This document shows positions 1-64,000 of a stretch of DNA of 64,000 nt, in pieces. The position numbers and the translations under genes were made by a program. Source of the DNA: Halobacteriovoraceae bacterium (GTDB lineage: Bacteria; Bdellovibrionota; Bacteriovoracia; Bacteriovoracales; Bacteriovoracaceae); NCBI GenBank assembly GCA_002711995.1, contig PASN01000001.1:83018-147017 (forward strand), given 5' to 3'. A model generated the notes under the pieces. The model was not told the DNA's origin. It did no database searches and saw only the letters and a program-made list of their open reading frames with translations. Each line of letters starts with the position of its first letter. The first letter of the stretch is position 1.

Positions 1-74
1 TCCACAACCTCAGACTCCCCCAAGTCAGCGTTTCTTAGCGAGATAAGCCTAAAGCTATAATGATCCTCATTCAT
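1..74 (-). CDS. Partial CDS at the left edge (N-terminal 24 codons)
   Basis: An open reading frame starts with ATG at 74 on the minus strand and runs off the window. A strong GGAGGTG ribosome-binding site lies about 4 bases before the ATG. The visible residues begin MNEDHYSFRLISLRNADL. An overlapping ATG at 70 is in a frame that stops after 11 codons, so 74 is the better start. The gene is divergent from the histidine kinase at 206. The product cannot be named from this fragment. Confidence 0.6.
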   Translation of the reverse strand, partial: MNEDHYSFRLISLRNADLGESEVV

Positions 75-205
75 ATTCACCTCCAAACAATGTAAAAACT
101 TCTCCTAAATTCATTTTAAGTTCAGTTTGACTCAAAGGAGGTATATAAAAATTAAATTAAGAATATTTTAGAAACCACACATTAAGAACATAGAGGGCTT
201 AGTTA

Positions 206-1618
206 ATGTTACACGCTGACAAAGTTCAGATTTTAGCACCTTATCTACTGTGCATCACATTGTTTATTGTTGCTATGAACTTGCTGATCTTCTCCCTTTA
301 TTGGAGAAGTCGCCGGACAGAAACGACAAGGAATTTTGGCATCTATTGGCTTGTCCAATTGTTAGGCCTACTTCTTTCGGGTGTGTTTACCGAGAATCAT
401 CTTTTAATGGGAATACCCTTCAGCGCCGCAATAGTTAACTTCTGGGTTGTTTATAAATCCTTCATTAAAGATTTATCTCCCAACACCCTGGACTACAAAG
501 TCTTTCTTTACGGTTATGGAGTGGCCTGGTGCTTTGCTATAGCCGCAGAACTTACATGGAGTAATTTTATGCTTACCAATATGCCTTTGGCGATTGGGAT
601 GGCCATGCCAGCGCTCTACATAATGAAAGTTATCTGGAAGGACAAATCTGAAGAACTTAAGACTTTCCATCATAAGCTTTTATTCACTTTAATGCCATTT
701 TCCATTGTGCACATATTCAACTTCCCTTTATTCAGAGGAGATGATGCAAACCTTTTGTGGGGACTTACAATCCACATCCTATTGATCATTGCGGGCTCTG
801 TTAACTTAACGATGTTTCACACTTACCTATTAGAGCTTGGGGAAAAGAAGAAACTTAAGAGACTAGTCAACTTGAGAACAGAAGAGCTTAACCGCAGGTA
901 CGAGCAGCTTCAGCTTGTTAATGAAGAGAAGTCTGCGCTGTTTAGAATTGTATTACACGACGTAAGTAACCCAATGAGTGCTATTATGGGCTACTTGGAG
1001 TTTGCCCTTAATCCAAAAGTTAATGAAATGACAAAACATAAGTATCTGCAAGGCGCGCTCAACTCCGCAAAAACGGTAACTGACACCATTCGCCAAATTC
1101 GGGCAATGGAAAGCATGGCCGTGACCAAAGAGAGGTTCTATCTTGAAAAAATTGACCTCCACGAAGCTTTTGCCACAGTGGAAACAATTTTTAGACCTCA
1201 GTTTGAAGCAAAGAATGTGACTTTAAAAGTGGACTACCCCAATGAGGAGGTCTACCTTACAGGGAATAAGGATTTGTTCTGCCAAAGTGTGCTGGGCAAC
1301 CTAATTTCAAACAGTTTAAAGTTTTCTCACCCAGGTTCCACGGTTCACCTGACTTCAAGAAAAGAAAGAGGAAACTTGAAAGTCCTTGTTAGGGATGAAG
1401 GCACAGGCTTTGAAAAAAGCAAGCTTGCAACTATCTTCGACGCTTCAAGCCCAGAGTCAACCCGAGGAACACGTGGTGAGCCAGGAACAGGATTTGGCAT
1501 GCCACTTTTAAAGAGATACATGGACTACGTTAAGGGTGAAGTGGAAATCGACACAGTACCACAGACAGAGTCAGAAACTAACCATGGGACCAAAGTGGAG
1601 CTTTCCTTTCAAGTTTGA
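206..1618 (+). CDS. Membrane-bound sensor histidine kinase with a 7TM N-terminus
   Basis: This 470-residue protein has about seven hydrophobic segments in residues 14-208, then a short charged helix (about 213-243) and a histidine kinase core. The phospho-acceptor is probably His251 in the motif LHDVSNPMSAIMGY. The ATPase domain shows an N-box at residues 365-372 (NLISNSLK), a G1 motif DEGTGF near 397-402 and a G2 motif GEPGTGFGMPLL near 424-435. It should autophosphorylate and pass phosphate to an unknown response regulator, because none is adjacent. The input signal is not evident: the 7TM part has no recognised extracellular domain. The ATG at 206 has a modest AGAGGG ribosome-binding site. 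The next gene is a separate lipoprotein. Confidence 0.88.
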   Translation: MLHADKVQILAPYLLCITLFIVAMNLLIFSLYWRSRRTETTRNFGIYWLVQLLGLLLSGVFTENHLLMGIPFSAAIVNFWVVYKSFIKDLSPNTLDYKVFLYGYGVAWCFAIAAELTWSNFMLTNMPLAIGMAMPALYIMKVIWKDKSEELKTFHHKLLFTLMPFSIVHIFNFPLFRGDDANLLWGLTIHILLIIAGSVNLTMFHTYLLELGEKKKLKRLVNLRTEELNRRYEQLQLVNEEKSALFRIVLHDVSNPMSAIMGYLEFALNPKVNEMTKHKYLQGALNSAKTVTDTIRQIRAMESMAVTKERFYLEKIDLHEAFATVETIFRPQFEAKNVTLKVDYPNEEVYLTGNKDLFCQSVLGNLISNSLKFSHPGSTVHLTSRKERGNLKVLVRDEGTGFEKSKLATIFDASSPESTRGTRGEPGTGFGMPLLKRYMDYVKGEVEIDTVPQTESETNHGTKVELSFQV

Positions 1619-1719
1619 TTGGTAAAGATTTGTACGTTTTTATAACATCTAAGTATTAATTTCAAACTGCATACCACTCAATCTACTCTCTGGTTATGAT
1701 GTTCTATAACTAGGGAGTC

Positions 1720-2211
1720 ATGATGAAGTTTATTTTACATCTTTTTGTATCATTTTGTTTGGTTGGCTGTGTTGTCAATAAGGACTACACAATCGAAAAA
1801 GAACCAGAAATCAGCACACAACAAAAAGAATTTTTCCTTACCGAGCAATCGGTAGTCTACAATCAGGCCACAATCGAAATCTACCCTGACAAAAATACGA
1901 TATTTATCGAAGAAGGTTTTAAAAGTGGTGTAGGCCAAACTTTCGATTTAAATGGAGAACTCATTGGACAATTTCAATGTGGCTTTGACCTTAACAATGA
2001 ATCGGCCATCAACTACAACTTAGTGGACTCCTCTAACCTAGAACTAGAAATTAATGGAGAGGTTTACGAGCTAAAGAGAGTTCATGACTCCGAAGAAGGC
2101 ATTTATGGTGACTGGTCCTATTTTAAAACTGAGAACAGTTCTAGCCAGCTGTGGAACTTTTATATTCAGGAAAATGGTCTTATGTACGTGGACTTCAGTT
2201 GTGCACGTTAA
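1720..2211 (+). CDS. Small lipoprotein of unknown function
   Basis: This 163-residue protein has a short lipoprotein signal ending in the lipobox LVGC near residues 14-17, so the mature protein should begin with a lipidated Cys17. The remainder is acidic and predicted soluble, with two further cysteines, one in QFQCGF and one in the C-terminal DFSCAR, that could form a disulfide. No known domain was recognised. A GGGAG ribosome-binding site sits just before tandem ATG codons at 1720 and 1723. The gene follows the histidine kinase by 101 bases and is closed by a strong bidirectional terminator. Confidence 0.75.
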   Translation: MMKFILHLFVSFCLVGCVVNKDYTIEKEPEISTQQKEFFLTEQSVVYNQATIEIYPDKNTIFIEEGFKSGVGQTFDLNGELIGQFQCGFDLNNESAINYNLVDSSNLELEINGEVYELKRVHDSEEGIYGDWSYFKTENSSSQLWNFYIQENGLMYVDFSCAR

Positions 2212-2225
2212 TTTTTAGAAAAAAA

Positions 2226-2249
2226 AAAGCTCCCAAAAAAGGGAGCTTT
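2226..2249. terminator. Bidirectional intrinsic terminator between the lipoprotein gene and rpmE
   Basis: A perfect 9-bp stem AAAGCTCCC / GGGAGCTTT encloses an A6 loop. It is followed by GTTTTT on the plus strand. On the minus strand it is followed by a long T run, seen as the A run at 2218-2228. It sits between two convergent genes and should end both transcripts. Confidence 0.92.
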
Positions 2250-2280
2250 GTTTTTAAGAAAAAATGTATTTGGAAATGAA

Positions 2281-2526
2281 TTACTTTCCTCTTGAGTATT
2301 TCTTCTTGAACTTATCAACACGTCCTTCAGTATCAAGAACTCTTTGAGTTCCAGTGTAGAACGGGTGAGAAGCAGAAGAGATATCAACTTTTACGTAAGG
2401 AAGAGTTTTTCCTTCGTGCTCGATTGTGTCTTTAGTTTCCATAGTTGAACGAGTTACAACTTTGAAGTCAGCAGAGATATCGTGAAAAAGTACGTCTCTA
2501 TAATTTGGGTGAATGTCTTTTTTCAT
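2281..2526 (-). CDS. rpmE2: 50S ribosomal protein L31, type B (zinc-free form)
   Basis: This is an 81-residue L31 protein beginning [16 protein letters not shown]. It carries the family features [10 protein letters not shown] and a basic C-terminus [10 protein letters not shown]. The cysteines that bind zinc in the classical L31 form are absent, so this is the C-minus or type B paralogue. In many bacteria that form replaces the zinc form under zinc limitation. Whether a second copy exists lies outside the window. It lies 90 bases downstream of topA on the same strand with its own candidate promoter at 2578-2606. Confidence 0.93.
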
Positions 2527-2577
2527 AGTGTTTTCCTATTTTTACAGTTTCCTGATGTTGTAATAAAATGCTTAAGC

Positions 2578-2606
2578 AATCTAGTATTTAACCGTTCAGA
2601 AGTCAA
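2578..2606 (-). promoter_or_regulatory. Candidate sigma70-type promoter for rpmE2
   Basis: On the minus strand a -35-like TTGACT (2601-2606) and a -10-like TAGATT (2578-2583) are separated by exactly 17 bases. This is 52 bases upstream of the rpmE2 start and just past the topA stop codon. The match is 5 of 6 for the -35 and 4 of 6 for the -10. No Zur-like operator is obvious. Confidence 0.5.
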
Positions 2607-2616
2607 TGGGTTTGTA

Positions 2617-5160
2617 TTATTTCTTCTGAGCTTCCTTAACAATTTTAATAACTTGCTCTTCAGTCAATTTTTTAACCTTCTCCTCTTCCTTCATATCGTC
2701 CGGAAGTGAAATGTTCTTTGTGCCTGCCTTAATGTAAAGTCCGTACTTCCCATCATTGATAGACACTTTCTTCTTAAGCTTCTCGATTCTACCAAAATCC
2801 TTGATAACCTTTGCTCCGCGTCGAGATTTTTTCTCTTCCGCTAGGATTTCAAGAGCTCTTTTAAGGTCAATCTTGTAAAGATCATCTTCTTTCTTGAGAG
2901 ATCTGAAATCGCCATCATGAACAACATATGGACCAAATCTACCAACATTGGCCTTAATGATTTTACCAGTCTCTGGATGCTCTCCAAGCTCTCTAGGAAG
3001 CTCCAAAAGCTTAAGAGCGGTTTCAATATCAGCACTCTTTGGTGTCATGCCCTTAGGCATAGAAGCTCTTTTTGGCTTTGGATTCTCTTCAGTCTTCTCA
3101 CCAAGCTGAAAGTATGGCCCGTAACGACCAACCAAGCAGTATACGTTTTCACCTGTCTTAGGGTCTGTTCCTATCGGCTCAGGGCCTCTCTTACTTAGTT
3201 CAATAAGCTCATCAACATCTTCAGATTTCAAATCAGCCGGAGCGATCTCTTCTGGGATAGAGGCGTGAACTTCTTCAGTTCCCTTTCCATGAGAGATAAC
3301 ATATGGCCCATAACGTCCAACTTTAATCTCTACTTCGCCGTTTTGGCCTTCAAGATGAATCGTTCTGGACTCGTCAGGCTTAATCTTCTTATCTTGTTTT
3401 TCTACATTCTCTTTAAGCCCCGCTTTGCCTAGGTAGAACTTCTTCATGTAATCAAGAAACTCAACATCACCAACAGCGATGCCATCAAGTTTTTGCTCCA
3501 TATCCGAAGTGAACCCGTAATCAACAAATCTTGGGAAGTAGTTCTCTAGAAGCTGAACAACCGCCATGCCTGTAAATGAAGGAACAAGAGCGCTCCCCTC
3601 TTTTCTAACATATCCTCTATCTTGGATCGTGCCGATAATCGAAGCATATGTGGAAGGTCTTCCCACTCCCTCTTTCTCAAGACGTTGTACTAAACTTGCT
3701 TCCGTATATCTTGCTGGTGGCTTGGTTTCATGTCCAAGGGCATCTACTTTTGCAGGCTTTAGAACATCGCCTTTTTCAAGTTTTGGAAGTACAACTTCTT
3801 TGTCATCAAGTGCTTTGTCCGGATCATCTGACCCCTCAACATAAACTCTTAAAAAACCAGGGAATGTAATTCTGGAGCCATTGGCGGTGAACTCACAACC
3901 ATCAGCTTCAATCTTCACAGTCATATTCTGCTTAGTTGCCTCTTTCATTTGAGAAGCAAGCGTTCTTTTCCAAATCAGCTCGTATAGAGCTTTCTCTTTA
4001 CCATCAAAATTAATATCGTCTGGGTGAGTGAATTCACTACCAGCAGGCCTAATCGCTTCGTGGGCCTCTTGCGCACCTTTGGATTTGGCGGCGTACTGTC
4101 TAGCGGAGTCGCTTAGATATTCTTTTCCATAAAGCTTTTCAACACTTGCTCTAGCGCCTGCGACGGCCTCTTTAGAAAGGTTTGGAGAATCCGTTCTCAT
4201 GTATGTGATAAGACCTTCTTCATAAAGTCTTTGAGCGATTCTCATAGTATTTTTAGCGGATAGCCCGAGCTTTCTAACACCTTCCATTTGAAGGCTTGAA
4301 GTAATAAAGGGTTGAGTTGGCCTTGTTGTGGATTGTCTCTCTTCTACTGAAGTTACCGTCCACTCGGATTTTGCGAGTCTCTCAGCTAACTCTTTTGCCT
4401 CTTTTTCTTGAATGTGCTTAACACCCTCTTTGGCAAGCTTGCCTGTATCAGCATCAAAGTCCTTGCCAGAAGCAATTCGACTTCCGGAAACGCTTGAAAG
4501 TTTTGCATCAAAAGTTTTTGAAGACTTCTCAACCTCAGCTTTCAAATCCCAGTACGTGGATTTTACAAACTTTCTTCTTTCTCTCTCTCTTTCGATAATG
4601 AATCTAAGACCTGTGGATTGGACTCTACCGGCACTTAGCCCGTAAGCAATCTTTTTCCAGATAAGTGGAGAAAGAGTGTAGCCATAAAGTCTATCAAGGA
4701 TTCTTCTTGCTTCCTGAGCTCGAACAAGCTTCTCATCAACTTCTCTAGTGTCTTCTAGAGCTTTTTGAATGGCAGTCTTTGTAATCTCATGAAAAACCAT
4801 TCGCTTAACTGGAATTTTAGGCTTCAAAAGCTCTAAAAGGTGCCAAGAAATACTCTCTCCTTCGCGGTCCTCGTCGGTCGCGAGATAGATAGCATCGCAC
4901 TCTTTCATTTTCTTTTTTATTTCACGAACAATTTTGGATTTTCCTTTTGGGATGACATATAAAGGAGCAAAATCTTCTTTTACATTGACTCCTAGCTTTG
5001 CCCATTCCTCTTTTTTAAGAGCTTTCGGAATATCCGTAGCTGATTGAGGAAGGTCTCTAATATGTCCCATACTCGCTTCTACAATGTAGTTTTTCGGTAA
5101 AAACTTGCGAATAGTCTTAGCTTTTGTGGGAGATTCCACGATAACCAAATATTTTTCCAT
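2617..5160 (-). CDS. topA: DNA topoisomerase I
   Basis: This 847-residue type IA topoisomerase relaxes negative supercoils by transient single-strand cleavage. The N-terminal Toprim domain starts at YLVIVESPTKAKTI and contains the metal-binding DEDREGE near 96-102. The catalytic tyrosine is Tyr320 in GLITYMRTDSP. The C-terminus does not carry the four-cysteine zinc ribbons of E. coli TopA. It instead carries four GRYGPYV-type repeats (for example VGRYGPYVISHG, VGRYGPYFQLG, VGRFGPYVVHDG, DGKYGLYIKAG), a known arrangement in many non-enteric bacteria. It is followed by rpmE2 on the same strand. Confidence 0.97.
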   Translation of the reverse strand: MEKYLVIVESPTKAKTIRKFLPKNYIVEASMGHIRDLPQSATDIPKALKKEEWAKLGVNVKEDFAPLYVIPKGKSKIVREIKKKMKECDAIYLATDEDREGESISWHLLELLKPKIPVKRMVFHEITKTAIQKALEDTREVDEKLVRAQEARRILDRLYGYTLSPLIWKKIAYGLSAGRVQSTGLRFIIERERERRKFVKSTYWDLKAEVEKSSKTFDAKLSSVSGSRIASGKDFDADTGKLAKEGVKHIQEKEAKELAERLAKSEWTVTSVEERQSTTRPTQPFITSSLQMEGVRKLGLSAKNTMRIAQRLYEEGLITYMRTDSPNLSKEAVAGARASVEKLYGKEYLSDSARQYAAKSKGAQEAHEAIRPAGSEFTHPDDINFDGKEKALYELIWKRTLASQMKEATKQNMTVKIEADGCEFTANGSRITFPGFLRVYVEGSDDPDKALDDKEVVLPKLEKGDVLKPAKVDALGHETKPPARYTEASLVQRLEKEGVGRPSTYASIIGTIQDRGYVRKEGSALVPSFTGMAVVQLLENYFPRFVDYGFTSDMEQKLDGIAVGDVEFLDYMKKFYLGKAGLKENVEKQDKKIKPDESRTIHLEGQNGEVEIKVGRYGPYVISHGKGTEEVHASIPEEIAPADLKSEDVDELIELSKRGPEPIGTDPKTGENVYCLVGRYGPYFQLGEKTEENPKPKRASMPKGMTPKSADIETALKLLELPRELGEHPETGKIIKANVGRFGPYVVHDGDFRSLKKEDDLYKIDLKRALEILAEEKKSRRGAKVIKDFGRIEKLKKKVSINDGKYGLYIKAGTKNISLPDDMKEEEKVKKLTEEQVIKIVKEAQKK

Positions 5161-5188
5161 ATACGTCCTAAGTTTAATGCTTTTTTAA

Positions 5189-5217
5189 TCTGTAGGCCGT
5201 TCCCACGCATCCGTCAA
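5189..5217 (-). promoter_or_regulatory. Candidate sigma70-type promoter for topA
   Basis: On the minus strand TTGACG (5212-5217) and TACAGA (5189-5194) are spaced by 17 bases, 28 bases before the topA ATG. The -35 matches 5 of 6 and the -10 is weak at 3 of 6. It is the only plausible pair in this short gap. Confidence 0.4.
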
Positions 5218-5297
5218 GTGACTAAAGTAATTTGATTCAGTGTCCCAACAAAATGAAATTGATGATTTACTCAGGAATTCGTGTAGAATTGGTAAAA

Positions 5298-6773
5298 ATG
5301 AAAACTCTAAGACAATGGTTAATTGCTTTAATAAGCACGCTCCCTTTCGCCCGATTCATCCTTAAAAGCTTGTACTCGCTAGCTATAAACCGAGCTAAAA
5401 GCCTGCCTGGCATTCATCCAGAGATTGTGGATATTTATCTTTTATCCAATCTTTCAGATAAAAACTTTGTCTATGGGCAAAGTGATTTGAATATTGTTCT
5501 TATTATTGAGGACGACGCCAAGCCAAAGGTTGTACTAGCACACGCTAGAAAAACGCTGCGTCAAATCTGGCCTGCAAATGTTCTGATTGATCTCAACAAA
5601 TTGCCTGTATTAAAAGAGAGCGAATTCAAAACTCCCCTGATCAGAAGTCATTTGATTACTGGTTCAAGCAGAACCGTAACAAAATGGGAGTCCTTGGTAA
5701 AAAACAAAGAGGTGGAGTTCAAGGTTCTGGACCAAGGATATTTTGCAAAGCACTATTTCCACATATTGATGCTTGAAAAATTTCTTTTAAAAGAAGTTAA
5801 TCCTAGAACTTACAGCAAACATTGGATTCGCTCCTATGGAAAAAATGTTTCCCTGGCCTTGGAAGGCCTTTCCAAGGATGGCCTTATTAAAGAGATAAAA
5901 GACTCAAAGTGGAAAAGATATGCAGCCAAACTATTTGGCTTCAGTCCTTTCGCCAGATTTTACTTTCCAGAGCAGAGAGAGAGAACTTGGAGAATCCTGG
6001 ACCAAGATGAACCAAGATATCAAGAAGCATCGGACCAAGACACAGGATATCCTGAGCACCTACTACGTTTTTTAGATCAACTTCTGGAAAACCCAATTGT
6101 TGAAGACGCTCTAATTATCCCAAGCCTCCTGCAGAACACTGATAAAATTAAAGGCAAGGCCTTTATTGATGTCATTCTCAGCTCAAACAAGAAAAAAGTT
6201 AACAAGAAGGACTTTAAAAGGCTTCAAAGACAAATTGACCAGTTTATGGATCAGGAAGCGAAGGTTGAGGACGCAGAACTAAAATTTGACTTCAACTTCA
6301 CCACTATTACAGTTTTAAAGCTTAGACAGCAAAGGGCCTTGTTCACCTACCCTCTTGAGGGATGGTATCGAGGCCAGAAGGCCTACTCGGCCAGAGGCAG
6401 ACAGTACAACTTTCACATAAAAAAGGAATGTGTGGAACAGGCCATAATTCATTTTTTACTTTTACAGTTTATGAGATTCAGAACTCAAAAGCTTGCCACT
6501 TCACTTATTGGATCCAAGTTTATGAAGTCCTTAAACCTAATGAATCGATACACATTGATTTTGGATTATCTATCAGGAAAAGAAATGGAGATCCCAGAGA
6601 AGTACAGTGACATGATGACCAATATAACTCCTCAACTTGCCACGTATAGATCAAAGGATCCGGTTCAAGAAGAAGACTGGCCATTGATTAAGTCCCAACT
6701 AGTGTACAGTCTTAAAAAGATTAGGGACGAGCTTGCAAAGAAGCACCCAACCTTAAAGAACTTGCAGTTTTAA
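5298..6773 (+). CDS. Nucleotidyltransferase-fold-like protein, function unknown
   Basis: This protein of about 491 residues begins MKTLRQWLIALISTLPF. The frame is open back to a TTG at 5232, with ATGs at 5253 and 5262, and no start has a convincing ribosome-binding site, so the exact start is uncertain. Near residue 60 the segment YLLSNLSDKNFVYGQSDLN followed by IVLII resembles the GS...SDxD core of minimal nucleotidyltransferases. The second Asp is replaced by Asn and the Gly-Ser is not clean, so it may be catalytically inactive. The rest is largely helical and contains many aromatic and charged residues. No other domain was recognised. It converges on the M61 peptidase gene and shares a terminator with it. 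Confidence 0.65.
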   Translation: MKTLRQWLIALISTLPFARFILKSLYSLAINRAKSLPGIHPEIVDIYLLSNLSDKNFVYGQSDLNIVLIIEDDAKPKVVLAHARKTLRQIWPANVLIDLNKLPVLKESEFKTPLIRSHLITGSSRTVTKWESLVKNKEVEFKVLDQGYFAKHYFHILMLEKFLLKEVNPRTYSKHWIRSYGKNVSLALEGLSKDGLIKEIKDSKWKRYAAKLFGFSPFARFYFPEQRERTWRILDQDEPRYQEASDQDTGYPEHLLRFLDQLLENPIVEDALIIPSLLQNTDKIKGKAFIDVILSSNKKKVNKKDFKRLQRQIDQFMDQEAKVEDAELKFDFNFTTITVLKLRQQRALFTYPLEGWYRGQKAYSARGRQYNFHIKKECVEQAIIHFLLLQFMRFRTQKLATSLIGSKFMKSLNLMNRYTLILDYLSGKEMEIPEKYSDMMTNITPQLATYRSKDPVQEEDWPLIKSQLVYSLKKIRDELAKKHPTLKNLQF

Positions 6774-6775
6774 AA

Positions 6776-6796
6776 AAGGAGGTCAGTGACCTCCTT
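6776..6796. terminator. Bidirectional terminator-like inverted repeat
   Basis: A nearly perfect inverted repeat AAGGAGGTCA-G-TGACCTCCTT lies in the 26-bp gap between two convergent stop codons. It is preceded by an A6 run and followed by TTAAATT. It would form a hairpin of about 8-9 bp with a 3-5 base loop on either strand. The tails are short, so efficiency may be moderate. Confidence 0.65.
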
Positions 6797-6799
6797 AAA

Positions 6800-8524
6800 T
6801 TAATTCAAAAATACTTCTTCAACTTTCTTTTTATCAACAACTTTGATTTCTTTTAGAACCTTTGGTCTGTTTTCAACCCTTACATCAAGGTTGAAAAGCT
6901 TCCCTAGTCTTGCGACTACAAACTCATATGTTTGCCCAGGAGAAACCATTTCCTCAAGTTTGGCAAAGTCATCTTTTAGGAAGCGAATTCTGTTAATGGC
7001 AATAATCTCATCTCCAGCATTAAGACCAGCTTTGTGAGCGGGGGAATCCAGAGTCACACTTTCAATGACAGCTCGATCTCCTTCGTAGTTAAGATTGGCC
7101 CCAACATAAGGGAGTGGAGTTTCATCCCAAATAAATTCACATCCAATTTCTTTGTAAAAAGTCTCAAAGTCTATGTCTTCAGTTGTGGAGATACGCGCTT
7201 CGAAGTTCTCACGAACTTCTTTTCCACCGATCTCCTCAATCATTGCCATAACCTCTTCAGACTCCACACCAACCTCAGGGTTGTCTAAATACCTCTTCCA
7301 TAGAGAGTTTAGAAGGTCGTTTATGCTCTTGCCTTTTCTCTTTAATTCAAAGTGCAGCGTGGAGAAAACGAGTCCCCCTTTAAGGTAGTAGCTGATTGAT
7401 GAGTTGTTAGAGTTCTCGTCTGGACGATAGAGCTTGATCCATGCATTGAAAGACGACTCCTCCAAAGAATGAAACTTCTTGCCAGGAATGCTGATGTATC
7501 TATTTAAAAAGCCTTTTATTATTTCTAAGTACTCTTCAACAGTGCTAAGCCCGGAGCGATACACCAACAAGTCGTCCATAAAACTTGTAAGGCCTTCAGT
7601 AAGCCAGTGCATTCTGGTATAAGCTTCGCTTGTGTAGTTAAATGGCCCCAACTCCTTTGGACGAATTCTTTTTACGTTCCATGTGTGGAAGTATTCATGA
7701 GCTACAAGCCCCATCCAGTTCAAGTAGTCTCTTCTGTTTTTTAAACGTCGCCCATCAAACTGCAATGCAGTTGAGTTTAGGTGCTCAAGTCCGCCGTACT
7801 TATCCTTGCAGAAATGAGTCATGAACAAATATTTGTCATAAGGAAGCTCTCCTTCAAAATGAGAGCTCACCGTCTCAACAATCTTTTGCATGTCTTGTTT
7901 TAAATCGTAGTTGTGAGGAAACTGATCTCCATAAAAGATTACATGATGTTCTTTTCCATCGTGCATAAAACCATCAGATTCATGGCAGCCAATTTCCACA
8001 GGGGCATCGATAAGGACATCGTAATTTTCAGCGGTATAAAGGAAACGGTCTCTCTTATCGGAGATATCTTTCATGCCAGTGTGAAGCTTTGACCACAGTC
8101 CCGGAAACTTAAATTCAATTTCAGGGTCTTTCATTTCCTGATCCAGGACACCCATCAGATAACTTGGCCCATGCAAGAAGGCGTGGGAATGATCAACATG
8201 AGAGGTTCGAACTGTGAGTTCATGACAAAAGATGTCATACTCAAGCAAAAACTCTTCGCTATCATTTTTAACTTCTGAGTTTTTAAAATCCACCCTCCAA
8301 ATGCCCTTGGCGGTTTGCTTCAACAATAAAAACTCTCCACCTTTATTAAACGCCCTTATTGTTCGGACATTTTTTGAATACTCTCGCATCAAATAAGAAC
8401 CTGGAGACCAACTCGGAAGGAAAAAATCCAAATAGTCGGCATTCGATGGCCTTTTAGACTGAATTTTTACTTTTACCATATGGGTTTGAGGATCTGTAAT
8501 TTCTACAAGGTAGTTCAATTTCAT
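6800..8524 (-). CDS. M61 family metallopeptidase with a C-terminal PDZ domain
   Basis: This 574-residue protein matches the M61 (glycyl aminopeptidase-like) family. An N-terminal beta-rich domain occupies roughly residues 1-170. The zinc motif HEYFHTWNVKRIRP has His276, Glu277 and His280, and a likely third ligand is Glu310 in WLTEGLTSF. A PDZ domain covers about 480-560 (ENYEGDRAV-like start, HKAGLNAGDEIIAI). No signal peptide is visible at MKLNYLVEITD, so it is probably cytoplasmic. Family members trim N-terminal residues from peptides, but the substrate here is unknown. It is transcribed alone and divergently from the HesB-like gene. Confidence 0.93.
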   Translation of the reverse strand: MKLNYLVEITDPQTHMVKVKIQSKRPSNADYLDFFLPSWSPGSYLMREYSKNVRTIRAFNKGGEFLLLKQTAKGIWRVDFKNSEVKNDSEEFLLEYDIFCHELTVRTSHVDHSHAFLHGPSYLMGVLDQEMKDPEIEFKFPGLWSKLHTGMKDISDKRDRFLYTAENYDVLIDAPVEIGCHESDGFMHDGKEHHVIFYGDQFPHNYDLKQDMQKIVETVSSHFEGELPYDKYLFMTHFCKDKYGGLEHLNSTALQFDGRRLKNRRDYLNWMGLVAHEYFHTWNVKRIRPKELGPFNYTSEAYTRMHWLTEGLTSFMDDLLVYRSGLSTVEEYLEIIKGFLNRYISIPGKKFHSLEESSFNAWIKLYRPDENSNNSSISYYLKGGLVFSTLHFELKRKGKSINDLLNSLWKRYLDNPEVGVESEEVMAMIEEIGGKEVRENFEARISTTEDIDFETFYKEIGCEFIWDETPLPYVGANLNYEGDRAVIESVTLDSPAHKAGLNAGDEIIAINRIRFLKDDFAKLEEMVSPGQTYEFVVARLGKLFNLDVRVENRPKVLKEIKVVDKKKVEEVFLN

Positions 8525-8598
8525 TTATCCGCCTTTTAAAAGAAGTTTAAATTTGGTAAAAATCATATCGGATTATAAACTTATTGCACAGGCTTTAC

Positions 8599-8985
8599 AT
8601 GACTCCAACTAATAGAAATGACTTTAACATCCAAGTTTCCAAGGCAGCTTTGGAACAAATAAAGTTGATCAAAGAGAACGACTACACACTAAATGATGAA
8701 AAGTTCAGATTAAAAATTGGTGGCAAAGGGTGTGATGGTTTCACTTACGACACAGGCTTCTCCACACCCTTGGAGGATGACGTCGAGCTTGAGTTTGGTG
8801 AAGTAAAAGTTATATTGGACCCATTTACAGCTCATTATTGCAAGGAAGGAAGTTTAGATTTTCTGCTTAATCCAAAAACAAATGAAGATGGCTTTGTTTT
8901 TATAAACTTCAATGAAGAAAAATATCATGGAAAATTCTTTAAAGACGAGTCAATGGCACCCCCGCTCCCAGAGTCAAAGGCCTAA
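8599..8985 (+). CDS. HesB/IscA-like protein lacking the C-terminal Cys pair
   Basis: This A-type iron-sulfur carrier-like protein of 128 residues starts at the ATG at 8599. An in-frame TTG at 8584 is a less likely start. The HesB fold is recognisable from FRLKIGGKGCDGFTYDTGF, with Cys45 in the usual first-cysteine position, and from the later VKVILDPFTAHY. The canonical C-terminal CxC is missing: the equivalent stretch reads FINFNEEKYHGKFF. A second cysteine occurs elsewhere, in HYCKEGSLDFL. It may therefore bind a cluster differently or be non-functional as a carrier. The stop is 3 bases before the LysR start, so the two genes form an operon. Confidence 0.85.
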   Translation: MTPTNRNDFNIQVSKAALEQIKLIKENDYTLNDEKFRLKIGGKGCDGFTYDTGFSTPLEDDVELEFGEVKVILDPFTAHYCKEGSLDFLLNPKTNEDGFVFINFNEEKYHGKFFKDESMAPPLPESKA

Positions 8986-8988
8986 ATA

Positions 8989-9831
8989 ATGAACAGCGGA
9001 ATTGATTATAGATATTTAAAGGCCTTTTACCTGACGGCGGAATATCTAAACTTTTCAAAGGCAGCGCAGGAATTAAACATTGCCCAATCCGCGGTCAGCA
9101 GACAAATAAAATTATTGGAAGAGTCCATTGGGGAGCAGCTTATTGTTCGCTCCTCCAAGAAAGTCCTTCTAACAGACAAAGGCAAAAGCCTTCATCTTTC
9201 AATATCAAGATTTGAGGAAATGACAACGGAGCTTTCTAAAAGTTCAGGCCCTCAAGTTATAAAAATCGGGATCCTTCACGGATTGTTGGAAAACTGGTTT
9301 ACCCAAGTGGTTAAGGAGTTCACCAAGAAGTCCAAGCACTCTCTTCGAGTGGAAGCGGACACGCCTGCAAACTTAAAAGAGTCCCTTCTCGCGGGAAGAG
9401 TGGATGTAATTTTCACCACAGAAAATATTCAATCCGATCTTGTAACTTCTCTCAACCTTTTTAAAGAGGAGTTGGCCTTAATATCAAAAAAGGAAGTGGA
9501 TACCAAAAAAATAGATTCTTATCCGTGGCTTGTTTACTCGGACAATGATTTCTTTTTTGATTTGTACAAAAAAAGGTCCAAAAAGATTATTACTATAAAA
9601 TCCGTAACCTCTATAATCAAGCTTGTGAAGGAAGGTGTAGGGATTGCGATTGTTCCTAAGCACACGATTAAGAAAGAGGGCAAGCTCAAGGTCCAACAGG
9701 TCAAAGGCCTTAAACGACCTCAGATACATATGAGCACTTTAAGCTACCAAAGACTTCCTAAACATCTTCAGGAACTTTCAGACATTGTTCAAGAAGGCCT
9801 AAAATCTGGGGCACTTTCCTCTTCCGACTAA
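8989..9831 (+). CDS. LysR family transcriptional regulator
   Basis: This 280-residue protein has an N-terminal winged helix-turn-helix (about residues 6-65: YLKAFYLTAEYLNFSKAAQE, then QSAVSRQIKLLEE). A periplasmic-binding-protein-like effector domain follows (about 90-270). The effector ligand is unknown. It is translationally close to the HesB-like gene upstream, so it may control iron-sulfur or redox functions, but this is inference only. The last 33 bases overlap the 3' end of the convergent FG-GAP gene. LysR proteins usually act on a divergent neighbour, but here the divergent gene is the M61 peptidase two genes away. Confidence 0.92.
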   Translation: MNSGIDYRYLKAFYLTAEYLNFSKAAQELNIAQSAVSRQIKLLEESIGEQLIVRSSKKVLLTDKGKSLHLSISRFEEMTTELSKSSGPQVIKIGILHGLLENWFTQVVKEFTKKSKHSLRVEADTPANLKESLLAGRVDVIFTTENIQSDLVTSLNLFKEELALISKKEVDTKKIDSYPWLVYSDNDFFFDLYKKRSKKIITIKSVTSIIKLVKEGVGIAIVPKHTIKKEGKLKVQQVKGLKRPQIHMSTLSYQRLPKHLQELSDIVQEGLKSGALSSSD

Positions 9832-11589
9832 GAACCTTCCCGACTCACATAAAGTAACGTCCACAGTTCTTTTGAAACGAACCTTATCAAGGCCGTAGCG
9901 CTTAATGTTCGTTAAGTGCGAAGAGTTTTCAGATTTCGAATAAGGCCAGGTGACTTCCACAGACAAAGGCACCTCCCCTTTCTTGATTCCGAAATGCACC
10001 CCTTGCTCATTTTGAGGAACGAGCCCGCCGTATGAGTAATTCACTTGTTGTGTTCTTTTGGAGATTTTTCCATCGCTTTTAACTTTTAAGGCTATGGTTG
10101 CGTTCAATCCTATTTGGTTTGCCTTCCTGGCCTTAAGATAAAACTTTATTGAGCGGTTTTCGTTTTTGTTATTATTTTCAAAAAGATACAAGCGCCTCTT
10201 AATCCTGGCGTCCCTCAACTCACTTTGCGCGGTTAGCACATCCATTTTTCCATCTTTATTTATATCTAAAGTGATAGTGGCCAATGGATTTACTATGTCC
10301 AGTCCAGCTCCTTTTGCAACATTTTCGAAAGAGTGATCAGGGTGCTGTTTAAAAAGCAGCATTCTTGTGTGGGGAGGATAACCTGAATTATCCACCAAAA
10401 GATCTAGTAGTCCGTCGTTGTTATAGTCAAACCAAACTCCTCTTCTGTCCGCCTGGTTCCACAGGATATCATGAGCGTCCAATTGATACTCTGTTCTAAT
10501 GAATTCTGGTGGAAACTTTGCGCTGGAGCCAGTTAGGATGCTGGATTTATCCACAACATCACTATCGTAATTGTGGCTCAGTTCTCCAAGAAAGGTGTCC
10601 ATAATGCCGTCATGGTTATAGTCCGCGCATGCGACTCCAAAAGTTCTGCCACCACCTCTTGAACTTAGGTTGCCTTCAGGATCACCGGCAAAAAGGCTTC
10701 CAACTCCATAGTTTCTAAAAACTCTTTCACTTTTTTTGGATGAGTACCTGTTTAGCCAGAGCTTATTAAGATAACTGTGGGTACCCACGGCCAAAATATC
10801 AGGAAATCCGTTTAGATCCATGTCGCAAACTTGTGAAGAAAAAGTGGGAATGGCATTCATTCTCATGGTTTTATCAGGATTGAAAGTGTTCTCTCCCTCT
10901 AAAAGATCGCTCACGTCCACGAATTTGCCCTTTCTATTTTCCAAAAGAAAATCTTTATCGGGAATAGTTCCCTTTTTGACATGTTTAAGCCAATTGCCAA
11001 CAAACAAGTCAAGATCACCATCCAAATCGTAGTCAATAACTCCCAAAGTTGAAGTCGGGCGTGCTTCCATAGAGAAAGCTCCGACTTCTTCTTTGAACCT
11101 CAGGTCGCCTTTCTTAAAAAATCCTTTAAAAAGCCTGAGTGGCCTTTTTGAGACTTCCGTCTTCTGATTGAGCACACCAATGACCACGTCCAAAACATTG
11201 TCGCCATTAAAGTCATAAAAAAGTGCGTAGCTTGCTTTGGGCACTTTCTCAAAAAGTGATTCTGTTTTTTCGAACTTTTTCTTGGAAAGATTAAAGAAGT
11301 AAAACTCAGGCTGACTAAAATACTCTCTAATTAAAACCAAGTCGGTAAAGTTATCCTCATTTAAATCAACAGCTCCGATATAAGTGGCGTCCAAATCTTT
11401 CAGACCATACTGCTCAGTTTTATCAATAAATTCAGTTGAAGCCTTTAACGAGGGGCCATAATTTACGGTCCGCTGATTTTCCATCGTTTTAAGAGCGGAG
11501 CCCAAAACGTCTTGTTCATGGTCTTTGTCTTTAAAGATAGAGCAAGAAACTAAGAGAAGTAGCAGAAGATGCGAATTAAGTTTTAACAT
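9799..11589 (-). CDS. FG-GAP/VCBS repeat and ASPIC/UnbV domain lipoprotein
   Basis: This protein of about 596 residues starts at an internal ATG at 11589, giving a lipoprotein signal LLLLLLVSC and a lipidated cysteine near residue 16. The upstream extension would add 15 residues that spoil the signal. It contains several FG-GAP-like repeats with calcium-binding Asp motifs, such as DYDLDGDLDLF, DYNHDGIMDTFLGE, DYNNDGLLDLL and DINKDGKMDVL, forming a probable seven-bladed propeller. The C-terminal ASPIC/UnbV-type domain spans about 490-580 (YSYGGLVPQNEQGVHFGI). Such proteins sit on the cell surface and often bind carbohydrates or matrix. The gene is divergent from gspC, so its promoter lies next to the T2SS promoter. 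Confidence 0.85.
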   Translation of the reverse strand: MLKLNSHLLLLLLVSCSIFKDKDHEQDVLGSALKTMENQRTVNYGPSLKASTEFIDKTEQYGLKDLDATYIGAVDLNEDNFTDLVLIREYFSQPEFYFFNLSKKKFEKTESLFEKVPKASYALFYDFNGDNVLDVVIGVLNQKTEVSKRPLRLFKGFFKKGDLRFKEEVGAFSMEARPTSTLGVIDYDLDGDLDLFVGNWLKHVKKGTIPDKDFLLENRKGKFVDVSDLLEGENTFNPDKTMRMNAIPTFSSQVCDMDLNGFPDILAVGTHSYLNKLWLNRYSSKKSERVFRNYGVGSLFAGDPEGNLSSRGGGRTFGVACADYNHDGIMDTFLGELSHNYDSDVVDKSSILTGSSAKFPPEFIRTEYQLDAHDILWNQADRRGVWFDYNNDGLLDLLVDNSGYPPHTRMLLFKQHPDHSFENVAKGAGLDIVNPLATITLDINKDGKMDVLTAQSELRDARIKRRLYLFENNNKNENRSIKFYLKARKANQIGLNATIALKVKSDGKISKRTQQVNYSYGGLVPQNEQGVHFGIKKGEVPLSVEVTWPYSKSENSSHLTNIKRYGLDKVRFKRTVDVTLCESGRFLVGRGKCPRF

Positions 11590-11708
11590 GATAAAATTAT
11601 AGAGTAAGCCACTGACAAAAGCTAGATGCCTCAACCCGACAAAACCAGTCAGACTATATTCTTAAGTCTTGGCTTGCACATTGTTAAAAATCATATGAAA
11701 ATAGTAAA

Positions 11709-13067
11709 ATGATGAATAAAATTCGCAACTTAATCCAAAAAATCAAGAAGAACAAAGACTCTGATGTTCAAGATGTTGAGCAAGACCAGCGCGAAGAGTT
11801 TTTGGATGAGACACATAACGAAATAGAAGATCAAAATCATTCGGACATATCAGTTGCGAATCAAGAGGAAACAACTCCTCCAAGCTTTGACGAAGTTGAT
11901 CACGACTCCACTGGCTCCCTTGATCAAATTGATCTGGACAATGGGAAGCTAGGTCTTAAAGACAAGCTGCAGTTAAAAACCACAGAAATGAAGGATAAGC
12001 TTAATAGAATTGACTTTCGAAAGTTTAAATCTCCAAAGTTTAAAACTAGCGGCAAAGAGCAGGGAAGTAAAAAAGACATCCTTCTTTCGACCAAGAAGAA
12101 GCTTCCGAAAATAGATGGGCACAAAATCAAAGGACTTCACCAACAGATCTTTGATCCTAAGTATAGAAATATTATTCACAAGTCGTTTCAGGCCACAATG
12201 ATCTTTGGCTCTATCTTTATGATTGGAAAGAACAGTGCCCTATTTCTTAGAGAGCCAGAAGACATTGGCGCAACAAAGCCTGAAGTTTCCTTAGACGATG
12301 GAAAACTGCTTTCCAGTCAGGAGATTGAAGAGCTAAGAAAGTCCGGAATCTTTAAAACTGATGCCGGAAAGCCTGTGGATACCGTAAAGAAGCCAGTGAT
12401 TTCACAAGACATAAAGTGTGAGGAAGCAAGAAGAAAGTCAAATCTTCCTATCAAGCTAATCAACACAATTGTTCTCCAAGATTCTGCAAAGTCTTTGGCA
12501 AGTCTTCAAGTTAGATCTGGTAGAGAGTTGACCGAAGTTCGCGAAGGCGACAAAGTTGGCTCTATGGCCAAGGTGGGCAAAATCGGCAGACAAAAAATCA
12601 TTGTAAAAAACTTACAAGATGGACGTTGCGAGATGATTGAAAATCAAGATCTTCAAGGTCGTCCTTCCCCTATTGCTAGAATGTCTCCATCTCAAAGCAA
12701 GGCCTTCAAAAAGAATCTGAAAAAGATTGAAGGCGTGGAAAATGAAGGCAACAAATACACAATTGAAAAAGGTTTCATCCAAGACAAGATGAAAAATATT
12801 AGCGATGTCCTTACTCAAGCTCGTGGCATCCAACTAACAAACCCTGACGGCTCGCTTTCTTTCAAAATCGTTGACGTTGAGCCAGGCGGAATTTTTTCTT
12901 ACTTGGGCATTCAAAACAATGACATCATCACCCATATTAATGGGAAGAAGATATCTAACCTCAATGAGGTTATGTCCCTATTTGGAAAGGTATCAAATAT
13001 GGACAAGATGGATTTAACCATCACAAGAGGTGGCGAGGAAGTCCCTCTGCAATACAACATTAGATAA
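11709..13067 (+). CDS. gspC: Type II secretion system protein C (GspC-like)
   Basis: This 452-residue inner-membrane component links the T2SS platform to the secretin. It has a long, acidic, low-complexity cytoplasmic N-terminus (about 1-155), one transmembrane segment near 160-180 (TMIFGSIFMIGKNSALFL), a homology-region-like domain about 245-300 that should contact GspD, and a C-terminal PDZ domain around 375-450 (VEPGGIFSYLGIQNNDIITH). The N-terminus is much longer than in enteric GspC (about 270 residues in total). It is the first gene of the gspC-N operon, and gspD starts 23 bases later. The ATG has no obvious ribosome-binding site. Confidence 0.85.
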   Translation: MMNKIRNLIQKIKKNKDSDVQDVEQDQREEFLDETHNEIEDQNHSDISVANQEETTPPSFDEVDHDSTGSLDQIDLDNGKLGLKDKLQLKTTEMKDKLNRIDFRKFKSPKFKTSGKEQGSKKDILLSTKKKLPKIDGHKIKGLHQQIFDPKYRNIIHKSFQATMIFGSIFMIGKNSALFLREPEDIGATKPEVSLDDGKLLSSQEIEELRKSGIFKTDAGKPVDTVKKPVISQDIKCEEARRKSNLPIKLINTIVLQDSAKSLASLQVRSGRELTEVREGDKVGSMAKVGKIGRQKIIVKNLQDGRCEMIENQDLQGRPSPIARMSPSQSKAFKKNLKKIEGVENEGNKYTIEKGFIQDKMKNISDVLTQARGIQLTNPDGSLSFKIVDVEPGGIFSYLGIQNNDIITHINGKKISNLNEVMSLFGKVSNMDKMDLTITRGGEEVPLQYNIR

Positions 13068-13090
13068 AAAGAACCACGTAAGGATTTGGC

Positions 13091-15435
13091 ATGAAGACAA
13101 GAAGTCACTCAAAATCGCGCCTTTTGGCGGTAGCTCTGGTTGGGGCAACCCTCTCCACTCCTCCGCACGCTTTGGCACAATTTAACAAATTTAAGTCGCC
13201 TTCGAGATTTAAGCAGGAAGCTTCAAACCAGGCCAACGGATCTTTTAAAGAATCGGATTCAAACCAACAAACTTTTGGTCAAAGGGGCGCTCAAAAGCCG
13301 CCAAAAGGTGAAAAAGAGTCAAAGTATGTTCAGCTTAACCCTGAGACAGCTTTTGGCCCAGAGATTATCACAAGCTTTGATTTTCCAGACACAGATATTC
13401 TTGAACTTACAAAGCACATGCAAAAGCTTACAGGAATCAACCTTATCCTTGATAAAGATGTTAAGGGCAAGGTTTCCATCATGGCACCTTCGGCAATCAC
13501 TGTTGGTGACGCGTGGAAAGCGTATCTTGCGGCCCTTAATATGGCCGGCTACACTCTCGTTAAGTCTGGTGAATTTCACAAGGTAATCAACGCAAGAGAT
13601 GTAAGATACACCCCTACTAGCATTTATACTGGTGCCTACACTCCAGACACCGAAGCTCACGTTATGAAGATTCTTGCTCTTAAGAACGTGGACGCTTCTG
13701 AAATCTCAAGAAACTTTAGACCGTTCATGTCTCGTTATGGACGAATCATTGATATTAAACAAACCAACACTATTATCATCAGTGACACTGGCGCTAATAT
13801 CAATCGTCTTGAAAGACTGATTAAGTTTTTGGACGTTCCTGGTTTTGAAGAGTCTCTTCAAATTATTCCAGTGAAGAACTCCTCCGCTCAAGAGATTGCA
13901 AAGCTTTTAGATGAGATTCTAAAAGAAAGCTCTGGCTCCTCAAGCAGATCAAGAAGAGGAAGCAGATCAAATTCAGCTCCAAGAATAAGCGGCGGCCAGA
14001 AAGGATCAAACATCTCCAAGATCATAGCCGAGCCTAGAACCAACTCTATTATTGCAATGGCAAACGCGGAAGGCGCTAGACAATTAAGAGATCTAATTAA
14101 CAAACTTGACGTAAAGCTTGTTTCTCAAAGTGCAGGAAGAATCCACGTTCACTACTTGAACTATGGAAATGCAGAAGAACTAGCAAAAACGCTTAATCAG
14201 CTTGTTTCGGGCGCTACTCCTACGAGGTCTGGATCAGCAGCTTCAAGATCAAGACTGATCAGAGGAAGATCAAACGATGATGACTCTCTTTTCTCTGACG
14301 AAGTTAAGGTGACGGCTGATAAGAACAACAACGCGCTTGTTGTGACAGCTTCCCCTACTGACTGGCTAACACTTAAAAATGTTATTTCAAAACTGGATAT
14401 ACCTAGAGACCAGGTTTATGTTGAAGGTATCTTCATGGAAACAAGCCTTACAAAGGTTCGCTCTTTTGGTGTGGAATATTTAGGAGCCTATGGAAAGGGT
14501 GCTGCTCAAAGAGGTGGTTTTCTAAGTCCTGGAGAAGGTGGACTTGTAGACCTTATTACAGGTAACCCGACTTCACTTAGTGGCTTTTTGTCGGTGGAGG
14601 CGGTGGAGGAACAGTCGAAATCCCTAACCCTGCTGGTGGAGATCCGATCACTGTTAGTTCAGTAAATGGATTAATCAAAGCTATTGCCACCAACTCTTCC
14701 ACGAATGTTCTTGCAACACCGCAAATCCTTGCGATGGACAACACTGACGCCGAGTTTGAGGTTGGTGAAACTAGACCTGTTAGACAAACAGTTACCGCTG
14801 ACAATGTGACAACAACCTCCACGGAGTTCCAAGAGGCAAAGCTAAGTTTAAAAATTACACCTCAAATCAACAAGGTTACTCGCTTTGTTAAACTAAAAAT
14901 CAATCAAGCACTTAATGACTTCACTGGTGAAACAGACACTTCTGGAAACGGACAGTCAACTATTACTAGATCCGCAGTAACAGAAGTTATGGTTAAAGAC
15001 CGCGACACAATAGCCATGGGTGGTCTTTTGAGAGATAAGGAAGATGTCTCCTTTTCCAAGGTCCCACTTCTAGGCGACATACCTGTTTTAGGCTGGTTAT
15101 TTAAAAACAAAACTAGAAGAGTTACTAAAGTAAACCTTCTAATGTTTCTAACCCCTAGAATTCTTTCACCTTATGAGAAGCAGGCCAGCGCTCAAACGCT
15201 TGCCACAATTGAAAGGTCGAACGAAGCTATCAAGAAAACATTAGTTGACGGAGAAGAGCCGTTTGAAGGAGAGATGACAGCTCTAACTGAAAAGATTAAA
15301 ATTCAGGCTAACCAAGTTGGTAACGACGTAGACAACGTTTATCAAAAAACTAACGAGTCTGAAGGTATAGCTCCTCAACAAGAGGACATTGAAATGCCAA
15401 ACTACCAAGAGATCATGAACGAGATCGAGGACTAA
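13091..15435 (+). CDS. gspD: Type II secretion secretin GspD, interrupted by a frameshift
   Basis: The secretin forms the outer-membrane pore. Read with one extra base at 14585-14589 the product is about 781 residues. It would have a signal peptide (through about ALAQ), N0 (about 95-165), N1-N3 domains with Ser/Arg-rich loops (SSRSRRGSRSNS), and the beta-barrel secretin domain, ending in an acidic tail. As written, frame 1 ends at 14665 after 524 codons and the rest is in another frame, conserved and free of stops to 15435. The codons after the T5 run in the second frame read VGGGGGGTVEIPNP, joining naturally to the secretin core (SSTNVLATPQILAM, VGETRPV). It is either a sequencing error, a recent mutation or recoding. 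gspE starts directly after the stop. Confidence 0.9.
14585..14589 (+). other. Frameshift site in gspD (T5 homopolymer)
   Basis: The run TTTTT lies in GGC TTT TTG TCG in the first frame. Inserting one T gives GGC TTT TTT GTC GGT, which joins the two conserved halves of the secretin. The site is not a consensus X XXY YYZ slippery heptamer because the base before the run is C, and T5 is short for transcriptional slippage, which argues for an assembly error or mutation over programmed recoding. Confidence 0.8.
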
Positions 15436-17166
15436 ATGAAGATAGCGGATCACCTGCTAAAAAGAGTTGAGACAAATAAAAAGAAGATTGGAGAACTCCT
15501 TCTCCAATACACTTCTTTGACAGAAAAGCAGCTAGAAGAAGCGCTTGCGATTCAAAAAGAGGAAGATGGACTTCTTGGTGAAATCCTTTTGTCAAAAAAC
15601 TTTATTCACCCACATGACATCACCAAAGTGATTTGCCACCAAATAGATATCCCCTACTTGCCAGAGCTTAAAGTGGATGAAATCGACCCGACCATCGTTA
15701 GCGAGATTTCAATCAACTACGCTAAACACCATGAGGTGTTGCCTCTTCTTGAGAGTGAGCATTCTGTAACAGTGGCATTAAGCGATCCTTTCAACTTTAA
15801 TGTTGTGAATGATCTAACTGGTATCTTTAAAAAAGAAATCAATATAGTGGTTACAACGCCACTAAAAATTCAAGACGCCATCAACCGCGTTTATGAAAAG
15901 GCCAATAGAAACCTAGTTGACTCTATTGAAGATGAGTTCGAAGAAAACCTAGACCTTGATGGCCCAATCGATATCCTCGACGCTTCCGCAGACGAGGCAC
16001 CAGTAATTAGGTTTGTTAACTCAATTATCTTTAGAGCGGTTAAAGAGCGCGCTTCCGATATTCACATCGAGCCATATGAAAAAGAAGTCGTGTATCGATT
16101 TAGAATTAACAGGGTTATGACTGAAATCTTGAGACAGCCAAAGAAAACACATGCTGCGGTTTCATCAAGAATTAAAGTTATGGCCAAACTTGATATTGCA
16201 GAAAAACGTCTTCCACAAGATGGAAGAATCAAAATCAAAATAGCTGGCAAAGACATCGATATTCGTCTTTCAACAGTTCCTGTTCAAAACGGCGAGCGTA
16301 TCGTTATGAGGGTTCTTGAGAAGACCAACACTGTCCTTGAACTTGAGAGCTTGGGCTTTCAAGGTAAAGTTCTTCAGCACCTGAAAGAGCTTTCAACTAA
16401 AAAACACGGCGTTCTTTATGTTACGGGACCTACAGGGCATGGTAAGACAACCACCCTATTTGCGGTTCTAGATAGAATGAACACCCCCGACAGGATGATT
16501 ATCACTGTCGAGGATCCTGTGGAATACGAGCTAAACGGCATTAGCCAGATACAAGTTAATCAAAAAATTAATCTAAGCTTTGCAGTTGCGCTTAGATCAA
16601 TACTTAGACAAAACCCAGATGTTGTTATGGTTGGGGAAACCAGAGACCAGGAAACAGCTGAGATGGCCATCAACGCCTCCCTCACCGGTCACTTTGTTCT
16701 TTCAACTCTCCACACCAACGATGCTTCGAGTGCCCCTACTCGTTTGATCGATATGGGTGTTCAGCCATTTTTGATTTCATCTTCTTTGGTTGGGGTTTTA
16801 GCTCAAAGACTTGTCCGAGTTCTATGCAACAACTGTAAAGAGAAAACAGAATTAACTCAGCATGAAATCACCATGCTTGATATAGAACACATTCCTGAGA
16901 ACGCAAATGTTTGCAAACCAGTAGGTTGCGACAAGTGTAATCACACAGGATACGCGGGAATGACTGTTGTTGCGGAATTATTACTGGTTACCGACACTAT
17001 TAGACAGCTTATCCTTCAAAAGGCCGACGCTTCCACAATCAAGAAGGCCGGCATTAAAGAAGGAATGGTTACTTTAAACATGGACTCCTTGGAGAAGATT
17101 TTCCAAGGGATTACTTCTGTAGAGGAAATCCTAAGAGCTATTATTTCAGAAGCTGAAGAAGAGTAG
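15436..17166 (+). CDS. gspE: Type II secretion ATPase GspE
   Basis: This 576-residue hexameric ATPase powers pseudopilus assembly at the cytoplasmic face. An N-terminal MshEN-type region spans about 1-150, and the ATPase domain follows. Walker A is GPTGHGKT (331-338), with His where Ser is more usual, but Gly-Lys-Thr is intact. The Walker B region reads DVVMVGETRD, a Thr variant of the usual GEIRD. A tetracysteine zinc motif (CNNC and CDKCN) is in the C-terminal third. It begins immediately after the gspD stop, and gspF follows after 17 bases. Confidence 0.96.
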   Translation: MKIADHLLKRVETNKKKIGELLLQYTSLTEKQLEEALAIQKEEDGLLGEILLSKNFIHPHDITKVICHQIDIPYLPELKVDEIDPTIVSEISINYAKHHEVLPLLESEHSVTVALSDPFNFNVVNDLTGIFKKEINIVVTTPLKIQDAINRVYEKANRNLVDSIEDEFEENLDLDGPIDILDASADEAPVIRFVNSIIFRAVKERASDIHIEPYEKEVVYRFRINRVMTEILRQPKKTHAAVSSRIKVMAKLDIAEKRLPQDGRIKIKIAGKDIDIRLSTVPVQNGERIVMRVLEKTNTVLELESLGFQGKVLQHLKELSTKKHGVLYVTGPTGHGKTTTLFAVLDRMNTPDRMIITVEDPVEYELNGISQIQVNQKINLSFAVALRSILRQNPDVVMVGETRDQETAEMAINASLTGHFVLSTLHTNDASSAPTRLIDMGVQPFLISSSLVGVLAQRLVRVLCNNCKEKTELTQHEITMLDIEHIPENANVCKPVGCDKCNHTGYAGMTVVAELLLVTDTIRQLILQKADASTIKKAGIKEGMVTLNMDSLEKIFQGITSVEEILRAIISEAEEE

Positions 17167-17183
17167 AGAGTTAAAGAGAGCAT

Positions 17184-18395
17184 ATGCCAATTTTTTCATA
17201 TAAAGGTCTGGATAGAAGCGGAAAGGAGATCAAAAACTCCATAAACGCTGAATCTATCATTCAAGCAAAATCCAAGGTTAAAAACCAAGGAATCATGCTT
17301 ATTGATATCAAAGAGAAAAAGGCGAAGTCTGGAACTGAAAGCTCAAGTCTTTCAATGGGTTCAAAAGTAAAGATTAGCGACCTTGCCCTTATGACCAGAC
17401 AGCTCGCAACCCTTGTGAAGGCAAAGATTCAGATTGTTGAGGCACTTTCGGCCCTTCAGGATCAAATCGACAATGATTATCTAAAAGTCGTGATCTCTGA
17501 AGTTAAACAAGATGTTAACGAGGGCTCTTCTCTTGCAAAAGCAATGAGCAAACACTCTAAGGTTTTTGATAATGTCTATGTAAACATGGTTGAGGCCGGT
17601 GAGGCATCAGGTACTCTTGAAGTTGTTCTTCTAAGACTTGCTGATTTTACCGAAGCACAGTTAAAGCTTAAAAATAAAATTCAAAGTGCCATGCTCTACC
17701 CCATCATCATGGCGGTAGTCGGAACTCTTTTAATCAGTGTCATTTTTCTATTTGTTATTCCAAAGCTTGCCAAGATCTTCACCAATATGAAGATGGAGCT
17801 GCCTTTGCCAACCAAGATCGCTATGGGCATCTCAGACTTCATGGTGAGTTACTGGTGGTCTTTGCCTCTATTTGCTTTATTCTTCCTATGGATGTTTAGA
17901 AAATGGGTCAGTACTGAAAAAGGCAAAAGAAAATGGGACGCCATCCTTCTGAAACTGATTATAATTGGAAACCTTACCAGAAAGATAAACGTTTCAAGGT
18001 TTTGTTCAACTCTTGCGACTTTATTAAACTCGGGCGTTCCGATATTAACCTCATTAAAGATTGTTAAAAACCTTATTCCCAACATGCTTATTAAAGATGC
18101 AATTGAGGAAGCAAAGGATGCTGTTAGTGAAGGTGCGTCAATGACTGGACCGCTAAAGGAAAGTGGTCACTTTCCGAATATGGTGACTCATATGGTTAGC
18201 CTTGGTGAAAAGTCAGGCGAGCTTGAAGATATGTTAAAAATTGTGGCGGAAAACTATCAAGAACAAGTGGACAGTGAGATCGATGGACTTACTTCCCTTC
18301 TAGAGCCTTTGATGATCGTGTTTCTCGGGGCGACTGTTTTCTTTGTTGTGATTTCTGTTATAATGCCGATGATGCAGTTGAATCAATTACGTTAA
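17184..18395 (+). CDS. gspF: Type II secretion inner-membrane platform protein GspF
   Basis: This 403-residue polytopic platform protein begins MPIFSYKGLDRSGKEIKNSI, a typical GspF/PilC start. Two repeated cytoplasmic domains (about 65-190 and 265-390) share the motif MVEAGEASGTLEVVL in the first copy and MVSLGEKSGELEDML in the second. Transmembrane segments lie near 165-195, 212-236 and 370-395. It anchors GspE and supports pseudopilin assembly. It sits between gspE and gspG, in the conserved order of T2SS operons. Confidence 0.95.
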   Translation: MPIFSYKGLDRSGKEIKNSINAESIIQAKSKVKNQGIMLIDIKEKKAKSGTESSSLSMGSKVKISDLALMTRQLATLVKAKIQIVEALSALQDQIDNDYLKVVISEVKQDVNEGSSLAKAMSKHSKVFDNVYVNMVEAGEASGTLEVVLLRLADFTEAQLKLKNKIQSAMLYPIIMAVVGTLLISVIFLFVIPKLAKIFTNMKMELPLPTKIAMGISDFMVSYWWSLPLFALFFLWMFRKWVSTEKGKRKWDAILLKLIIIGNLTRKINVSRFCSTLATLLNSGVPILTSLKIVKNLIPNMLIKDAIEEAKDAVSEGASMTGPLKESGHFPNMVTHMVSLGEKSGELEDMLKIVAENYQEQVDSEIDGLTSLLEPLMIVFLGATVFFVVISVIMPMMQLNQLR

Positions 18396-18409
18396 AGGAG
18401 CGACAAATA

Positions 18410-18862
18410 ATGTTGAACAATGAAGCTAGTAAAAAGATTTTGACCTCTCAAAAGGGTCTAAGTTTAGTTGAAATTCTAATCGCGCTTACCCTACTTGCCA
18501 TTGCCGGCACATTTGTAGTTGGTAGTGTTTTAGACAACCTTAGAGAAGGTGAAATTAAATCTGCGAAAATACAAATTAAGAATATCAGCGGAATTCTTAC
18601 TGACTATAAAAGAAAGTGTGGCTCTTACCCTACTGAGGAACAAGGCCTTGACGCTTTGATCGCCGCGCCAACAGTTGGAAGAGAGTGTAGAAGATATCCG
18701 CCAAATGGATTTATCCAAGGTGGCAAGATTCCTGAGGATCCTTGGGGATACGAGTTTATCTACAAGAGCAATGGACGTGACTTTGAAATCATCTCTACCG
18801 GCCCTGACGGCATGGAAGGTGGTGAAGGCGAAGACGCGGACATCTCAAGCAAGGATATTTAA
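18410..18862 (+). CDS. gspG: Major pseudopilin GspG
   Basis: This 150-residue protein has a prepilin signal cleaved after Gly16 in QKGLSLVEILIALTLL, leaving Leu1 and the conserved Glu5. The globular domain carries the family features CGSYPTEEQGLDAL and EDPWGYEF, and a C-terminal acidic calcium-binding loop (TGPDGMEGGEGEDADI). It is the main subunit of the T2SS pseudopilus. An AGGAG ribosome-binding site precedes the ATG. The next gene starts 3 bases later with TTG. Confidence 0.95.
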   Translation: MLNNEASKKILTSQKGLSLVEILIALTLLAIAGTFVVGSVLDNLREGEIKSAKIQIKNISGILTDYKRKCGSYPTEEQGLDALIAAPTVGRECRRYPPNGFIQGGKIPEDPWGYEFIYKSNGRDFEIISTGPDGMEGGEGEDADISSKDI

Positions 18863-18865
18863 TTA

Positions 18866-19546
18866 TTGAACTATTCTTTTAAAAAACTAGGCCACCAAGG
18901 CTTTTCCCTCGTGGAAATCATGGTGGCCTTAATGCTTGTAGCTCTCGTATTTGCGATCATCCCCACAGAGTCAAGAGACGAAGAGCATGAAAGACTGGAA
19001 AACGCAGTCAATCAAATAGAGCGCGCAGTTCGCTTCGCAAACAATGAATCCATTTTAAGAAATTCAATAGTAAGAGTCGTTATTGACCTTGAAGCGTCCC
19101 CGCAAGAAATGTATGTGGAATATTCCACAGATGGTGGACTCGCTCTTCCCTCTTTTGAAGATGAAAGAGATCTTTCACTGTCGGAAAGAGAGGCCAAGGC
19201 AAAGAAAGTCAAAAACTTGGACTCCCAATTCCAAAAAGTTTCCGAGTTTTCAGAAGAGAACGATAAGTTTCCCGAAGAGGTCCAAGTTGTTGGCCTGGCA
19301 AACAGCAATAAAGAAGAAATTATTGAGGCCGGCAAGGCGAATATCTACTTTTACCCAACTGGTGAAAAGGATGCCTCTCTTGTGTTTCTCTCAACTCGCG
19401 ATGAAATGGCAACTGTAGACATTCCTCCCTTTGAAAACACGACTTTTTCAGACTATTCTATTTACACAGACGCTCAGCTAAACAATTTAGACAACGCACA
19501 GACTGAAAAAATGAAAGAGTTGCACTCAGAATGGATAAAAGAGTAA
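18866..19546 (+). CDS. gspH: Minor pseudopilin, GspH-like
   Basis: This 226-residue type IV pilin-like protein has a prepilin motif HQGFSLVEIMVALMLVALVF, with cleavage after Gly12 and Glu5 retained. The remaining 190 residues are acidic and poorly conserved, as is usual for GspH. It starts with TTG at 18866. The last 16 bases overlap gspI, so the two are translationally coupled. By position (G-H-I-J-K) it is GspH, though sequence alone gives only a pilin-type N-terminus. Confidence 0.82.
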   Translation: MNYSFKKLGHQGFSLVEIMVALMLVALVFAIIPTESRDEEHERLENAVNQIERAVRFANNESILRNSIVRVVIDLEASPQEMYVEYSTDGGLALPSFEDERDLSLSEREAKAKKVKNLDSQFQKVSEFSEENDKFPEEVQVVGLANSNKEEIIEAGKANIYFYPTGEKDASLVFLSTRDEMATVDIPPFENTTFSDYSIYTDAQLNNLDNAQTEKMKELHSEWIKE

Positions 19547-20064
19547 TTAAAACCACAAATTCAAAAGGTTTTTCCTTGGTAGAAGTCATGATTGCCATGA
19601 CTCTTTTCGCGTTGTTCATTACAGCATTTTTGATGTCTCAAGGTTCAAACATCTCCGGGTCCATCAACATGGAAGAAGACCTTACGATGCAGGCCTTGGC
19701 GCAAACAAAGATCAATGAGGTTTTATTAAATAAGCCTGTTTTTACAAATGCCACTGAAAATGACGTAGAAACTAAAAACTTCGAAGAAGAAGACTTCAAA
19801 AGGTATAAATACACTATTGAATATAAAAAGCTTGAGTTTCCCAACTTTCAGCAGTTAACAGGAACTGAAGAAGATGATCCCTACGGGGAAAATAGAAGCA
19901 ACGCCATTAAAAAGATGGTTTTTGACAAGCTTAAAAAGAATCTTGAACAGATTCTATGGCAGGTCAGAGTAACAATCACGAACACTGAAACTGACTATCA
20001 ATACTCCCTTTCAACTTGGCTCACAAATGACGACGCCAAGATAGACACCAACTTTGGATTTTAG
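19531..20064 (+). CDS. gspI: Minor pseudopilin GspI
   Basis: This 177-residue protein has a prepilin leader ending KGFSLVEVMIAMTLFALFIT with the invariant Glu5. The rest contains the short beta-rich domain typical of GspI (residues 45-177, longer than in enteric bacteria). It overlaps gspH by 16 bases and abuts gspJ directly. It should form the GspI-J-K tip complex of the pseudopilus. Confidence 0.85.
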   Translation: MDKRVIKTTNSKGFSLVEVMIAMTLFALFITAFLMSQGSNISGSINMEEDLTMQALAQTKINEVLLNKPVFTNATENDVETKNFEEEDFKRYKYTIEYKKLEFPNFQQLTGTEEDDPYGENRSNAIKKMVFDKLKKNLEQILWQVRVTITNTETDYQYSLSTWLTNDDAKIDTNFGF

Positions 20065-20961
20065 ATGAGAAGAGGCAATAAAGAATTTGGGCAAAAAGGC
20101 TTTACCTTGCTTGAGGTAATGATCGGTCTTGCCATCCTCTCGTTCATAATGATTGGGGTTATAACTATCACTGACAGCAGTCAGGAGACCGCAATAAGGG
20201 TCACCTCTGAAGACAGAGCAAGGTTGCAGGTCGAAACGGCCCTTTCCAGATTGGAATGGGATATTTCTCAGGCATACTCTCCCCTTTATTTTAGTCATGC
20301 TATGGAGCCAACAGGCCTTTCAGAGCAGCAAGGCCAGGCCTACAACAGGCTTATTAGTCGCTACTCTGTGAACAATAGATTTGCCTTTCCAAGCTATGAG
20401 GCACTTCCCGTGCCAATAAATAATCTTGAAGAAAAGACCACTCTTACTTTGTTCACAAGCTCAAATCGTAGAAAATTTAGAAATACCAAACAAAGTCACT
20501 TTGCATGGGTTCGCTACGAACTTGTTTCCCAAGAAGAGGTTGCCCGCCCAGACGAAGAGCCTTTGGATGGAGAAGAGAGCGAATCCCTGGTATTGATTCG
20601 AAAGTTTGTGGCCGACGATGTCTTTAATCCAGAAGAGATTGTTTGGGAGGATGTTAAAAGCCAAGTGCTTCTTAGAAATGTGGATAAGCTTGTATTTGAG
20701 CTATGGAATCCTAAAACGCGAAAGTGGACCGACAACATTGCAACGATAAAAGACGGCAGGCACAGAATTCATGGTGTAAAGCTTACTCTTGACTGGATTG
20801 ACACTGATGGAATTGTTCGCCAATTCATAAGAATTTACAGGCCAATGTTTCCGGCCGGCTTTAATGCCGAGAACATGTACAAACTGCAGCAAACTTCAAA
20901 CCAAGGCTCAACCACAAACGGTCAGGCAAATGGCGCCAGTGGCGGAGGCAATGCTCAATGA
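20065..20961 (+). CDS. gspJ: Minor pseudopilin GspJ
   Basis: This 298-residue protein has a prepilin leader QKGFTLLEVMIGLAILSF, cleaved after Gly12. The globular part has the GspJ signature LQVETALSRLEWDISQAYSP and an acidic segment RPDEEPLDGEESESLV. The C-terminal tail is Gly/Asn/Gln-rich and low complexity (TTNGQANGASGGG). It begins directly after the gspI stop codon and overlaps gspK by 4 bases. Confidence 0.9.
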   Translation: MRRGNKEFGQKGFTLLEVMIGLAILSFIMIGVITITDSSQETAIRVTSEDRARLQVETALSRLEWDISQAYSPLYFSHAMEPTGLSEQQGQAYNRLISRYSVNNRFAFPSYEALPVPINNLEEKTTLTLFTSSNRRKFRNTKQSHFAWVRYELVSQEEVARPDEEPLDGEESESLVLIRKFVADDVFNPEEIVWEDVKSQVLLRNVDKLVFELWNPKTRKWTDNIATIKDGRHRIHGVKLTLDWIDTDGIVRQFIRIYRPMFPAGFNAENMYKLQQTSNQGSTTNGQANGASGGGNAQ

Positions 20962-22289
20962 AGAAAATACTTGGAAATGAATCTGGAGTTGCATTGCTAA
21001 TGGTAACTACGGCCATCGTAATCCTTACCATGATTATGATGACCTTCACCTATGACAGCAAAATTCACAAGCTTCAGTCATTTAATATTGAGGACAAGGC
21101 AAAGGCAAAGCTCACAGCGGAGGCCGGTTTAAGATTTGCGATGGTAAGGCTAAGGCTTTACAAAGAATCTTTCAATTTTGTTCAAGACAATCAAAGTGCC
21201 AAAGACATGGCAACACAAGAAGTTATAAATTCAATCTGGAACTTCCCTTTCGTGTACCCTATTCCGGTCACTGATCAGATGAATCAAATTCAAAAAAATT
21301 CATTGAATGACTTCATGGAGTCTTCACTACTGGAGGGCAATCTTCAACTCACAATTGAGAACATATCTAATAGAATCAATTTAAACCTCATTCGACTGTC
21401 TTTGATAGCTCAGAGTGATCAGACAGAGCAAGGTGATCAAGACTCTGAGGAGGACGCAGCATTCTCTGTTGACCAGCAACTCTTTAAGACTTTGACTCTT
21501 GCAATGGAAAACAAGTTTGAAAACGATGAAGACTTCGCTAATCGCTATATGGGTGTGGATGTTCAGAGATATGTTGATGTTTTAACAACATACCTAAGTG
21601 ATCCTGACACAGGAGCACCAACTACGCAGAATCTTTTCCAAGAGATTCCGATGGAGCCTAAAAAAGCTCCCATGGGGTCTTTTAGTGAGATGTACTCTCT
21701 TCCGGTTTGGGATGATGAGATTGTTGAGCTAATACAAAGGGATTTCACCGTTCATGGTGGCCTTATGGTTGATTTAAACAAGGTTACTGACAAGACTTTG
21801 AGACTTCTCCTCCCAGATCTTATGGACGAAGATATTGAAGACTTTTTTGAATATAAAAATGATCCCGACAATCCAGTTTATTTTAACTCTTTAGAAGACT
21901 TTAAAAAGTACTGGGTTGAAAAGGCCAATGTTATCGGAGATGAGGATTTTACGAAGATCTTTGAAAAGTTTGAAGCTCAGGGCATAAAGTTTGGCGCCTC
22001 TCCCACAATTTTTAAGGTGATTAGCGAAGGCATGATGGGCAGGGCCTCTTTTAAGCTTACGGCCTATGTAACTTTGCCAGCAAAACCTCAACCTAAGCCA
22101 ATTCAAGACAAAGATAAAGATGGTGTTCCGGACAGCGAAGATCCTGAACCTGAAAACCCTGATGTTCCTAAAAAAGGCGGCGCTCAATCTGGCGGAGACG
22201 GCTCTCAAGGAGGTCAAGGTGGAGACAGCACGCAAGAGCAAAAGACTCAACTTTTAGAGCCTAGAATAGTCGAGATTTTCGTTAATTAA
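20958..22289 (+). CDS. gspK: Minor pseudopilin GspK with a C-terminal Asp-rich repeat
   Basis: This 443-residue tip pseudopilin starts MKKILGNESGVALLMVTTAI. The cleaved residue follows Gly10 and position 5 is not Glu, which is characteristic of GspK. A large globular domain follows. Near the C-terminus a segment DKDKDGVPDSEDPEPENPD resembles thrombospondin type 3 calcium-binding repeats, followed by a Gly/Gln/Ser-rich tail. That extension is not usual in model GspK proteins. It overlaps gspJ by 4 bases. The gap to gspL (38 bases) holds a weak hairpin. Confidence 0.88.
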   Translation: MKKILGNESGVALLMVTTAIVILTMIMMTFTYDSKIHKLQSFNIEDKAKAKLTAEAGLRFAMVRLRLYKESFNFVQDNQSAKDMATQEVINSIWNFPFVYPIPVTDQMNQIQKNSLNDFMESSLLEGNLQLTIENISNRINLNLIRLSLIAQSDQTEQGDQDSEEDAAFSVDQQLFKTLTLAMENKFENDEDFANRYMGVDVQRYVDVLTTYLSDPDTGAPTTQNLFQEIPMEPKKAPMGSFSEMYSLPVWDDEIVELIQRDFTVHGGLMVDLNKVTDKTLRLLLPDLMDEDIEDFFEYKNDPDNPVYFNSLEDFKKYWVEKANVIGDEDFTKIFEKFEAQGIKFGASPTIFKVISEGMMGRASFKLTAYVTLPAKPQPKPIQDKDKDGVPDSEDPEPENPDVPKKGGAQSGGDGSQGGQGGDSTQEQKTQLLEPRIVEIFVN

Positions 22290-22327
22290 AGCTCGTAAAA
22301 CCGGCCAGTTTTGCTTAGACTATTAGC

Positions 22328-23923
22328 ATGCAAATAATTTCAATAGATATAGGCACCTATTCAGTAAAGTTCCTCAAATTTCGCGTCGAGAGAAATAAGA
22401 TCGTATACGATAGCGCGCGAGAAGTTGTGAATGATGTAAGCGAGCAAGCACTAAACAGTGAGCCATCTGAGCAGTACTTTCAACTGGATATCGTTCAAAA
22501 TTATCTAAGCGAAATTGAAGGTGAATACCGACTAATATTTCACGCCCCTACTGAAATGTTGACTACCAGGTTTTTAAATCTGCCTGTAAACAATAGAAAA
22601 AAAGCCCAGCTAATGATTCCTTTTCAGCTTGAAGAGGACATCCCATATGGACTTGGGCAAGCTCACTTTGCTCAATCAATTAAAGTCGGAAAGGATAGCT
22701 CCACTGCTCTAGTGGACATTGTGCCTAAAGAACAATTCGTTCCATTCTTTAAAAAGATCGAAGCGAGCAACATCTATCCAAAAGTTGTTACCAGCCAAGA
22801 CTCAGTGTATGAGAACTACATTAAGCGAGCGCAGGACACCTTGCCTCAGGCCTTTTGTGTTTTGGACTTAGGTCACACTTCAACTAAGGCATATTTCTAT
22901 TTTAACGGCGAATTGGTAGCTGTTCACAAGTCATACATTGCAGGAAGAACTCTAGATGAGATCATCGCTGAAAACTACAAAATTGATCAGGAAGAGGCGT
23001 CTCTTTACAAGCATCAAAACTGCTTTTTCCTTACAAGAGATCAATATCAACAGGTGAATGAAAATCAAAAAACATTTGCGACTTTAATGGAAAAAGCAAT
23101 GACCCCTCTTATTCATGAATTTAAGAGATGGGAAATTGGATTTAGAGTTTTACACGGAGTTGGAATTTCAGAAGTATTCTTAACTGGCGGCACAAGCAAC
23201 ATTAAAAACGCAAATAACTTCTTTGCTGAACAGTTTGAGACGCCGACAAGCTTTCTTGAAACCTTTTCTCACGGCGTGGACGCTTCAAAGATTGAGCAAG
23301 ATGAAAAGTTTAGAAGAAAGTTTTCCTATGCAGATCTTCAAGCGAAATCTTATAGAGATAAGTCCAATATAGTAAACTTTCTCAACGGGGAATTTTCCCT
23401 ACAAGGACAGAGTGATCTTCCACTCGAATCTTTTGCATTTATAGCCACTAGAGCTGCATTTCTGACTCTTCTAGCAGTCCTGTCACTTGGGCTTGAAAGA
23501 GTTGCAATTTATAAAGATTTATCCTCAGTGGATCGCTCTCTTAACTCTATTGCTAAAAACCCTGTTTTAGAGCTAACAGCAAGACAAAGAAGACTTTTGG
23601 CCAAGCAGCCAGAAAGCGTTCAAAGAGAGCTAAAAAGAAGAGACCAGGCAATAGAACAAGAAATCAGCGTTCTTCAGGCCAGCGCCAATACAAACGCAAT
23701 GAGCCCTTTAAAAGCGTTGGCGAATTTAAGCTCTGGTCTTGATGTTGAGTTGATCCAATACTCTGCCCTTTCAGGAGATGAGTTCAATGCGGTTTTTAAG
23801 GCCAAGAACGAGAAGGTTCTAAACCAACTTGAAGAAGGTGTCGGACTTTCAGGAATAAGGAATGTGTTCACCGACAAAAACCTAAGCAAGCTCACCCTTG
23901 CAGTAAGTGGATCGGAGGAATAG
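22328..23923 (+). CDS. gspL: Type II secretion protein GspL with a PilM-like actin fold
   Basis: This 531-residue assembly-platform protein has a cytoplasmic actin-like half (about 1-340) with SIDIGTYSVKFLKF, CVLDLGHTSTKAYFYFN and FLTGGTSNIKN, which match the phosphate and adenosine loops of PilM/FtsA proteins. One transmembrane segment near 368-390 (IATRAAFLTLLAVLSLGL) precedes a periplasmic region that should pair with GspM. The conserved phosphate loops suggest nucleotide binding may be retained, unlike the degenerate fold of many GspL proteins. The gspL stop is followed directly by gspM. Confidence 0.88.
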   Translation: MQIISIDIGTYSVKFLKFRVERNKIVYDSAREVVNDVSEQALNSEPSEQYFQLDIVQNYLSEIEGEYRLIFHAPTEMLTTRFLNLPVNNRKKAQLMIPFQLEEDIPYGLGQAHFAQSIKVGKDSSTALVDIVPKEQFVPFFKKIEASNIYPKVVTSQDSVYENYIKRAQDTLPQAFCVLDLGHTSTKAYFYFNGELVAVHKSYIAGRTLDEIIAENYKIDQEEASLYKHQNCFFLTRDQYQQVNENQKTFATLMEKAMTPLIHEFKRWEIGFRVLHGVGISEVFLTGGTSNIKNANNFFAEQFETPTSFLETFSHGVDASKIEQDEKFRRKFSYADLQAKSYRDKSNIVNFLNGEFSLQGQSDLPLESFAFIATRAAFLTLLAVLSLGLERVAIYKDLSSVDRSLNSIAKNPVLELTARQRRLLAKQPESVQRELKRRDQAIEQEISVLQASANTNAMSPLKALANLSSGLDVELIQYSALSGDEFNAVFKAKNEKVLNQLEEGVGLSGIRNVFTDKNLSKLTLAVSGSEE

Positions 23924-24550
23924 ATGTCAAAACTAAACATAATGAGACCTATAGACAAGGCCATCTTTAGTAAGATTGAAGAGCTCCAATCAGTAAAGGA
24001 AGTTCAAAAGATTTTGGACGCTTATTCAAATCTGGACGAGAAGCCGCAAGAAATTGTTAAGATTGCTCTCGCGGCCGTATTATTTATCATACCTGCGGTC
24101 ATTATCTTTATATTCATTGGGCTGAACAGTTCTCTTAAAAGCGAGCTGGAAACCAAACAAGACTTATTGTCCCTTTCCCAAAACATAGTTCAGCAAAAGG
24201 CAGGACTCAAGACAGTTAAGAGAGATATTCTTGGAAGAGTGTTTATCTCCAACATGGGGGATATGCAAGGACTTATCAGCGGGGCGGCCAACGCATCCGG
24301 AGTGGATAGCTCTAAAATATCTGTTTCAAAGTTTCAGGCCCAAGAGCACGAAGGTTTTATCACTCAGGCCACAATGGACATGAGATTTACCGGACTTTCA
24401 AACGCTGAATTCTTTGGCTTAGTTAACACTCTCAACAGCAGACAAAAAGTCAGATTCGACGAGATAAGTGTGAACAAGAACTCTAGCTCCAACCTGCTTG
24501 AAGGTGTGGCAACAATTCATTATTATAGCCAAGACGAAAGCGGCCTTTAG
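23924..24550 (+). CDS. gspM: Type II secretion protein GspM
   Basis: This 208-residue inner-membrane protein has a cytoplasmic N-terminus of about 45 residues, one transmembrane helix (ALAAVLFIIPAVIIFIFIGL) and a periplasmic ferredoxin-like domain (about 90-205). It pairs with GspL in the platform. A good GGAGG ribosome-binding site lies at the gspL stop, immediately before the ATG. Assignment rests on topology and position as well as sequence. Confidence 0.8.
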   Translation: MSKLNIMRPIDKAIFSKIEELQSVKEVQKILDAYSNLDEKPQEIVKIALAAVLFIIPAVIIFIFIGLNSSLKSELETKQDLLSLSQNIVQQKAGLKTVKRDILGRVFISNMGDMQGLISGAANASGVDSSKISVSKFQAQEHEGFITQATMDMRFTGLSNAEFFGLVNTLNSRQKVRFDEISVNKNSSSNLLEGVATIHYYSQDESGL

Positions 24551-24571
24551 AAATAAAAAAAAGAAGTCAAA

Positions 24572-25486
24572 GTGAAAGAAAATACAAATGAAGTAAATTA
24601 CGATTTACCGAATCTCTCAAAACCTCGATGGACCCTTTATATTGCAGGTGTGTTCTTCATCTCGTTTTTGATGTATTTTCCAATTTCTTCCCAGATAGAA
24701 TCCTTTATTAAAAGAGCAGTTGGCTCTGCTCCAGGCTGCCCTATCTCTTACACTAATATTGATTTCGAACTTTTCATGCCAAAGGTCATAGTCAACAATG
24801 TAAATTTACCAGCAAGCTGCTTTGGAAACAGCGGCGCTCCAATTGTTCTTGATAATCTGCTTCTGCATATTCGAGGATTAAACTTTTCACCGATTGGACC
24901 TCACTTCAAAGTTGAAACACAACTTCTTGGCAACCCTCTTGAGGCCTTTGTCACAGTTGGTCTATCTACCATGGCCATAAATCTTGATAAAACGAAACTC
25001 GCGCTTTCTGAAGTGTCCAAGTTTCTTCCAGCAGGTGTTAAGCTAAACGGTGATGTTCAGGTCGACGCCCTAGTGAAGGCAGGACAAAACGGCATTAACG
25101 ATCTTAATCTTAAAGCAGCAAGCAAAAACTTTATCATTCCAGCTCAAAACATAATGGGATTTGCCCTTAGCACTTTAAACATAAAAAGCCTTTTGCTTAA
25201 GGCAAAAATGGAATCAAACAATATGGTTAGATTGACTGATCTAATCCTTGGCGATGACAACTCCCCCATAAGAGGTAATTTAAAGGGAACAATTAGACTG
25301 AATCAAAGAAATATCAACGCATCTCCAATAGATTTAGTTGGAGAAGTTGCCTTTTCCCAAGACTTCTTGGACAAATACGCTATTATCGGAATGGTTATGA
25401 ACCAGTTCGACAAAAAAGACGACTTTTACCAAATTCAACTCAAGGGAGCTTTAGGCAGCCCCATTCCCTCTTCACCAAGCAAATAA
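24572..25486 (+). CDS. gspN: Type II secretion protein GspN
   Basis: This 304-residue protein starts with GTG at 24572. One transmembrane helix (LYIAGVFFISFLMYFPIS) near the N-terminus precedes an AsmA-like beta-rich periplasmic domain, a GspN feature, with alternating hydrophobic strands to the end. Its role in T2SS is not well defined. It is the last gsp gene in the operon, and its TAA stop overlaps the ATG of ispA. Confidence 0.8.
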   Translation: MKENTNEVNYDLPNLSKPRWTLYIAGVFFISFLMYFPISSQIESFIKRAVGSAPGCPISYTNIDFELFMPKVIVNNVNLPASCFGNSGAPIVLDNLLLHIRGLNFSPIGPHFKVETQLLGNPLEAFVTVGLSTMAINLDKTKLALSEVSKFLPAGVKLNGDVQVDALVKAGQNGINDLNLKAASKNFIIPAQNIMGFALSTLNIKSLLLKAKMESNNMVRLTDLILGDDNSPIRGNLKGTIRLNQRNINASPIDLVGEVAFSQDFLDKYAIIGMVMNQFDKKDDFYQIQLKGALGSPIPSSPSK

Positions 25487-26379
25487 TGAATTTAGAAGAA
25501 AAACTACTAGAGATATTTAAGAAACACGTCAGGCCAGACGAATTTGGCGATGTTTTAAAATACATAATGTTCCCAGCTGGAAAGCTTTTTAGACCTAAGC
25601 TCTCCCTTGCGATGGCCGAAGACCTTGGGACATTGAACGATGATCATTACTTATTGGCGCTTGCCATAGAAACTCACCACGCCTATTCACTAGTTCATGA
25701 TGATCTTCCATGTATGGATGATGATGATGTTCGAAGAGGCCGTCCCGCGGCACACATTAAGTATGGCGAGTGGAAAGCGCTTCTTGCGGGTGATTCACTA
25801 ATTAATCTCTCCTATGAATTTCTAGCATCCATGGAGAGCGACAAAGCAAAACAACTTATTTTAGACTTTTCAAAAATGATGGGCGCGCAAGGTCTTATCC
25901 TTGGGCAGGTCATAGATCTCTCTCATCAAAATAAAAAATTTGAAGACACCCTACTGATGCACGAGCTCAAAACCGCTCGCTTAATTCAGTTCTCTCTTCT
26001 AGGTTCACAGACACTTGCCACAACGGCCTCAATTGGGCGTGAAGAGACTCTTCTTCTTGGCAAGTACATGGGCATCAACTTCCAGCTCTTTGATGATTTG
26101 GCGGAACTAGGCGACCCAACAGACGAACATGAAGAACAGGTCAATGCTTTCTTAAACTATGATGCTCTGGCCACACTTGAATACATTGTTGAAGGCAACA
26201 AAGTCATCAAAGACACTCTTGAAAGACATTCCCTTACCTCTGTTGGTGAGGTTTATCGCGCCTACCTACAGAAGATGTCCTCCAAGATTGAATCTTCAAT
26301 AGACACAATCGCGAAGGCCGTTGAAAACAACTCCCCATCATTTAGACAAAAATTGGAAAAGGCCCTTTTGACATTTTAG
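25486..26379 (+). CDS. ispA: Polyprenyl (farnesyl/geranyl) diphosphate synthase
   Basis: This 297-residue short-chain isoprenyl diphosphate synthase condenses isopentenyl diphosphate with allylic diphosphates. The first Asp-rich motif is in HDDLPCMDDDDVRRGRP (Asp72 onward), and a second, FQLFDDLAELGD, sits later. Lys and Arg contacts (GKLFRPKL) are present. The chain length (C10-C20) cannot be read reliably from sequence. The ATG overlaps the gspN stop, so it is translationally coupled to the T2SS operon. Confidence 0.93.
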   Translation: MNLEEKLLEIFKKHVRPDEFGDVLKYIMFPAGKLFRPKLSLAMAEDLGTLNDDHYLLALAIETHHAYSLVHDDLPCMDDDDVRRGRPAAHIKYGEWKALLAGDSLINLSYEFLASMESDKAKQLILDFSKMMGAQGLILGQVIDLSHQNKKFEDTLLMHELKTARLIQFSLLGSQTLATTASIGREETLLLGKYMGINFQLFDDLAELGDPTDEHEEQVNAFLNYDALATLEYIVEGNKVIKDTLERHSLTSVGEVYRAYLQKMSSKIESSIDTIAKAVENNSPSFRQKLEKALLTF

Positions 26380-26424
26380 AGACTTCGTTCAATGATATCT
26401 CAAAACACACATCAAGAGGACCTT

Positions 26425-26841
26425 ATGAGCAATTTAAAAGACCAAGTCAATGACGGCATTAAGGCCGCAATGAAGGCCAAAGACAAAACTAGACTTAACG
26501 TTTTAAGATTCCTAAAAAAACTATTTATTGAGAATGACACTTCAGGAAAGCCGGCTCCAGAGCTTGATATTGTGGTTTCCCACGCTAAAAAGACTAGAGA
26601 GTCAGTTTCCATGTATCCAGAAGGGAGCCCTCAAAGAGAAGAAATTGAAAGAGAGATTAAAGTTCTTGAAGAGTTTCTACCAAAAGCGCTTTCAGAAGAT
26701 GAAGTATCAAGACTAATTGAAGAGATTAAAAAGTCTCAAGACAATCCAAACATGGGATCTATCATGAAGGAGCTTACTCCAAGAATTAAAGGTAGATTTG
26801 ACGGGAAACTTGCTTCCCAAATGGTGAAGAACTCTCTTTAG
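26425..26841 (+). CDS. yqeY: YqeY/GatB-domain protein
   Basis: This protein of about 138 residues starts at the ATG at 26425, behind AGAGG, in place of the upstream in-frame ATG at 26392. It has the helical YqeY fold with LKDQVNDGIKAAMKAKDKTR at the N-terminus and ELTPRIKGRFDGKLASQMVK at the C-terminus. The family resembles the tail domain of GatB and may bind tRNA or the amidotransferase complex. Its biological role is not established. The last 4 bases overlap the convergent MerR gene. Confidence 0.88.
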   Translation: MSNLKDQVNDGIKAAMKAKDKTRLNVLRFLKKLFIENDTSGKPAPELDIVVSHAKKTRESVSMYPEGSPQREEIEREIKVLEEFLPKALSEDEVSRLIEEIKKSQDNPNMGSIMKELTPRIKGRFDGKLASQMVKNSL

Positions 26842-27407
26842 TTCCAGCCGTGCTTTTGTTCAAGCTCTTGGATTTGACCTAAGAGCTTGCTAAGCTTTTT
26901 CTTTGCTGAAACCAAACTTACAACATCCTTGTCCCCCAGTGAGCGCTGGTGAACTTTTACTTCTTTTTTAAACCTGGAAGCAAGCGGTCCGGCCTTGCAA
27001 ACAAACTCTCCTTCATCATCTGAAGATGAGGCAAGCTCAGTGCCTTTCTCAATTACTTCCTCAATGGCATTCCTCAAGTCTTGAGACTGAGCTTTAAGGT
27101 CTTGAGTATTCTGGGCAGAGTCTTCAACTTCAATCTTTGCGTTTGCCATTGCTTCAAGTTCAGCATCCAGAACCTTTTTGGCCTCTGGAATGGATTTCTT
27201 ATCTTCAAAAAGTAGTTTTTTGATAGTTTTAATAACTAGGAGGTCGCTTTTGTCATAGGACTTTATGCCATCTTCAGTCTGAAGAGGGCTAATCTGATGG
27301 AACTCTGTTTCCCAAAATCTTAGAACATAAGGTTTTACACCTGTTAGGGATGCAACCTCATTAAATTTATATCCAGATTTTTCAGGAGTTTGAATTCCAA
27401 AGTCCAT
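26838..27407 (-). CDS. MerR family transcriptional regulator
   Basis: This 189-residue protein has an N-terminal MerR helix-turn-helix with the wing (about 10-78), beginning GYKFNEVASLTGVKPYVLRF, and a long helical, acidic effector part with many Glu and Gln. No metal- or drug-binding cysteine cluster is evident: the only Cys lies in VCKAGPLASRF. It overlaps the IHF gene by 1 base, an arrangement (IHF alpha followed by MerR) that is common in deltaproteobacteria-like genomes. It may be an IHF-associated regulator; the target is unknown. Confidence 0.9.
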   Translation of the reverse strand: MDFGIQTPEKSGYKFNEVASLTGVKPYVLRFWETEFHQISPLQTEDGIKSYDKSDLLVIKTIKKLLFEDKKSIPEAKKVLDAELEAMANAKIEVEDSAQNTQDLKAQSQDLRNAIEEVIEKGTELASSSDDEGEFVCKAGPLASRFKKEVKVHQRSLGDKDVVSLVSAKKKLSKLLGQIQELEQKHGWN

Positions 27408-27799
27408 TAGTCCATGTCCTCGCTATTATTCATGAATGAGCTTAAGGCCTTAGGCTTTCCATCTTTTGGAGGGATAGAAGTGTCTTCTTTGCCTTTGTCA
27501 TCTATACGGTGCTTGAATCTTTCAGTGATGTCTTCTTTAAGAATTTGAGAAGGCTTGAACGTAAGAACTCTTCTTGCGGAGATATTCATGGCCTCACCAG
27601 TTTGTGGGTTTCTACCTACCCTAGTTGCTTTATCTCTTATTGAGAAATTGCCAAAACCTGAAATCTTGACTTTTTCGCCTCTGGCAAGCGTGTCCTTGAT
27701 TCCCTTAAATACCAGGTCAACCATGTCAGCAGCTTCTTTCTTAGAAAAACCTGCTTCCTTATAAACTCTCTCAACAATATCAGCTTTTGTGACGCTCAT
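27407..27799 (-). CDS. ihfA: Integration host factor alpha subunit / HU family DNA-binding protein
   Basis: This 130-residue protein has the bacterial histone-like domain (about 1-95): VTKADIVERVYKEAGFSKKE and the beta-arm FSIRDKATRVGRNPQTGE with the DNA-intercalating NP. The C-terminus (about 100-130) extends past the normal end of IhfA (about 100 residues) and is acidic and Ser/Pro-rich. It should bend DNA. The gene has a GGAGG ribosome-binding site, and a 6-bp dyad is immediately upstream at 27812-27828. It likely has its own promoter downstream of the rplT terminator. Confidence 0.92.
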   Translation of the reverse strand: MSVTKADIVERVYKEAGFSKKEAADMVDLVFKGIKDTLARGEKVKISGFGNFSIRDKATRVGRNPQTGEAMNISARRVLTFKPSQILKEDITERFKHRIDDKGKEDTSIPPKDGKPKALSSFMNNSEDMD

Positions 27800-27811
27800 T
27801 CTAAATCCTCC

Positions 27812-27828
27812 ATGATTCCGATAATCAT
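27812..27828. promoter_or_regulatory. Dyad upstream of ihfA
   Basis: ATGATT-CCGAT-AATCAT is a perfect 6-bp inverted repeat with a 5-base spacer, directly upstream of the ihfA ribosome-binding site. It could be an operator or a small mRNA hairpin. IHF autoregulation is known in other bacteria, but nothing in the sequence identifies the binder. Confidence 0.35.
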
Positions 27829-27887
27829 CTAGCTAGGTAAAACCTCTTATTAATAGGTTAGCAGAGTTCTAAATTTCGCGCAAAAAA

Positions 27888-27921
27888 AAACTCCCGTTTT
27901 TAGTAAAAAAAACGGGAGTTT
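27888..27921 (-). terminator. Strong intrinsic terminator downstream of rplT
   Basis: A perfect 14-bp stem AAACTCCCGTTTTT / AAAAACGGGAGTTT with a 6-base loop is followed on the minus strand by a run of T residues (the A run 27882-27890 on the plus strand). It closes the rpmI-rplT transcript and separates it from ihfA. Confidence 0.9.
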
Positions 27922-27943
27922 ACAGTTTTTAAGTAAATAAATC

Positions 27944-28288
27944 TTACTTAGAAGCTTCGTGAATAGCTTTGAAACCTTCAAAGTCACGTGCAGCAACTTC
28001 AGCAAGCATTTTTCTGTTCAACTTGATGTCTTTGTTCTTCAAGTTGTTCATGAATCTTGAGTAAGAAGTACCAAGAGACTTAGAAGCAGCGTTGATTCTT
28101 ACGATCCAAAGTCTTCTCATATCTCTTTTAAGTAGTCTTCTACCCTTGTACATATTGTGCAAGGCTCTTTTTACAGTCTCAGCTGTAATCTTGTACTTTC
28201 TTCTTCTGTCGAAGTGAAAGCCCTTTGCCAATTTCAAAATTTTGTTTCTTCTTTGTCTGGCCTTAAAGCCACGTCTTACTCTAGACAT
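27944..28288 (-). CDS. rplT: 50S ribosomal protein L20
   Basis: This 114-residue L20 begins MSRVRRGFKARQRRNKILKL and has the conserved core (KGRRLLKRDMRRLWIVRINA, SYSRFMNNLK). L20 helps assemble the 50S subunit and in several bacteria represses its own operon through mRNA leader sites. Here it is 74 bases downstream of rpmI on the same strand and is closed by the terminator at 27888-27921. Confidence 0.97.
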   Translation of the reverse strand: MSRVRRGFKARQRRNKILKLAKGFHFDRRRKYKITAETVKRALHNMYKGRRLLKRDMRRLWIVRINAASKSLGTSYSRFMNNLKNKDIKLNRKMLAEVAARDFEGFKAIHEASK

Positions 28289-28362
28289 ATTTTATCTCCT
28301 TTAAAGAACGGCAGGGGGACAAAAGTCTCTTATTTCAACACCCTACAGTTACAACTAGTTAA

Positions 28363-28566
28363 TTATCTTCTCAAATATGGCGCGTTCTTAAGCATGTTCT
28401 CGCCATCAGTGCTGTTTAGGTAACCAGCTTTTCTAGCTTCTCTCTTGTTATCCTGCTTTTTCTTAGTCAGAATGTGTCTCAAGTTAGCTTTTTTGATCTT
28501 TACTTTACCTTTAGCAGTAACTCTAATTCTTTTCGCTACAGCTCTTCTAGTCTTCATCTTAGGCAT
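28363..28566 (-). CDS. rpmI: 50S ribosomal protein L35
   Basis: This 67-residue basic L35 begins MPKMKTRRAVAKRIRVTAKG. Position just upstream of rplT matches the usual rpmI-rplT pairing. An AGGAG ribosome-binding site precedes the ATG. In many bacteria infC lies directly before rpmI, but here a membrane-protein gene (28703-29329) intervenes. Confidence 0.96.
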   Translation of the reverse strand: MPKMKTRRAVAKRIRVTAKGKVKIKKANLRHILTKKKQDNKREARKAGYLNSTDGENMLKNAPYLRR

Positions 28567-28702
28567 ATATTTCTCCTATCAAATTAATCGAAAATTCAGA
28601 CCCTATTACCTACCATGTTAAATTCGTATGGAAAAGGCTTTTTTTAGTAAAATTGAGCTTTTAAGTCCAAATTACTATGGTCTTTGTTTATTTTGCATCC
28701 AA

Positions 28703-29329
28703 TTAGAATCTGAGCCCGAATCCCAGCCCTGGAGCATTCAAGTTGGAATTGTATATAGGAGCAAAGTTGAAAGTAACTTCTTCGCTCTTTTTAGGGCCTT
28801 TATTTAGAATAAAACCCTTCATTTCTTTATATTGCTTTTCATAGCTTGGTACACCCGCCCAAACATCCACAATTTCCCAAATTCTAAAGCCAACAAAGGC
28901 CACGGCCCCTAAATTCGCAGATCCGCAATCCCCATCAAAGCAAGATGAAATGCCTCCAGCAAAGACTGCTAACGATGCAAGCTCTCCAGCTGTGAAAATC
29001 CAGCCTTTGTGGCTCCAAGTGCCCTGAATGGCATGCCCAATACCTAGGCCTAATGGATAGGTTCCAAGCACCCCTCCAACCACGTAGCGTGTAGTTGAAA
29101 TCTCGCCTATTTCAAGGATTTCTTTTTCTTCTTCTGTTAAAGATATATTCTTTTCTCTGGCCATCTGTCTTAGTTCAAAGCCAGTTATAGGTTTTTCCTT
29201 TTCCCCATAGGAGATTTCACTTTTTTCGTAAGTGGTAGTCTCACCTTTCTTCTCTACTGCTATTTCGTTTTCCTGCGCCATTGCAGATAGTGAAAACAAC
29301 AACGCGACATTCAGTGCTAAAAACTTCAT
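28703..29329 (-). CDS. Predicted envelope protein of unknown function between infC and rpmI
   Basis: This 208-residue protein has a signal peptide MKFLALNVALLFSLSAMAQ. An acidic region (about 21-75) is followed by hydrophobic segments with Gly-rich motifs, VVGGVLGTYPLGLGIGHAI (about 82-101) and WIFTAGELASLAVFAGGISS. A possible disulfide pair occurs in SCFDGDC. The C-terminal residues (NSNLNAPGLGFGLRF) look like an outer-membrane C-terminal strand ending in Phe. No family was recognised. It interrupts the usual infC-rpmI-rplT order. A GGAG-like ribosome-binding site lies upstream. Confidence 0.72.
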   Translation of the reverse strand: MKFLALNVALLFSLSAMAQENEIAVEKKGETTTYEKSEISYGEKEKPITGFELRQMAREKNISLTEEEKEILEIGEISTTRYVVGGVLGTYPLGLGIGHAIQGTWSHKGWIFTAGELASLAVFAGGISSCFDGDCGSANLGAVAFVGFRIWEIVDVWAGVPSYEKQYKEMKGFILNKGPKKSEEVTFNFAPIYNSNLNAPGLGFGLRF

Positions 29330-29479
29330 TAAAACTCCTCTAAAAATATTTGAATAAAAAGTATAAGGTATAAATTCGTCAGGAGTAAGAAATAACTTAA
29401 TTTAATACACTCAAAAGAATGATTGTGCCGATTAAAGTTTTAAAGCTTTATTAATATTTGTTTGTGATTTGTGGGTATG

Positions 29480-29514
29480 ACCTTTTCGTCGCCTTTAGAG
29501 AGCAACGAAAAGGT
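29480..29514 (-). terminator. Hairpin downstream of infC
   Basis: A perfect 10-bp stem ACCTTTTCGT / ACGAAAAGGT (29480-29489 and 29505-29514) encloses a 15-base loop with two more possible pairs. It follows the infC stop. No U-run follows on the minus strand, so it may be a pause, a processing site or a weak terminator. Confidence 0.5.
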
Positions 29515-29526
29515 TTAGATTGAAAT

Positions 29527-30084
29527 TTATTTCTTTTTAGATGGAGCAAGCATGGCGATCGCCCTATTGCCCATCATTTTTACTGGTGATTCAACGCTTG
29601 CGTCAGTCTCATCCACCACGCCTTTGATGATTTCGTTGAATTTGCCTAATCCAATCTCTTTGTGGGCCATTTCTCTACCACGAAATTGCATTAACATTTT
29701 AACTTTATCACCCTGGCCTAAGAACTTATGCACTTTCTTTAGCTTTGTTTCAAGGTCATGAATATCAATAGCCGGACGAAACTTAACTTCTTTAACGTTA
29801 ATGGTAACTTGCTTCTTCTTCGCCTCAGCCGCTTTCTTTTGCTGCTGATATTTAAACTTTCCGTAATCAATTAGTTTAACTACAGGAGGTTTAGCGTTTG
29901 GAGACACCTCTACTAGATCTAAACCTTGCTCATCAGCGATCTCGGCAGCTTTTTGAATTCCAACCACTCCATATTGATCACCGTTATCCCCAATAAGTCT
30001 TACTTCGGGAACTTTGATTTGTTCGTTTACTCTAGGACCTGACGGTTTACGGGGCTGAAACCCGCTTCTCTTTTTTGCGCTAAT
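29527..30084 (-). CDS. infC: Translation initiation factor IF-3 (ATT start)
   Basis: The protein of about 185 residues matches IF-3, which blocks 30S-50S joining and checks initiator tRNA. The N-terminal domain PRVNEQIKVPEVRLIGDNGD begins upstream of the first ATG-type start. No ATG, GTG or TTG fits the full-length N-terminus. An ATT at 30084, 6 bases after GGAGG, starts the protein ISAKKRSGFQPRKPSGPR. The nearby ATG, in another frame, stops after 5 codons. E. coli infC also uses AUU and autoregulates through it. Calling it at 29967 would lose 39 residues. Confidence 0.93.
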   Translation of the reverse strand: MSAKKRSGFQPRKPSGPRVNEQIKVPEVRLIGDNGDQYGVVGIQKAAEIADEQGLDLVEVSPNAKPPVVKLIDYGKFKYQQQKKAAEAKKKQVTINVKEVKFRPAIDIHDLETKLKKVHKFLGQGDKVKMLMQFRGREMAHKEIGLGKFNEIIKGVVDETDASVESPVKMMGNRAIAMLAPSKKK

Positions 30085-30212
30085 AACGTGCCTCCATTTT
30101 TAGTTATTTTGATACGTTGTAACATTACCGAAATTAAATTCCAACGTAAATTTAAATACATATATTATTCTTGCCCGTGTCTAACAGGCACCTACATATT
30201 TTGGCCTAGGCC

Positions 30213-30608
30213 TTAATTAAATTGTAGAACGGGCGCGTCAAAATGTTGAATATCAAATATGAATCTATGCAACTTCTTCAGCTCAACTTCTTCAATTTCT
30301 TTAACCAACTCAAGCAAGTCCTTGAAGTTTAAGGCTTTTTTAGGAGAAATCATTTCAAAAACTTCTTGCGAGTTTTGCTCCTTAAACGCCAAACCTTCAG
30401 AGAGCTCCGTTGGGTACCCGGCAATTTCTCTCCCTATCAAGGCCTGATCACCTTTAATTTGAACTATAAGCTTCTTGTCCACCGGCTCAACTTGTCGTGA
30501 GAGCGACAAGTAGCGATCCACAGTCGAGGACGCCTTGGATAAATCAACCTGCGCGATGTCTTTTTTGATGTATAGGAATCTCGAGTTGCCCAACTGTGTT
30601 TTTTTCAT
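30213..30608 (-). CDS. Conserved-looking hypothetical protein downstream of plsB
   Basis: This 131-residue protein has no signal peptide, transmembrane helix or recognised domain. The sequence is mixed alpha/beta, with a Lys/Glu-rich helix near the C-terminus (FKDLLELVKEIEEVELKKLH). Its ATG lies right at the plsB stop, so it is translationally coupled to it and may act with membrane lipid synthesis. That link is only genomic context. Confidence 0.72.
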   Translation of the reverse strand: MKKTQLGNSRFLYIKKDIAQVDLSKASSTVDRYLSLSRQVEPVDKKLIVQIKGDQALIGREIAGYPTELSEGLAFKEQNSQEVFEMISPKKALNFKDLLELVKEIEEVELKKLHRFIFDIQHFDAPVLQFN

Positions 30609-32387
30609 CTACCTGCCAAATTTTAAATTGATCGCCACTTGATCGTTAACATCTCTTGCAAATCTTTCAATTAAAGCGCCAACCGCTTCCATATCCTCTA
30701 CCGCGTATTTTGAGTCGAGCTTGGTTATAACTCCCAGATTCATAAGGTAATTCAAACTTCCCTTCATCACCGGCACGTTAAAACTTTCTGGATACTTCAC
30801 CACTCGCCCGTGCTCAATTTCCATTTCAAACAGCTCTTTGGCAACTTGAAGAAACTGATCCTCAGTAAACTCTTCTTTGTCGATGTACTTTATCGTTGTG
30901 GCGGCAATAAAGTACGCCTCATAGATGTAGCTAAAAGCTGTGGAGAATCTTCTCACCTTGCTGGCAATCGCATAAAGTTTTTCAGGTGGAAAGTTTAAAG
31001 CGTCATTAAGAGAATCAATTTTCTCGCCAGTGGCGTATTCAACAATCCTGCTCGCCTGCTTGATCATCTCCTTCACTGTTGGAAGGTAGAACTCGTATTT
31101 AAGCTCTTTTCTTTTAGTCACTAGGTATCTGCTGAGCTGAGCTTCAGTTTTGATATTTCCATTGAAGATATTAAACCAAGTCGCATTCACAATGCCCGCC
31201 ACAATAAAGTGGTGAAGGATCATGTTTTTATGGAAAAGAAGATGGGTTCTACTGTTTTCATTGATTGAATAGAATACCTGGTTTAACTTTTCACGCTTAA
31301 TCAACTTCACTTTTTTATTATTGATAAACATGTCCATGGCAGTCTTTAGAGATTGGCCGTGCGTTTCTCCCTTTAAAGACTTTGTCACTGGAATTCCCAT
31401 GTAATCACAGTATTCCACAACGTCTTTAGATCTCTCTTCAATTTGTTTCCAGGTCATGGCCCCCTGGGGATCATCAAGCATGACAAGAGTTAGAAGTGAT
31501 GTTGGAGTGACAGGCATCCCTTTGCCAACGGCCCTAAAACATTCAAATGCAAGGCTTTGGGTCTTTTCTTTTAGATCCTCATCGTATTTGTCGACGACAA
31601 TCCCCTCTCCAAACCTAACATGAACAGTTCCCAGTTTTTTATTGGCAAGTTTAACAAGCTTTAATAGCTGAGTTGGTTTTTCTTTTTCCTTCTTGGCGCC
31701 GCTAAGCTCTTTAGCGTGAGCTCGCTCTTCTGGGATCATCTCATGCGCGAGGGACACAGGAATAAACATAAGCGGCTTGGAGTTTGCTCCAAACTTTGTG
31801 TGGGCATCCAGCAGCATTGAAAATAAACCAAACCTTGGAGAAAGAAGCTTCCCACTACGTGTCCTTCCTCCTTCGAAGAAGAATTCCACAACCTTGTCTG
31901 ATTTTAAAAGGTGGTAGATATATCCTTGAAAGGCGATTTTATATAGATGATTGGTGAACTTCCTTCTAATAAAGAAGGCCCCACACCTTTTAAAGAAAGG
32001 CCCGATCGGAAAAATGTTTAGATTAATTCCGGCCGCAATATAAACAGGCATTCTAAAATATGTGAATAGAATGTACTGCAAGGCCAAGTAATCAGCGTGG
32101 GATTGATGGTTTGGAACCAGAATCAAGTGATACTTCTTTTGAAGCTCCTTGATGTCAAAACCTTCAGGCAACTCCAAGTTAACACCGTCATAGAGGCGAA
32201 GGAAAGTTTTATCAATGAACTTTGCCCCCGCTCCAACTAAACCAAACCGATAGTCGCCTTTTATCTCGTCGACATACTTTATAATTTTATCTCTATCTTG
32301 AGGATGATCGGCCAAGTGTGTTTTTACTTTCTCAAAGGAAAGCACCGATTTATAAACTTCCTTGGCCTCTTTGCTTAATTTTATCAT
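30609..32387 (-). CDS. plsB: Glycerol-3-phosphate/DHAP acyltransferase (PlsB family)
   Basis: This 592-residue acyltransferase should transfer an acyl chain to sn-glycerol-3-phosphate, the first step of phospholipid synthesis. It has motif I NHQSHADYLAL (the HX4D catalytic site), motif II GAFFIRR, motif III FFEGGRTRSGKLL and motif IV FIPVSLAHE. It is shorter than E. coli PlsB (about 800 residues). There are no clear signal or multiple transmembrane segments, so it is likely peripheral at the inner membrane. It lies between the guaC-like gene and a coupled small gene. Confidence 0.92.
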   Translation of the reverse strand: MIKLSKEAKEVYKSVLSFEKVKTHLADHPQDRDKIIKYVDEIKGDYRFGLVGAGAKFIDKTFLRLYDGVNLELPEGFDIKELQKKYHLILVPNHQSHADYLALQYILFTYFRMPVYIAAGINLNIFPIGPFFKRCGAFFIRRKFTNHLYKIAFQGYIYHLLKSDKVVEFFFEGGRTRSGKLLSPRFGLFSMLLDAHTKFGANSKPLMFIPVSLAHEMIPEERAHAKELSGAKKEKEKPTQLLKLVKLANKKLGTVHVRFGEGIVVDKYDEDLKEKTQSLAFECFRAVGKGMPVTPTSLLTLVMLDDPQGAMTWKQIEERSKDVVEYCDYMGIPVTKSLKGETHGQSLKTAMDMFINNKKVKLIKREKLNQVFYSINENSRTHLLFHKNMILHHFIVAGIVNATWFNIFNGNIKTEAQLSRYLVTKRKELKYEFYLPTVKEMIKQASRIVEYATGEKIDSLNDALNFPPEKLYAIASKVRRFSTAFSYIYEAYFIAATTIKYIDKEEFTEDQFLQVAKELFEMEIEHGRVVKYPESFNVPVMKGSLNYLMNLGVITKLDSKYAVEDMEAVGALIERFARDVNDQVAINLKFGR

Positions 32388-32432
32388 CCCCTGACCATAC
32401 CAGAATTATGATAAAAACAAAATCTATAGTGT

Positions 32433-33491
32433 TTAACTCATCCCATGCGGCCTGGATTCAACCATTCCTGAGGATGACATTTCCATAAAAAGAGCGTTTT
32501 TATTAATCTCTGGCAGAGTTTTAGCGTTGAGATAAGTCATCCCACTTCTCAAACCTCCAGCTAGCTCGCCCACCACGTGCTCAACTGGCCCTTTAATTGT
32601 GATCATTCTTGACTCACCTTCCGCCGCCATACCTTTTTGCATGTTTCCTCGCCAAGAGACTTGAGCGTCTTTGCTGGCCATTCCTCTATACTTCTTCATC
32701 CCGCCTTTGATCTCACCTGGAGTCTCTAGACAGCCGGCAAGCATAGAACCAAGCATTACGGTTTCAGCTCCTGCAGCCAAAGCTTTAACAATGTCTCCAC
32801 TTGTCTTGATCCCACCGTCGGCGATAACTGGGATATCGTGCTTTCTCGCTTCTAGCACACACAGCGCCACCGCACTCAGTTGTGGCACTCCACAGCCTGT
32901 AATAATTCTTGTCGTGCACATGGAGCCTGGCCCAATGCCAACTTTTACCGCATCCGCTCCCGCATCAATTAATCTTTTTACACCGTCAGGCATTGCCACA
33001 TTTCCTGCAATCACATCAATATGTGGGTGAGTCTTTTTTATGTATTCCATTGTTTCAAGCATCATCACCGAGTCACCGTGGGCGATATCAACGGTAAGAA
33101 TCTCAACACCAGCATCCGCCAACATGTCTGCTCTTCTCATCCCCTCTTCCTTAACTCCAACAGAAGCCGAAATTAAAAGCTCAGGGTGTTCGCTTTTTTG
33201 ATCAACGAGCCATTTAATTTGTTCTACTTGTTCTTGCGCGGTGATAAATCTATGCAAAATTCCCATCCCGCCAAGCTTTGCCATACCTAGCGCCATATCT
33301 TTTTCGGTAACGGTGTCCATATTGGATGAGATAAAAGGGGCGTTTAATGTATGGTTCTTAGTAACTCTAGTGGTTAAATTAGGCATTGTTCGAGAAGTGA
33401 TCTCGCAATGGCGCGGCATAAGAAGAACATCATCATAAGTAAGGCCGGTTTGTCTTTCCAGGATTTGGTTTGCATCAAACATTAAACTCAT
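32433..33491 (-). CDS. guaC: GMP reductase (or CBS-less IMP dehydrogenase)
   Basis: This 352-residue TIM-barrel NAD(P)-dependent purine enzyme has the catalytic loop [20 protein letters not shown]. It lacks CBS domains, so its length matches GMP reductase (about 346) and not IMP dehydrogenase (about 490). The C-terminal region [18 protein letters not shown] resembles GMP reductase, and the IMP dehydrogenase Arg-Tyr dyad is absent. Features in [19 protein letters not shown] are more IMP-dehydrogenase-like. GMP reductase (GMP to IMP) is the better call; the other is possible. A GGGG-type ribosome-binding site precedes the ATG. Confidence 0.82.
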
Positions 33492-33587
33492 AGTTACCCC
33501 TTGATTGTGTTTTGGTTAACTAAAGTCTAACGTTGCGTTTTTCATTTGGGAGGCCATTTTTGAATAAATTGGCCTGTGCGCCACAGC

Positions 33588-34232
33588 TTATCTTTCCTCG
33601 TGTTCCTTTAGAACCCTTTCGATTTCGCCGTCAACGAATGCTCGAGCTTTGGCATACTCTTCTTTGTATTCTGCGTGCACTTTATCAAATCTTTCTTTTA
33701 CACGGGCCTGGGCCTGCTCGTCTTTTATAGAAGAGACACCCTCCTCGCTCTCTAGACCTTCTATTAGGTTGCCAGAGAATTTTTCGGCCCCTTCCAAAAA
33801 GTCTCTTAGTGAAGAAAGATAGCCTGAGTACATCTTCTTAATTCCAAAGAACCTCTTGTAAGAATTCTTAATGGCAAGATTGTTTATCTCAAGATAGTTA
33901 ATCGCGTATTCGATATCTCTAACTTTTTCGGTTTCAAACAAGGTTGTGGTCTGCTTGTCATCATCCATGAAGTTAAAGGCAAGTTTTAGCCCAAAACTAA
34001 TACCAGTGATGCCACTTTGCTCTATAAGCTCCTCAAACTCCTCATAAAAACATGGGTAGTAATAGGAGCCTTTTGCGTCAGGACACTCTTCAACAATCTC
34101 CTCATAATCCAGCTCATCGCTGTAGTCCCATACGAGGTGTAAATCGTGATGATTCTGGTAGTAGAAAAAGCCCATTATACAAAGGCCAAGGCCTCCAAAA
34201 ATTAGAAAGATGTATTTTAAATAACGAATCAT
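33588..34232 (-). CDS. Membrane-anchored protein of unknown function
   Basis: This 214-residue protein has one N-terminal transmembrane helix (YIFLIFGGLGLCIMGFFYY, about 6-24) with a largely acidic, helical remainder. Four cysteines are present: one in the transmembrane segment at residue 18 and two in the loop EECPDAKGSYYYPCFYEEF, which could form a disulfide if extracytoplasmic. The C-terminal part is a long Lys/Glu/Ala helix (about 160-214). It overlaps gshA by 4 bases, so it is co-transcribed with it. No domain was recognised. Confidence 0.72.
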   Translation of the reverse strand: MIRYLKYIFLIFGGLGLCIMGFFYYQNHHDLHLVWDYSDELDYEEIVEECPDAKGSYYYPCFYEEFEELIEQSGITGISFGLKLAFNFMDDDKQTTTLFETEKVRDIEYAINYLEINNLAIKNSYKRFFGIKKMYSGYLSSLRDFLEGAEKFSGNLIEGLESEEGVSSIKDEQAQARVKERFDKVHAEYKEEYAKARAFVDGEIERVLKEHEER

Positions 34233-35791
34233 GGATAATCTTTTATATTAATTTTCTCGAAGTATTTTGTTAGAAAGTTATCAAAATTGTCAGCATCTTG
34301 CCCAACAATTTCTTTTTCCTCAATATGTGACTTTTCAACAAGCTCAAGCCATGCGTCTTCTCTTTCAAGAGGTCTTTTTAAAAGTTCATCCTTATGTTTT
34401 TTAGCAAGCTCAAACATTGCATCAACAAAGGATGTATCCTCATCAATCAAGGAGAGCACTCTTGCTGAGAAAAGCTCTTCAGGATTTTCGACTTTGGCGA
34501 TTTGCTCTTTCACGCCATCTCCATAATATGAAGACAATTTTTCATCGCCGCTTATAAATTTGTCAATGCTCTCGAGCAATTGTTTAGCGGCAGTGTGAAC
34601 CAAAACTTGGTCATCACCGAAGCTCAACTTAGCTTCAGGATTTCTTCCATCTTCAACCACAAGCTTGAAGTTGTTTGTGATTTCATCGCACTCTTTAGAA
34701 GAGATCTCAGGACTTTCATCGAGCATGCAATAAGTTAAAAATGCCTGTAAAAACTTAACCTCTTCCTCATTTATTCCTTCCGCCACAAATGGATTCAGGT
34801 CTAAAAGCCTTACTTCAATATACTCAACCCCGTGGGCGTGCAATGCTTGAAGGGCACTTTCACCTGAGCGAGCGGTACGCTTTGGTCTCAAAGGAGAATA
34901 GAACTCGTTGTCTATTTGCAGTAGGTTCGCATTCAGCTGGCGATACTCATCGCCCACCTTCACGCCAATTTTCTCATAAGGAGCAAAAGGGCGCTTTCTT
35001 GCCGACTCCAACGTTTTTACATATGTGTCGAGCTGATTGTAGCAAACTGAAATATCTTCTTGGGCGGTACTGGTGTAGCCGAGGCCGCCCATTCTTAAAC
35101 TTGTCGCGTACTTCTTTCCATAAGTGTCCTTTCCAAGCTTGTCCAGGGCGTGAATTTTTCCTTCCAAAAACTTTTCATCAACCACAGGTGATGATCCAAA
35201 AAGATACAGTAGAAGCCAGCTATGTCTTCTAAAGTTTCTGATCATTTTGAAGTACATCGCGTTGGTGAACTCTACAAGCTCTACTTCACTTGCGAGTTCT
35301 TGGTGAAGTTTGGAAATCAAGCTTCTGCTTATTGAAAAGTTAAAATGCATTCCTGCGATGGACTGCATGGAGCGTCCATATCTGTATCCCAACCCCATCC
35401 GATAAAGGGTTTTAAGCTTTCCAACATTGGATTCTCCAAAGGAGGCAATTGGGATTTCTTTATCACCGGCCAGGTAGCAAGGCATGCTTGCAGGCCAGAT
35501 ATACTCGCTGTCCATGTGCTTTAAAGCAAAAGCTTGAATATCTGCGATAAAATCTAGAAGTTCTTTATTATTTGTAAAAACCGGAGACACAAACTCCAAA
35601 AGGTTTTCAGCATAGTCAGTTGTAATGTAAGGATGAGTGAGCTTATGTCCTAGTTTTTCGGAGTGCTCTCTTTTCGAGGCGTATTTGTCCTCCCCCACTC
35701 TAAGACCTTCTTTCTCCACACCTTGATGAAACTCAAGAAGGTCATCACTATTTTCTTTGGCCTTGGAAAGAAGATTGTCCGTTATAATCAT
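34229..35791 (-). CDS. gshA: Glutamate-cysteine ligase
   Basis: This 520-residue GshA of the proteobacterial type makes gamma-glutamylcysteine, the first step of glutathione synthesis. Conserved motifs are EKEGLRVGEDKYASK (near 26-40), ENLLEFVSPVF, GMHFNFSIS (about 145-153) and the loop LRMGGLGYTST. Its length equals E. coli GshA (518). gshB is not in the window. It is coupled to the Na/Pi cotransporter gene upstream by a 4-base overlap, suggesting a single operon. Confidence 0.95.
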   Translation of the reverse strand: MIITDNLLSKAKENSDDLLEFHQGVEKEGLRVGEDKYASKREHSEKLGHKLTHPYITTDYAENLLEFVSPVFTNNKELLDFIADIQAFALKHMDSEYIWPASMPCYLAGDKEIPIASFGESNVGKLKTLYRMGLGYRYGRSMQSIAGMHFNFSISRSLISKLHQELASEVELVEFTNAMYFKMIRNFRRHSWLLLYLFGSSPVVDEKFLEGKIHALDKLGKDTYGKKYATSLRMGGLGYTSTAQEDISVCYNQLDTYVKTLESARKRPFAPYEKIGVKVGDEYRQLNANLLQIDNEFYSPLRPKRTARSGESALQALHAHGVEYIEVRLLDLNPFVAEGINEEEVKFLQAFLTYCMLDESPEISSKECDEITNNFKLVVEDGRNPEAKLSFGDDQVLVHTAAKQLLESIDKFISGDEKLSSYYGDGVKEQIAKVENPEELFSARVLSLIDEDTSFVDAMFELAKKHKDELLKRPLEREDAWLELVEKSHIEEKEIVGQDADNFDNFLTKYFEKINIKDYP

Positions 35792-37464
35792 TCTACACTC
35801 TTTATTGGCTTGGGCATTGCCACCGCCTCTGCAACGTTTAGCGCATGTGCCCTTATTTTTCTAAGGGCCACAACCATATCAGAGTAAGTTAGAGCTGATA
35901 ACGGTTCATAGTCACCTTTTGAAACTCTGTCTAAGTGTCTGTCTCGAATGTCATCCGCCCAAACTCTTAATTCCTCAGACTTTTTTATGATTTGATCTGG
36001 GTCCACCCTATCAGCACTGTAAATTCCTTCAGCGCAAATTTGAAAGAAGGACCAAACTTCTTCCATAAACTTTTTATACTCGTCAATTGTCGGTCCAGTT
36101 TGAGGGTCATTCTTAAATCTGGCCTTATAGTTTACGATTCTCTCAAGATAGTCTGCAATTGACTCAAACTCATCCGCAACTTTGATCATGGCCTGAGAAT
36201 GTCTCGATTGATCAGCGGACATTGGTCTTTCCATAACTTTGCACAGGAAGAGAGTCACCTCTTTTTGGATGTTGTCCGTGATTCTTTCGTAATCCCTTGC
36301 CTTGGCAAGCTTCTTAGGATCTTTATCTTTAAGATACTCTTTTGTAACACTGTACATTCTCTCAAGGATATCTTTCATTTTTCTAACTTCAGTATCGGCC
36401 TGAATAATTGCAGTGGCAGGAAGAATATCACTCGACTCTCCAATAAGAACGAGTTTAGGAGTTTCCTTGACAGCTTTGTCTGGAGTGATTCTTTTAACGA
36501 GGTTGGCCAAATGTCCAAGAAAAGGTAGGAACGCAAGGCTGGCCCCGACATTAAATACAGTGTGGGATGCAGCAATGTGAGCAGCGATCTGAGGCTTGGA
36601 TCCATCTTCGGCAACAGTGTCTGCCATTCCAGGTATCAACCACTCAATAAACTCAACATAGATTGGGAATATAGACATCATGAGAACAACGCCTAAAGTA
36701 TTGAAAATTGCGTGTGCTCTTGCTGCTCTTTTAGCATTTACACTAGCTCCAACAGAGGCCAATAGTGCCGTAATAGTCGTTCCAATGTTTTCTCCCATAA
36801 CGAGAGCTGCTGCTGTTGGGAATCCAATAACCCCAGAAGTTGCAAGTGCCATTGTAATCCCAAGCATTGCTGAGGAGGATTGAATAATCATAGTCAACAA
36901 GCAACCAGTGATTACCGAAGCTATATAGCTTGGATAATCGTTGCCTGAGAAGTAGCTAATCATATTTAAGAAGTCTGGATCGTTTCTTAGAGGCTTAAAC
37001 GCCCCACTCATAAACTCTAGGCCGGTAAAGACCATCCCCACGCCAAACAAGGCCTTTCCGGCACTTTGAAACTTTGGGGTTTTCGAAAATAGAGCTGGGA
37101 ATATACCTAAACCGATGAGCAAGAGTCCGTATTTTCCTATTTTAATAGAGATAATCCAGCCGGTTACCGTTGTACCTATGTTCGAGCCAAAGATCACCCC
37201 AATTGCCTGGGTTAGCTGCATTAGTCCCGCGTTTACAAAACCAACAACCATTACCGTGGTAACAGATGAGCTTTGCACAATCATTGTTACGATCATCCCG
37301 ACAACCACGGCCAGGTATCTATTGGAAGTTAGTGAGTTAATTACCTTGGTAATTACATCACTTGCGGCCTGCTGTAGCGCATCTGACATGGTCCTCATTC
37401 CATAGAAGAAGATCCCTAGTCCACCCAAAAGGGTGTAAATTATTTGAAATGTACTCATAGACAT
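35788..37464 (-). CDS. Sodium-dependent phosphate cotransporter (Na/Pi, NptA family)
   Basis: This 558-residue inner-membrane protein has two repeated transporter halves containing the signature VQSSSVTTVMVVGFVNAG (first) and IIQSSSAMLGITMALA (second), each followed by a GSNIGTTVTG or GENIGTTITA loop. Nine or ten transmembrane segments lie in residues 8-330, and a PhoU-like helical cytoplasmic domain (about 355-550) completes it. It imports or exports phosphate with sodium. The start at 37464 is unopposed. The gene is divergent from hemA. Confidence 0.93.
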   Translation of the reverse strand: MSMSTFQIIYTLLGGLGIFFYGMRTMSDALQQAASDVITKVINSLTSNRYLAVVVGMIVTMIVQSSSVTTVMVVGFVNAGLMQLTQAIGVIFGSNIGTTVTGWIISIKIGKYGLLLIGLGIFPALFSKTPKFQSAGKALFGVGMVFTGLEFMSGAFKPLRNDPDFLNMISYFSGNDYPSYIASVITGCLLTMIIQSSSAMLGITMALATSGVIGFPTAAALVMGENIGTTITALLASVGASVNAKRAARAHAIFNTLGVVLMMSIFPIYVEFIEWLIPGMADTVAEDGSKPQIAAHIAASHTVFNVGASLAFLPFLGHLANLVKRITPDKAVKETPKLVLIGESSDILPATAIIQADTEVRKMKDILERMYSVTKEYLKDKDPKKLAKARDYERITDNIQKEVTLFLCKVMERPMSADQSRHSQAMIKVADEFESIADYLERIVNYKARFKNDPQTGPTIDEYKKFMEEVWSFFQICAEGIYSADRVDPDQIIKKSEELRVWADDIRDRHLDRVSKGDYEPLSALTYSDMVVALRKIRAHALNVAEAVAMPKPIKSVE

Positions 37465-37569
37465 CCTTGCTTGACTGTTTTACATAAGTTTGGCGCAATA
37501 TTAACCGAAACTTAAGATTATGTGAAACGCAGAATGCGAAAATGAAAAAATACCACACCGCACAAAAAA

Positions 37570-37583
37570 CTGATATAGATCAG
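37570..37583. promoter_or_regulatory. Fnr/Crp-like dyad upstream of hemA
   Basis: CTGAT-ATAG-ATCAG is an inverted repeat whose core matches the Fnr/Anr/Dnr consensus TTGAT-N4-ATCAA with one mismatch in each half. It sits in the shared region between nptA and hemA, 68 bases before hemA's -10-like element. In other bacteria Fnr-type proteins control heme genes. The binder is not known here. Confidence 0.45.
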
Positions 37584-37650
37584 CAATATTGTGGGGGTTT
37601 TTCTACATTTTCGTGACAAAATCTTAAGTGAATTAAGTAGTATAATCGGC

Positions 37651-38583
37651 ATGTTGAACAATCTGGTACTAAACAATTTTCAAAGCGGGTGGGACACCTC
37701 TCTTTTAGAATGCGACGGCAACTTCATAATGAAGACTTGCCAGAGAACACTGGTGCTTTCTTTTGGCCAAAATCCTTGTAAAGACGAGGAAAACACTGAA
37801 AGACTGCACCTGTCCGGTGAAGATGCTTACTCCTATCTTTTAGAAGTAATCTGCGGGCTCAAAAGCCAGCTAGTTGGTGAAAATGAAATTGTTGGGCAAT
37901 TTAAAACAGCCTACAAGGCATATACCGCCCAAGAGGACATTAATACCAACCTTTTACTTATCATTGAAAAGCTTTTTAGGGACGCCAAAACCATTAGATC
38001 CAAATATCTTTTAGGTCTTAGCCAAAAAACATACGCCTCTATCGCTAGAAAGCAGATCGTTCGCCATAGAAACGCAGAAGAGGTTTTAATTCTGGGCTCA
38101 GGTCAATTGGCAGAAGATCTAATCAACCAATTTAAAAAGAAAGCAAAGGTTTTTGTATGCGCTAGAAACAAAGAGCGCGTTCAAGAGCTTGTTAAAGAGC
38201 ACAATATTGAGTCCATTGACTGGGTCGACCTTGAAGAAGTAAGCAACTTTGCTTTCATCGTTAACTCAATTGGCTTTGACGGAACTCTTTTTGACAATGA
38301 CTTCTTTGAGGCATGGACTGAAAAGTTTGATAACAAGCTATTTATCGACCTTGGCTCCCCTTCTATTTTAGAAACTGAATTTGGAATGGAAGAAGGTGTC
38401 ATGCACTTGCAAGATATTTTTAAAGAAGGCGCAATTCACGAATCACGTAAAAAACAACAAATAAAAAAGGCCCGAGTTGCAATGGAAGGAATAGCGGCCA
38501 GACGTCACAAACTACTTGAGACAAAGCTACAATCCAAAATTCTAAACACTCCGGCAAACAAAACCAAGATCGCTTATGTCTAA
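37651..38583 (+). CDS. hemA: Glutamyl-tRNA reductase (short form)
   Basis: This protein of 310 residues reduces glutamyl-tRNA to glutamate-1-semialdehyde, the first committed step of C5 heme synthesis. Catalytic Cys30 lies in IMKTCQRTLVL, and the motif QLVGENEIVGQFKTAYK and the Rossmann loop LILGSGQLAE follow. It is much shorter than typical HemA (about 420), with reduced N- and C-terminal regions. An in-frame GTG at 37591 would add 20 unconvincing residues. A TATAAT at 37641-37646 is only 4 bases before the ATG, so the message may be almost leaderless. It overlaps hemCD by 8 bases. Confidence 0.88.
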   Translation: MLNNLVLNNFQSGWDTSLLECDGNFIMKTCQRTLVLSFGQNPCKDEENTERLHLSGEDAYSYLLEVICGLKSQLVGENEIVGQFKTAYKAYTAQEDINTNLLLIIEKLFRDAKTIRSKYLLGLSQKTYASIARKQIVRHRNAEEVLILGSGQLAEDLINQFKKKAKVFVCARNKERVQELVKEHNIESIDWVDLEEVSNFAFIVNSIGFDGTLFDNDFFEAWTEKFDNKLFIDLGSPSILETEFGMEEGVMHLQDIFKEGAIHESRKKQQIKKARVAMEGIAARRHKLLETKLQSKILNTPANKTKIAYV

Positions 38584-40084
38584 TTCACAATACCTTATTG
38601 GTACAAGGGGCAGCCTTTTGGCCGTCACTCAATGCACGCTCTTAAAAGAAGAAATAGAGAGCAAAACCAATGCCCGCTTTGATTTGAGAAAGATTAAAAC
38701 AGAGGGTGATCAAAAGACTGAGAAGCCTTTGTGGCAACTTGATGGAAAAGATTTTTTCACTAAAGAGCTGGATGCAGCGCTTTTAAAAGATGAAATAGAC
38801 CTTGTGGTCCACTCATACAAAGACCTAGGCTCTGAAAGACCAGAAGGGCTTAAGCTTGCCGCCGTTGGTAAAAGGCGTTTTGCCCACGATATTTTACTTA
38901 TAAAAAAAGAAAGTGTGCCAAAAATTAAAGACATGAAAGACTTTATTGTAGGCACTAGCTCCCCTAGAAGAATCACAAACATTGAACACTCCCTAAAAGA
39001 GTTTTTGCCACAGGCAAGTGATGAGCTGAAAGTTTCATGCAAAATGCTTAGGGGCAATGTTAATACTAGAATACAAAAGCTTATTGATGGCGACTATGAC
39101 GCAATCGTTTTGGCACTGGCCGGTTTAGAAAGACTTGCCAATAAAGAGGACTCCGCCAAGATTTTAGATGGCCTTTTAAAGGATTTAACTTTCTTTGTTT
39201 TGCCGCAAAAGACTTTTCCTTCTTCAGCATCCCAAGGGGCACTTGCCGTTGAGGTTCATGACCAATCACCAAAACTTAATGAAATTCAGGATGTCTTAAA
39301 CAGTATTCACTGCTCTGAAACAGTTGAGGCTGTGAAACGTGAGAGAAAGGCATTTGTTGGCTATGGCGGCGGTTGCCACTTAGCTGTCGGAATTCATGTT
39401 AAGAAACATAAAGACCTCTTTATCCACATCCACAGAGGACAGCACAAAGATCAAAGAGTTGATAGAGTTGAAATTGAAAACAACCCTCTAGACAGAATAA
39501 AAGGCAAAAAGGCATTTTTTGCACTTGGCAGTTTGGACAAGCTCGTACAACAGACACCTGTGGAAACCAAGATTCCAAGCGATCTCAACCTTTTTGTAAC
39601 TTCTAAATATTGCATAGAGAGTTTAAAGGATGCTAGCTTTTCATCAGTTTGGGCCAGTGGCTCTAGAACTCACAAGAAGCTTGCAAAGGCCGGTTACTGG
39701 GTCAATGGCAGTGCGGATGGATTTGGACATGAGGAAGTAGCTGAGTTGAAAGAGTCCAAGGCGGTGCAAATGATGCTTCAAAGCTCAAATTGGGCCACAC
39801 TCTCTCATTCTGATGCGCAAAGCCCTGTGGGTGATGTGATTGGCTGCTACAAGAGAAACATTAATGAAAGCGTGGACATCAACCTTTCTGATGTTGAAGT
39901 GGTTTACTGGGGAAGCTATTTTCAGTATTGCGAATATGTGAAGCGCTTTCCAGAGGTTAAAACAAAAATCCATGCCTGCGGGCTTGGAAAAACATACGAT
40001 AGTTTTAAAAACAACGGCGTCGAAGTACTGCCTGTTGCTGATATGAAAAGTTTTAAAGACTTAGTCGACACAAAGGAACTTTAA
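38576..40084 (+). CDS. hemC: Porphobilinogen deaminase fused to a short uroporphyrinogen-III synthase-like domain
   Basis: The 502-residue protein has a HemC part (about 1-325): LIGTRGSLLAVTQCTLL, the catalytic Asp83 in VHSYKDLGSE, GTSSPRR, LRGNVNTRIQKL and the dipyrromethane cofactor Cys267 in YGGGCHLAVG. The C-terminal part (about 336-502) starts LFVTSKYCIESLKDASFSSV and resembles HemD, but it is about 165 residues against 250. HemC makes hydroxymethylbilane and HemD closes it. A fusion would channel an unstable intermediate. No stand-alone hemD or hemB is nearby. It sits between hemA and hemL. Confidence 0.85.
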   Translation: MSNSQYLIGTRGSLLAVTQCTLLKEEIESKTNARFDLRKIKTEGDQKTEKPLWQLDGKDFFTKELDAALLKDEIDLVVHSYKDLGSERPEGLKLAAVGKRRFAHDILLIKKESVPKIKDMKDFIVGTSSPRRITNIEHSLKEFLPQASDELKVSCKMLRGNVNTRIQKLIDGDYDAIVLALAGLERLANKEDSAKILDGLLKDLTFFVLPQKTFPSSASQGALAVEVHDQSPKLNEIQDVLNSIHCSETVEAVKRERKAFVGYGGGCHLAVGIHVKKHKDLFIHIHRGQHKDQRVDRVEIENNPLDRIKGKKAFFALGSLDKLVQQTPVETKIPSDLNLFVTSKYCIESLKDASFSSVWASGSRTHKKLAKAGYWVNGSADGFGHEEVAELKESKAVQMMLQSSNWATLSHSDAQSPVGDVIGCYKRNINESVDINLSDVEVVYWGSYFQYCEYVKRFPEVKTKIHACGLGKTYDSFKNNGVEVLPVADMKSFKDLVDTKEL

Positions 40085-41338
40085 ATGAATTCCGAACAAT
40101 TATTTGAGAAGGCAAAAGAATACACCCCTGGTGGCGTGCACTCACCAGTTAGAAGCTTCAAGGGCCTTCACACTACTCCCCGCTTCATGAAAAAGGCCAA
40201 TGGCGCTTTTATCACTGACGAAGAAGACAAAGAGTATATTGATTTCTGCATGAGCTTTGGGCCTTTAATTTTAGGACACAAGAATCAAGCAGTTTTAGAA
40301 AAAGCAAAAGAGGCTATGGAAAATGGCTGGAGTTTTGGAGCCGCAGAGAAATACTCCCTTGAACTTGCTCAGTACATAGTTGATAGAATAGACCATATAG
40401 AAAAGGTTCGTTTCATGAACTCTGGCACCGAGGCCGTTATGACGGCAATACGTCTTGCTAGAGGCGCTACGGGTAAAAATAAAATTCTTAAGTTCAACGG
40501 TTGCTACCATGGCCATATGGATCAAATGCTTATTAAGGCCGGGTCAGGTTTGGCCGGCGAGGCCGAGGCATCTTCCAAAGGCGTGACTCCTTCCACTGCC
40601 GAAGACACTCTTGTATGTGAGCTTGGCGACTTGGAAGAAGTAAAGAACATCTTCAAAAACCACTCAGACATTGCGGCAATTTTTATCGAACCGCTTCCGG
40701 CGAACAACGGACTATTGCCCCAAAGCTTGGAATACCTTAAAGGATTGAGACAAATTTGTGACGAACACAACGCGCTTCTTGTTTTTGACGAAGTGATCTC
40801 AGGCTTTAGAACCTCTTTTGGCGGCATGGCGCAAGACACAGGGATCACCCCGGACATTGTCACTTACGGCAAGGTCATTGGTGGAGGTTTTCCAGTTGGA
40901 GCAGTCGCAGGTAAGAAAGAAGTTATGGACCTACTTGCTCCTGTTGGAGGCGTCTATCAGGCCGGAACACTTAGTGCCAACCCGGTTGCCATGGTGGCAG
41001 GGCTTGCAACACTGAAACAACTAGATGACAACTTCTACGCAAACCTTAAAAAGAATACAGACTCCATCGTTGGCATCTTCAATGAATGGTTTGCTCAATC
41101 AGAATTTAGCGACTACAAAATTGTTCAACAGGCCTCACTTTTCTGGATGGTTCCGGGAGGTGCGCCTAGCAATGCTTCTCAAATACCTGCAAACCTGCTT
41201 GAAAGATTTAACCGTCTTTTTGAAGTTCTTTTAAACAAGGGAATCTACCTTTCCCCCAATGGATATGAGATCGGTTTCGTAAGCGCCGCTCATAACGAGT
41301 CTGTTCAAGAAGAGCTTAAGCAAAGGTTATGGAGCTAG
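40085..41338 (+). CDS. hemL: Glutamate-1-semialdehyde 2,1-aminomutase
   Basis: This 417-residue PLP enzyme converts glutamate-1-semialdehyde to 5-aminolevulinate. The N-terminus EYTPGGVHSPVRSFKG is characteristic. The PLP-binding Lys263 is in VTYGKVIGGGFPVGAVAG, preceded by FDEVISGFRTSFGGM. It immediately follows hemCD. The last 10 bases overlap the histidine kinase gene, so enzyme and sensor are coupled. Confidence 0.96.
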   Translation: MNSEQLFEKAKEYTPGGVHSPVRSFKGLHTTPRFMKKANGAFITDEEDKEYIDFCMSFGPLILGHKNQAVLEKAKEAMENGWSFGAAEKYSLELAQYIVDRIDHIEKVRFMNSGTEAVMTAIRLARGATGKNKILKFNGCYHGHMDQMLIKAGSGLAGEAEASSKGVTPSTAEDTLVCELGDLEEVKNIFKNHSDIAAIFIEPLPANNGLLPQSLEYLKGLRQICDEHNALLVFDEVISGFRTSFGGMAQDTGITPDIVTYGKVIGGGFPVGAVAGKKEVMDLLAPVGGVYQAGTLSANPVAMVAGLATLKQLDDNFYANLKKNTDSIVGIFNEWFAQSEFSDYKIVQQASLFWMVPGGAPSNASQIPANLLERFNRLFEVLLNKGIYLSPNGYEIGFVSAAHNESVQEELKQRLWS

Positions 41339-42249
41339 GTCGAACCAAAAACTGGTTTTATGCACTGCTGGGAATCGCGGTGCTCTTTATCTTTATACTT
41401 GGGGCCTGGTGGCTATATCTGGTTTTCAAACTTTCCAGCGCATTACAGGGTATTGACTCCACAGTTCTTCCAACCAATTTGGCGTTAATGGTTCAGTGGG
41501 AAGGCCTGAGCTTCTTTGGGCTGACACTTGCTCTTGGTGTGGCCTTAGGCTGGGTATTTTGGCAAGACCATAAAAAAACAAGATCTCTTCAAACCTTTTA
41601 CTCCACCCTCACACACGAGTTAAAGACACCTCTTGCGAGCATGAGACTTCAGGCACAGGTTTTGTCAGAGACAATAAATGGACTAAACATTGACCCCAAG
41701 GAGAAAGAAAAGGTCGAACGTTACGGAAAACGACTTCAAGAGGACGTGGTTCGACTTGAGGGAGAGCTTGATAAGCATCTTCAACTCTCAAGAACTTTGC
41801 GCGGGGGAAACCTCGCCCACTCTCCAGTATCTCTTGTTCCTTTAATAGTAAGTGAAAGCAAAAGGTATCCAGAGCTTTCTTTAAAGCTTGAAAACAATAT
41901 TACAACACCTGTGGTTTTGGGTGACCAAACGGCACTTAAAATAATTTTTAAAAACCTCTTTGAAAATACGACTCGCCATCACAAAGGCCAGGAAAGAAAA
42001 GTTAGCATTTTAACACAGGGTGAAAATGGAAACATTCGCCTCAAATATGATGACCATGGTGAAAAGTTTCACGGCAACTTTGAGCAATTGGGGAAACTCT
42101 TTTACAAGCACGACTCTCCTAAGGGTTCAGGCATTGGTCTCTATCTTGTGAAGAAGTTGGTTGAGAGACAAGGTGGACAGTTTGTGATAAAAAATGACCC
42201 CAGATTGATTTTTGAGCTTAAACTAAAAAGAGGCGAAGAACTTGAGTAG
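41329..42249 (+). CDS. Sensor histidine kinase inside the heme operon
   Basis: This 306-residue protein has two transmembrane helices (about 9-35 and 58-78), with a short extracytoplasmic loop of about 22 residues (SSALQGIDSTVLPTNLALM) between them. A HisKA domain follows with the phospho-acceptor His96 in TLTHELKTPLASM. The ATPase domain is somewhat degenerate: N-box Asn209 and Asn213, a poor G1 motif (DDHGEKF), and a good G2, GSGIGLYLVKKL. With such a small loop, the signal is probably intramembrane or cytoplasmic. It overlaps both hemL and the response regulator. Confidence 0.9.
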   Translation: MELGRTKNWFYALLGIAVLFIFILGAWWLYLVFKLSSALQGIDSTVLPTNLALMVQWEGLSFFGLTLALGVALGWVFWQDHKKTRSLQTFYSTLTHELKTPLASMRLQAQVLSETINGLNIDPKEKEKVERYGKRLQEDVVRLEGELDKHLQLSRTLRGGNLAHSPVSLVPLIVSESKRYPELSLKLENNITTPVVLGDQTALKIIFKNLFENTTRHHKGQERKVSILTQGENGNIRLKYDDHGEKFHGNFEQLGKLFYKHDSPKGSGIGLYLVKKLVERQGGQFVIKNDPRLIFELKLKRGEELE

Positions 42250-42964
42250 CTTTAAAAACATTCAGCTTTTAATTGTTGAAGATGAGCCAAATCTTGCGGA
42301 CACTCTCTCTGAGTATCTTGAGTCCAAGGACTTTAATGTGTGCTTGGCCAGAACCGCTCAGCAGGCACGGTCAGCTTTTAACGCTCAAGACTTTCATCCT
42401 CAAGTTGTGCTAATGGATATTGGGCTTCCCGATGGCGATGGGCTTGAGCTTGCAAGAGAGTTTCGCTTCAAAAGAAAGGACTTTGTGCTTCTCTTTCTAT
42501 CAGCTCAAAATGACCCAGAGACCAAATATGAAGGGCTTCAAATGGGTGCCGAAGACTACATTACAAAGCCATTTGATTTAAGAGAGCTTACTCTTAGGCT
42601 GGAAAGAATTCTCTCCAACAGAGCGGATCTTGACACCCTTTCCGAGGAAATCGATCTTGGAGATTTAAAGATTTGGTTTAAAAGATTTGAGCTTCTTGAT
42701 GGGGATAACAATATTGTTTCAATAGGACAAAAAGAGCAGGCCATCTTAAAGCTGCTTTACCAAAATGCAAACCAGGTAGTTTCTCGAGACACTATCATAG
42801 ATGAAGTGTGGGGAGAGAGCAGCTTTCCCTCGAACAGAACGGTAGATAATTACATTGTGAAACTAAGAAAGTGGCTTGAAAGCTCAAAGGAAGATGCCGC
42901 CAAGATTTCAAGCGTAAGAGGCATAGGATATAAATTTGAAATAAAAGGTCCAGGAAATGAATGA
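42242..42964 (+). CDS. OmpR-family response regulator inside the heme operon
   Basis: This 240-residue regulator begins with TTG at 42242, inside the end of the kinase gene (8-base overlap). The receiver has the acidic pocket Glu13-Asp14, phospho-acceptor Asp59 in VVLMDIGLPDGDG and Lys109 in YITKPFD. A winged-helix DNA-binding domain covers about 140-235 (KEQAILKLLYQNANQVVSRD; FPSNRTVDNYIVKLRKWL). It is probably the partner of the upstream kinase. Its target genes are not visible, but its embedding among hem genes suggests it responds to heme or redox. It overlaps hemE by 8 bases. Confidence 0.93.
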   Translation: MSSFKNIQLLIVEDEPNLADTLSEYLESKDFNVCLARTAQQARSAFNAQDFHPQVVLMDIGLPDGDGLELAREFRFKRKDFVLLFLSAQNDPETKYEGLQMGAEDYITKPFDLRELTLRLERILSNRADLDTLSEEIDLGDLKIWFKRFELLDGDNNIVSIGQKEQAILKLLYQNANQVVSRDTIIDEVWGESSFPSNRTVDNYIVKLRKWLESSKEDAAKISSVRGIGYKFEIKGPGNE

Positions 42965-43997
42965 CATTTTTGAAAACAGAAAACAAGTAAACGGGAAAAC
43001 ACAGGTTCCTGTTTGGTTTATGAGACAGGCCGGAAGATATCACGACCACTATCAAAACCTTAAAAAGTCCCATGACTTTATGCAACTGTGTAAAACTCCA
43101 GATCTTGCTTGCGAGACAACAATGGGGCCTATTAGAGAGTTTGACTTTGACGCCGCCATTTTATTCTCAGACCTTCTCTTTCCTCTTGAGCAACTGGGGA
43201 CTGGACTTGTCTATGACCCAGGCCCAAAGCTTAGTCTTAAAATTTCAAACCTGGATGACCTCAAAAGGCTTAAGCAAGACGGCTTCAGCGAAGACTATTA
43301 TAAATTTCAAAAAGACGCCTGCTCTCTTTTAAAGAAGGCCCTTCCTCAGGACAAGACACTTCTTGGTTTTGTCGGAGCTCCTTTTACTCTCTACGCTTAT
43401 GCTGTGGAAGGCGCCCATGCAGGAAGTCTCGTATCCTCAAAAACTGGCCTTTACGATGGACGCTTTGAGCGTTTTTGTGAACTTCTCCTTCCAAATGTTT
43501 TGGACGAAATGAAGATGCAAGCTGAAGGCGGCGCGGATGCGATGTGCATTTTTGACACTGCGGTTGGCGAGCTTACAGTAAAAGACTTCACTAGAATCGT
43601 GCTTCCAAAAATAAAGCACCTTACTTCTGAGTTTAAAAAGCTCTACCCTAATAAAAAGGTTATCTACTACTCTAGAAACACTCATAAAGAACACCTTCGC
43701 GCCATCCAAGACGACAATATTGACGTAATTGGGGTTGATTGGAGACACAACCTTGGAGAGGTTATTAATGAGTTTGGAAAAGACTACTATGTTCAAGGAA
43801 ATTTTGATCCCTGCTGGCTCCACCTTCCATGGGAAAAATGTGAAGAGCTTTTAAAAGAAAACCTTGAAGAGGTTAGAAGAAGCGGAGCTGACATGAGCCG
43901 CTGGATCATGGGTCTAGGACACGGTGTTCTTCAGCACACGCCTCAAGAAAACGTAAAAAATGCTGTTGAATTCATCCACAAAAATTATCACTATTAA
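42957..43997 (+). CDS. hemE: Uroporphyrinogen decarboxylase
   Basis: This 346-residue enzyme decarboxylates uroporphyrinogen III to coproporphyrinogen III. The N-terminal signature PVWFMRQAGRYHDHYQNL contains the substrate-binding Arg pair, and IREFDFDAAILFSDLLFPL follows with the essential Asp. The later MGLGHGVLQHTPQENV includes the conserved His. It is the last gene of the operon and overlaps the regulator by 8 bases. Confidence 0.96.
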   Translation: MNDIFENRKQVNGKTQVPVWFMRQAGRYHDHYQNLKKSHDFMQLCKTPDLACETTMGPIREFDFDAAILFSDLLFPLEQLGTGLVYDPGPKLSLKISNLDDLKRLKQDGFSEDYYKFQKDACSLLKKALPQDKTLLGFVGAPFTLYAYAVEGAHAGSLVSSKTGLYDGRFERFCELLLPNVLDEMKMQAEGGADAMCIFDTAVGELTVKDFTRIVLPKIKHLTSEFKKLYPNKKVIYYSRNTHKEHLRAIQDDNIDVIGVDWRHNLGEVINEFGKDYYVQGNFDPCWLHLPWEKCEELLKENLEEVRRSGADMSRWIMGLGHGVLQHTPQENVKNAVEFIHKNYHY

Positions 43998-44005
43998 ATA
44001 GTTTG

Positions 44006-44025
44006 GGGAGTCCCCTTGGGCTCCC
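44006..44025 (+). terminator. Weak hairpin after hemE
   Basis: GGGAG at 44006-44010 pairs with CTCCC at 44021-44025 in the sequence after the hemE stop. The stem is only 5 bp and no T-run follows, so termination is uncertain. Confidence 0.3.
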
Positions 44026-44134
44026 TACTGTCAAAAAATTCCTAAAAGAATTAAGCATCTCATTTCAAACGCGCTAGAGCCTATTTATTAAGGGGCTTTT
44101 AACATCAATGCCACGAGTCATAAAAAAATAATCT

Positions 44135-44158
44135 AAATTAAATCTAAAGATTTAATTT
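44135..44158. promoter_or_regulatory. 11-bp perfect palindrome upstream of the regulator gene
   Basis: AAATTAAATCT-AA-AGATTTAATTT is an inverted repeat with 11-bp arms and a 2-base centre. It lies 41 bases upstream of the regulator start at 44199, in the most A/T-rich intergenic stretch of the window. It resembles a dimeric-repressor operator or an AT-rich curved element. Its binder is unknown, and self-regulation by the neighbouring winged-helix protein is plausible. Confidence 0.55.
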
Positions 44159-44182
44159 GCTATTGTGATAGCGTATTTTTTT
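44159..44182 (+). terminator. Hairpin with T-run before the regulator gene
   Basis: GCTAT-TGTG-ATAGC (44159-44172) is a 5-bp stem with a 4-base loop followed by GTA and a T7 run (44176-44182). It may be a weak intrinsic terminator or an attenuator in the leader of the gene at 44199. The stem is short. Confidence 0.4.
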
Positions 44183-44198
44183 GTTCTACTATTTATTC

Positions 44199-44858
44199 AT
44201 GATGAAAAGAATAATTTATACACTAAATGCAGGCGCCTTCAACTTAGACCCATTATTTAATGGAACTGATTGGGAAAGGATTAACATCGACTCTATCAGT
44301 CAGGTTGACTACCAGTTCACAAAGGAAAACAAATGTGTGCTTCTGGTATGTGGAAATGACACCCAAAAATTGAAAGACATGTTTTCAACTTTTGAGATTA
44401 CAACCTGCAACCTGCCAACTGCCTTTCTCTTAGGCCATGAGAATCAGGAAATTATTAACTTGTGCTACAACTTCGACTTTAGCAATATCTTCATCAACAC
44501 AGTTGACCATCTACTTTTAAAAACTCACCTTAAGTATACTTTTTCAAACTATGAAATGGTGGTTAGAAACAACGGTCAAAAATGGCTTAAGCACATTGAT
44601 CCAAAAGAATTCACTAAAAAAGAATTTCAAATCATTGAATACATCGCTCAAGCTCCACTTACAGAGCTATCGAGAGAAGACCTTCAAAGCTTTATTTGGG
44701 GACACGGCAAAAAGACCACAAACAAGCTTGATGTGCATATCTGCAATTTGAGAAAGAAGCTTACTGATCAAAGCGTAATCATTCAGACAAATGAGCGTGG
44801 AAAAGTAAGCTTGGGAATCTCAAGAGAGCTATACCTCGACAAAAAAGTCGGAGCTTAG
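44199..44858 (+). CDS. Regulator with a degenerate receiver-like N-terminus and a winged-helix DNA-binding domain
   Basis: This protein of about 219 residues has a C-terminal OmpR/PhoB-type winged helix (about 130-215): FTKKEFQIIEYIAQAPLTEL, then TTNKLDVHICNLRKKLTD and VIIQTNERGKVSL. The N-terminal 110 residues (IIYTLNAGAFNLDPLF...) are not a typical receiver and lack a recognisable Asp pocket, so phosphorylation is unlikely. An in-frame TTG start at 44181 is possible, but the tandem ATG at 44199 and 44202 looks better. The gene converges on the cpaF gene with a 30-base 3' overlap. Confidence 0.82.
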   Translation: MMKRIIYTLNAGAFNLDPLFNGTDWERINIDSISQVDYQFTKENKCVLLVCGNDTQKLKDMFSTFEITTCNLPTAFLLGHENQEIINLCYNFDFSNIFINTVDHLLLKTHLKYTFSNYEMVVRNNGQKWLKHIDPKEFTKKEFQIIEYIAQAPLTELSREDLQSFIWGHGKKTTNKLDVHICNLRKKLTDQSVIIQTNERGKVSLGISRELYLDKKVGA

Positions 44859-45866
44859 TCCAAACTTCATCAGCTTCTTAACTCTAGATGGAACAAGGCC
44901 TGTGAACACCAGGTTATCCCCTGAGTGTGATGCGATATCTTGAAGAAGAACATTGTCTCCTTCCATATTGTTGACTTCAGCAATCTTTTTGATAATTCGA
45001 GTACCATCAGATTTTCGATCCAGCTGAACAATAAAATCAATAGCAGTGCTCATTTGCTTTCGGATGGCCTTTAAAGGAACATCGTATCCAGCAAATAAAA
45101 ACAAATTTTCAATTCTACTTAATGATTCCGCAGGAGAATTCGCGTGAACAGTGCACATTGAGCCTTGATGCCCTGTATTCATTGCCTGCAGCAGATCGAA
45201 GGCCTCGCCTCCTCTGACCTCTCCCACAATAATACGGTCAGGCCTCATTCTCAGACAGTTCTTTAAGAGCTCTCTAGTTCCCAATGGCGACTCTATGGAG
45301 CCTGCAGCATTGGCCGTGAGAAGCCTCACTGTGTTGGGAGCTTTAAATTGAAGCTCTTTAACATCCTCAATTGTCACAATCCTTTCGGTAGGCCCAAGTT
45401 CTTGCATCATCAAATTCATAAGGGTGGTTTTCCCACAGCCTGTGCCTCCGGATATGATGACGTTTTGCTTGGAAGCGACAAGAGTCTTCAGAAATGAAAC
45501 AAACTTATCATTCATGTCAAATGCTCCAGGAGCATCCTCAAAGCTTGTAATATTTTTCAAATACTTTCTTATGGTGATTGCAGGACTGGAGGCCGTGTAG
45601 GCCGAGGACACCATATGTATTCTACTGCCATCTGGCAGCAGTCCATCCATAATATGATTGTCTCTATTGAAGCTTCGTTTGTTTAGCTGTGCGACTTCTT
45701 TGCAGAACGCTATAAGCTCTTCAGCGGAGAAGCTAACATTTAAGCGGATAAGTTCACCGTCTCTTTCAATGTACACATTGTCCACATTGTTGATGATAAT
45801 TTCGCTAATGCCCTTTTTAGTTGAAAGGTCGGCAAGAAGTTTCCAAATAGAGTTTTCAGTATTCAT
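44829..45866 (-). CDS. cpaF: CpaF-type secretion ATPase, standalone
   Basis: This 345-residue type II/IV secretion ATPase resembles CpaF (TadA) and VirB11. Walker A is GGTGCGKT (140-147) and Walker B is near DRIIVGEVRGGEAFD (209-224). The Asp box ERIVTIEDVKEL and the His-box region TGHQGSMCTVHANSP are intact. It lacks an FHA domain and is about 100 residues shorter at the N-terminus than common CpaF proteins. No Tad pilus genes (rcpA, tadB, flp) accompany it. The neighbouring genes are of unknown function, so its partner platform is not visible. Confidence 0.9.
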   Translation of the reverse strand: MNTENSIWKLLADLSTKKGISEIIINNVDNVYIERDGELIRLNVSFSAEELIAFCKEVAQLNKRSFNRDNHIMDGLLPDGSRIHMVSSAYTASSPAITIRKYLKNITSFEDAPGAFDMNDKFVSFLKTLVASKQNVIISGGTGCGKTTLMNLMMQELGPTERIVTIEDVKELQFKAPNTVRLLTANAAGSIESPLGTRELLKNCLRMRPDRIIVGEVRGGEAFDLLQAMNTGHQGSMCTVHANSPAESLSRIENLFLFAGYDVPLKAIRKQMSTAIDFIVQLDRKSDGTRIIKKIAEVNNMEGDNVLLQDIASHSGDNLVFTGLVPSRVKKLMKFGLSSDFFVEV

Positions 45867-46559
45867 TTAAACCTTCCGATATAGGAAAAAGTCTTTTTCA
45901 TTCAACGCATGGCCATAGGTTGCAATATCATTGAAAAAAGTCATTTTGTTTTTATCGCTAAGTTTTAGAATTTTTTCAGTAATACCCTTTCCGCCTACTT
46001 CACCGGCCTTCATGAGTTCTTCTTTGTCCCAATACTTTAAAAGCGAAGATAGAATCAATATTGTCCAGTCAAGCTTTTGAACTTTGGCCTTTGTATCCAC
46101 TAATATTTCATCGACTTCATAGGGCACGGCCATAAAGCTTGTTGCCTGGCCATATAGTTTCTCACTCTCAAGATCTTTCATCTTTAGGTACATCCCCAAC
46201 AAAAAGATCCTAAAATTGCCCAAAGTGGAAAAGCGTTCAAAACGGCCTTCAAAGTCTTGAACATCCAATGTGTGCCCAAGCTCCACTTCCTCTAAAAACT
46301 TTCCGGTTTCAAGCTTGCTTAAATATAGCTCGCAAAGTCTGTCTCTGAGGCCTTTTATCCCCTTCCCCACAAGGCTTGCCTCTAATGCCGTTGTGCCATG
46401 ACCTGCCAGAAGATTCTTTCTTAGATGCAGTTTAAGAAAAGGGTCCTCCTGCAGATAATCAACGATAGTGGCAAAGCTTGAGCGTGAATGTTGCAGGCCA
46501 GAAACGCAAAGCCAGTAGACTGACTCGGGAACTCTGGTAAATGTGAGCTTTTCTTCCAT
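45867..46559 (-). CDS. Unknown protein directly upstream of cpaF
   Basis: This 230-residue protein has no signal peptide, clear transmembrane helix or recognised domain. It is largely helical, with several Leu/Lys segments (for example WTILILSSLLKYW, about 170-182). Its stop abuts the ATG of the cpaF-like gene, which makes a two-gene operon likely. The function may be tied to the ATPase; that is inference. Its start, ATG at 46559, has a weak ribosome-binding site. Confidence 0.75.
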   Translation of the reverse strand: MEEKLTFTRVPESVYWLCVSGLQHSRSSFATIVDYLQEDPFLKLHLRKNLLAGHGTTALEASLVGKGIKGLRDRLCELYLSKLETGKFLEEVELGHTLDVQDFEGRFERFSTLGNFRIFLLGMYLKMKDLESEKLYGQATSFMAVPYEVDEILVDTKAKVQKLDWTILILSSLLKYWDKEELMKAGEVGGKGITEKILKLSDKNKMTFFNDIATYGHALNEKDFFLYRKV

Positions 46560-46627
46560 AGTTTTACCTCAGTAGCTATTTTAACTATAATTTAGAAGGA
46601 AACAAATTACAGGAATTAGGAACAAAT

Positions 46628-47104
46628 ATGCCCTTGCCACTATTCAGAGTTGTTGAAATTTTGGAAGTAAAGAGATCATCCATTTGGGCGAAGCTTGCCA
46701 ACGCCCCTATTGGAAAGCAGCCTGTGGCAGTGGACGTTAGGCCTGCCAAAGAACTAGAATACGAGGCCCTCGAACTGGTTGATGAATATCTGACTAAAAA
46801 CAAGGTTCGCGACTTTCCCTACAAGCTTAGTGTCCTAACCAACCTCGGGGAACATCCTAGACTGGAAGTTTTTAAACACTGGGACGACCTTCCAGCGTTT
46901 TTTAAACGCAAAAACAGACCTCTCAACATGAAAGAAAACACTCTCATGGCCAAGGTGACGCTAAAGCAAAAAAACATGGAAAATATAAATATCGAAGAGG
47001 TGGAAGAGACCATCAGCTCTTACGCCAATAAACATAAGCTGTTGGCAAAAAAACAAAGCTACCTAAATTATCTCAAACAATTATCTGAAGAACTTGGCAT
47101 GTAA
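46628..47104 (+). CDS. Unknown 158-residue protein
   Basis: The sequence starts MPLPLFRVVEILEVKRSSIW and shows no signal peptide, transmembrane helix or known domain. It looks like a small alpha/beta domain followed by a Lys-rich helix (about 105-158, VTLKQKNMENINIEEVEE, then YANKHKLLAKKQSY). The gene is divergent from the unknown 45867-46559 gene and only 2 bases upstream of the next gene, indicating co-transcription. Confidence 0.72.
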   Translation: MPLPLFRVVEILEVKRSSIWAKLANAPIGKQPVAVDVRPAKELEYEALELVDEYLTKNKVRDFPYKLSVLTNLGEHPRLEVFKHWDDLPAFFKRKNRPLNMKENTLMAKVTLKQKNMENINIEEVEETISSYANKHKLLAKKQSYLNYLKQLSEELGM

Positions 47105-47106
47105 AT

Positions 47107-47445
47107 ATGAGTGATGACAAAAAAGACGATCTAATTGGGTTCAGAGATTTTATCGAGGGCGACAAGCTTCTCAAGAATGCAAATCAGCCTAATAAAAAAC
47201 ACAAAAGAGATGGCTTTGAGATGTTTAGCTTCTTGGAGCTGGAGTCTAAAAGACTTGATAAGCAATTAAAAGTGCTTGAGGAGGCAAGCTACCTTCTCAA
47301 AAGCTGCGACTCATTTCCAGGACTCAACAAACAAATTAATCGTGAGATTCTGCTCACTAACGCTAAGTTAATGAACAGACTCTTTGATGAAGACTCACCT
47401 ATGTGCAAGTCTCTGGACGAGGTTTTTAAAGACTTGTTTGGCTAG
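47107..47445 (+). CDS. Unknown 112-residue protein
   Basis: This small acidic and basic mixed protein (MSDDKKDDLIGFRDFIEGDK) is predicted to be helical, with a Lys/Glu pattern (ELESKRLDKQLKVLEEAS) that could form a short coiled coil. Cysteines occur at SCDSF and MCKSL. No family was recognised. It is 2 bases after its upstream partner, and its 3' end overlaps the convergent DUF6178-like gene by 4 bases. Confidence 0.7.
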   Translation: MSDDKKDDLIGFRDFIEGDKLLKNANQPNKKHKRDGFEMFSFLELESKRLDKQLKVLEEASYLLKSCDSFPGLNKQINREILLTNAKLMNRLFDEDSPMCKSLDEVFKDLFG

Positions 47446-49169
47446 TTCTTGGCCAAGGTATTTAAAAAGACTGGACCGCCGACATGCGCATAGTCCTCTT
47501 CTTCGAGAGTGTCGAAGTCATAGCCACTCAAATGCTCATACACCAAAGCGTATAAATACTCAGTAAATCCTTCAACAGCTTCAAATCCAAATGATTTTGC
47601 AAAACCCGCTAGGTCTGAAGAAACACCTTCGTCATCCATAGGCTTTAGTTGATACTCATCTTTAACTTTAATAAAGTGCTTGTTTAAAAATGTTTTGAGC
47701 TCTTCAATAGCAAGGCCCATTTTATTTGCCTTGTCAGTGTGAAAGTTACCTAAAGCAAAGTTCACAAAGCTTGAAAGAATTAAGGCCTCAAAGTCTATCT
47801 CATCAACTTTGTAGTTTAAATAGAATTGATCATTCAATTTAGACTGCGCCTTGAGATCTTTGTAGGTATTTAAAAAACTAGAAATAAACGGCACTAAAAC
47901 TTTGAAAGATACAACCTGTGATCTCCAAAATTCATAAGTTTTGATATTGTCCACCGCCATGGCATGTTGGCCAACACCAAAGTTTCTAACTTTTGGAATG
48001 TCGTCAAAAGATTGCTCAAGAAAAGTGTTCCACCACGCTCCTAAGAAGTATTCATTCTCCTCTACAGCGAATGGAGAATTTTTTATGGTTTTCTTCAAGA
48101 TTGAGCGATTGAGATGCCACAGTGAATTTCCAACCTTGTATACCTCGGTAAAGTCAAAAATATCAAAAACCGACTCTTCGCTCTTAAGCTTTCGTTGAAC
48201 TTTGCAATACTGAAGCCCAAGCTCCAATGCGGCCTTAACACCTTTGCCTATCTTGCCTATTTCCACACTTCCGCCTCGAAGGGCATCGTTTAGGGTTATA
48301 CTGGCGTTGATAAGTCTTACAAAGTTAAAGTGAAGATACTGCTTTCTTTTCTCACTTTGCACTTTCGAAAGTTCTCCGAGAATATTCTCCATATCCTTTT
48401 CAAACTGAATAAGGGCGGAAGAATGAAGACTCTGATTTGCAGCAGTGGGATCAACGGTTGCCTCGATTCCAACTTTTTTATCAATAAAGCGGTCAATGCC
48501 TTTAAGACTCATGAAAGGATGCAAACTTTCGCGTGCATCGTAATAATCAACAAAGCCGAATTCGCGAAGGCGCTCTTTCTTATGAGTGTACTCAGTCTCC
48601 TGAAGATACGAAAACGATTCGTTAATAAGCTTAAAGAGCATGGAATAGGCGTTTTCAACACCCATTGAGTCATATAGGTGCCTAACGAAGTATTTAAGCT
48701 CATTGGCATATGCGTAGTCTTCTGCGTACTCAAGAAGAAGGAGCATATCGTCTGTTAGAAAGTAGTTGTCGTGATCTGGATATTGAGGATCCTCCACATC
48801 AAAAGTGTGGATGTTCACTCTGGATTTAAGATATAGAAGAAAGTCCTCATTGTTTACGAACTCTTTAACAAGCTCGTCCTCTTTGGTCTTAGAGTACACT
48901 TCCAACCAATATTCAAAAGAAAACACATCAACGGCGTCTCTTTTCCACAGGTCTAGATCAAGCAAGGCCTGCCTTTGTTTGGTGCTTAGTTTTGGAAGTA
49001 TCGAGGCAACTTGCTCACTGGAGGTGGACAATAGAGAAACGTACAATGGCTGCAATGGCACATTGGACAGGTCCAGCCCGGTTTCAACCAACTTTTCAAT
49101 ATCTTCAAAACTTCTATAGGATCTGGCCTCATAGATGATCTTGGCCAAAAGATTATTTTTGTCATTCAT
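47442..49169 (-). CDS. Large cytoplasmic protein, probable DUF6178 family
   Basis: The 575-residue protein has no signal peptide or transmembrane helix. It is helical, with the pattern LLSTSSEQVASILPKLSTKQ, then RQALLDLDLWKRDAVDV and later KKERLREFGFVDYYDARES, which resembles DUF6178 proteins of Desulfuromonadales-type bacteria. The assignment is from memory of motif layout and not from a search. Its function is unknown. It is followed upstream on the same strand by the 105-residue gene, which ends 39 bases away. Confidence 0.78.
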   Translation of the reverse strand: MNDKNNLLAKIIYEARSYRSFEDIEKLVETGLDLSNVPLQPLYVSLLSTSSEQVASILPKLSTKQRQALLDLDLWKRDAVDVFSFEYWLEVYSKTKEDELVKEFVNNEDFLLYLKSRVNIHTFDVEDPQYPDHDNYFLTDDMLLLLEYAEDYAYANELKYFVRHLYDSMGVENAYSMLFKLINESFSYLQETEYTHKKERLREFGFVDYYDARESLHPFMSLKGIDRFIDKKVGIEATVDPTAANQSLHSSALIQFEKDMENILGELSKVQSEKRKQYLHFNFVRLINASITLNDALRGGSVEIGKIGKGVKAALELGLQYCKVQRKLKSEESVFDIFDFTEVYKVGNSLWHLNRSILKKTIKNSPFAVEENEYFLGAWWNTFLEQSFDDIPKVRNFGVGQHAMAVDNIKTYEFWRSQVVSFKVLVPFISSFLNTYKDLKAQSKLNDQFYLNYKVDEIDFEALILSSFVNFALGNFHTDKANKMGLAIEELKTFLNKHFIKVKDEYQLKPMDDEGVSSDLAGFAKSFGFEAVEGFTEYLYALVYEHLSGYDFDTLEEEDYAHVGGPVFLNTLAKN

Positions 49170-49208
49170 GGGCTATTAAATACAATAAAGCCCTGTAAAG
49201 AACAAGGG

Positions 49209-49526
49209 TTAGTTGAGAATCTCGTTTAAGGCCTTTCTCTCTTTATCGTTGAAAGCAAAGCCACCAGTCCTAAGGAGAGCTCTTAGTTTTTCTTGAGTGG
49301 CGGCGGACTCTGGATTGTTGCTTTTGACATCTCCGAAGCCCTCTTTTGAAACCTTTTTCTCGCCTTTTTTATCAATGCTTACAACTGTGTCAGGCTCTTT
49401 CTTTTTAGGTTTTCCGATTTCCACACCAAACTTGGCCTGCACCCGCGCCTTAATCTCTTCTTTAGAAGGTCTTTTTTTTGCCTTTTGGGTCTCCTGCGCC
49501 TGTAAATTTGATGAATTAACTTTCAT
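49209..49526 (-). CDS. Unknown basic protein of about 105 residues
   Basis: The start is taken at an internal ATG (49526); the frame continues to 49577. The N-terminal two thirds are Lys-rich and disordered (KKRPSKEEIKARVQAKFGVE; KPKKKEPDTVVSIDKKGEKK). A more ordered C-terminal segment follows (LRALLRTGGFAFNDKERKAL). It could bind nucleic acid or a basic partner. No family was recognised. It is divergent from the HAD phosphatase, with a small dyad between them. Confidence 0.65.
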   Translation of the reverse strand: MKVNSSNLQAQETQKAKKRPSKEEIKARVQAKFGVEIGKPKKKEPDTVVSIDKKGEKKVSKEGFGDVKSNNPESAATQEKLRALLRTGGFAFNDKERKALNEILN

Positions 49527-49540
49527 AAAATACCTTTTGG

Positions 49541-49561
49541 TGTTACTAATAAAATTGTAAC
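49541..49561. promoter_or_regulatory. Dyad between divergent genes
   Basis: TGTTAC (49541-49546) and GTAACA (49556-49561) form a perfect 6-bp inverted repeat with a 9-base spacer in the short gap between a minus-strand gene starting at 49526 and a plus-strand gene starting at 49579. It could be an operator for either gene. Confidence 0.35.
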
Positions 49562-49578
49562 AAAAAACGCATTGCACA

Positions 49579-50253
49579 ATGAAGGTTCGGCAAGAAATGC
49601 AGTTGTTTAATCATGTACCTGATATTTCAGATGTTTTAGGGCTCCACTCATCCCCAAAGGCCTGTTTGTTCGACATGGACGGGACTATAATGGATACTGA
49701 GATCATCCACGCCCAGGCCCTATTTGAGCTTGTTCAGCTCTACCATCCAAATAAATACACCGAAGCGCAACTTTATGATCTCTGCCTAGGCCAAACAGAC
49801 GACTTCATCTTTGAGACCTTAAAGTCTCAGAATTGCTTTCTTAATATGACCAACGAGAAGCTTGAAAGTATGAAGCTAGAAGTGTTTTTAAGAATTCTTA
49901 AAACCACCCCTTCAAGCAAAATTTTTCTTCCTAAGGTCAGACTTCTTCTATCTGAACTTAAAAATAGAGACATAAAGCTTGCTGTGGTCACTTCGAGTGA
50001 CAAACTTTCGGCAATGGCCTTGCTTGAGCTGTTGGATATTGCTCAGTTCTTTGAACTGTTTATCACCAAAGAGGACACTCCCCTCAACAAACCTCATCCC
50101 GATCCCTACTTAAAGGCCTATAAAACCTTGGGAATGGGCCCTCAAGAATGCGTAATATTTGAAGATTCGCCAACAGGGCTTGAAGCAGCGCAAGTTGCAG
50201 CGCCTAAAGCGATTATTCAGGCGGGGTGGTATAAGCAGGCAAAGCTCAGCTAA
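49579..50253 (+). CDS. HAD-superfamily hydrolase (beta-phosphoglucomutase-like)
   Basis: This 224-residue protein has the four HAD motifs: motif I CLFDMDGTIMDTE with the nucleophilic Asp, motif II in VVTSSDK, motif III with Lys in NKPHPDPYL and motif IV FEDSPTGLEAA. It has a helical cap between motifs I and II. The substrate is unknown; family members dephosphorylate sugar phosphates or isomerise glucose-1-phosphate. The start at 49579 may be 49597 instead. It is divergent from the small basic protein gene. Confidence 0.9.
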   Translation: MKVRQEMQLFNHVPDISDVLGLHSSPKACLFDMDGTIMDTEIIHAQALFELVQLYHPNKYTEAQLYDLCLGQTDDFIFETLKSQNCFLNMTNEKLESMKLEVFLRILKTTPSSKIFLPKVRLLLSELKNRDIKLAVVTSSDKLSAMALLELLDIAQFFELFITKEDTPLNKPHPDPYLKAYKTLGMGPQECVIFEDSPTGLEAAQVAAPKAIIQAGWYKQAKLS

Positions 50254-50254
50254 C

Positions 50255-51802
50255 CTACTCTTTTATAATTGATATCTGCCAATGTGGCACTTCGTCGCCC
50301 TCTACATACTCCAGTCGGACCATGTCTCTTTTGTTTGCAACGGATTCGTCATCAATATTATTTTTAACGTAGAATTCTGAACCTACCACATCGATTAGAT
50401 TGAAGAGTCCTTGATGCTTTTGATTTGCAACAAGATACTTTATAAACAGCAGAGGCACAGGTCCTTTTTCAGAGCCCAATGAATCGAACTTTTTCATTTC
50501 TTCAAGGCCATCTCTTTCAAAAAATTTAGGCATCTGCTCCTCAAGATAGGAAAGCATTTTAGTATTAAAGAGATAGTCGTATTTGAACTTAAGCATATCA
50601 AGCTTAACGCTGTCCATATTGAACTCTTTAAGCGCCTCAGCTGAGATTAGGAAGTGGCTTTTCTCAATCTTCTTGGGCCTTGGCTTCTTCTTAACAACGA
50701 CTTTCTTTCTTTTTTTCTTTTTAGGTTTTAATACCTTCTTTAGCGGGGCTGGGGCCAATGGTCCAAGTTCGATGGTCTCTTCAGGCTCCACTTTAGAAAC
50801 TTTGGACTCCTTCGGCTTTTTCTCAACAAAAATCTCATCAAGACCTTCTTTAACAAATACTCTTAATGAACCAGCAGGAAACAACTCCCCTCCTACTGCG
50901 GCCTGCCTCTTTTTAAGATCCTCAAAGATGTAGGGAAATACTTTATCAAAAATTGGCTCGTAAGATTCTCTATCCTTCATAACGCTTGTGTATCTCGCCA
51001 AGCAACCTCGAGCGTTTCCATTGTCGTTTAAAACCTTCATTACATCACCAGAGCTGATGACATGAAATAATTGTTCGACGTAGGAGACCCCATAAAGATC
51101 ATCCTTTTCAGAACATATTCTTTCAAAAAGTTTTTGATCCTGCTTACAACTCTTAGCAAAAAGCTTTTCTACTTTTGCTTTGCTTGAAAAACATTTACCA
51201 CCAGAGCAAGCAAGTCGAAGTCTATTGACGACAGGGTCATTTTCTTTTTTAGGCGCACTTTTCATCCAGTTTTTTAAATAGGTTTGGAAATCAAAATTGT
51301 ACGGTGGCATATAAGGCGAAAAAGACCTGGAAAGAACAGTTGAGCTTTTTACAAACAGTTTCATGTCTTTGGATTGTGGAGCACATTTTTTGATGAGCCT
51401 ATTAATGGAGACTTCGCAGACGTCACCAAGCTTCATGTTCTTTGATGCCTCCTCCATTCGGTTAAAGAGCTCTCCAAGATAGCTTAAAGCACTCATGCGA
51501 TATAAATATCTAATATATTCAGAACTATTCGCCAGTTCAGCATTTGGGCAAAGACCGGCAGTGTTAAGGTCTTTGATAAATTCCTTTAAACTATAGAGCT
51601 CTTGCTCAATAGAGTTATAAGGGTATTTATTATACCTTTGTCTCTCCTCAAAAATGCTGTTTCCAAACTTCTTATCCTTGAAGAAAAATGGCTCTGAGGG
51701 GCCAAAGTAGTGCTCGAAGTTCTGTTCGCCAAGCAAATGGGGAGCGATTGGCGCCGCGTTCAAGTACAAAGTAAAAAGGGAAAGGAACGCTAGAAACTTC
51801 AT
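50255..51802 (-). CDS. Secreted protein of unknown function in the TRAP transporter operon
   Basis: This 515-residue protein starts at the internal ATG at 51802, which overlaps the stop of dctM (ATGA) and exposes a signal peptide MKFLAFLSLFTLYLNAAP. The middle has a Lys/Pro-rich linker (about 340-385; KPKKKKRKKVVVKKKPRP). Several cysteines in pairs (CPNAE, CEVSIN, CAPQSK, CSGGKC, CKQDQ, CSEKD) suggest disulfides. No domain was recognised. Being last in a TRAP operon, it may help capture or deliver the transported ligand, but that is context only. Confidence 0.75.
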   Translation of the reverse strand: MKFLAFLSLFTLYLNAAPIAPHLLGEQNFEHYFGPSEPFFFKDKKFGNSIFEERQRYNKYPYNSIEQELYSLKEFIKDLNTAGLCPNAELANSSEYIRYLYRMSALSYLGELFNRMEEASKNMKLGDVCEVSINRLIKKCAPQSKDMKLFVKSSTVLSRSFSPYMPPYNFDFQTYLKNWMKSAPKKENDPVVNRLRLACSGGKCFSSKAKVEKLFAKSCKQDQKLFERICSEKDDLYGVSYVEQLFHVISSGDVMKVLNDNGNARGCLARYTSVMKDRESYEPIFDKVFPYIFEDLKKRQAAVGGELFPAGSLRVFVKEGLDEIFVEKKPKESKVSKVEPEETIELGPLAPAPLKKVLKPKKKKRKKVVVKKKPRPKKIEKSHFLISAEALKEFNMDSVKLDMLKFKYDYLFNTKMLSYLEEQMPKFFERDGLEEMKKFDSLGSEKGPVPLLFIKYLVANQKHQGLFNLIDVVGSEFYVKNNIDDESVANKRDMVRLEYVEGDEVPHWQISIIKE

Positions 51803-53058
51803 ACCCAGGCCAAGCTCAACCACGGAACATAGGTTATCAACATCAGAGCGCCTAAAAGCAAAAACAAATATGGCGCGGAGGCCTTGTATATTGAAAGCAC
51901 CGACTTCTCAAATCGAAAACTTGAAATGAACAAGTTAATCCCAACAGGAGGAGTAATATAGCCAATCTCCAAATTGGTCAGGAAGATAATGGCCAGATGA
52001 ATAGGATGCACATCAAACTGTTGTGCAATAGGCAGAATTAGCGGCACAACCACGATGATTGCGCTGAAGATATCCATCAAACTTCCAACAATTAGAAGAA
52101 AAATATTAAGACAAAGAAGAAACATCCATTTGTTTTGAATAAGCTGCTTCATTGCCTCCAGGATCTTCATTGGAACTTCCTCATCCACAAGATAGTTGGT
52201 TAGTCCTAGAGCGCAGGCAAGAATTAAAAGGATTGCCCCAACGAGAGTCATAGAATCTTTTACGATGTTAGGCAGGTCATCTTTGATTTTTATATCTTTA
52301 TATAGAACAACCACCATTATCAAAGTGTAAAAAGCGGTGATGGCCGCGGCTTCAGTAACTGTAATGAATCCTCCGTAAATACCACCGAGAATAATAAATG
52401 GAAGGGGCAACTCATAGCGCGCATTTTTCATTGCTAACTTTGCATTTGAAAATGAAAAAGGAATTCTTGTTGAGCCGGAGCCTTTGCCATTATAGACACT
52501 CCAACCAGCTAGAATTAAAACCAAGAGTGTGCCTGGAATGATGCCTGCGATAAAAAGCTCATTAATATCGACTTTGGCCACAATCCCGTAAAGAATGATC
52601 GGCAAACTTGGCGGGAATAAAAGGCCAAGCGAGCCAGAGGTGGTAATTAGGCCTAGTGAGAATTTTTCGCTATACTGCTCTTTCAAAAGCATGGGATATA
52701 TAAGTCCACCAAGGGCAATTATTGTAACTCCACTTGCCCCGGTAAAGGCCGTGAAAAAGGCGCAAACGCAAAGCGAGACGATTGCGACACCGCCAGGTAG
52801 CCAGCCCAAGAATGCCTCTGCAAGCTTTAGAAGCCTTTGAGGTGATTTAGACTCCGCTAGAAGATAGCCTGCAAATGTGAACAAAGGTATGGTCAAAAGT
52901 GTTGGGGCCTGCGCCAGTCGATAGATTTCGATCGCCACAGCGGAGATCTCCACTTCCGCAAAGTAGAATGCCAGCATGGCAAATAAGGACATAACCACAA
53001 ATATTGGAGTGCCCAAAGCCGCGAGAAGACCTATTATTGAATAACCAATTGCTCCCAC
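51799..53058 (-). CDS. dctM: TRAP transporter large permease (DctM-like)
   Basis: This 419-residue membrane protein has about 12 hydrophobic segments and the DctM hallmarks FTAFTGASGVTIIALGG and NLEIGYITPPVGINLFI. It translocates the solute delivered by the periplasmic binding protein using a sodium gradient. The stop overlaps the next gene's start and its start abuts dctQ, so all are coupled. Confidence 0.95.
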   Translation of the reverse strand: MGAIGYSIIGLLAALGTPIFVVMSLFAMLAFYFAEVEISAVAIEIYRLAQAPTLLTIPLFTFAGYLLAESKSPQRLLKLAEAFLGWLPGGVAIVSLCVCAFFTAFTGASGVTIIALGGLIYPMLLKEQYSEKFSLGLITTSGSLGLLFPPSLPIILYGIVAKVDINELFIAGIIPGTLLVLILAGWSVYNGKGSGSTRIPFSFSNAKLAMKNARYELPLPFIILGGIYGGFITVTEAAAITAFYTLIMVVVLYKDIKIKDDLPNIVKDSMTLVGAILLILACALGLTNYLVDEEVPMKILEAMKQLIQNKWMFLLCLNIFLLIVGSLMDIFSAIIVVVPLILPIAQQFDVHPIHLAIIFLTNLEIGYITPPVGINLFISSFRFEKSVLSIYKASAPYLFLLLGALMLITYVPWLSLAWV

Positions 53059-53541
53059 TTACACATCCTTTAAAAAGTTTTTAAGAGTTACGGTGATGAA
53101 CCTCAATGCGATAAAGGCAAAACCAAAAGGAATAATGGAAACAAGCCATCCACTATGAATTCCTAGAAAGGCCTCCCTACCGTACTCAAGCTCAACAACA
53201 GCAAAATCTTTTCCCGCCATAAAAAGAAAATAACAAGCAACAATCGCCGCTATGGAACCAATAGCATCCACGGCCTTTTTTGCATTTTTCTTGTTCAAAC
53301 TCTCCAGCGCTCGGGAGACGATGTCTAACTTAATATGGTTGCCTTTACCTGTGGCCATAACTCCACCCATGAAATCGCTCAAAAAAACCATATGCCTAAC
53401 AAGTGGATCAACCCAGAGAAACGATTCACCAAACCATCTGGCCACGATATTAAAAAGGGTTAAAAAGAGCATTCCAAAAAGACAAATACTCAATATTGAA
53501 AAGGCTATCTTTTCAAGAGCAAGATCAAGCTTTTGAATCAT
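53059..53541 (-). CDS. dctQ: TRAP transporter small permease (DctQ-like)
   Basis: This 160-residue protein has four transmembrane segments (about 14-33, 46-65 weaker, 90-110 and 128-150) and the DctQ motif in ARWFGESFLWVDPLVRHMVF. It forms a heterodimer with the large permease. It overlaps dctP by 4 bases and is followed directly by dctM. Confidence 0.93.
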   Translation of the reverse strand: MIQKLDLALEKIAFSILSICLFGMLFLTLFNIVARWFGESFLWVDPLVRHMVFLSDFMGGVMATGKGNHIKLDIVSRALESLNKKNAKKAVDAIGSIAAIVACYFLFMAGKDFAVVELEYGREAFLGIHSGWLVSIIPFGFAFIALRFITVTLKNFLKDV

Positions 53542-54503
53542 CTATAACTCTCCAGCATTTTGATTGCTTTCTCAGAAATAACTTTGCCTTTCAGCTTATC
53601 GAGAACCTTTGCTCTAATTTCTTCGGCTTTGGCGATATCCTTGTCATCAAAGTCTATAAATTCAACACCTAGTGACTTCAATGTTTCAAGACCTTGGGCA
53701 TTGTCTTTTACAGAGTATTCATTCGCCTGATCCACATACTTTTTGGCAATCTCTTTCACCTTTGCATGGTGCTTCGCTGGAATCTTTTTCCATCCCTTCT
53801 TGGAAATTAATAAGGCCCCAATAGAGTATGCAGTTGGAAAATTAATTAAGTATTTGATTTGACTTTGCCACTGCAATGCCAAAATGCCCAAGGGTGGAGC
53901 GTATGCAGCGTCAATAATGTTTGTGGATAGTGAGGACAAAACATCAGGCAGAGCAAGTGGAACAGAGACCAACTTCAGAGATGAAATCATGGCCTCAACA
54001 ACTCTATCCCCTTCCCAAGACCATATCTTTACCCCTTGCATTTGAGGTATGCTCGAAACTTTCTTAGTCGATACCACATAAACTTGGCCAATCCCGTAAA
54101 ATCCAAGATTCACAAAACCGCTAGCTTCAATTTTCTTATTGAAGTAAGGAGTCATTCCCTTCAACGCCTTCATGGCCTTTTTCTCATCGTGCAAAAAGTT
54201 GAATGGAAGCTCAATTGCTCTTATGTCGCCTGCAATATCACCAAGAGTTTTGCCGGTGAATACTCCTCCATGCAATTGACCAACTCTGATCTTTCTTAAA
54301 ACGTCAGGTTCATCCCCTGCCACGCCACCGTAGTAGATCTTTACCTTGACCTTCCCATCCGTTGCCTTTTTAACTTCCTTGGAAAAGTCCTTCATTGTCT
54401 TGGCCCAGTTGGTTCCTTCTGGAGCGAGGGCCGCAATTTTAATAACTGCCGCGTTAGCGGTGAGTGTTACGCACGCGAGAGCGGCCAAAACAAACTTTTT
54501 CAT
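53538..54503 (-). CDS. dctP: TRAP transporter substrate-binding protein (DctP/TatP-like)
   Basis: This protein of about 321 residues has a signal peptide MKKFVLAALACVTLTANAA and a DctP fold. Typical motifs are KIAALAPEGTNWAKTMKDF, GGVAGDEPDVLRKIRVGQLHGG and YAPPLGILAL. The second ATG (54503) is preferred over 54509 because the AGG ribosome-binding site lies 6 bases before it. It resembles TatP proteins paired with TatT, which bind hydrophobic ligands in Treponema. Ligand unknown. It is followed by dctQ. Confidence 0.93.
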   Translation of the reverse strand: MKKFVLAALACVTLTANAAVIKIAALAPEGTNWAKTMKDFSKEVKKATDGKVKVKIYYGGVAGDEPDVLRKIRVGQLHGGVFTGKTLGDIAGDIRAIELPFNFLHDEKKAMKALKGMTPYFNKKIEASGFVNLGFYGIGQVYVVSTKKVSSIPQMQGVKIWSWEGDRVVEAMISSLKLVSVPLALPDVLSSLSTNIIDAAYAPPLGILALQWQSQIKYLINFPTAYSIGALLISKKGWKKIPAKHHAKVKEIAKKYVDQANEYSVKDNAQGLETLKSLGVEFIDFDDKDIAKAEEIRAKVLDKLKGKVISEKAIKMLESYR

Positions 54504-54512
54504 AAACATCCT

Positions 54513-55475
54513 TTAAAAAATATTTTCTTTATTGTTTTCAATAATTTTGAATCTCTCATGTGCGATTGCATTGAATAGATTTAAGTGAGCTTTCTTCTTG
54601 TAGGCCTTCACTCTCTTGTCCTGAGCTCCCGCGTTTTTAACCTTTTGCCAAATAGCGAACTCTCTAATTAATGCTTCCCTCTGTTTGGCATACTCAACTT
54701 CATCCATCATAGGTATGATGTAGTATTGAATATAAGAAACTCTTCCCAATAGATTGTGGGGATAGTCTTTTATAAATTTTTTAAATAACCTCTTGCCCTT
54801 CTCCAAGTCTCCACCGAGCATTGCAGGCCTTGACGCTTCATAAAGAGCATAGAAAAGATAGCAGGCCCCTCCTTCAAAATTCATGTCCTGCTTGCATACC
54901 CAGTCCATCATAGCTTTGGCGCTTCCTATTCTGGAGAGCAACAAAACGTTCCCTTTCTGAAGATTGATAAGACCGCCTAAAGATTGACCAGCAAAAAAGA
55001 CGGCCGTTTTATCATCAGGGTCAAGTTTGGACTCTAAAAGCTTTGGAAGTTTCTGGGCAGCGTTTTTAGAGAAGACTTCCTCTTTTGATATTCCCTTCTT
55101 TTCCAAATAAGCAAGGCCGTAATTGAGACTTTTGGTGTAAGCGGAAATCGCCTGGTCTTTAAAGAATCGATTGTCACTGTCGACCAACTCTTCATTGAGG
55201 TTTTGTGTTTCGAGCACTCCAAATGCGTATCCCCCATAGCTCTTCGCAAGCATGGCCAGAAGCCTTTCATTGTCAGGGTTTGCAAACGAAAGCCCTTCAA
55301 TCATCTTAATATTTGCTGGAGCGCCATCTTTAAAAAGGTGCCAATTAGGCTCATAGTTGATTTGGCCAGAGCCCTTTTCCATGATTTTTGCAGTGGTGTT
55401 AACCGCTACCCTATCAACGCTTGAACACGAAACGCCAAGAAAAATTGGTAGCCATAGAAGGGCCTTTATTTTCAT
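54513..55475 (-). CDS. TRAP-associated TatT-like lipoprotein
   Basis: This protein of about 320 residues starts at the internal ATG at 55475 (GGAG 8 bases before), giving a lipoprotein signal ending GVSC near residue 16. The remaining sequence is helical, TPR-like repeats (for example NERLLAMLAKSYGGYAFGVLE), and matches the TatT family. TatT forms a trimer that holds the TRAP binding protein TatP in Treponema. Its gene leads the operon TatT-P-Q-M, as in that system. It overlaps no gene upstream. Confidence 0.85.
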   Translation of the reverse strand: MKIKALLWLPIFLGVSCSSVDRVAVNTTAKIMEKGSGQINYEPNWHLFKDGAPANIKMIEGLSFANPDNERLLAMLAKSYGGYAFGVLETQNLNEELVDSDNRFFKDQAISAYTKSLNYGLAYLEKKGISKEEVFSKNAAQKLPKLLESKLDPDDKTAVFFAGQSLGGLINLQKGNVLLLSRIGSAKAMMDWVCKQDMNFEGGACYLFYALYEASRPAMLGGDLEKGKRLFKKFIKDYPHNLLGRVSYIQYYIIPMMDEVEYAKQREALIREFAIWQKVKNAGAQDKRVKAYKKKAHLNLFNAIAHERFKIIENNKENIF

Positions 55476-55801
55476 AATTATTACTCCATATAAACGACTG
55501 AAATTACAATAAATTGTAGGCCAAACGTTAAAATTTTGCACGATCCGTGCCGTATAGGCGAAAATTTGCCTCTAAAGATGAAAAAACAATGGTTTTATGC
55601 TAATATAGGTTAAGTTTTACTTTAGAAAGGCATTCATAAAGCCGAGTATTTAATTACGGTTCAAAACACAGGAGAAGCTTATTGCTAAATCTTTTGAAAG
55701 TTTTGGATTTTTTCGGCCATTAGGAGCTTAAATATCTATCTCTGCTGGTTGAAAAAATCTTAAAAATTAAGACTTTAAACCAGAAAAAAACAGAGGTATT
55801 T
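55476..55801. promoter_or_regulatory. 326-bp intergenic region between the TRAP operon and the small basic protein
   Basis: No long ORF is present. A 6+2+6 palindrome TACAAT-AA-ATTGTA (55505-55518) lies 30-43 bases before the TatT start. A 13-codon frame with a GGAG ribosome-binding site and a TTG start lies at 55682-55723. A 39-base stem-loop (55745-55783) precedes the basic protein. No confident sigma70 hexamers were found. It should hold two divergent promoters. Confidence 0.5.
55745..55783 (+). promoter_or_regulatory. Leader stem-loop before the small basic protein
   Basis: CTGGTT(g)AAA at the 5' side pairs with TTT(a)AACCAG at the 3' side. An inner dyad CTTAA-AAA-TTAAG sits within. The hairpin ends 18 bases before the ATG at 55802 and is followed by A7 and a CAGAGGT ribosome-binding site. 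It could regulate translation of the downstream gene. Confidence 0.5.
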
Positions 55802-55987
55802 ATGAAATCCACAGAGAGCTCTTCTCTTTTAAAAGGGAATCAAAAACAAACTACATTCGCTAAAACGGCAAGACCCACTTCTCTTAGAAGTGCTAGGCCT
55901 ATGAAGTCCATGATGAAGCTAAAGAGTGCTAGACCTAAGAAGGTTGAAGTTACTAAGAAGCTTATGGCAAAGGCAATAAAAGTATAA
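55802..55987 (+). CDS. Small, very basic protein with repeated SARP motifs
   Basis: This 61-residue protein has about twenty Lys/Arg residues and only two acidic ones. Three ARP units appear: TARPTS, SARPMK and SARPKK. No membrane helix or signal peptide is present. The composition suggests nucleic-acid or ribosome binding. It has a good ribosome-binding site (AGAGG) and a stem-loop leader. It stands alone, ending one base before the convergent secreted-protein gene. No family was recognised. Confidence 0.7.
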   Translation: MKSTESSSLLKGNQKQTTFAKTARPTSLRSARPMKSMMKLKSARPKKVEVTKKLMAKAIKV

Positions 55988-56455
55988 CTACTTTAGCTTT
56001 GCTCCCACAGAGTCAAGTTCTTGCAAAGTCTCAGAACGGAGTTTCTCCAAGTTTTGCAGCTGTGCTTTGTGTTGATGCACTAGGGCCTTTCTGCGAATAT
56101 TGAAAAGTGAGTTCGTGAAGTTTTTTCTAAGACGAATAAGTTCCAAAAGACACAGTTTCTTCTCTTCCTTGCTCAACTTATTTTTTAAAATTCTTCGTTC
56201 CCCTTCTGGCGTGATTTCCAAAGAGGAATACTCTCCCATGCACTCTTTCTTTCTAACCACAGCATAGCTGTTTATTTTCTCATTCATAGAGCTTAAGGCC
56301 TCTTCGAAGTTTACATTCTCACTGTTTTCCAACTTTTCAAGCTCGCTCAGCAACAGCTCTTTACCCATTAAAGGTGGTTGTTCGGTTGTCACTTCAACCG
56401 TTTGGGCGTTAATGACTCCTGAAGTGAGAAGAATCACCAATATAAGTTTATTCAA
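55988..56455 (-). CDS. Secreted protein of unknown function
   Basis: This 155-residue protein has a signal peptide MNKLILVILLTSGVINAQ. The mature part is charged and helical, with coiled-coil-like patterns (LLSELEKLENSENVNFEEAL; HKAQLQNLEKLRSETLQELD) and one Cys pair (RKKECMGEY and KKLCLLELI). No domain was recognised. It overlaps the maf gene by 8 bases, implying co-transcription. Confidence 0.72.
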   Translation of the reverse strand: MNKLILVILLTSGVINAQTVEVTTEQPPLMGKELLLSELEKLENSENVNFEEALSSMNEKINSYAVVRKKECMGEYSSLEITPEGERRILKNKLSKEEKKLCLLELIRLRKNFTNSLFNIRRKALVHQHKAQLQNLEKLRSETLQELDSVGAKLK

Positions 56456-57062
56456 AGCAGCTCCTCCAGTTCTTTATGCCAGGATTAATCTCTTTTGCCA
56501 GTTTTTCAATTTCTCTAAGTGTATGACTTAATGGAAGTCCCACAACATTGCTGTAGGAGCCATCGATAGAGTCAATAAAGCAAAGTCCCATTCCCTGTAT
56601 TCCGTATGCCCCCGCCTTATCCAGAGAGTCTCCCGTTTCTAAATACAGTTCAAGAAGATCACTTGGTATTTTTGAAAAGTTTACGGTGGTCTTAACTGAA
56701 AATAAACTCTGTCTGCCCTGCCCTATCAGGCAAACACCTGTAAACACCTCATGTGATTTGCCACTTAAACTTTGAAGCATTTCTCTTGCGTGATTAGTGT
56801 CTTTGGGTTTTTCCAGTATTCTCCCCTCACTTGAAACAACTGTGTCAGAGCCAAGAACAATCGAATGGGAATCCACTTTGTTATAAACATCTTTGGCCTT
56901 TAAGAGAGCAAGGTCCTCGACATATTCGGCAGGGTTTGTTTTTTCACTCAATTCGGGAGCATCGCTTGTTATAATTTTAAAAGGAAGAAAGGTCCTTTCT
57001 AGTAGCTCTTTTCTTCTAGGTGAAGCGCTACCTAAAATAAGCTGGCATGAAGTCTTCTGCAT
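56448..57062 (-). CDS. maf: Maf family nucleotide pyrophosphatase
   Basis: This 204-residue protein hydrolyses nucleoside triphosphates, removing modified or non-canonical bases. Its N-terminal motif LILGSASPRRKELLE is a Maf hallmark. Further conserved parts are SDTVVSSEGRILEKP and DKAGAYGIQGMG. Its first codon lies inside the end of the FecR-like gene (35-base overlap), so it is coupled to it and to the small secreted protein. Confidence 0.94.
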   Translation of the reverse strand: MQKTSCQLILGSASPRRKELLERTFLPFKIITSDAPELSEKTNPAEYVEDLALLKAKDVYNKVDSHSIVLGSDTVVSSEGRILEKPKDTNHAREMLQSLSGKSHEVFTGVCLIGQGRQSLFSVKTTVNFSKIPSDLLELYLETGDSLDKAGAYGIQGMGLCFIDSIDGSYSNVVGLPLSHTLREIEKLAKEINPGIKNWRSCFE

Positions 57063-58527
57063 TGTTTAGTATCCATAAGTAATATTCGGTTTCAGTGGTT
57101 TCTTTCACCACCTGGCTATTATAATTATTCAAGTTCTTTAAGGCCATGAGTGTTCTCGATAGGGCCTCGGTATAGAAATCCCTAGTAAATCCTCTTTGCC
57201 TGCTATTCTTGAAAACCTTTTTTATTGATCTGAGGTTTGTGGTCTCCACCCTTCTTATACGTTCAAAAAGATACTTTTTTCTAAGTTCAAGTTCTTCTTT
57301 GCCGTTATTCCACAACCTAAGCCCGTGAAGGTTGGCCAATGGTTTTTCATCTAAGCTTTCCATGAACATGAATGGACTGTTTTTTTCCAAGAATCGCTCT
57401 CTGGCCAAGTGAATGCTAGGGATCCTTTTTACGAAATATTCAACAGGCCTGACCAACTCGCTATTTTCTAGATCTTCAATGGACAACCCTTCAGGATCAA
57501 CTGTTAGCCATTTTTGAGTCGGGAGCTTCTGGAAGCTTTTGTTATTATAGCCTCTAAAATAAACCTCCCCCGCCGTTGTCCTTGTGTCCGTTAAGTTAAG
57601 ATGATCAATTGATTCATTTAGCTTTACATAGGTTTCACCCGATGTTTCGTGAAATAGGTGAAAAATGGGGTTTTGCATCAAAAACGTCGCGTTTGCTGTG
57701 AATATAAAAAACTCGGTGCTTCTTTTGAGAAAAGCACTCTTTCCCCTCTCCAAGCTTCTATTCAATTCAAGATATTGTGAAACATGTCCTGGATTCTGCT
57801 CAAGGGTGTAAAGCAATCTCTGTTTAGGAGTTAGATCCTGATACTCCTTTCTTGCGAAGTAGCTGCGATTGGCCTTTTTCTCAAGCAAAGGATACATCCC
57901 CATGTCTGTTTCAGGCTTGTTTACCATTGGAAATTTACCAATTTTTCTCTGCTCAAAGTAAACATGGCCATGATTTAGTCTTGCTAAAAAGAAAACCTTC
58001 TCCTCGGAAAGGTTGACCTCCAAGAATGAAATGCTGGTGCGGGGAGAAATTCTCATAATCGAGCCATCCCTCAGAAATACCCAGGCATATGAATGCATGC
58101 CAGTGCTTATCTCATCACCTTCATGTATTTCACTTGTGTATTGGGCAGTGCTCCCTCCAGACTTTGAGTATTTCCTACAGGCATTAAGACATTGAATAAC
58201 CCGACCAACAAGCTCTGAGTACTGAGACTCCTTTAACTTTAACTTCCAGTCTGGAGTTGACTCCTTCACTTTCAGCTGCTCCTTCCACTTATTAAAGTCC
58301 AGCCAAGTGTTTTCATCTATGTTTTCCCAGTCTACAGTGCTTCTTTCCTGACCTTTGTACTTTAGAACTTCCAAGTCATTTTTAGGCTTTACGCCCCACT
58401 CATCCACGTGAAGAAGGATTTCTAAGTCACTCATATTATTTCGACGCAGCAATTCCAGATCTTCACCATCGAGACCAAGACATACGTGTGAAATCAGCAA
58501 TGTTGCCAAGAACGGCCAAATCTTCAC
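57028..58527 (-). CDS. Secreted FecR-domain protein
   Basis: This 499-residue protein has a signal peptide MKIWPFLATLLISHVCLG. A FecR-type beta-rich domain is present at about 110-200 (EIHEGDEISTGMHSYAWVFL, then RDGSIMRISPRTSISFLEVN). The rest is charged and unfamiliar. It has no nearby sigma factor or TonB receptor, so it is not a classical anti-sigma regulator. It is divergent from ileS, and the Maf gene overlaps its end. Confidence 0.82.
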   Translation of the reverse strand: MKIWPFLATLLISHVCLGLDGEDLELLRRNNMSDLEILLHVDEWGVKPKNDLEVLKYKGQERSTVDWENIDENTWLDFNKWKEQLKVKESTPDWKLKLKESQYSELVGRVIQCLNACRKYSKSGGSTAQYTSEIHEGDEISTGMHSYAWVFLRDGSIMRISPRTSISFLEVNLSEEKVFFLARLNHGHVYFEQRKIGKFPMVNKPETDMGMYPLLEKKANRSYFARKEYQDLTPKQRLLYTLEQNPGHVSQYLELNRSLERGKSAFLKRSTEFFIFTANATFLMQNPIFHLFHETSGETYVKLNESIDHLNLTDTRTTAGEVYFRGYNNKSFQKLPTQKWLTVDPEGLSIEDLENSELVRPVEYFVKRIPSIHLARERFLEKNSPFMFMESLDEKPLANLHGLRLWNNGKEELELRKKYLFERIRRVETTNLRSIKKVFKNSRQRGFTRDFYTEALSRTLMALKNLNNYNSQVVKETTETEYYLWILNNAEDFMPAYFR

Positions 58528-58652
58528 AGATACTCCCTTTTTTAGCTTATCGTCGTGTATTTTTGAATGTTTACCTATTCAAATCCCGCTCTGTTTGTTA
58601 CAAAGATAAGGCAAAAATCGCCCCCCATTCATTAGCTGAGGAGAGAACTAGG

Positions 58653-61600
58653 ATGTCTAACAATCAAGAAAACTTTTCTTTTGTGGAAGCTGAAAAGAAA
58701 ATCCAAAATTTTTGGAAAGAAAATAAAGTTTTTGAGAAATCTTTGGAAAAAACCAAAGACAAAGATCCATATATTTTTTACGACGGTCCCCCATTTGCGA
58801 CGGGACTTCCCCATCACGGACACTTGGTTGCAAGTACTCTGAAAGACATTATTCCTCGCTACTTCACAATGAAGGGCCGCTACGTTTCTAGACGTTGGGG
58901 ATGGGATTGCCACGGTCTTCCGATTGAGCAACAAATCGACAAGAAATTTGGCATGAGCGCAAATGACTATGTTGAAAAGCATGACATTAAATCTTATTGC
59001 GACGAATGTAGAAATATTGTTTTGACCTACACTTCACAATGGGAAAAGACTGTTGAAAGAATGGGCCGTTGGGTTGATTTTCAAAATGACTATAAGACGA
59101 TGGACACTTCTTTTATGGAAAGTGTTTGGTGGGTATTCAAGCAAGTCTGGGATAAAGGCCTTATCTACAAGGGCAACAAAATAGTTCCTTTCTCCACAGA
59201 ACTTGAAACTGGACTTTCAAACTTTGAGGCAACTCAAAACTATCAGGATGTTCAAGATCCGGCGGTAACAGTTCTTTTCCAAATTGAAGGCAAAGATGAG
59301 TACCTGAGTGCTTGGACCACAACACCTTGGACGCTTCCTTCAAACATGGCATTGATTGTTAACGAGGAAGTGGAGTACACACTTGTTCATGAAAAGAAGA
59401 GTGACAAGAAATTCTGGATCGCCAAGGAAAGAATCGAGGCCTATAAAAAAGGTCACGACTTTGAAGAGCTTAAAACAGTCTTAGGAAAAGAACTCAAAGG
59501 GTTAAGCTACGAGCCTTTATTCCCTTATTTTAAAGATAAAAAGTCTGAGGGAGCTTTCAAAGTTCTAGCGGATGACTATGTTACCACTAGTGATGGTACG
59601 GGTATCGTTCACGCCGCTCCAGCTTTTGGTGAGGATGACAACCGTGTTCTTAAAGACCATGGAGTTAAGGCAATCGTTTGTCCTATCAACACCAAAGGTC
59701 AATTTACAGATGAAGTTTCCGACTACGCTGGAAAATACATAAAGGACGCTGACAAAGAAATCATTAAAGCGCTCAAAGAGAATGGAAACCTGTTTCATCA
59801 ATCGGTAATTGTTCACAGTTACCCATTCTGCTACAGAACAGACACGCCATTAATCTACATGGCAACTCCCCAGTGGTACCTGGAAGTTGACGCCATCAAA
59901 GATAAAATGCTTAACGCTAACCAGAAAATCAACTGGGTTCCTGAGCACATTAAAGACGGTCGTTTTGGTAAGTGGCTCGAAAATGCAAGAGACTGGGCCA
60001 TTTCAAGAAAACGTTTCTGGGGTACTCCCCTACCTGTCTGGATTAACGAAGAGAGTGGCAAAAGCATTTGCATTGGTTCTATAGAAGAGCTTAAAAAGTA
60101 TACTGGAGTTGAAGTAGACGATCTTCACAGAGAGACTGTCGATGACATGAGCTTCTCTATTGAAGGTGAACCAGGTGAATACAAACGAATCACAGACGTT
60201 TTCGACTGTTGGTTTGAGTCAGGATCCATGCCTTACGCTCAACTTCACTACCCATTTGAAAACGAAGAAGGGTTCAACAAAGGCTTCCCTGCAGAGTTCA
60301 TCGCTGAAGGCCTTGATCAGACAAGAGGATGGTTTTACACTCTTACAGTTTTAGCTGCAGCCTTGTACGACAAGCCAGCTTTCAAAAATGTTGTTGTTAA
60401 CGGAATGGTTTTGGCGGGCGACGGCAAAAAAATGTCTAAGCGTCTAAAAAATTACACAGAGCCTGACACTCTTATGGAAGAATTTGGAGCCGACGCTCTT
60501 AGACTTACTTTCATTAATAGCGCGCTTGTTAAAGGCGAAGAGCTTAAATTCACTGATGATGGTGTTAAAGACATGGTTAGAAGAGCTCTTCTTCCATGGT
60601 TCAACTCCTTCAAGTTTTTCAATACATATGCAAAAGTTGACGGGTGGAATGCTGAGAAAGATCTTTGTTTTGGAGAAAATATTCTAGATAGATGGGTTCT
60701 TTCCAAGCTTCAAACTCTTGTAAAAAATGTAACAACAGAGATGGAGGCCTATAGGCTCTACAATGTTGTGCCTCAGTTGTTTAACTTCATTGAAGATTTA
60801 ACAAACTGGTACATCCGTTTAAATAGAAGAAGATTTTGGGAAGGCCAAAACCTGACTCAAGAAAAGAAAGAGGCCTACTCCACTCTTTACACCACCCTTA
60901 AAGAACTCTCAAAGATAATGGCGCCATTTGCTCCATTTCTTTCTGAGCATATTTTCCTTGAACTTAAAAAGTTTGGAGAAAATCTTGAGGAGTCCGTTCA
61001 CTTGTCAGACTATCCTGAATATAAGAGCGAGTTTATCGACGCCAACCTTGAGGACGCCGTTGTAAGAATGCAAGAGCTCATTCTTTTGGGACGTCAAAAA
61101 AGAAATCAAGCGCAGGTTAAAGTAAAGACGCCTCTTGCAAACCTAACTGTGATTCACAAGAGCGAGCAAGTGTTGTCAGGTCTTAAAAATCTTGAAAGAT
61201 ATGTTCAAACAGAACTCAATGTTAAGAACGTTCACTATTCCACAGAAGAGGAAAAGTTTATCAAACTTTACGCCAAACCAAACGCTCCAGTGTTAGGTAA
61301 AAGACTTGGCAAGGCCTTTGGAAAATATAGGGGTCTGATTCAAAACCTTGATTCTGAAACTCTTTCGCAAGTAGAGGCCGGACAGTCAATTGAGATTGAA
61401 GGAGAAAACTTCACTCCTGAGGACTTTTTGATCTTTAGAGAGGCGCGTGAAGGAAGTGAGGCCCTATCCAATAGATATATTTCAATAGAGCTCGACACCG
61501 CTCTTAATCAAAACCTTATCAATGAGGGTATGGCCAGAGAGATCGTCAATAGAATTCAAAGAACAAGAAAAGATCTGAATTTTAATGTTGAAGACAGAAT

Positions 61601-61778
61601 TGATGCCACAGTCGAGACCAACGATGTCCTAAAGAATGTTATCGAACAACACAAAGACTATATTCAAAAAGAGACTTTGTGTTCGAAGATTGAGTTTGCA
61701 AATGTTGAGGACAAGTCAGTTGAACACGACGTTGAAGGAAATAAGTTTTTTCTTCTTTGCTCAAAGTCTAATGACTAA
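58653..61778 (+). CDS. ileS: Isoleucyl-tRNA synthetase, type 2 (eukaryote-like)
   Basis: The 1041-residue class I synthetase charges tRNA-Ile. The true start is the ATG at 58653, behind GAGGAGA. The frame is open 165 bases further upstream, but that part overlaps the divergent FecR gene. HIGH is HHGH (54-57) in GLPHHGHLVA, and the KMSKR motif is about 593-597. Sequences such as RRWGWDCHGLPIEQQIDKKF and YKTMDTSFMESVWWVFKQV match eukaryotic and type 2 bacterial IleRS, which tend to resist mupirocin. The 3' end overlaps the convergent unknown gene by 4 bases. Confidence 0.97.
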   Translation: MSNNQENFSFVEAEKKIQNFWKENKVFEKSLEKTKDKDPYIFYDGPPFATGLPHHGHLVASTLKDIIPRYFTMKGRYVSRRWGWDCHGLPIEQQIDKKFGMSANDYVEKHDIKSYCDECRNIVLTYTSQWEKTVERMGRWVDFQNDYKTMDTSFMESVWWVFKQVWDKGLIYKGNKIVPFSTELETGLSNFEATQNYQDVQDPAVTVLFQIEGKDEYLSAWTTTPWTLPSNMALIVNEEVEYTLVHEKKSDKKFWIAKERIEAYKKGHDFEELKTVLGKELKGLSYEPLFPYFKDKKSEGAFKVLADDYVTTSDGTGIVHAAPAFGEDDNRVLKDHGVKAIVCPINTKGQFTDEVSDYAGKYIKDADKEIIKALKENGNLFHQSVIVHSYPFCYRTDTPLIYMATPQWYLEVDAIKDKMLNANQKINWVPEHIKDGRFGKWLENARDWAISRKRFWGTPLPVWINEESGKSICIGSIEELKKYTGVEVDDLHRETVDDMSFSIEGEPGEYKRITDVFDCWFESGSMPYAQLHYPFENEEGFNKGFPAEFIAEGLDQTRGWFYTLTVLAAALYDKPAFKNVVVNGMVLAGDGKKMSKRLKNYTEPDTLMEEFGADALRLTFINSALVKGEELKFTDDGVKDMVRRALLPWFNSFKFFNTYAKVDGWNAEKDLCFGENILDRWVLSKLQTLVKNVTTEMEAYRLYNVVPQLFNFIEDLTNWYIRLNRRRFWEGQNLTQEKKEAYSTLYTTLKELSKIMAPFAPFLSEHIFLELKKFGENLEESVHLSDYPEYKSEFIDANLEDAVVRMQELILLGRQKRNQAQVKVKTPLANLTVIHKSEQVLSGLKNLERYVQTELNVKNVHYSTEEEKFIKLYAKPNAPVLGKRLGKAFGKYRGLIQNLDSETLSQVEAGQSIEIEGENFTPEDFLIFREAREGSEALSNRYISIELDTALNQNLINEGMAREIVNRIQRTRKDLNFNVEDRIDATVETNDVLKNVIEQHKDYIQKETLCSKIEFANVEDKSVEHDVEGNKFFLLCSKSND

Positions 61779-62542
61779 ACAACTAATCTAGCACCATTTC
61801 GGGAGGTCTGCTGCTGCAGGCCTTCCCAAATAACCTTTCTAATCATCCAGTCTTCGTATTTAGCAAATTCAATTTGCGCCATTAGACCTCCGTTTCTCTT
61901 ACTTTTTGTACTAGAAACGAAACAGCCGAGGGACCTCGCGTCCAACGCTTTGTTATTTATTTGAATCGGGGCCATTCTTTGGAGGTTGTTGCCAAAGCTC
62001 GCTAGGGAACTTTTAGTCCCCTTAACATGGCACACACCTTTCCCTACGCTTAGAAAAAGGCCATTTGATAGTTTTTTGTCACGACCTACCATGGCACCAC
62101 ATGAAGTCGCTCCCACACTCTCAATAATCCCCAATGTCTCTTTAAGAAGATCCTCATCTAATGATTTAAAGTATTCACTGCAAAGGTTAAAGAACACCTT
62201 CTCTGGAATGATTTGATCGCAGAAGTCCAAAAAACTCTTAGCTGATATGGAGTCATCTTCATCATATATTGATATTGGGGCCTTTAGATTAATCACGACT
62301 TTGTCGGATTCATGAAACATCCATTCATATTTTGGTGATAGCTTTATTCTTTCACTTCCCAGACCGCAAAAATCCCCTAAAAATAGGATTTTGAGCTTTT
62401 CAACGGGTGATTCTGTCAATCGAAAGCCTTCAAAGTCCAAATACTCCTTAGGAATAGACATGTCTTCAATCTGAGATTCAGATGGGAGTCCAGCAAATGC
62501 CTTGCTAAACATTTTCAATAGATCTTGTTTTGTGTTCATCAT
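61775..62542 (-). CDS. Unknown protein of about 255 residues
   Basis: The start is taken at an ATG pair (62542/62539), because the upstream extension to 62575 has no ribosome-binding site. The protein has no signal or transmembrane helix. A segment ILFLGDFCGLGSERIKLSPK resembles the start of CapA-like metallophosphatases (G-D then N-L-E), but the metal-binding residues are not complete. The C-terminal half is also unfamiliar. It converges on ileS. Confidence 0.72.
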   Translation of the reverse strand: MMNTKQDLLKMFSKAFAGLPSESQIEDMSIPKEYLDFEGFRLTESPVEKLKILFLGDFCGLGSERIKLSPKYEWMFHESDKVVINLKAPISIYDEDDSISAKSFLDFCDQIIPEKVFFNLCSEYFKSLDEDLLKETLGIIESVGATSCGAMVGRDKKLSNGLFLSVGKGVCHVKGTKSSLASFGNNLQRMAPIQINNKALDARSLGCFVSSTKSKRNGGLMAQIEFAKYEDWMIRKVIWEGLQQQTSRNGARLVV

Positions 62543-62678
62543 GTTGTTTTTATACACAAGATCGACGCACTGCACACTGTGTTTTGTAAAATTTATTCCT
62601 AAATTTATGTTTAGAGTGGTTGCGGGGGAAGAAAGTTTTAATTATTTAATAAGTCGAAAAAGGTAATATAATAAACAT

Positions 62679-63473
62679 ATGAAATTATTGACAATTTTTC
62701 TATTTTTCAGCTGTTTAGCATCCGGCTACCTCCCTGAGCAGGTGTCCATTACGGACTATGAATTTAGAAGATATGTGAAGCCTCAGTTGAAAAGTATTTC
62801 AAATGACTTCCAGACTCTTTTCTTTTCACTTAATTCAGCGCTTGCCCCACTTAAAAGTTCATACTCTGAATTTCGTAAAATTAACAAGTTAAACCAACAG
62901 ATTCGAACCGACTGCCAAAGCAATGAACTTGAAGGGACATGCCTTGAACAGGTTCGCGCGCTGGAAAAATCTCTTTTAAGCGTATCCAAAACGATGAGCT
63001 CCATTAAGGAGATTGACTCCAAGTCAGTGGATGCAAAACTTGTATTTTCAAACTCCAAAGAAATGCTTGAACAATCCCTTGCCAGGAACATCATAAGAAT
63101 TCAAAACTTGAGTTTTAAATCAGAGCTTACAAGTTCAAAAAAGTTTGATGCAGGGAACTTTTGTGACCAGATAAACTACCTCTACGATAGGTTTAACACT
63201 TTTCTGTTTAAGAGCTCCGACGAAAGGTTTAAAAACGAAATCAACAGTTATTGGGCCAACTTTATAAGGCCAGTTGAAACTTACGCTATTTACAGAAGCA
63301 ATAAAGAATTCTTTAAAAAAAACATTAATGAGTTGAACATGAGATGGAACATGCTCCATGTCCGATTAACTAAAAGGGGCTATAAGCCTAACAAGCAGAC
63401 CTCCACTCTTCTCAATATCATGCAAAGACGCTGGGTCAACATTTTAAAGGTAAGCTTAAAGCCAAGAGGTTAG
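62679..63473 (+). CDS. Secreted protein of unknown function
   Basis: This 264-residue protein has a signal peptide MKLLTIFLFFSCLASGY (Cys at 12, but not a good lipobox). The mature part is helical and rich in Ser, Lys and Glu, ending in a basic tail (NIMQRRWVNILKVSLKPRG). Cysteines occur at TDCQSN, GTCLEQ and FCDQIN. No domain was recognised. A TATAAT at 62667-62672 lies just upstream. It converges on the next gene. Confidence 0.72.
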   Translation: MKLLTIFLFFSCLASGYLPEQVSITDYEFRRYVKPQLKSISNDFQTLFFSLNSALAPLKSSYSEFRKINKLNQQIRTDCQSNELEGTCLEQVRALEKSLLSVSKTMSSIKEIDSKSVDAKLVFSNSKEMLEQSLARNIIRIQNLSFKSELTSSKKFDAGNFCDQINYLYDRFNTFLFKSSDERFKNEINSYWANFIRPVETYAIYRSNKEFFKKNINELNMRWNMLHVRLTKRGYKPNKQTSTLLNIMQRRWVNILKVSLKPRG

Positions 63474-63499
63474 GCCTTCACTTTTTACGAACTAATATG

Positions 63500-63964
63500 C
63501 TAGGGCACTCGAAAGGTTTTGTTTTCATAAAGAAATTGATCTTGGCTTTGCAGACCTAAACTGGAATAGGGAAATTTAACATTGGTGCCACCGGGGAGAA
63601 ATCTCTCGCAACTATCCATTTTCACTCTATAAATTGTCAAAGTCTTTGATAAAGATTTCTCATCTCGGTCTATCAAAATTAGGAAGTCTTTACTTTCTGT
63701 GCAGCCTCCGCTCGGTGTAGCAAACTCTAGATAGTCTTGTTTAACCTTAAGCTTGGGAGTTAATTTTTGAAAGTTAGATAGTTTTTTAAACTTCTTAAGA
63801 CAAATCCATTTTTTATCCATACTGCCCTTCTCAAGACAGCCGTCTACCCGTGCTTCCAGGTCCTCAATACATTGAGACCACTCTTCAGAGAGTGTTGCGT
63901 GGTTCTTGCAATTGGCAAAACTAACACTTATTAAAAAAATAGAAGTAAGAAGGAATTTTTTCAA
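63500..63964 (-). CDS. Secreted protein of unknown function
   Basis: This 154-residue protein has a signal peptide MKKFLLTSIFLISVSFANC. The mature part has several cysteines (near residues 19, 33, 43, 55, 94 and 118), consistent with disulfide pairs. No domain was recognised. Its start is 36 bases from the window end, so its promoter may be cut off. Confidence 0.72.
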   Translation of the reverse strand: MKKFLLTSIFLISVSFANCKNHATLSEEWSQCIEDLEARVDGCLEKGSMDKKWICLKKFKKLSNFQKLTPKLKVKQDYLEFATPSGGCTESKDFLILIDRDEKSLSKTLTIYRVKMDSCERFLPGGTNVKFPYSSLGLQSQDQFLYENKTFRVP

Positions 63965-64000
63965 AACGACACTCCCGCCCCCTAATTATGCTTCGGAGTT

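Follow-up and report, generated by a model that had tools for sequence, protein, structure and literature searches.

Heme control by the HemK/HemR (HemKR) two-component system has so far been worked out in a single spirochete genus, Leptospira. In L. biflexa, phosphate passes from H98 of the kinase to D53 of the regulator, mutants depend on a supply of hemin or ALA, and swapping the periplasmic loop of the kinase did not abolish function (PMC2266917). The same 2008 paper mentioned a linkage between the pair and hem genes in Bdellovibrio bacteriovorus, with the data not shown (PMC2266917). Phosphorylated HemR binds the direct repeat TGACA-N6-TGACA, and its regulon in L. biflexa includes hemA, a heme oxygenase, exbB1/exbD1 and a PhuR-like receptor (PMC11426443). 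When ALA is added, ALA itself or a product of it switches HemK to phosphatase activity by way of T102; the experiments could not tell ALA apart from later products, heme among them (PMC11426443). In a deletion mutant of L. biflexa, hemA was not significantly changed in standard growth, and the hem operon was up under iron limitation (PMC11426443).

The window, by which we mean the whole 64,000-nucleotide stretch of DNA that was analyzed, belongs to an uncultured bacterium of the Bacteriovoracaceae group in the Bdellovibrionota. Within a heme operon it carries a histidine kinase (HK) and a response regulator (RR), and we put a probability of roughly 0.85 on the reading that these are the Bdellovibrionota orthologs of HemK and HemR and form an autoregulatory switch inside that operon. 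The pair resembles the Leptospira system (L. biflexa Hklep/Rrlep and its L. interrogans counterpart) in kinase architecture, short loop, HExxT motif and OmpR/PhoB regulator, as well as in its place between hemL and hemE (L. interrogans), the hem-box at hemA and a heme receptor as target class. Unlike Leptospira, the window operon has neither hemB nor hemN, the first half-site reads CTACA, there is no match to PF01126, and the system is known here from sequence alone. The hem locus of B. bacteriovorus, from the same phylum, likewise links the pair to hem genes but differs from the window operon in the gene content around it. Family f6, which we infer to be Bdellovibrionaceae, showed the same order of pair and hem genes, with hemB divergent in most genomes and hemN after hemE. 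Two further pairs, HrrSA and ChrSA of Corynebacterium, have regulators of the NarL/LuxR type, whereas the window regulator is of the OmpR/PhoB type. What they have in common with the window pair is two-component control of heme homeostasis (PMC7337898).

Table 1. Features of the heme operon and its upstream region (window positions).
Feature	Positions	Strand	Evidence or remark
Putative HemR-type hem-box CTACATTTTCGTGACA	37603..37618	+	CTACA-N6-TGACA; start 48 bases before hemA ATG
Predicted -10 element TAGTATAAT	37638..37646	+	TAGTAT 37638-37643 or TATAAT 37641-37646
hemA, short glutamyl-tRNA reductase	37651..38583	+	GlutR_N 6e-15, Shikimate_DH 2e-10; TIGR01035 below cut-off
hemCD, hydroxymethylbilane synthase fused to presumed uroporphyrinogen-III synthase half	38576..40084	+	TIGR00212 3e-63
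hemL, glutamate-1-semialdehyde aminomutase	40085..41338	+	NF000818 2.6e-158, above cut-off
HemK-type histidine kinase (HK)	41329..42249	+	Pfam HisKA + HATPase_c; two TM helices, short loop
HemR-type OmpR/PhoB response regulator (RR), TTG start	42242..42964	+	Pfam Response_reg + Trans_reg_C
hemE, uroporphyrinogen decarboxylase	42957..43997	+	URO-D 1.6e-84

A sequence-only reading of the window had described hemA, hemCD, hemL, the kinase, the regulator and hemE as lying on one strand and joined by short overlaps or direct abutment. Six open reading frames bore out this arrangement (Table 1), the five junctions being an overlap of 8 bases, a direct abutment (0 bases) and overlaps of 10, 8 and 8 bases, and we infer that the six genes are co-transcribed. 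All six gene names are backed by Pfam and NCBIfam domains (Porphobil_deam for hemCD and the HemL family for hemL). HemA is short at 310 aa and scores 76.8 bits against TIGR01035 (cut-off 209.55); it carries a TCQR motif where TCNR is usual, and in Leptospira its counterpart has no annotation beyond that of a hypothetical protein. The AlphaFold model of HemCD (pLDDT 87.6) matches porphobilinogen deaminase structures in its first half. Because the second half had no match in Pfam, among solved structures or in a Foldseek search of the model, the presumed HemD label is based on position and on similarity to a Leptospira protein annotated as bifunctional. Outside the operon, hemB lies on contig C19 of the genome, and hemN is likewise not among the operon genes. 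Sigma-70-like promoters showed no excess over shuffles in the operon region, and an internal promoter for the kinase was dropped as a candidate, promoter-like sites being no more frequent than in shuffles. Inside the kinase gene there is a terminator-like match (41362-41383), and such matches number near the shuffled expectation. Downstream of hemE, a plus-strand frame (44202-44858) encodes an OmpR-type winged helix without a Pfam receiver domain; among 97 loci compared, this protein was present only in L110, where it is 83% identical.

When relatives were compared, the order hemL-HK-RR-hemE was kept in 36 of the 37 HK-bearing loci retrieved for the family and in each of the 38 retrieved for other families in the phylum (the regulator of L165 being confirmed), and it was found in named Bacteriovoracaceae contigs as well. 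In the other families, hemB is often placed between hemCD and hemL and hemN behind hemE; L. interrogans has the order hemA-hemCD-hemB-hemL-HK-RR-hemE-hemN. Since the arrangement of hem genes and pair is conserved across the phylum, it is not due to chance. The 37th family locus, from genome G040 (L063:4610-7181), has the pair on another contig and divergent from a detached hemA, with CTACA-N6-TGACA between pair and hemA, while hemCD-hemL-hemE remain together elsewhere. A kinase match was found at 1e-10 in 104 of 116 genomes from the same order, and at 1e-20 in 124 of 192 genomes of a phylum sample, one per genome. Among the family genomes, 91 of the 98 with hemL and hemE together have the kinase, as against 1 of the 12 with neither gene, a co-occurrence whose Fisher p of 8e-10 is uncorrected for ancestry and is optimistic given shared ancestry and incomplete assemblies. 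The co-occurrence is not perfect: hemL and hemE occur without the pair in five genomes, spread over three genera. Two more genomes, G098 and G114, are probably explained by contig breaks; conversely, G104 has the pair with hemL and hemE not found. Loci L060, L061 and L169 contain hem genes and lack both kinase and regulator.

The pair is one of many in the window genome, where HisKA has 36 matches. A search of a plasmid collection with the kinase gave as its best matches two L. interrogans records at about 1e-36, from a large replicon that the collection lists as a plasmid, and the next best E-value listed was 5e-10. In a tree of 84 kinases, hem-linked kinases together with Leptospira stood apart from eight other kinases of the window genome with support of 100/100. 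Leptospira was nested within the Bdellovibrionota set, inside a group of 24 supported at 100/99; this nesting, in a tree that holds a single Leptospira sequence and is otherwise made up of Bdellovibrionota, suggests transfer between Bdellovibrionota and Leptospira. The closest kinase is 74% identical; among named contigs, those that come nearest are Bacteriovoracaceae and Halobacteriovoraceae assembled from metagenomes. In the PDB, the RR receiver domain matches 4q7e best, which we take to be the receiver of L. biflexa HemR.

By curated family, the best NCBIfam match of the regulator is PhoB and PhoR is among the best of the kinase, and a Na/Pi cotransporter with a PhoU domain (35788-37464, minus strand) is a conserved divergent neighbor of hemA in the family. 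One could accordingly picture a phosphate-type PhoR/PhoB system that sits among hem genes by chance and mainly serves this cotransporter. We rejected this picture as exceedingly improbable, the scores lying far below the curated cut-offs (148.6 against 296.2 bits for PhoB and 59.1 against 334.2 for PhoR). Loci L060 and L061 retain the cotransporter without the pair, and outside the family the pair stays with the hem genes, where no Na/Pi match was found. The pair thus goes with the hem genes rather than with the phosphate gene.

The stretch between the cotransporter and hemA (37465-37650), proposed earlier as the place to look for feedback, does contain a putative HemR-type site. This box has two mismatches to the Leptospira consensus, and its CTACA first half-site is common to many family members. 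We compared about 400 bases 5' of hemA from 70 kinase-bearing loci, the window and L. interrogans included. A hem-box was present as a perfect match in 41 of the 70, with at most one mismatch in 51 and with at most two in all 70, compared with 0.07%, 1.6% and 18% of dinucleotide-preserving shuffles. Because a tolerance of two mismatches by itself matches 18% of shuffled promoters, the support for the window box comes from its position and from the CTACA-bearing relatives. In a few loci (L068, L059 and L063 among them) the best match is another one, with CTACA-N6-TGACA also present nearer the start codon. A search of the window with the bare motif gave no perfect match and 50 matches with at most two mismatches against 61 expected; it was set aside as uninformative, and position and relatives are therefore needed. 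In the pair-less loci L060, L061 and L169, no site within two mismatches was found before hemA; the site has been lost along with the pair.

The distance from the start of the box to the ATG is about 44-54 bases in many Bacteriovoracaceae. At about 35-36 bases from where the box starts, a TAnnnT element is found again and again, both across the phylum and in L. interrogans. This recurrence places the second half-site over the -35 region, where a site is expected for activators of the PhoB type. From the position of the predicted -10 element (Table 1), the hemA mRNA is probably leaderless or nearly so.

Sites elsewhere in the genome were sought with the family pattern YKACA-N5-R-TGACA, which gave 11 sites against 7 for a reversed control. 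Inspection of the open reading frames left only two that are intergenic and ahead of a gene, the hemA site and C6:305393-305408; most of the others were set aside as lying inside genes. The second site stands 48 bases ahead of a TonB-dependent receptor of 650 aa that falls in the heme/hemoglobin family (TIGR01785 at 3.8e-66, under the cut-off; solved ShuA structure at 1e-27), which adjoins a TonB-like gene. The same pairing of box and heme receptor, at 47-48 bases, occurs in three other genera (L189, L196 and L203). A heme receptor as the predicted second target also speaks against a phosphate system. Ten genomes from other families contain 23 sites of the perfect pattern in total, and in 8 of the 10 these include the hemA site of the fetched locus. 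A ninth genome (G186), whose locus was not fetched, has a site that precedes the kinase by 4.8 kb, which is where hemA should lie, and in G219 and G153 the hemA site is the sole perfect-pattern site in the genome.

Membership in an operon is not in itself proof of a regulatory target, and many family-pattern sites inside genes look like chance, so that the pair might merely travel with the hem genes for convenience of expression and regulate unrelated genes. Three results make such a passenger role very unlikely. The hemA site accompanies the pair and is missing from loci that lack it; in L063, L195 and L198, in which hemA or the pair has been relocated, the site and the hemA link persist all the same; and the genome is almost devoid of other intergenic sites. 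We regard the identification of the pair as an orthologous HemKR, set in its heme operon and equipped with a conserved site and a heme-receptor target, as almost certain.

With regard to other target classes, heme oxygenase (PF01126) was not found in the genome, which is 96% complete, so the repressed target of Leptospira is missing here. Repression of hmuO is one target of the Leptospira regulon and not a defining part of the HemKR protein family. In L204, L208 and L212, representing three genera, a hem-box-like site lies 45-79 bases upstream of the start of a conserved membrane protein of 181 aa. This protein has no significant Pfam or NCBIfam family and is possibly an unknown member of the heme regulon.

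The sequence-only reading had also proposed that the sensor is made together with the C5-pathway enzymes and feeds back on them, and the phylum-wide gene order, the HemKR orthology and the HemR-type site all lend this support. Since the pair is the HemKR counterpart and the same DNA switch stands in front, the operon very probably controls its own output. We consider an activating feedback likely. In such a scheme, kinase-active HemK would phosphorylate HemR at D59, and phospho-HemR would bind the direct repeat over the -35 region and activate the promoter just before hemA, so that the first C5-pathway enzymes, HemK, HemR and HemE would all be produced together. Elsewhere in the genome it would also activate the TonB-dependent heme receptor. 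When a porphyrin-pathway product (ALA or a later metabolite) accumulates, HemK would, by analogy with L. biflexa, sense it through its two TM helices and turn phosphatase through the H96-E-x-x-T100 motif; HemR would then be dephosphorylated, and heme synthesis and uptake would fall together. Because hemA regulation in L. biflexa is not simple, the direction proposed for the window organism, activation, is drawn from the geometry of the site and from the 2008 data.

H96 is present in 77 of 77 kinase orthologs and T100 in 76 of 77 (H98 and T102 in L. biflexa), the phosphoacceptor D59 of the regulator is found in 76 of 76, and K109, R199, D202 and N203 of the regulator are invariant. In the membrane part of the kinase, W27 and W28 (TM1) are kept in 69 of 69 orthologs and E58 (start of TM2) in 77 of 77. 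Hydropathy gives two TM segments, and a model of medium confidence (pLDDT 73) shows helices at 3-40 and from 50 onward with a short turn between them. The cue would thus appear to be read in the membrane part of the kinase. An earlier suggestion from the small extracytoplasmic loop, that the cue is a membrane or cytoplasmic one, agrees with the loop replacement that kept function in L. biflexa (PMC2266917). The invariant membrane residues provide a short list for finding the cue of HemK.

The identity of the cue is a separate matter. Heme itself was the guess of the sequence-only reading. HemK might respond directly to heme or redox state instead of to ALA or an early porphyrin intermediate, an option that concerns the cue only, is compatible with the rest of the explanation and to which we give somewhat less than an even chance. 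This option draws on the L. biflexa work, which could not tell ALA from its later products, heme included (PMC11426443), and on the position of W27-W28 and E58 in or at the membrane portion of HemK, a setting in which an amphipathic porphyrin might exert an effect. Set against it is the domain content of the kinase, in which Pfam recognizes HisKA and HATPase_c only and no ligand-binding domain.

More tentatively, and with the balance slightly against us, we propose that the whole phylum, mostly uncultured and predatory, has heme synthesis and uptake governed jointly by a single, very small HemKR regulon whose membrane sensor is a dedicated one (marked by the invariant WW pair and Glu), and that operon, pair and box moved as a unit between Bdellovibrionota and Leptospira. 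The same pair, site and two target classes are predicted across Bdellovibrionota, where many natural replacements and losses are available for testing the mechanism. For predators, the site at the heme receptor offers a way to test how making heme is balanced against taking it from prey. In genus g8 of the family (L064, L065 and L066, from G007, G085 and G092), the kinase belongs to another branch of the HemK clade, and the site reads CGACA-N6-TGACA, which looks as if the pair had been replaced.
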